A DNA stretch of 8,910 nt from Aquificota bacterium (GTDB lineage: Bacteria; Aquificota; Aquificia; Aquificales; Hydrogenothermaceae). The stretch is taken from NCBI GenBank assembly GCA_013153635.1, contig JAADDZ010000001.1:1-8910 (forward strand). The letters run 5' to 3'. The notes beneath the pieces were generated by a model. The model searched no databases. It was not told where the DNA came from and was given only the letters and a program-made list of their open reading frames with translations. Made by a program: the position numbers and the translations under genes. This document shows positions 1-8,910 of this stretch, piece after piece; position 1 is the stretch's first letter, and each line of letters opens with the position of its first letter.

Positions 1-47
1 CTATTCTCTTGCCAAGTAGCCTTTACCCCAGCCGTTTAAAGCCGGAC
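1..47 (-). other. 5' end of an unidentified leftward transcript (partial)
   Basis: This is the stretch downstream of two leftward promoters. It is richer in G+C than the nearby non-coding DNA. Read leftward it can form a short hairpin, CCGGC/GCTGG around an 8-nt loop (about 45 down to 28), followed by a GGGG run. Tandem strong promoters plus a G+C-rich leader suit a stable RNA (rRNA operon leader, 6S, RNase P or similar) or a structured 5'UTR. I could not match it to any of these, and it leaves the window within 50 bases. Confidence 0.25.
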
Positions 48-52
48 TTATT

Positions 53-80
53 ATTTTATCCTACTTTCTTTTTTTGTCAA
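53..80 (-). promoter_or_regulatory. Leftward sigma70-type promoter, proximal
   Basis: On the minus strand a perfect TTGACA -35 (80 to 75) is followed by a 16-bp spacer and TAAAAT as -10 (58 to 53). Transcription would start near 46-47 and leave the left edge. It is the second of two leftward promoters in tandem. Both -35 boxes sit in the same context, since TTTTGTCAA and then a CCC/T-run appears twice on the + strand. Confidence 0.6.
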
Positions 81-108
81 CCCTTTTTTTCCTATCGAAC
101 AGCCCCCT

Positions 109-137
109 AATATATCCCTTCTCCTCCCTTTTGTCAA
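109..137 (-). promoter_or_regulatory. Leftward sigma70-type promoter, distal
   Basis: On the minus strand TTGACA (137 to 132), a 17-bp spacer and TATATT (114 to 109) give a near-ideal promoter, with a start expected near 102. It is back to back with the rightward tRNA promoter. The inverted repeat TTGTCAA (131-137) / TTGACAA (153-159) is fully explained as two divergent -35 boxes. Confidence 0.6.
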
Positions 138-152
138 TACCCTTTTTTTATG

Positions 153-181
153 TTGACAAACTATTTTTTGTATAATAAATT
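153..181 (+). promoter_or_regulatory. Promoter of the tRNA-Lys/tRNA-Glu unit
   Basis: TTGACA at 153-158, a 17-bp spacer, then TAAATT at 176-181. Initiation would fall near 188, eight bases before tRNA-Lys. A perfect TATAAT lies at 171-176 but only 12 bp from the -35, so it is unlikely to be the partner of this box. Which -10 is used is uncertain; that a promoter lies here is likely. Confidence 0.55.
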
Positions 182-195
182 ATTGTGTTTGTAAT

Positions 196-268
196 GAGTC
201 GCTAGCTCAGTCGGCAGAGCACCGGTCTTTTAAACCGGTGGTCCCGGGTTCGACCCCCGGGCGACTCA
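196..268 (+). tRNA. tRNA-Lys (anticodon UUU)
   Basis: Complete cloverleaf of 73 nt. The acceptor GAGTCGC (196-202) pairs with GCGACTC (261-267), and A268 is the discriminator. The anticodon stem CCGGT/ACCGG encloses the loop CTTTTAA with anticodon TTT at 229-231. The T-arm carries GGGTTCGACCC. No CCA is encoded (ATT follows), so the 3' end must be added by the nucleotidyltransferase. It lies four bases upstream of tRNA-Glu and is presumably co-transcribed with it. Confidence 0.97.
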
Positions 269-272
269 TTTT

Positions 273-347
<75 letters not shown>

Positions 348-353
348 TTTCCT

Positions 354-668
354 TTATTTTATGTATTCTTTTAGATAGTCTGTTATTTCTTTGTTGTATG
401 GTATGTCTACCCAGTATATCCCGTCTTCGTGTTCTATTCTTATGTAGGGGGCTTTTTTTCCTTTTATTATTTTTACTGTGGTTAGTCCTTTGGAGAAGTA
501 CCATTCTATTTTTTCGAATGGTGCGTCCATATATATTGTGAATCCTCCGGGTCTTTTTTGTATTTTTTTTATGGTTATTGGTGTTTTGTTTATGATGTCT
601 TCTTCTAACCATTCGTCTGTTAATATGTCTACTGCGATTCCTTTTATGTTGAATTTTTTTTCTTCCAT
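354..668 (-). CDS. Conserved-looking hypothetical protein, 104 aa
   Basis: I do not recognise this protein. It is short, charged and soluble-looking, with no signal peptide and no membrane span. Alternating hydrophobic and charged stretches and several aromatic residues (the FTIYMDAPF and EWYF region, then YWVDIPY) suggest a small mostly-beta or alpha/beta domain. No cysteine is present and no catalytic motif is evident. Its ATG (668-666) shares one base with the TAA of the DapF-like gene (670-668), a TAATG junction typical of translational coupling. It is therefore the third gene of the HepT-like/DapF-like unit, and a role tied to those two is plausible. Its stop lies six bases from the opposing tRNA-Glu, so the end of this operon faces the tRNA transcript head-on. 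Coding is likely from the junction and the intact frame; function is unknown. Confidence 0.8.
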   Translation of the reverse strand: MEEKKFNIKGIAVDILTDEWLEEDIINKTPITIKKIQKRPGGFTIYMDAPFEKIEWYFSKGLTTVKIIKGKKAPYIRIEHEDGIYWVDIPYNKEITDYLKEYIK

Positions 669-1531
669 TATTTAAACCTCTGTGTTAGTTCTTCGCTAAG
701 GGTTCCTTTACATATTTCTTGGACTTCTCCTGTCATTTTTATGTTCCAGTTTTTGTCTATCTGTATTTTTAGTTCTCCTCCGGGCATTATTATTTTTATT
801 TTTCTTTCTGTTAATCCTTTCTTTGCTAGTATTGATGCTACTGCACATGAGGAGCTTCCTGAAGCTAATGTGTATCCTGCTCCTCTTTCCCATATTCTTA
901 TTTCTGCTTTGTTTTTGTTTAGTGGTTTTACGAATTGGACGTTTGTTTTGTTTGGGAAGATTGGGTGATTTTCTATTAGTCTGCCGTATTTTTTTACTTC
1001 TGTTTCGTCTATTTTGTCTACTATGATTACACAGTGGGGATTTCCAATGGATACGCAGTTTATTTCGAATTCTTTGTCGTTTATTTTTATTTTTTCTCCG
1101 ATACATTCTTCTTTTTCTATGCTGACTGGTATTTTTCTTGATGAGAATTCTGCTTTTCCCATTTCTACTGTTATGATTTTTGCTTTTTTGTGGTGTTCTT
1201 TTTCTATTTTTGCTTTTACTATTCCTCCTTTGGTTTCTATTGTGAATTCTTTTTTGTGTGTGTATTTGTAGTCGTATAGAAATTTTGAGAATATTCTTAT
1301 TCCGTTTCCACTTTTTTCTGCTTCTGAACCGTCTGGATTGAATATTTTGACGCCGAAGTCTGCTTTTTGAGATGGTGTCTTTAGTAGAATTCCATCTGAA
1401 CCTATTCCGTAGTGGGTGTTGCATATTGTTTTTATTGCGTCTTTTGATAGTTTAAAGTCTATGTTTTTGCTGTCTAGTATTATATATTCGTTTCCTAGTC
1501 CATGGGATTTGACGAAGAAGTTTTTTTCCAT
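668..1531 (-). CDS. DapF-fold epimerase homologue with both catalytic cysteines replaced by serine
   Basis: The 287-aa product has the length and layout of diaminopimelate epimerase (DapF), the cofactor-independent enzyme that interconverts LL- and meso-diaminopimelate for lysine and peptidoglycan synthesis. Visible family motifs are GLGNEYIILD (11-20), HYGIGSDG (40-47), FNPDGSEAEKSGNGIR (64-79), GNPHC (163-167), NKTNVQF (194-200) and ERGAGYTLASGSSSCA (215-230). Substrate-contact residues are kept (Asn14, Asn65, Asn164, Asn197, Glu215, Arg216). The two thiols that act as acid and base in DapF (Cys73 and Cys217 in E. coli) are Ser74 and Ser224 here. It may be a paralogue acting on another amino acid, a proton-exchange or dehydratase-like enzyme, or a binding protein. 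ATG start, preceded by AGGAG inside the end of the upstream gene, two bases after whose stop it begins. Fold call is firm; assignment as the working dapF is not, so I give no symbol. Confidence 0.88.
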   Translation of the reverse strand: MEKNFFVKSHGLGNEYIILDSKNIDFKLSKDAIKTICNTHYGIGSDGILLKTPSQKADFGVKIFNPDGSEAEKSGNGIRIFSKFLYDYKYTHKKEFTIETKGGIVKAKIEKEHHKKAKIITVEMGKAEFSSRKIPVSIEKEECIGEKIKINDKEFEINCVSIGNPHCVIIVDKIDETEVKKYGRLIENHPIFPNKTNVQFVKPLNKNKAEIRIWERGAGYTLASGSSSCAVASILAKKGLTERKIKIIMPGGELKIQIDKNWNIKMTGEVQEICKGTLSEELTQRFK

Positions 1532-1532
1532 T

Positions 1533-2399
1533 TTATTTCTCCTTTTTTCCGTAGACTGATTTTATTATTTCTTTTGTAAAGTTTATAAATGCTGGGAGGT
1601 CTTGTTTTAGGGTGTTGTAGAATTTTTTGGTGTCTATTTTTTGTGTGGGGTCTATTAGTTTTTTTCTCATGTCTGTTATTTTTTGTAATTTTTCTGCTGT
1701 TTCTTTTGAGATTATTTTGTGTTGGGCTAGGTTTTGAAAGCATTTCTTGGAGGGGGGTATTTTCGCAGACCTTGTTATATGTCTGCATAGCCATAGGGCG
1801 GAATCTATAAGAACTATGGAAAAGTATCTGGTTCTGTCTATTGCATATGGACTTTTTATAAATTCTTCTTGTGGGTATTTTGTAAATGTTTCTATTTTTT
1901 TTATGGTGTTTTTAATTGTTTTTATCTGTTGTATTGTTTTTATTATGTTTACTGGTATTGCGAGTTTGGGTTCTTTTTGTTTTATTTCTTTTACGATTTT
2001 TGCTAGTTCTTTGATGAAGGGTTCGTAGAGTTCATCTGTTATTTGTTTTAGGGTTGTGTATAGTTGTTTTTCAGAGTAGCTAAAGTTTTTTTCTAGTAGT
2101 TTGGTTTTTGTGTTAACAAGGTCTTCGAGGGCTCTGTTTATTCTTTCGGAGAATATTTTTTCTTCTGTTAGTTTTTTTATACAGTTTTCTTTTGGTTTTT
2201 CTTTTGTTATGTTTGTGATAAGGTGACAGGCTATTTTTTCTAGTTCTTCGTAAGCTATTATTAGGTAATATTTTGCTCTATCTGGATACATTGGGGTTTT
2301 TATGAATTCTGTTAGTCCTCTGTCTATTATCTGTTTTGTTTTTTTTAGGGTTGTTTTAAATTTTGTGGCGTGTTCGTTTAGGAATTTTGTGTCTATCAA
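1533..2399 (-). CDS. Tandem HepT/DUF86-like protein lacking the RNase motif
   Basis: The 288-aa all-helical protein is an internal duplication. EFIKTP...DRAKYY (31-45) recurs as EFIKSP...DRTRYF (179-193), a period of 148 residues, and KQLYTTLKQ (111-119) matches KKFYNTLKQ (258-266). Each half (about 17-137 and 165-285) follows the HepT/DUF86 pattern: an EFI-x-P entry, a helix with DR, then xxIACHLI or xxLCRHIT, a 'L...kii' turn and a closing helix. HepT is the RNase toxin, or AMPylated partner, of MntA nucleotidyltransferases, and its active site is R-X4-6-H. Here the second copy has RKKLID (245-250) with no histidine, and the first copy has lost the arginine as well. RNase activity is therefore unlikely, and no MntA-like gene is adjacent. 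Start is TTG at 2399-2397 with AGGAG eight bases upstream. First gene of the leftward unit. The homology is remote and inferred by eye. Confidence 0.72.
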   Translation of the reverse strand: MIDTKFLNEHATKFKTTLKKTKQIIDRGLTEFIKTPMYPDRAKYYLIIAYEELEKIACHLITNITKEKPKENCIKKLTEEKIFSERINRALEDLVNTKTKLLEKNFSYSEKQLYTTLKQITDELYEPFIKELAKIVKEIKQKEPKLAIPVNIIKTIQQIKTIKNTIKKIETFTKYPQEEFIKSPYAIDRTRYFSIVLIDSALWLCRHITRSAKIPPSKKCFQNLAQHKIISKETAEKLQKITDMRKKLIDPTQKIDTKKFYNTLKQDLPAFINFTKEIIKSVYGKKEK

Positions 2400-2421
2400 G
2401 TTTTTTACTCCTTTTTTTATG

Positions 2422-2450
2422 ATTATATATGGGCTTTTTATTTTTTTAAA
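2422..2450 (-). promoter_or_regulatory. Promoter of the HepT-like/DapF-like unit
   Basis: On the minus strand TTTAAA (2450 to 2445), a 17-bp spacer and a perfect TATAAT (2427 to 2422). The start would be near 2415, just before the AGGAG ribosome site (2412 to 2408) and the TTG start codon at 2399, giving a very short leader. Confidence 0.5.
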
Positions 2451-2469
2451 CTTGTTTCTGTTTGGATTT

Positions 2470-2517
2470 TTTGCAAAAGGTTTTGGTTATATATTTGCAA
2501 TTTTGCAAATTTGCAAA
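2470..2517. repeat. Four phased 8-bp TTTGCAA repeats with a 16-bp palindrome
   Basis: Three abutting octamers, TTTGCAAT (2494-2501), TTTGCAAA (2502-2509) and TTTGCAAA (2510-2517), lie between the divergent transcription units. A fourth copy, TTTGCAAA (2470-2477), begins exactly 24 bp, or three octamers, before the first. The last two copies form a perfect 16-bp palindrome at 2502-2517, because TTTGCAAA is itself self-complementary. The array sits upstream of the minus-strand promoter and near the expected lpxC promoter, the place for a shared operator. No regulator can be named from sequence. Confidence 0.5.
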
Positions 2518-2532
2518 GTTTAAAAATATTTT
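2503..2532 (+). promoter_or_regulatory. Possible lpxC promoter
   Basis: TTGCAA (2503-2508) and TATTTT (2527-2532) with an 18-bp spacer is the best sigma70-like pair I find upstream of lpxC, and it is weak. TATATT at 2540-2545 is an alternative -10 without a fitting -35. If the first is right, the repeat array covers the -35 box. Confidence 0.25.
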
Positions 2533-2626
2533 AATGACTTATATTGTTTGTGATATTTAAGGTGTGTGTGGATTTTTTATTTATTGGCATATTTTTTGCT
2601 TGTAAATTTTATGAACAAAGATGATT

Positions 2627-2632
2627 GGGAGG
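2627..2632 (+). promoter_or_regulatory. Ribosome binding site that fixes the lpxC start
   Basis: GGGAGG lies eight bases before ATG 2641. The two upstream in-frame starts (GTG 2566 and ATG 2611) have no comparable site. Confidence 0.8.
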
Positions 2633-2640
2633 ATAAAATA

Positions 2641-3558
2641 ATGATTTGCCTCTATCAAAGAACGATAAAAAGACCTGTTGAGATAAAAGGTATTGGATTA
2701 CATACAGGGTTGCCTGTAAAAATGAGACTTTTACCTGCTGGTGAACATGAGGGTATAAATTTTTTGAGGAATGGTGAGATTATTCCTGCTAAGGTGGAGT
2801 ATGCTAATGGTTTTGAGTTTTCAACTACTTTGGAAAAAAATGGTATAAAAGTTAGAACTGTTGAGCATTTACTTGCTTCTTTGTATCTTACTGGAATTGA
2901 TAATCTTTATATTGAGATTGATAATGAGGAAGTTCCAATTTTAGATGGTAGTGCAAAACCTTTTGTTGATGCTATTAAGTTTGCTGGAATCCAAGCGTTA
3001 AATGAAGAGAAGCTTTATGCTGTTATAAATAAGAGGGTAAGGGCAGGTTCTTTGGATAAGTATATAGAGGGAAGACCTGCTTATTCTTTTCTTATTACTT
3101 ATCATGCTAGCTATGATAATGATGTTATTGGTAATAAGGCTTTTACTTTTGAGATTGATAATAGGGAAGATTATCTGAAGGTTTTATCTGCTAGAACTTA
3201 CTGTTTTTTAGAAGAGGTTGAGTATTTAAAACAAAATGGATTAGCTAAAGGTGGTTCTTTAGAAAATGCTGTTGTTATTGATGGTAAGAATGGTTGTGTT
3301 GTAAATCCTGAAGGTTTTAGATTTAAAGATGAACCTATAAAGCATAAGGCGTTGGATTTGATTGGTGATATTTATCTGTTAGGGAATCCTGTTATTGGTG
3401 AAATCTATTCTTATAAAGGTGGTCATAAGCTTAATGCTGATTTTGTTAAAGCTTTGAAGGAACAAAATGCTTATGAGTTAAGGTATGCTTCAGAAGTTCT
3501 AAGTTTGATTAATGAGAATCAGTGCCTTGACTTTCTCTCCAAAGTTTCTATTAGGTAG
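2641..3558 (+). CDS. lpxC: UDP-3-O-acyl-N-acetylglucosamine deacetylase LpxC
   Basis: LpxC is the zinc amidase that catalyses the committed step of lipid A synthesis, deacetylating UDP-3-O-acyl-GlcNAc in the cytosol. The 305-aa product spans the usual length and both LpxC domains. Signatures are IKGIGLHTG (15-23), RTVEHLLAS (72-80), PILDGSAKPF (99-108), LARTYCF-type SARTYCF (183-189), GLAKGGSLENA (200-210), EPIKHKALDLIGD (231-243) and KGGHKLN (259-265). Zinc ligands are His76, His235 and Asp239; Glu75, Thr186, Lys236, Asp243 and His262 are the other active-site residues, all present. ATG 2641 is chosen over GTG 2566, because the longer form would add a hydrophobic 25-residue leader to a cytosolic enzyme and has no ribosome site. 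The gene is followed by a hairpin terminator overlapping its stop codon, so it may be largely monocistronic. It is transcribed divergently from the HepT-like unit. Confidence 0.97.
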   Translation: MICLYQRTIKRPVEIKGIGLHTGLPVKMRLLPAGEHEGINFLRNGEIIPAKVEYANGFEFSTTLEKNGIKVRTVEHLLASLYLTGIDNLYIEIDNEEVPILDGSAKPFVDAIKFAGIQALNEEKLYAVINKRVRAGSLDKYIEGRPAYSFLITYHASYDNDVIGNKAFTFEIDNREDYLKVLSARTYCFLEEVEYLKQNGLAKGGSLENAVVIDGKNGCVVNPEGFRFKDEPIKHKALDLIGDIYLLGNPVIGEIYSYKGGHKLNADFVKALKEQNAYELRYASEVLSLINENQCLDFLSKVSIR

Positions 3559-3598
3559 GAGGTCTGCCCGCCATACAGCCTCCTCCTTTCTCTTTTTT
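3557..3598 (+). terminator. Probable intrinsic terminator overlapping the lpxC stop codon
   Basis: AGGAGG-T-CTG (3557-3566) pairs with CAG-CCTCCT (3576-3584), nine base pairs with one bulged T and a 9-nt loop. A pyrimidine tail follows, ending in TTTTTT (3593-3598). The tail starts with CCTTTCTC, so termination may be partial, letting lpxC transcription feed gmhB. Confidence 0.55.
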
Positions 3599-3621
3599 AT
3601 TTAAATTATGGGGGATATAAT

Positions 3622-4197
3622 TTGAAGAAAAAAGCTGTTTTTTTAGATAGAGATGGTGTTATTAATGTAGATAAAGGTTATGTCTATCGTATAGAGGATT
3701 TTGAGTTTTATCCGGGTGTTTTTGAGGCTTTGAAACTTTTACAGGATTCTGGTTATAAGCTTTTGGTTGTAACTAATCAGTCTGGAATTGCTCTTGATTA
3801 TTACAAGGAGGAGGATTTTTTAAGGCTTAATGATTATATGATTTCTAAGTTAAAGGAAAATGGTATAGAGATTGATAAGGTATATTATTGTCCTCATCAT
3901 GAGGAGGGTACTAACTCTAAGTACACTATGAAGTGTGACTGTAGAAAGCCGTCTAGTGGAATGATTAGGAGAGGTATAGAAGAGTTTGATATTGATGTTT
4001 CTAGGTCTTTTTTAGTTGGGGATAAAGAAAACGATATTAAAGCGGCGCATAAGGAAGGTATTAAGGCTATCCTTGTAAAGACTGGTCAAGGGGTAAAGTA
4101 TGTTAAGGATACGCAGGCTGATTATGTAGCGGAAAACTTGCTTGATGCTGTCAAAAACATTATTTTAAAAGAAAATTCAAAAGTTTCGGTGAGATGA
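3622..4197 (+). CDS. gmhB: D-glycero-beta-D-manno-heptose-1,7-bisphosphate 7-phosphatase GmhB
   Basis: GmhB is the HAD-family phosphatase that removes the 7-phosphate of heptose bisphosphate on the way to ADP-heptose for the LPS inner core. The 191-aa product has the full family length. Visible motifs: the nucleophile loop FLDRDGVIN (7-15; Asp9 nucleophile, Asp11 acid/base), TNQSG (51-55), the family's structural zinc loop CPHH (90-93) with CDC (105-107) directly before RKP, and the Mg site GDKENDI (133-139; Asp134, Asp138). The start is TTG 3622 with GGGGGA seven bases upstream; an ATG at 3608 is out of frame and hits a stop after five codons. Its TGA overlaps the next ATG by four bases (ATGA). 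Histidinol-phosphatase domains share this fold, but the zinc loop and heptose/LPS context favour GmhB. Confidence 0.93.
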   Translation: MKKKAVFLDRDGVINVDKGYVYRIEDFEFYPGVFEALKLLQDSGYKLLVVTNQSGIALDYYKEEDFLRLNDYMISKLKENGIEIDKVYYCPHHEEGTNSKYTMKCDCRKPSSGMIRRGIEEFDIDVSRSFLVGDKENDIKAAHKEGIKAILVKTGQGVKYVKDTQADYVAENLLDAVKNIILKENSKVSVR

Positions 4198-4733
4198 GAA
4201 TTTTTGTTTTCTTTTTGATTGTTATTACAGCTTTTGTGAGATTGTTTTTTCTTCTTAGGTCTATAAAAAATGAAAAGTCTATACGAAAGTTAGGTGGTGT
4301 TGAATATGCTAAAGAGTTATCAAATCTTTTGATAGTTTTTCATGTTATTTTTTATCTGTTTGCCTATTATGAGGCTTTAAATGAATATTATAGTTTTGAT
4401 TTTTGGGTAGGTATTGGGATTGTTGTTTACACTTTTTCTGTGGTGGTTCTTTTTTTTCTTTCAAGGGAGCTTGGCGTTTATTGGAGTATGAGACTTTTTA
4501 AAGTTCCTAATATGCCTTCTAGTGATTATGGGCTTTTTAAGAAAGTGAAATATCCTATGTATGTGTTAGGTACTATTCCTGAATTGATTGGAATATCTCT
4601 TATGTTTAAAGCTGAAAAGACTTTTGCGATTTTATTTCCTTTATATATGGTGTTGTTAGGAATTAGAATATTTATTGAGGAAAATCTTATTAAAGGTAAA
4701 AATGTAGGTAATAAAAGAGATGAGAAGGGGTAG
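4194..4733 (+). CDS. ICMT/YpbQ-like integral membrane methyltransferase-family protein
   Basis: The 179-aa protein has about five hydrophobic spans (roughly 3-20, 45-62, 71-90, 121-137 and 143-161), with a short N-terminal anchor and a charged cytosolic tail. The block ELGVYWSMRL (92-101) ... VKYPMYVLGTIPELIG (118-133) ... GIRIFIEENLI (156-166) matches the conserved core of the isoprenylcysteine carboxyl methyltransferase family as found in bacterial YpbQ-type proteins (LG-x-WS, RHPNY-x-G, R-x-x-x-EE). These enzymes use S-adenosylmethionine to methylate lipid-like substrates in the membrane. The usual RHPNY is KYPMY here, so the histidine is lost and activity or substrate may differ. It overlaps gmhB by four bases (ATGA) and the next gene by 14, so it belongs to the same operon. 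A link to LPS or lipid modification is inferred from context only. Confidence 0.65.
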   Translation: MRIFVFFLIVITAFVRLFFLLRSIKNEKSIRKLGGVEYAKELSNLLIVFHVIFYLFAYYEALNEYYSFDFWVGIGIVVYTFSVVVLFFLSRELGVYWSMRLFKVPNMPSSDYGLFKKVKYPMYVLGTIPELIGISLMFKAEKTFAILFPLYMVLLGIRIFIEENLIKGKNVGNKRDEKG

Positions 4734-5037
4734 TTTTTATAGAATACAGCTGGATAAGGCTATTGGTTTTCTATTTGGAGAAGATGTTTTAGATGAGCTG
4801 GAGGGTAAGTTTTTTTGCCTTTTGGAAGAAGAAAAAATTGACGAGATTTATTATATAAAGCTTCTACAGGTTTATGCTGTTTTAGGAGATAGAGTAATTT
4901 TTCGTAAAGGATATGAGTTCTTTGTCGATAATCCTAAAGATTTTTATAGATGTTTTGTGGAGATACCTCTAGAAGAGGTAAGGGAGAGTATAGATAATAC
5001 TCAAGCTTTGCTTTCTAAAGAAATTTTTAATAGATAG
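4720..5037 (+). CDS. Hypothetical protein, 105 aa
   Basis: I do not recognise this protein. It appears mostly helical and acidic in the middle (DELEGKFFCLLEEEKIDEIYY, split over residues about 25-45), with no membrane span or signal peptide and two isolated cysteines. A pattern of helices with aromatic residues (YYIKLLQVYAVLGD, GYEFFVDNP) vaguely recalls tetratricopeptide-type helical hairpins, but one unit is too little to claim. The start ATG 4720 lies inside the end of the ICMT-like gene, a 14-base overlap, and its ribosome site is weak (AAAAGAG), so it is probably translated by coupling. It is the last gene of the gmhB operon and stops two bases from the stop of the convergent gene at 5040. 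Confidence 0.7.
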   Translation: MRRGSFYRIQLDKAIGFLFGEDVLDELEGKFFCLLEEEKIDEIYYIKLLQVYAVLGDRVIFRKGYEFFVDNPKDFYRCFVEIPLEEVRESIDNTQALLSKEIFNR

Positions 5038-5039
5038 TT

Positions 5040-5375
5040 CTATTCTAAGGCTTTTAGTATTATATTGATTCTGTTCTCTATTTTGTTTTTTTCTTTTTCT
5101 TCTTTGAAGAAATCTTTTATTTTTTGTTTATCTATGTTTATGTTTTCTATAGATTGACCTTTTAGGTTTTCACATATTAGGTCAGCTAGGGCTATGAGTT
5201 TTTTGCATCTGTTGGAGGATTTATATTTTGCGTCTATGATTTTTCCGTTTTCTATTTTTGCATAACATTCTATAGAATGTACGCCTTCTTTATTTTTTCC
5301 TAGGGTTTGGTAGTTAGGTGGTGGTTCTTCTACTTTGTTTTTTAGTCCTTGCTTTATGTAATCAGATACTTTCAT
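5040..5375 (-). CDS. Small NifU/IscU-N-like protein (degenerate iron-sulfur scaffold?)
   Basis: The 111-aa product starts with a linker (1-30) and continues with a stretch resembling the NifU/IscU scaffold fold: strand HSIECYAKIENGKIIDAKYKS (33-53), then NRCKKLIALADLICENLKGQ (55-74), then IENI, and a last helix NRINIILKALE (101-111). This recalls IscU: a strand, the Cys turn before a helix ending in KGK-T-hEE, and a C-terminal helix. IscU holds its cluster with three cysteines. Here Cys37 and Cys57 could correspond to two, Cys68 is extra, and the third (before the last helix) is missing. It could be a scaffold variant, an Fe-S or sulfur carrier, or only a fold relative. Start ATG 5375 is chosen because AAGGAG sits about six bases upstream; extending to 5459 would add a hydrophobic leader without a ribosome site. 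Monocistronic and divergent from pspA. Confidence 0.6.
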   Translation of the reverse strand: MKVSDYIKQGLKNKVEEPPPNYQTLGKNKEGVHSIECYAKIENGKIIDAKYKSSNRCKKLIALADLICENLKGQSIENINIDKQKIKDFFKEEKEKNKIENRINIILKALE

Positions 5376-5406
5376 ATGACGCTCCTTATCTATGGTTTTT
5401 CTTATA

Positions 5407-5447
5407 ATTATATTAGATTTTAGTAAGTTTAAAAAAAGTATTAAAAT
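5407..5447. promoter_or_regulatory. Divergent promoter region between the NifU-like gene and pspA
   Basis: Leftward: a perfect TATAAT (5412 to 5407) with a poor T-rich -35 17 bp upstream, start near 5400, 25 bases before the start codon. Rightward: TAAAAT (5442-5447) with TTTAGT (5419-5424) as a weak -35 at 17 bp. The leftward one is the more convincing. Confidence 0.35.
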
Positions 5448-5479
5448 ATTTAGACACAAATCTGTATACGAGGAGATAG

Positions 5480-6115
5480 ATGGTAAGAATTATATACGTT
5501 AGGCATGCGGAAAGCTTGTGGAATCCTATAGGTAAGTATCAAGGTAGATTAGACCCTGAATTAAGTGAAAGAGGACATAAACAGTCTAAACTTATAGCTC
5601 AAGCTTTGAAGAAGTATAATCCAACTGTTTTGTTTTCTAGTCCATTGAAGAGGACTTATCAAACTGCAGAGTATATAAGTAAGGATTTAGGTCTTCCTAT
5701 TAATATTTCTGAAGATATTATAGAGATAGACCATGGGGATTGGTCTGGAATGTTAGTAGATGAAGTGAAAGAGAAGTATCCTGATTTATTCAGAGCTTGG
5801 CTGTATGAACCTGAAAATGTGAAGTTTCCAAATGGGGAATCTTTGACTGATGTGTACTATAGGGTTAAAAAATTCCAAGAAAAACTTTTGGAGAAACATA
5901 ATGGTGAAACGGTTATAGCTGTCTCTCATACTGTTCCTATTAGAGCTTCTTTTGTAGCTGGTTTAGATTTACCTCTTGGTAAGTTTTGGGCTTTTGGTTG
6001 CGATAATGCTTCTTACTCTATACTTGATTACGAGATTATTAGACCTATACTTTACAAATTGAATAACACATATTTTCTTGGAGACCTTTTTGTTCCAGCC
6101 TTAGATGCTTTATAG
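5480..6115 (+). CDS. pspA: Metal-independent phosphoserine phosphatase, histidine-phosphatase family
   Basis: The 211-aa protein belongs to the phosphoglycerate-mutase-like histidine phosphatases. The RHAES signature (8-12; His9 takes the phosphate), SPLKRT (54-59; Arg58), EIDHGDWSGM (82-91) and SHTVP (149-153; His150) are all present. The EIDHG-x-WSGM and FWAFGCDNASYS (169-180) stretches and a C-terminal GD-x-F-V-x-A end match my memory of PspA from Hydrogenobacter thermophilus, where this enzyme rather than an HAD phosphatase makes serine from phosphoserine. That is the basis for the specific name; a general phosphatase or mutase call would be the fallback. Mutase activity is less likely given the close match. 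ATG 5480 has GAGGAG upstream with short spacing. It leads an operon with a 47-aa membrane protein and hisZ, joining serine and histidine synthesis. Confidence 0.88.
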   Translation: MVRIIYVRHAESLWNPIGKYQGRLDPELSERGHKQSKLIAQALKKYNPTVLFSSPLKRTYQTAEYISKDLGLPINISEDIIEIDHGDWSGMLVDEVKEKYPDLFRAWLYEPENVKFPNGESLTDVYYRVKKFQEKLLEKHNGETVIAVSHTVPIRASFVAGLDLPLGKFWAFGCDNASYSILDYEIIRPILYKLNNTYFLGDLFVPALDAL

Positions 6116-6126
6116 AGGGGGATTTT

Positions 6127-6270
6127 ATGATTGTAGATGTTTTTGGTATAAAGCTTCATACGACTGTTATAGAGATAATTCTTTTGGTGTTTTTTTTAGG
6201 TGGAATGATGATTCCTATCTATCTAAAAATAAAGAAGGAGTTGAAAAAACAGAGAAAGGAAGAACATTGA
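6127..6270 (+). CDS. 47-aa single-span membrane protein between pspA and hisZ
   Basis: A short complete reading frame: ATG 6127 to TGA 6268-6270. It starts 11 bases after the pspA stop with a strong site, AGAGGGGG, about five bases upstream. The product has a short N-terminus (MIVDVFGIKLHT), one hydrophobic segment (about 13-33, with GG and P) and a very basic cytosolic tail (KIKKELKKQRKEEH). By the positive-inside rule the C-terminus faces the cytoplasm. Its TGA overlaps the TTG start of hisZ by four bases (TTGA), so translation is probably coupled. I recognise no family. The precise junctions on both sides argue that it is a real gene and not spacer. It could be a membrane anchor or a small regulator for neighbouring enzymes, but nothing in the sequence shows which. 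Confidence 0.75.
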   Translation: MIVDVFGIKLHTTVIEIILLVFFLGGMMIPIYLKIKKELKKQRKEEH

Positions 6271-7526
6271 ATTTAGATTTACCTAAGGGGATAAGGGCTT
6301 TTTCTTGTAATGAGTCTTTTCAGTTGGATTATATAAGAAATAATCTTACCTCATTATTTAAGCGGTGGGGGTATGAGTATATTGTTCTTCCTCAAATGGA
6401 GTATTTTGATGTTCATAAAAGAGGTACTGGTAAAGAGTTAGAAAATAAGATGTTTCGTCTTATAGATAGGTCTGAAGGTGAGATTATAACTTTGAGGGCG
6501 GATTTTACAGCTCAAATCGTCAGATATGTTGCTTCCTTGCAGAAAAAAGAGTTTCCTATGAGATTTTTTTATTATGGGAATCTGTTTAGGTATATTGTTC
6601 CTAAGGCAGATAATCTGTGGGAGAGAAAACAGATAGGAATTGAGTTAATAGGTGTAAATCAGTTAGAGGGTGATGCGGAGATTATAGCTGTTTCTGCAAA
6701 AGCTTTGGAAAGTTTAGGGGTGTATGATTATCAGATAGATATTAATAACATCTCAATTTTTTCTGTGTTAAAAGAGATTTTGGGTCTTGAAGATAAAGAG
6801 TATGAGATTTTTATGAAACATATAAAAAATAGGGAGATTTATTATATTTCTAAATTTTTAGAAAATTTTTCATTGGATAGTATCCTAAAAGAGTTCTTAT
6901 TGAGTATTCCTAAGATTCAAGGCGATGTTTCTGTTGTAGATATGTGGAAAAAAAGACTCTCTAATTATCCAAGACTTGTAGAAGCTTTAGAACAGTTAAT
7001 CTATGTGGTAAGAGTATTAGATTACTATGAGCTAAAAGGTAAAGTTGTTTTTGATTTAGGTGAACCTAGAGAGTTTTCTTATTACACTGGAGTGGTGTTT
7101 GAGATTGTTGCAAGTGATTTTAGAAAGCCTCTTGCCCAAGGAGGAAGATACGACAATCTACCAAAACAGTACGGTGGAGATTTTTCTGCTACAGGTTTTG
7201 CTTTTGATTTACTAAATTTGTGGAAGTATCTAATACAAAAGAATCTTGTCCCTTTGAGAGAAGAAAAGGATTTTTATATAGTGGATTTGACACAAGAGAA
7301 GAGGTTGGCATACTTACTGTCTCAAAAGCTTAGGGAGAAGGGGTTTTCAGTAGGAAGAGATATTGTGAATAGAGATTATCGAGATTCTATTGATTTTGCT
7401 TTATCAAAAGGTTATAAAAAGGTTATAGTTATTGGCATTGACACTAATAATGAAAATCTATATATTTATTCCAACCGGGGTTCCTCTGAAGTTATTCCTT
7501 TCAGAGAGTTTCTCCAAAAAATCTAA
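6267..7526 (+). CDS. hisZ: ATP phosphoribosyltransferase regulatory subunit HisZ
   Basis: HisZ is a catalytically inactive paralogue of histidyl-tRNA synthetase that binds the short form of HisG and is required for, and regulates, the first step of histidine synthesis. The 419-aa product opens with LDLPKGIRAF (3-12). Class II motif 2-like sequence follows (FYYGNLFRYI, 101-110, then RKQIGIELIG, 120-129), then REFSYYTGVVFE and AQGGRYDNL in the middle, and the motif 3-like GFAFDLLNL. A C-terminal alpha/beta segment (DFYIVDL ... GYKKVIVIG) resembles the anticodon-binding domain, making it somewhat longer than many HisZ proteins. REFSYYTG in place of the RGLDYY of true synthetases favours HisZ. 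The start is TTG 6267: AAGGA lies six bases upstream, it overlaps the previous stop as TTGA, and homology begins there. The 54 codons upstream in this frame belong to the 47-aa gene in another frame. Confidence 0.92.
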   Translation: MNLDLPKGIRAFSCNESFQLDYIRNNLTSLFKRWGYEYIVLPQMEYFDVHKRGTGKELENKMFRLIDRSEGEIITLRADFTAQIVRYVASLQKKEFPMRFFYYGNLFRYIVPKADNLWERKQIGIELIGVNQLEGDAEIIAVSAKALESLGVYDYQIDINNISIFSVLKEILGLEDKEYEIFMKHIKNREIYYISKFLENFSLDSILKEFLLSIPKIQGDVSVVDMWKKRLSNYPRLVEALEQLIYVVRVLDYYELKGKVVFDLGEPREFSYYTGVVFEIVASDFRKPLAQGGRYDNLPKQYGGDFSATGFAFDLLNLWKYLIQKNLVPLREEKDFYIVDLTQEKRLAYLLSQKLREKGFSVGRDIVNRDYRDSIDFALSKGYKKVIVIGIDTNNENLYIYSNRGSSEVIPFREFLQKI

Positions 7527-7547
7527 TAAATTAAAAGGAGTTATATT

Positions 7548-8036
7548 ATGGAAGTATCAGAAAACAAAGTAGTAACTTTTCACTACACCCTCAAGGATAA
7601 GGAAACAGGAGAAGTTCTAGACAGTTCTAAACAGTACGGACAGCCTCTTACTTTTCTTGTAGGAAAAGGTGAAATAATTTCAGGTTTAGAAGAAAGAATG
7701 AAGGGCATGAAAGAAGGAGAAACAAAGACTATAGAAGTTCCTGCTTCTGAAGCCTATGGAGAAAAAGACCCTAATCTCGTTCAAAAAGCTCCAAGGGAGT
7801 ATTTCCAAGGAGTACAGTTAGAAAAAGGAATGCCTTTACAGGCTCAAACTCCAGAAGGTCAGATAATAAATATGGTTGTACTTGATTTTGATGACCAATC
7901 TGTAACTGTTGATTTGAATCACCCTTTAGCAGGAAAAGACCTTGTTTTTGATGTTGAAGTAGTATCTGTTAGAGAGGCTACTCCGGAAGAGAGGTTGCAT
8001 GGACACGCTCATGGTCCTGAAGGACATTCTCATTAA
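7548..8036 (+). CDS. slyD: SlyD-type FKBP peptidyl-prolyl isomerase
   Basis: SlyD combines a prolyl cis-trans isomerase (FKBP) domain with a chaperone flap and a metal-binding tail. In this 162-aa product the FKBP part opens with VVTFHYTLKD (8-17) and continues with PLTFLVGKGEIISGLEERM (33-51) and EGETKTIEVPASEAYGEKD (56-74). The insert-in-flap domain spans about 76-122, and the fold returns with NHPLAGKDLVFDVEVVSV (124-141). The tail HGHAHGPEGHSH (151-162) would bind nickel or other metals, as in hydrogenase maturation. ATG 7548 has AAAGGAG seven bases upstream, 21 bases after hisZ. Codon use differs from the neighbours upstream, with more purine-rich and A/C-ending codons and fewer T-ending ones, as expected for a highly expressed gene or a different origin. 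Its last 59 bases overlap the convergent gene. Confidence 0.95.
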   Translation: MEVSENKVVTFHYTLKDKETGEVLDSSKQYGQPLTFLVGKGEIISGLEERMKGMKEGETKTIEVPASEAYGEKDPNLVQKAPREYFQGVQLEKGMPLQAQTPEGQIINMVVLDFDDQSVTVDLNHPLAGKDLVFDVEVVSVREATPEERLHGHAHGPEGHSH

Positions 8037-8910
8037 GACTACCCGTTTGGGTAGTTTTGCCCTCTAATAGATAGATTTTGGAAACCCACCCTTGTATCTT
8101 TTTTCCGTTTATTTCATAGATTACTTTTACCCATCTACCTTTTCTTTCATTTAGTAGTTTTACTATGTCTCCTGCTTTTAATCTATACAGTACTTTTGAA
8201 TTTTTTGTTGGTTTTTCTCTTATATTTAGGTAATGTGCCTTTACTACAGCAAACCCTTCAGGAACGGTTTTAATATAATCTTTTTTTACCCAGCCTGTTA
8301 GGTCTTTATATTTTATTTTTACCCATTGGTCTTTGTACTCTAGTATTTTTATTGTTTGTAGTTTTTTTAGTTTTCCTACTATTTTGCTATCTAGTGTTGG
8401 TTTTTCTCGTACATTAACTATACTGCCACTAACGAATGCTAATGTCTGTAGTTCTTCTCTTTGGTTTTGCGATATGTTTTTTGGAGGTTCATCTGTGGAG
8501 ATACTTTTTGTAGGTTGAGAAGGTATAGGTTCAAACTGGTTTGTATTTATCTTGTTTTTAGCTTTTTCTGATATGGGGGTGGATATTTGTGTTTTTGGCT
8601 CTTTTTCCTTTTCTAAGTAAAAAAGTAAAAAGGTCAAAAATGCAGAAATAGCTATAAATATTACCAAGAATATAGATAGATATTTTATCTTCTCTTTATA
8701 AGCTATTTTTAACGAAAAGAAGTATACTAGGTCGTTTAGTTTTTCTAAACTTTCAAATATCTCTCCAAGTTTTCCTTTTGTAAGTTCGTATATGTATCTG
8801 GTTATTTCTTTGTTTTTTTGGATAGGTTTATCTGTTAGTTTTATGTATCTTTCAAAGAGTATTTCTAATTCTCTAGGGGTTATTGGTTTGATTTCTAAGG
8901 TGAATTTTAT
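7978..8910 (-). CDS. AAA+ ATPase C-terminus, membrane span and two SH3b domains (5' end missing)
   Basis: The frame is open to the right edge, so the N-terminus lies outside; 310 residues are visible. Residues 1-70 (ITPRELEILFERYI ... ITRYIYELTKGKLGEIFESLEKLN) look like the lid of an ExeA/GspA/DamX-type AAA+ ATPase. A membrane span follows at about 77-100, then a Thr/Ser/Pro/Lys linker (101-155), then two bacterial SH3 domains (about 157-214 and 219-283) with VNVREKP ... GWVKKDYI and LNIREKP ... GWVSKIYL. In GspA and DamX relatives the ATPase is cytosolic and a periplasmic domain binds peptidoglycan, so this is probably an envelope protein of that architecture with SH3b replacing SPOR or PG-binding domains. 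The TTG at 8667 is inside the span and is not the start. The last 27 or so residues are antisense to the slyD terminator and His tail, a run-on beyond the last domain. Confidence 0.72.
   Translation of the reverse strand: MKFTLEIKPITPRELEILFERYIKLTDKPIQKNKEITRYIYELTKGKLGEIFESLEKLNDLVYFFSLKIAYKEKIKYLSIFLVIFIAISAFLTFLLFYLEKEKEPKTQISTPISEKAKNKINTNQFEPIPSQPTKSISTDEPPKNISQNQREELQTLAFVSGSIVNVREKPTLDSKIVGKLKKLQTIKILEYKDQWVKIKYKDLTGWVKKDYIKTVPEGFAVVKAHYLNIREKPTKNSKVLYRLKAGDIVKLLNERKGRWVKVIYEINGKKIQGWVSKIYLLEGKTTQTGSLNENVLQDHERVHATSLPE
8035..8058 (+). terminator. Intrinsic terminator after slyD
   Basis: ACTACCC (8038-8044), loop GTTT, GGGTAGT (8049-8055), extendable by AAG/TTT pairs, followed by TTTT. 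It begins at the slyD stop codon. The hairpin lies within the 3' coding part of the opposing gene, where it encodes part of that protein's tail. On the minus strand it lacks a T-tract, so it should act rightward only. Confidence 0.75.

Follow-up and report, generated by a model that had tools for sequence, protein, structure and literature searches.

A thiol-free Ser/Ser clade of DapF homologues as the probable diaminopimelate epimerase of Hydrogenothermaceae and of other bacterial lineages

The window, i.e., the whole stretch of 8,910 nucleotides that was analysed, is the entire contig 28 of a 1.69 Mb genome assembly (96% complete; labelled G000 here) of a bacterium of the family Hydrogenothermaceae (Aquificota). 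The features considered in this study are the following:

354..668, minus strand: an open reading frame (ORF) of 104 amino acids, of no known family, whose start codon overlaps the dapF stop codon by one base
668..1531, minus strand: a dapF-like gene of 287 amino acids, a putative Ser/Ser-type diaminopimelate (DAP) epimerase according to profile scores, alignment and an AF2 model
860..862, minus strand: the Ser224 codon TCA, at the second catalytic Cys position, in GYTLA-S-GSSS
1310..1312, minus strand: the Ser74 codon AGT, at the first catalytic Cys position, in EAEK-S-GNG
1313..1315, minus strand: the Lys73 codon AAA, lysine being present in 89/91 Ser/Ser and 0/35 Cys/Cys homologues; a proposed partner of Ser74
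1533..2399, minus strand: the gene directly upstream of dapF, on the same strand after a 1-base gap, with a C-terminal HepT-like domain

The product of the upstream gene has 288 amino acids, with the HepT-like RNase domain located in the C-terminal half. No gene for an MNT antitoxin that might be its partner was recognised in the window. The HepT-like gene adjoins dapF only in loci of the same genus (L031 and L024/L102), the 104-aa ORF is conserved in one genome of this genus, and the arrangement of all three genes is likewise confined to same-genus loci. The HepT-like gene is not thought to be part of the function of the dapF enzyme. Elsewhere in the window, positions 5040-5459 of the minus strand encode a short NifU_N/SufU-like protein, recognised by a weak match only.

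The ORF running from 1531 to 668 is intact, starts with ATG and encodes a full-length DapF homologue. It scored 256.6 bits against the NCBIfam equivalog model of DapF (TIGR00652), the cut-off of which is 114.65, and 206 bits against PF01678. The expectation of the earlier note that the gene would be annotated as dapF automatically is in line with these scores. Membership in the proline racemase superfamily (PF05544, 20.2 bits) or in the PhzF family (PF02567, 20.4 bits) was not indicated, as both scores fall below the cut-off of 27.

The HMMER alignment to the solved DapF structures placed Ser74 (EKSGNG) and Ser224 (TLASGSSS) exactly in the columns of the two catalytic cysteines, which bears out the substitution of both thiols read earlier from the sequence alone. 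The AF2 model of the protein had a pLDDT of 95.3, and the solved structures closest to this predicted fold were DapFs (8qzy: Z 37.7, rmsd 1.6 over 272 residues). In the model, Ser74 and Ser224 immediately precede helices 75-87 and 225-237, and the catalytic cysteines of DapF are likewise located at helix N-termini (PMC12039745). The protein is a homologue that probably works like DapF but stands outside the classical type defined by two catalytic cysteines.

To place these substitutions in a family context, 91 Ser/Ser proteins were compared with 35 Cys/Cys homologues. Asn14, Asn65, Asn197, Glu215 and Arg216 were invariant in both groups, as the earlier note had supposed in describing a pocket that is otherwise intact; Asn76, a further residue that binds DAP, is invariant as well. 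Asn164, also listed there, is asparagine in 89/91 Ser/Ser proteins and variable in the Cys/Cys ones. Ser74 is found in all 91 Ser/Ser proteins. Its codons belong to both classes (AGY in 66, TCN in 25). The tree implies at least two changes between these classes, during which the serine was retained. Besides Lys73, the Ser/Ser proteins are marked by Gln199 and Ser227 (89/91 each; absent or rare in Cys/Cys), by Pro66 and by Ile80, a position occupied by Cys in all Cys/Cys proteins.

In a mixture-model tree calculated after removal of the catalytic columns, 48 Ser/Ser proteins and the single Cys/Ser protein grouped apart from 29 Cys/Cys proteins (support 100/100), in a non-random sample in which most Ser/Ser rows came from a search with a Ser/Ser query. 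The Ser/Ser proteins thus form a single clade, a point that the earlier note had suggested checking. The Cys/Ser protein within this clade (L052, Bacteroidales Hm464_bin65, positions 5-850) has Asn at the position of Lys73 and is apparently the sole DapF of its genome.

A second dapF with both cysteines, which the earlier note had suggested looking for, was found neither in the G000 assembly, where the protein of the window is the only one matching PF01678, nor elsewhere among the Hydrogenothermaceae. In this family, 23 of the 25 genomes contain a PF01678 match, one protein each, and all 23 proteins are Ser/Ser; the two genomes with no match are 78% and 69% complete. Several of the genomes with a single DapF are assembled in 1-5 contigs with 99-100% completeness. 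The occurrence of the two serines in all 23 family genomes having the gene, as well as in loci from about 15 phyla, shows that they are real and not due to a sequencing error or chance.

G000 carries DapB, DapD (358 bits, cut-off 204), DapE (429 bits, cut-off 304) and LysA (552.6 bits), and its MurE has the DAP-type DNPR motif. DapB, DapD and DapE lead to LL-DAP, while LysA and the DAP-type MurE consume meso-DAP; the steps before and after the epimerisation are therefore present together with no other epimerase of the DapF family. A bypass by DAP dehydrogenase was rejected, as no match over the cut-off was found in G000 and, among the genomes searched, only G047 had one. Judged from gene content, epimerisation is the only DAP step of this organism that has no conventional enzyme, and the Ser/Ser protein is its one candidate. 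Since cultured Hydrogenothermaceae are chemolithoautotrophs growing in mineral medium, members of this family must make both lysine and DAP.

One could suppose that no epimerase is needed at all, either because MurE and LysA accept LL-DAP or because lysine is made by a different route, the Ser/Ser protein then being a relic. Nothing in our data speaks for this directly, and LL-DAP cell walls do occur in Streptomyces. We regard it as highly improbable: G000 has the full DAP route including LysA, an enzyme acting on the D-centre, a DAP dehydrogenase is confined to the one genome named above, and a relic would hardly keep its serines invariant across 91 proteins.

The proteins read from the two sister families were all Cys/Cys and of a very different sequence type, and the first Cys was confirmed in two further sister-family proteins. 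The nearest relatives of the Hydrogenothermaceae gene outside the family are mostly from Bacteroidota. We conclude that dapF of the Hydrogenothermaceae was probably replaced, likely by transfer. Meanwhile, DapL of either type gave no match over the cut-off in the Hydrogenothermaceae genomes tested, which use DapD/DapE instead. The sister families (G025-G040) combine DapL with a Cys/Cys DapF, whereas the checked Hydrogenothermaceae (G000-G024) combine DapD/DapE with a Ser/Ser DapF, indicating that the exchange within the DAP route was not limited to a single step.

When one genome per species was scanned, 80 loci were obtained, and nearly all of the full-length ones were Ser/Ser, the exceptions being L110 and L111 (Cys/Cys) and L052 (Cys/Ser). 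The Ser/Ser loci come from about 15 phyla, namely Bacteroidota, Nitrospirota, Dadabacteria, Methylomirabilota, Rokubacteria, Gemmatimonadota, Planctomycetota, Cyanobacteriota, Chloroflexi, Armatimonadota, Bacillota, Dictyoglomota, Ignavibacteria, Latescibacteria and others, as named in record titles of mostly metagenome-assembled genomes, some of which are possibly mislabelled. No viral carriers were found in our search. Outside the Hydrogenothermaceae, a single PF01678 protein was present in 40 of 49 genomes (39 Ser/Ser and, in the genome of L052, one Cys/Ser), so that a Ser/Ser protein is the sole DapF in 39 of the 48 Ser/Ser genomes tested there. The other nine contain extra PF01678 copies, and the second copy read was Cys/Cys in each. 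Of the 78 genomes searched for LysA, 77 contained it, and matches to the MurE model occurred in all genomes; nearly all of the 39 genomes whose sole DapF is Ser/Ser have both enzymes.

In the Hydrogenothermaceae, dapF is not adjacent to other DAP genes, which counts against reading it as a DAP epimerase. In Bacteroidota, the Ser/Ser dapF lies less than 150 bases from lysA in eight loci, and in eleven its distance to dapL is at most about 1.4 kb; representative neighbours pass the LysA or DapL models. A DapL-type gene is found 31 bases from the Ser/Ser dapF in L067 (Chloroflexi) and 80 bases from it in L065 (Ignavibacteria; 666 bits, cut-off 585). A D-Ala-D-Ala ligase homologue is located nearby in L062, L068 and L070, confirmed by its model for L062. 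An apparent fusion in L050, a frame of 677 amino acids, was rejected as an open frame overlapping dapL on the opposite strand.

The earlier note had named a new substrate, proton exchange or a non-catalytic, ligand-binding role as possibilities. In a rival reading of this kind, the Ser/Ser protein would bind DAP or a related amino acid and catalyse another reaction, or none, and an unrelated enzyme would make meso-DAP. The replacement of Cys can indeed alter the reaction in the proline-racemase superfamily, as in a Ser/Thr dehydratase (PMC4113996), and in a related racemase, replacing a single Cys by Ser abolishes most of the activity (PMC11602996). Moreover, several members of one minority Ser/Ser subclade (L069, L073, L105, L100, L078, L095) coexist with a Cys/Cys DapF, in genomes of cyanobacteria, Psychromonas, Spirochaetes and Planctomycetes; the neighbours of L069, L073 and L105 had no common theme. 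However, the same hidden enzyme would be needed in about 15 phyla, each with the Ser/Ser protein as its only DapF, and the linkage to dapL and lysA would be left without explanation. With no other DapF in the genome and the pathway genes in place, we consider this alternative unlikely; a role other than DAP epimerisation is mainly conceivable for the minority subclade.

Because G000 has no second dapF but does have the genes for making LL-DAP and using meso-DAP, and because lysA and dapL lie near the Ser/Ser gene in other phyla, we infer that DAP would be epimerised here in the absence of thiols. The most probable reading (roughly 0.8) is that the protein encoded at 668-1531 is the working DAP epimerase of this organism, converting LL-DAP to meso-DAP, and belongs to an ancient thiol-free Ser/Ser clade of DapF. 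Its role as a DAP epimerase in vivo is well supported by inference, and the thiol-free chemistry is a proposal.

For this chemistry, the hydroxyls of Ser74 and Ser224, which occupy the same two helix N-termini as the cysteines, could serve as the acid and the base on opposite faces of the alpha-carbon. Compared with cysteine, serine is far less acidic, and it is a poor base. The retained His166 and Glu215 together with the clade-specific Lys73 might help to deprotonate one of the serines; Lys73 may activate Ser74 or be the base itself. A Cys/Cys DapF has no basic residue closer than 4 Å to its thiols, and the loop leading up to the first thiol bends around the substrate (PMC12039745); a lysine at position 73 is therefore a real change.

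The second option for Lys73 amounts to a variant of the preferred explanation that differs in chemistry only: a DAP epimerase in which Lys73 is the first base, a Lys/Ser pair acts across the substrate, and Ser74 only positions the substrate or the lysine. It is consistent with the distribution of Lys73, which is missing from all Cys/Cys proteins and replaced by Asn in the Cys/Ser protein, with the course of the loop just described, and with the Lys/Ser pair of the PLP-dependent serine racemase (PMC8142540). Nevertheless, Ser74 has no exceptions, and both serines are retained in the two outlying proteins that have no Lys73; we hold this variant as a tentative possibility. These two (L197 of Streptomyces, NZ_CP108679.1; L199 of Agrobacterium vitis, NZ_AP023281.1) are distant, plasmid-encoded Ser/Ser DapF-like proteins, each adjoining a gene for a 2OG-Fe dioxygenase. 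L199, which is annotated as dapF, also passes the DapF model. They are possibly amino-acid epimerases of secondary-metabolite clusters.

According to the textbook, the removal of a proton with a pKa of ~29 with neither PLP nor metal is accomplished by a pair of cysteine thiol and thiolate, and DapF, an enzyme of cell-wall and lysine biosynthesis, is the model case. We think it rather probable that a cofactor-independent amino-acid epimerase with no thiol, in which a Ser/Ser (or Lys/Ser) pair is activated by a lysine specific to the clade, supplies all meso-DAP in lineages of about 15 bacterial phyla, in which case the two-thiol rule would not be general. DAP epimerisation can probably also proceed by a route other than the two-thiol chemistry. 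If this is true, a natural and widely used DapF with neither cysteine would force a revised explanation of the catalysis and offer a clean system for comparison. No published description of a Ser/Ser DapF was found in the literature searched, the coverage of which was incomplete, and such enzymes are apparently both widespread and undescribed. For annotation, this means that automatic pipelines give the name dapF to the Ser/Ser protein in spite of the missing catalytic cysteines; for inhibitors, the thiol-directed aziridino-DAP is not expected to act equally on Ser/Ser enzymes.

Among known systems, the active Ser/Cys 4-hydroxyproline 2-epimerase B9JQV3 of the proline-racemase superfamily (PMC4113996) likewise has Ser in place of one catalytic Cys within the same fold and still epimerises, but it keeps one thiol and belongs to another family with another substrate. 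The Ser/Thr trans-3-hydroxyproline dehydratase B9K4G4 (PMC4113996) also has no Cys at either catalytic position; it differs in being a dehydratase, in having Thr as the second residue and, again, in family. The O-ureidoserine racemase DcsC (7vdy) and the histidine racemases CntK and HisR resemble the Ser/Ser protein in their DapF-like fold and two-base design, whereas they are Cys/Cys (in part from PMC11602996), act on other substrates and are less similar in sequence. The closest counterpart is DapF itself (EC 5.1.1.7; TIGR00652, PF01678). The Ser/Ser protein shares with it the fold, the length, the GNG and ERG motifs and the substrate contacts Asn14, Asn65, Asn197, Glu215 and Arg216, and fills the same gap in the pathway. 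It differs from DapF in the serines that replace both cysteines, in the clade-specific Lys73, Pro66, Gln199 and Ser227, and in forming a separate clade with 100/100 support.
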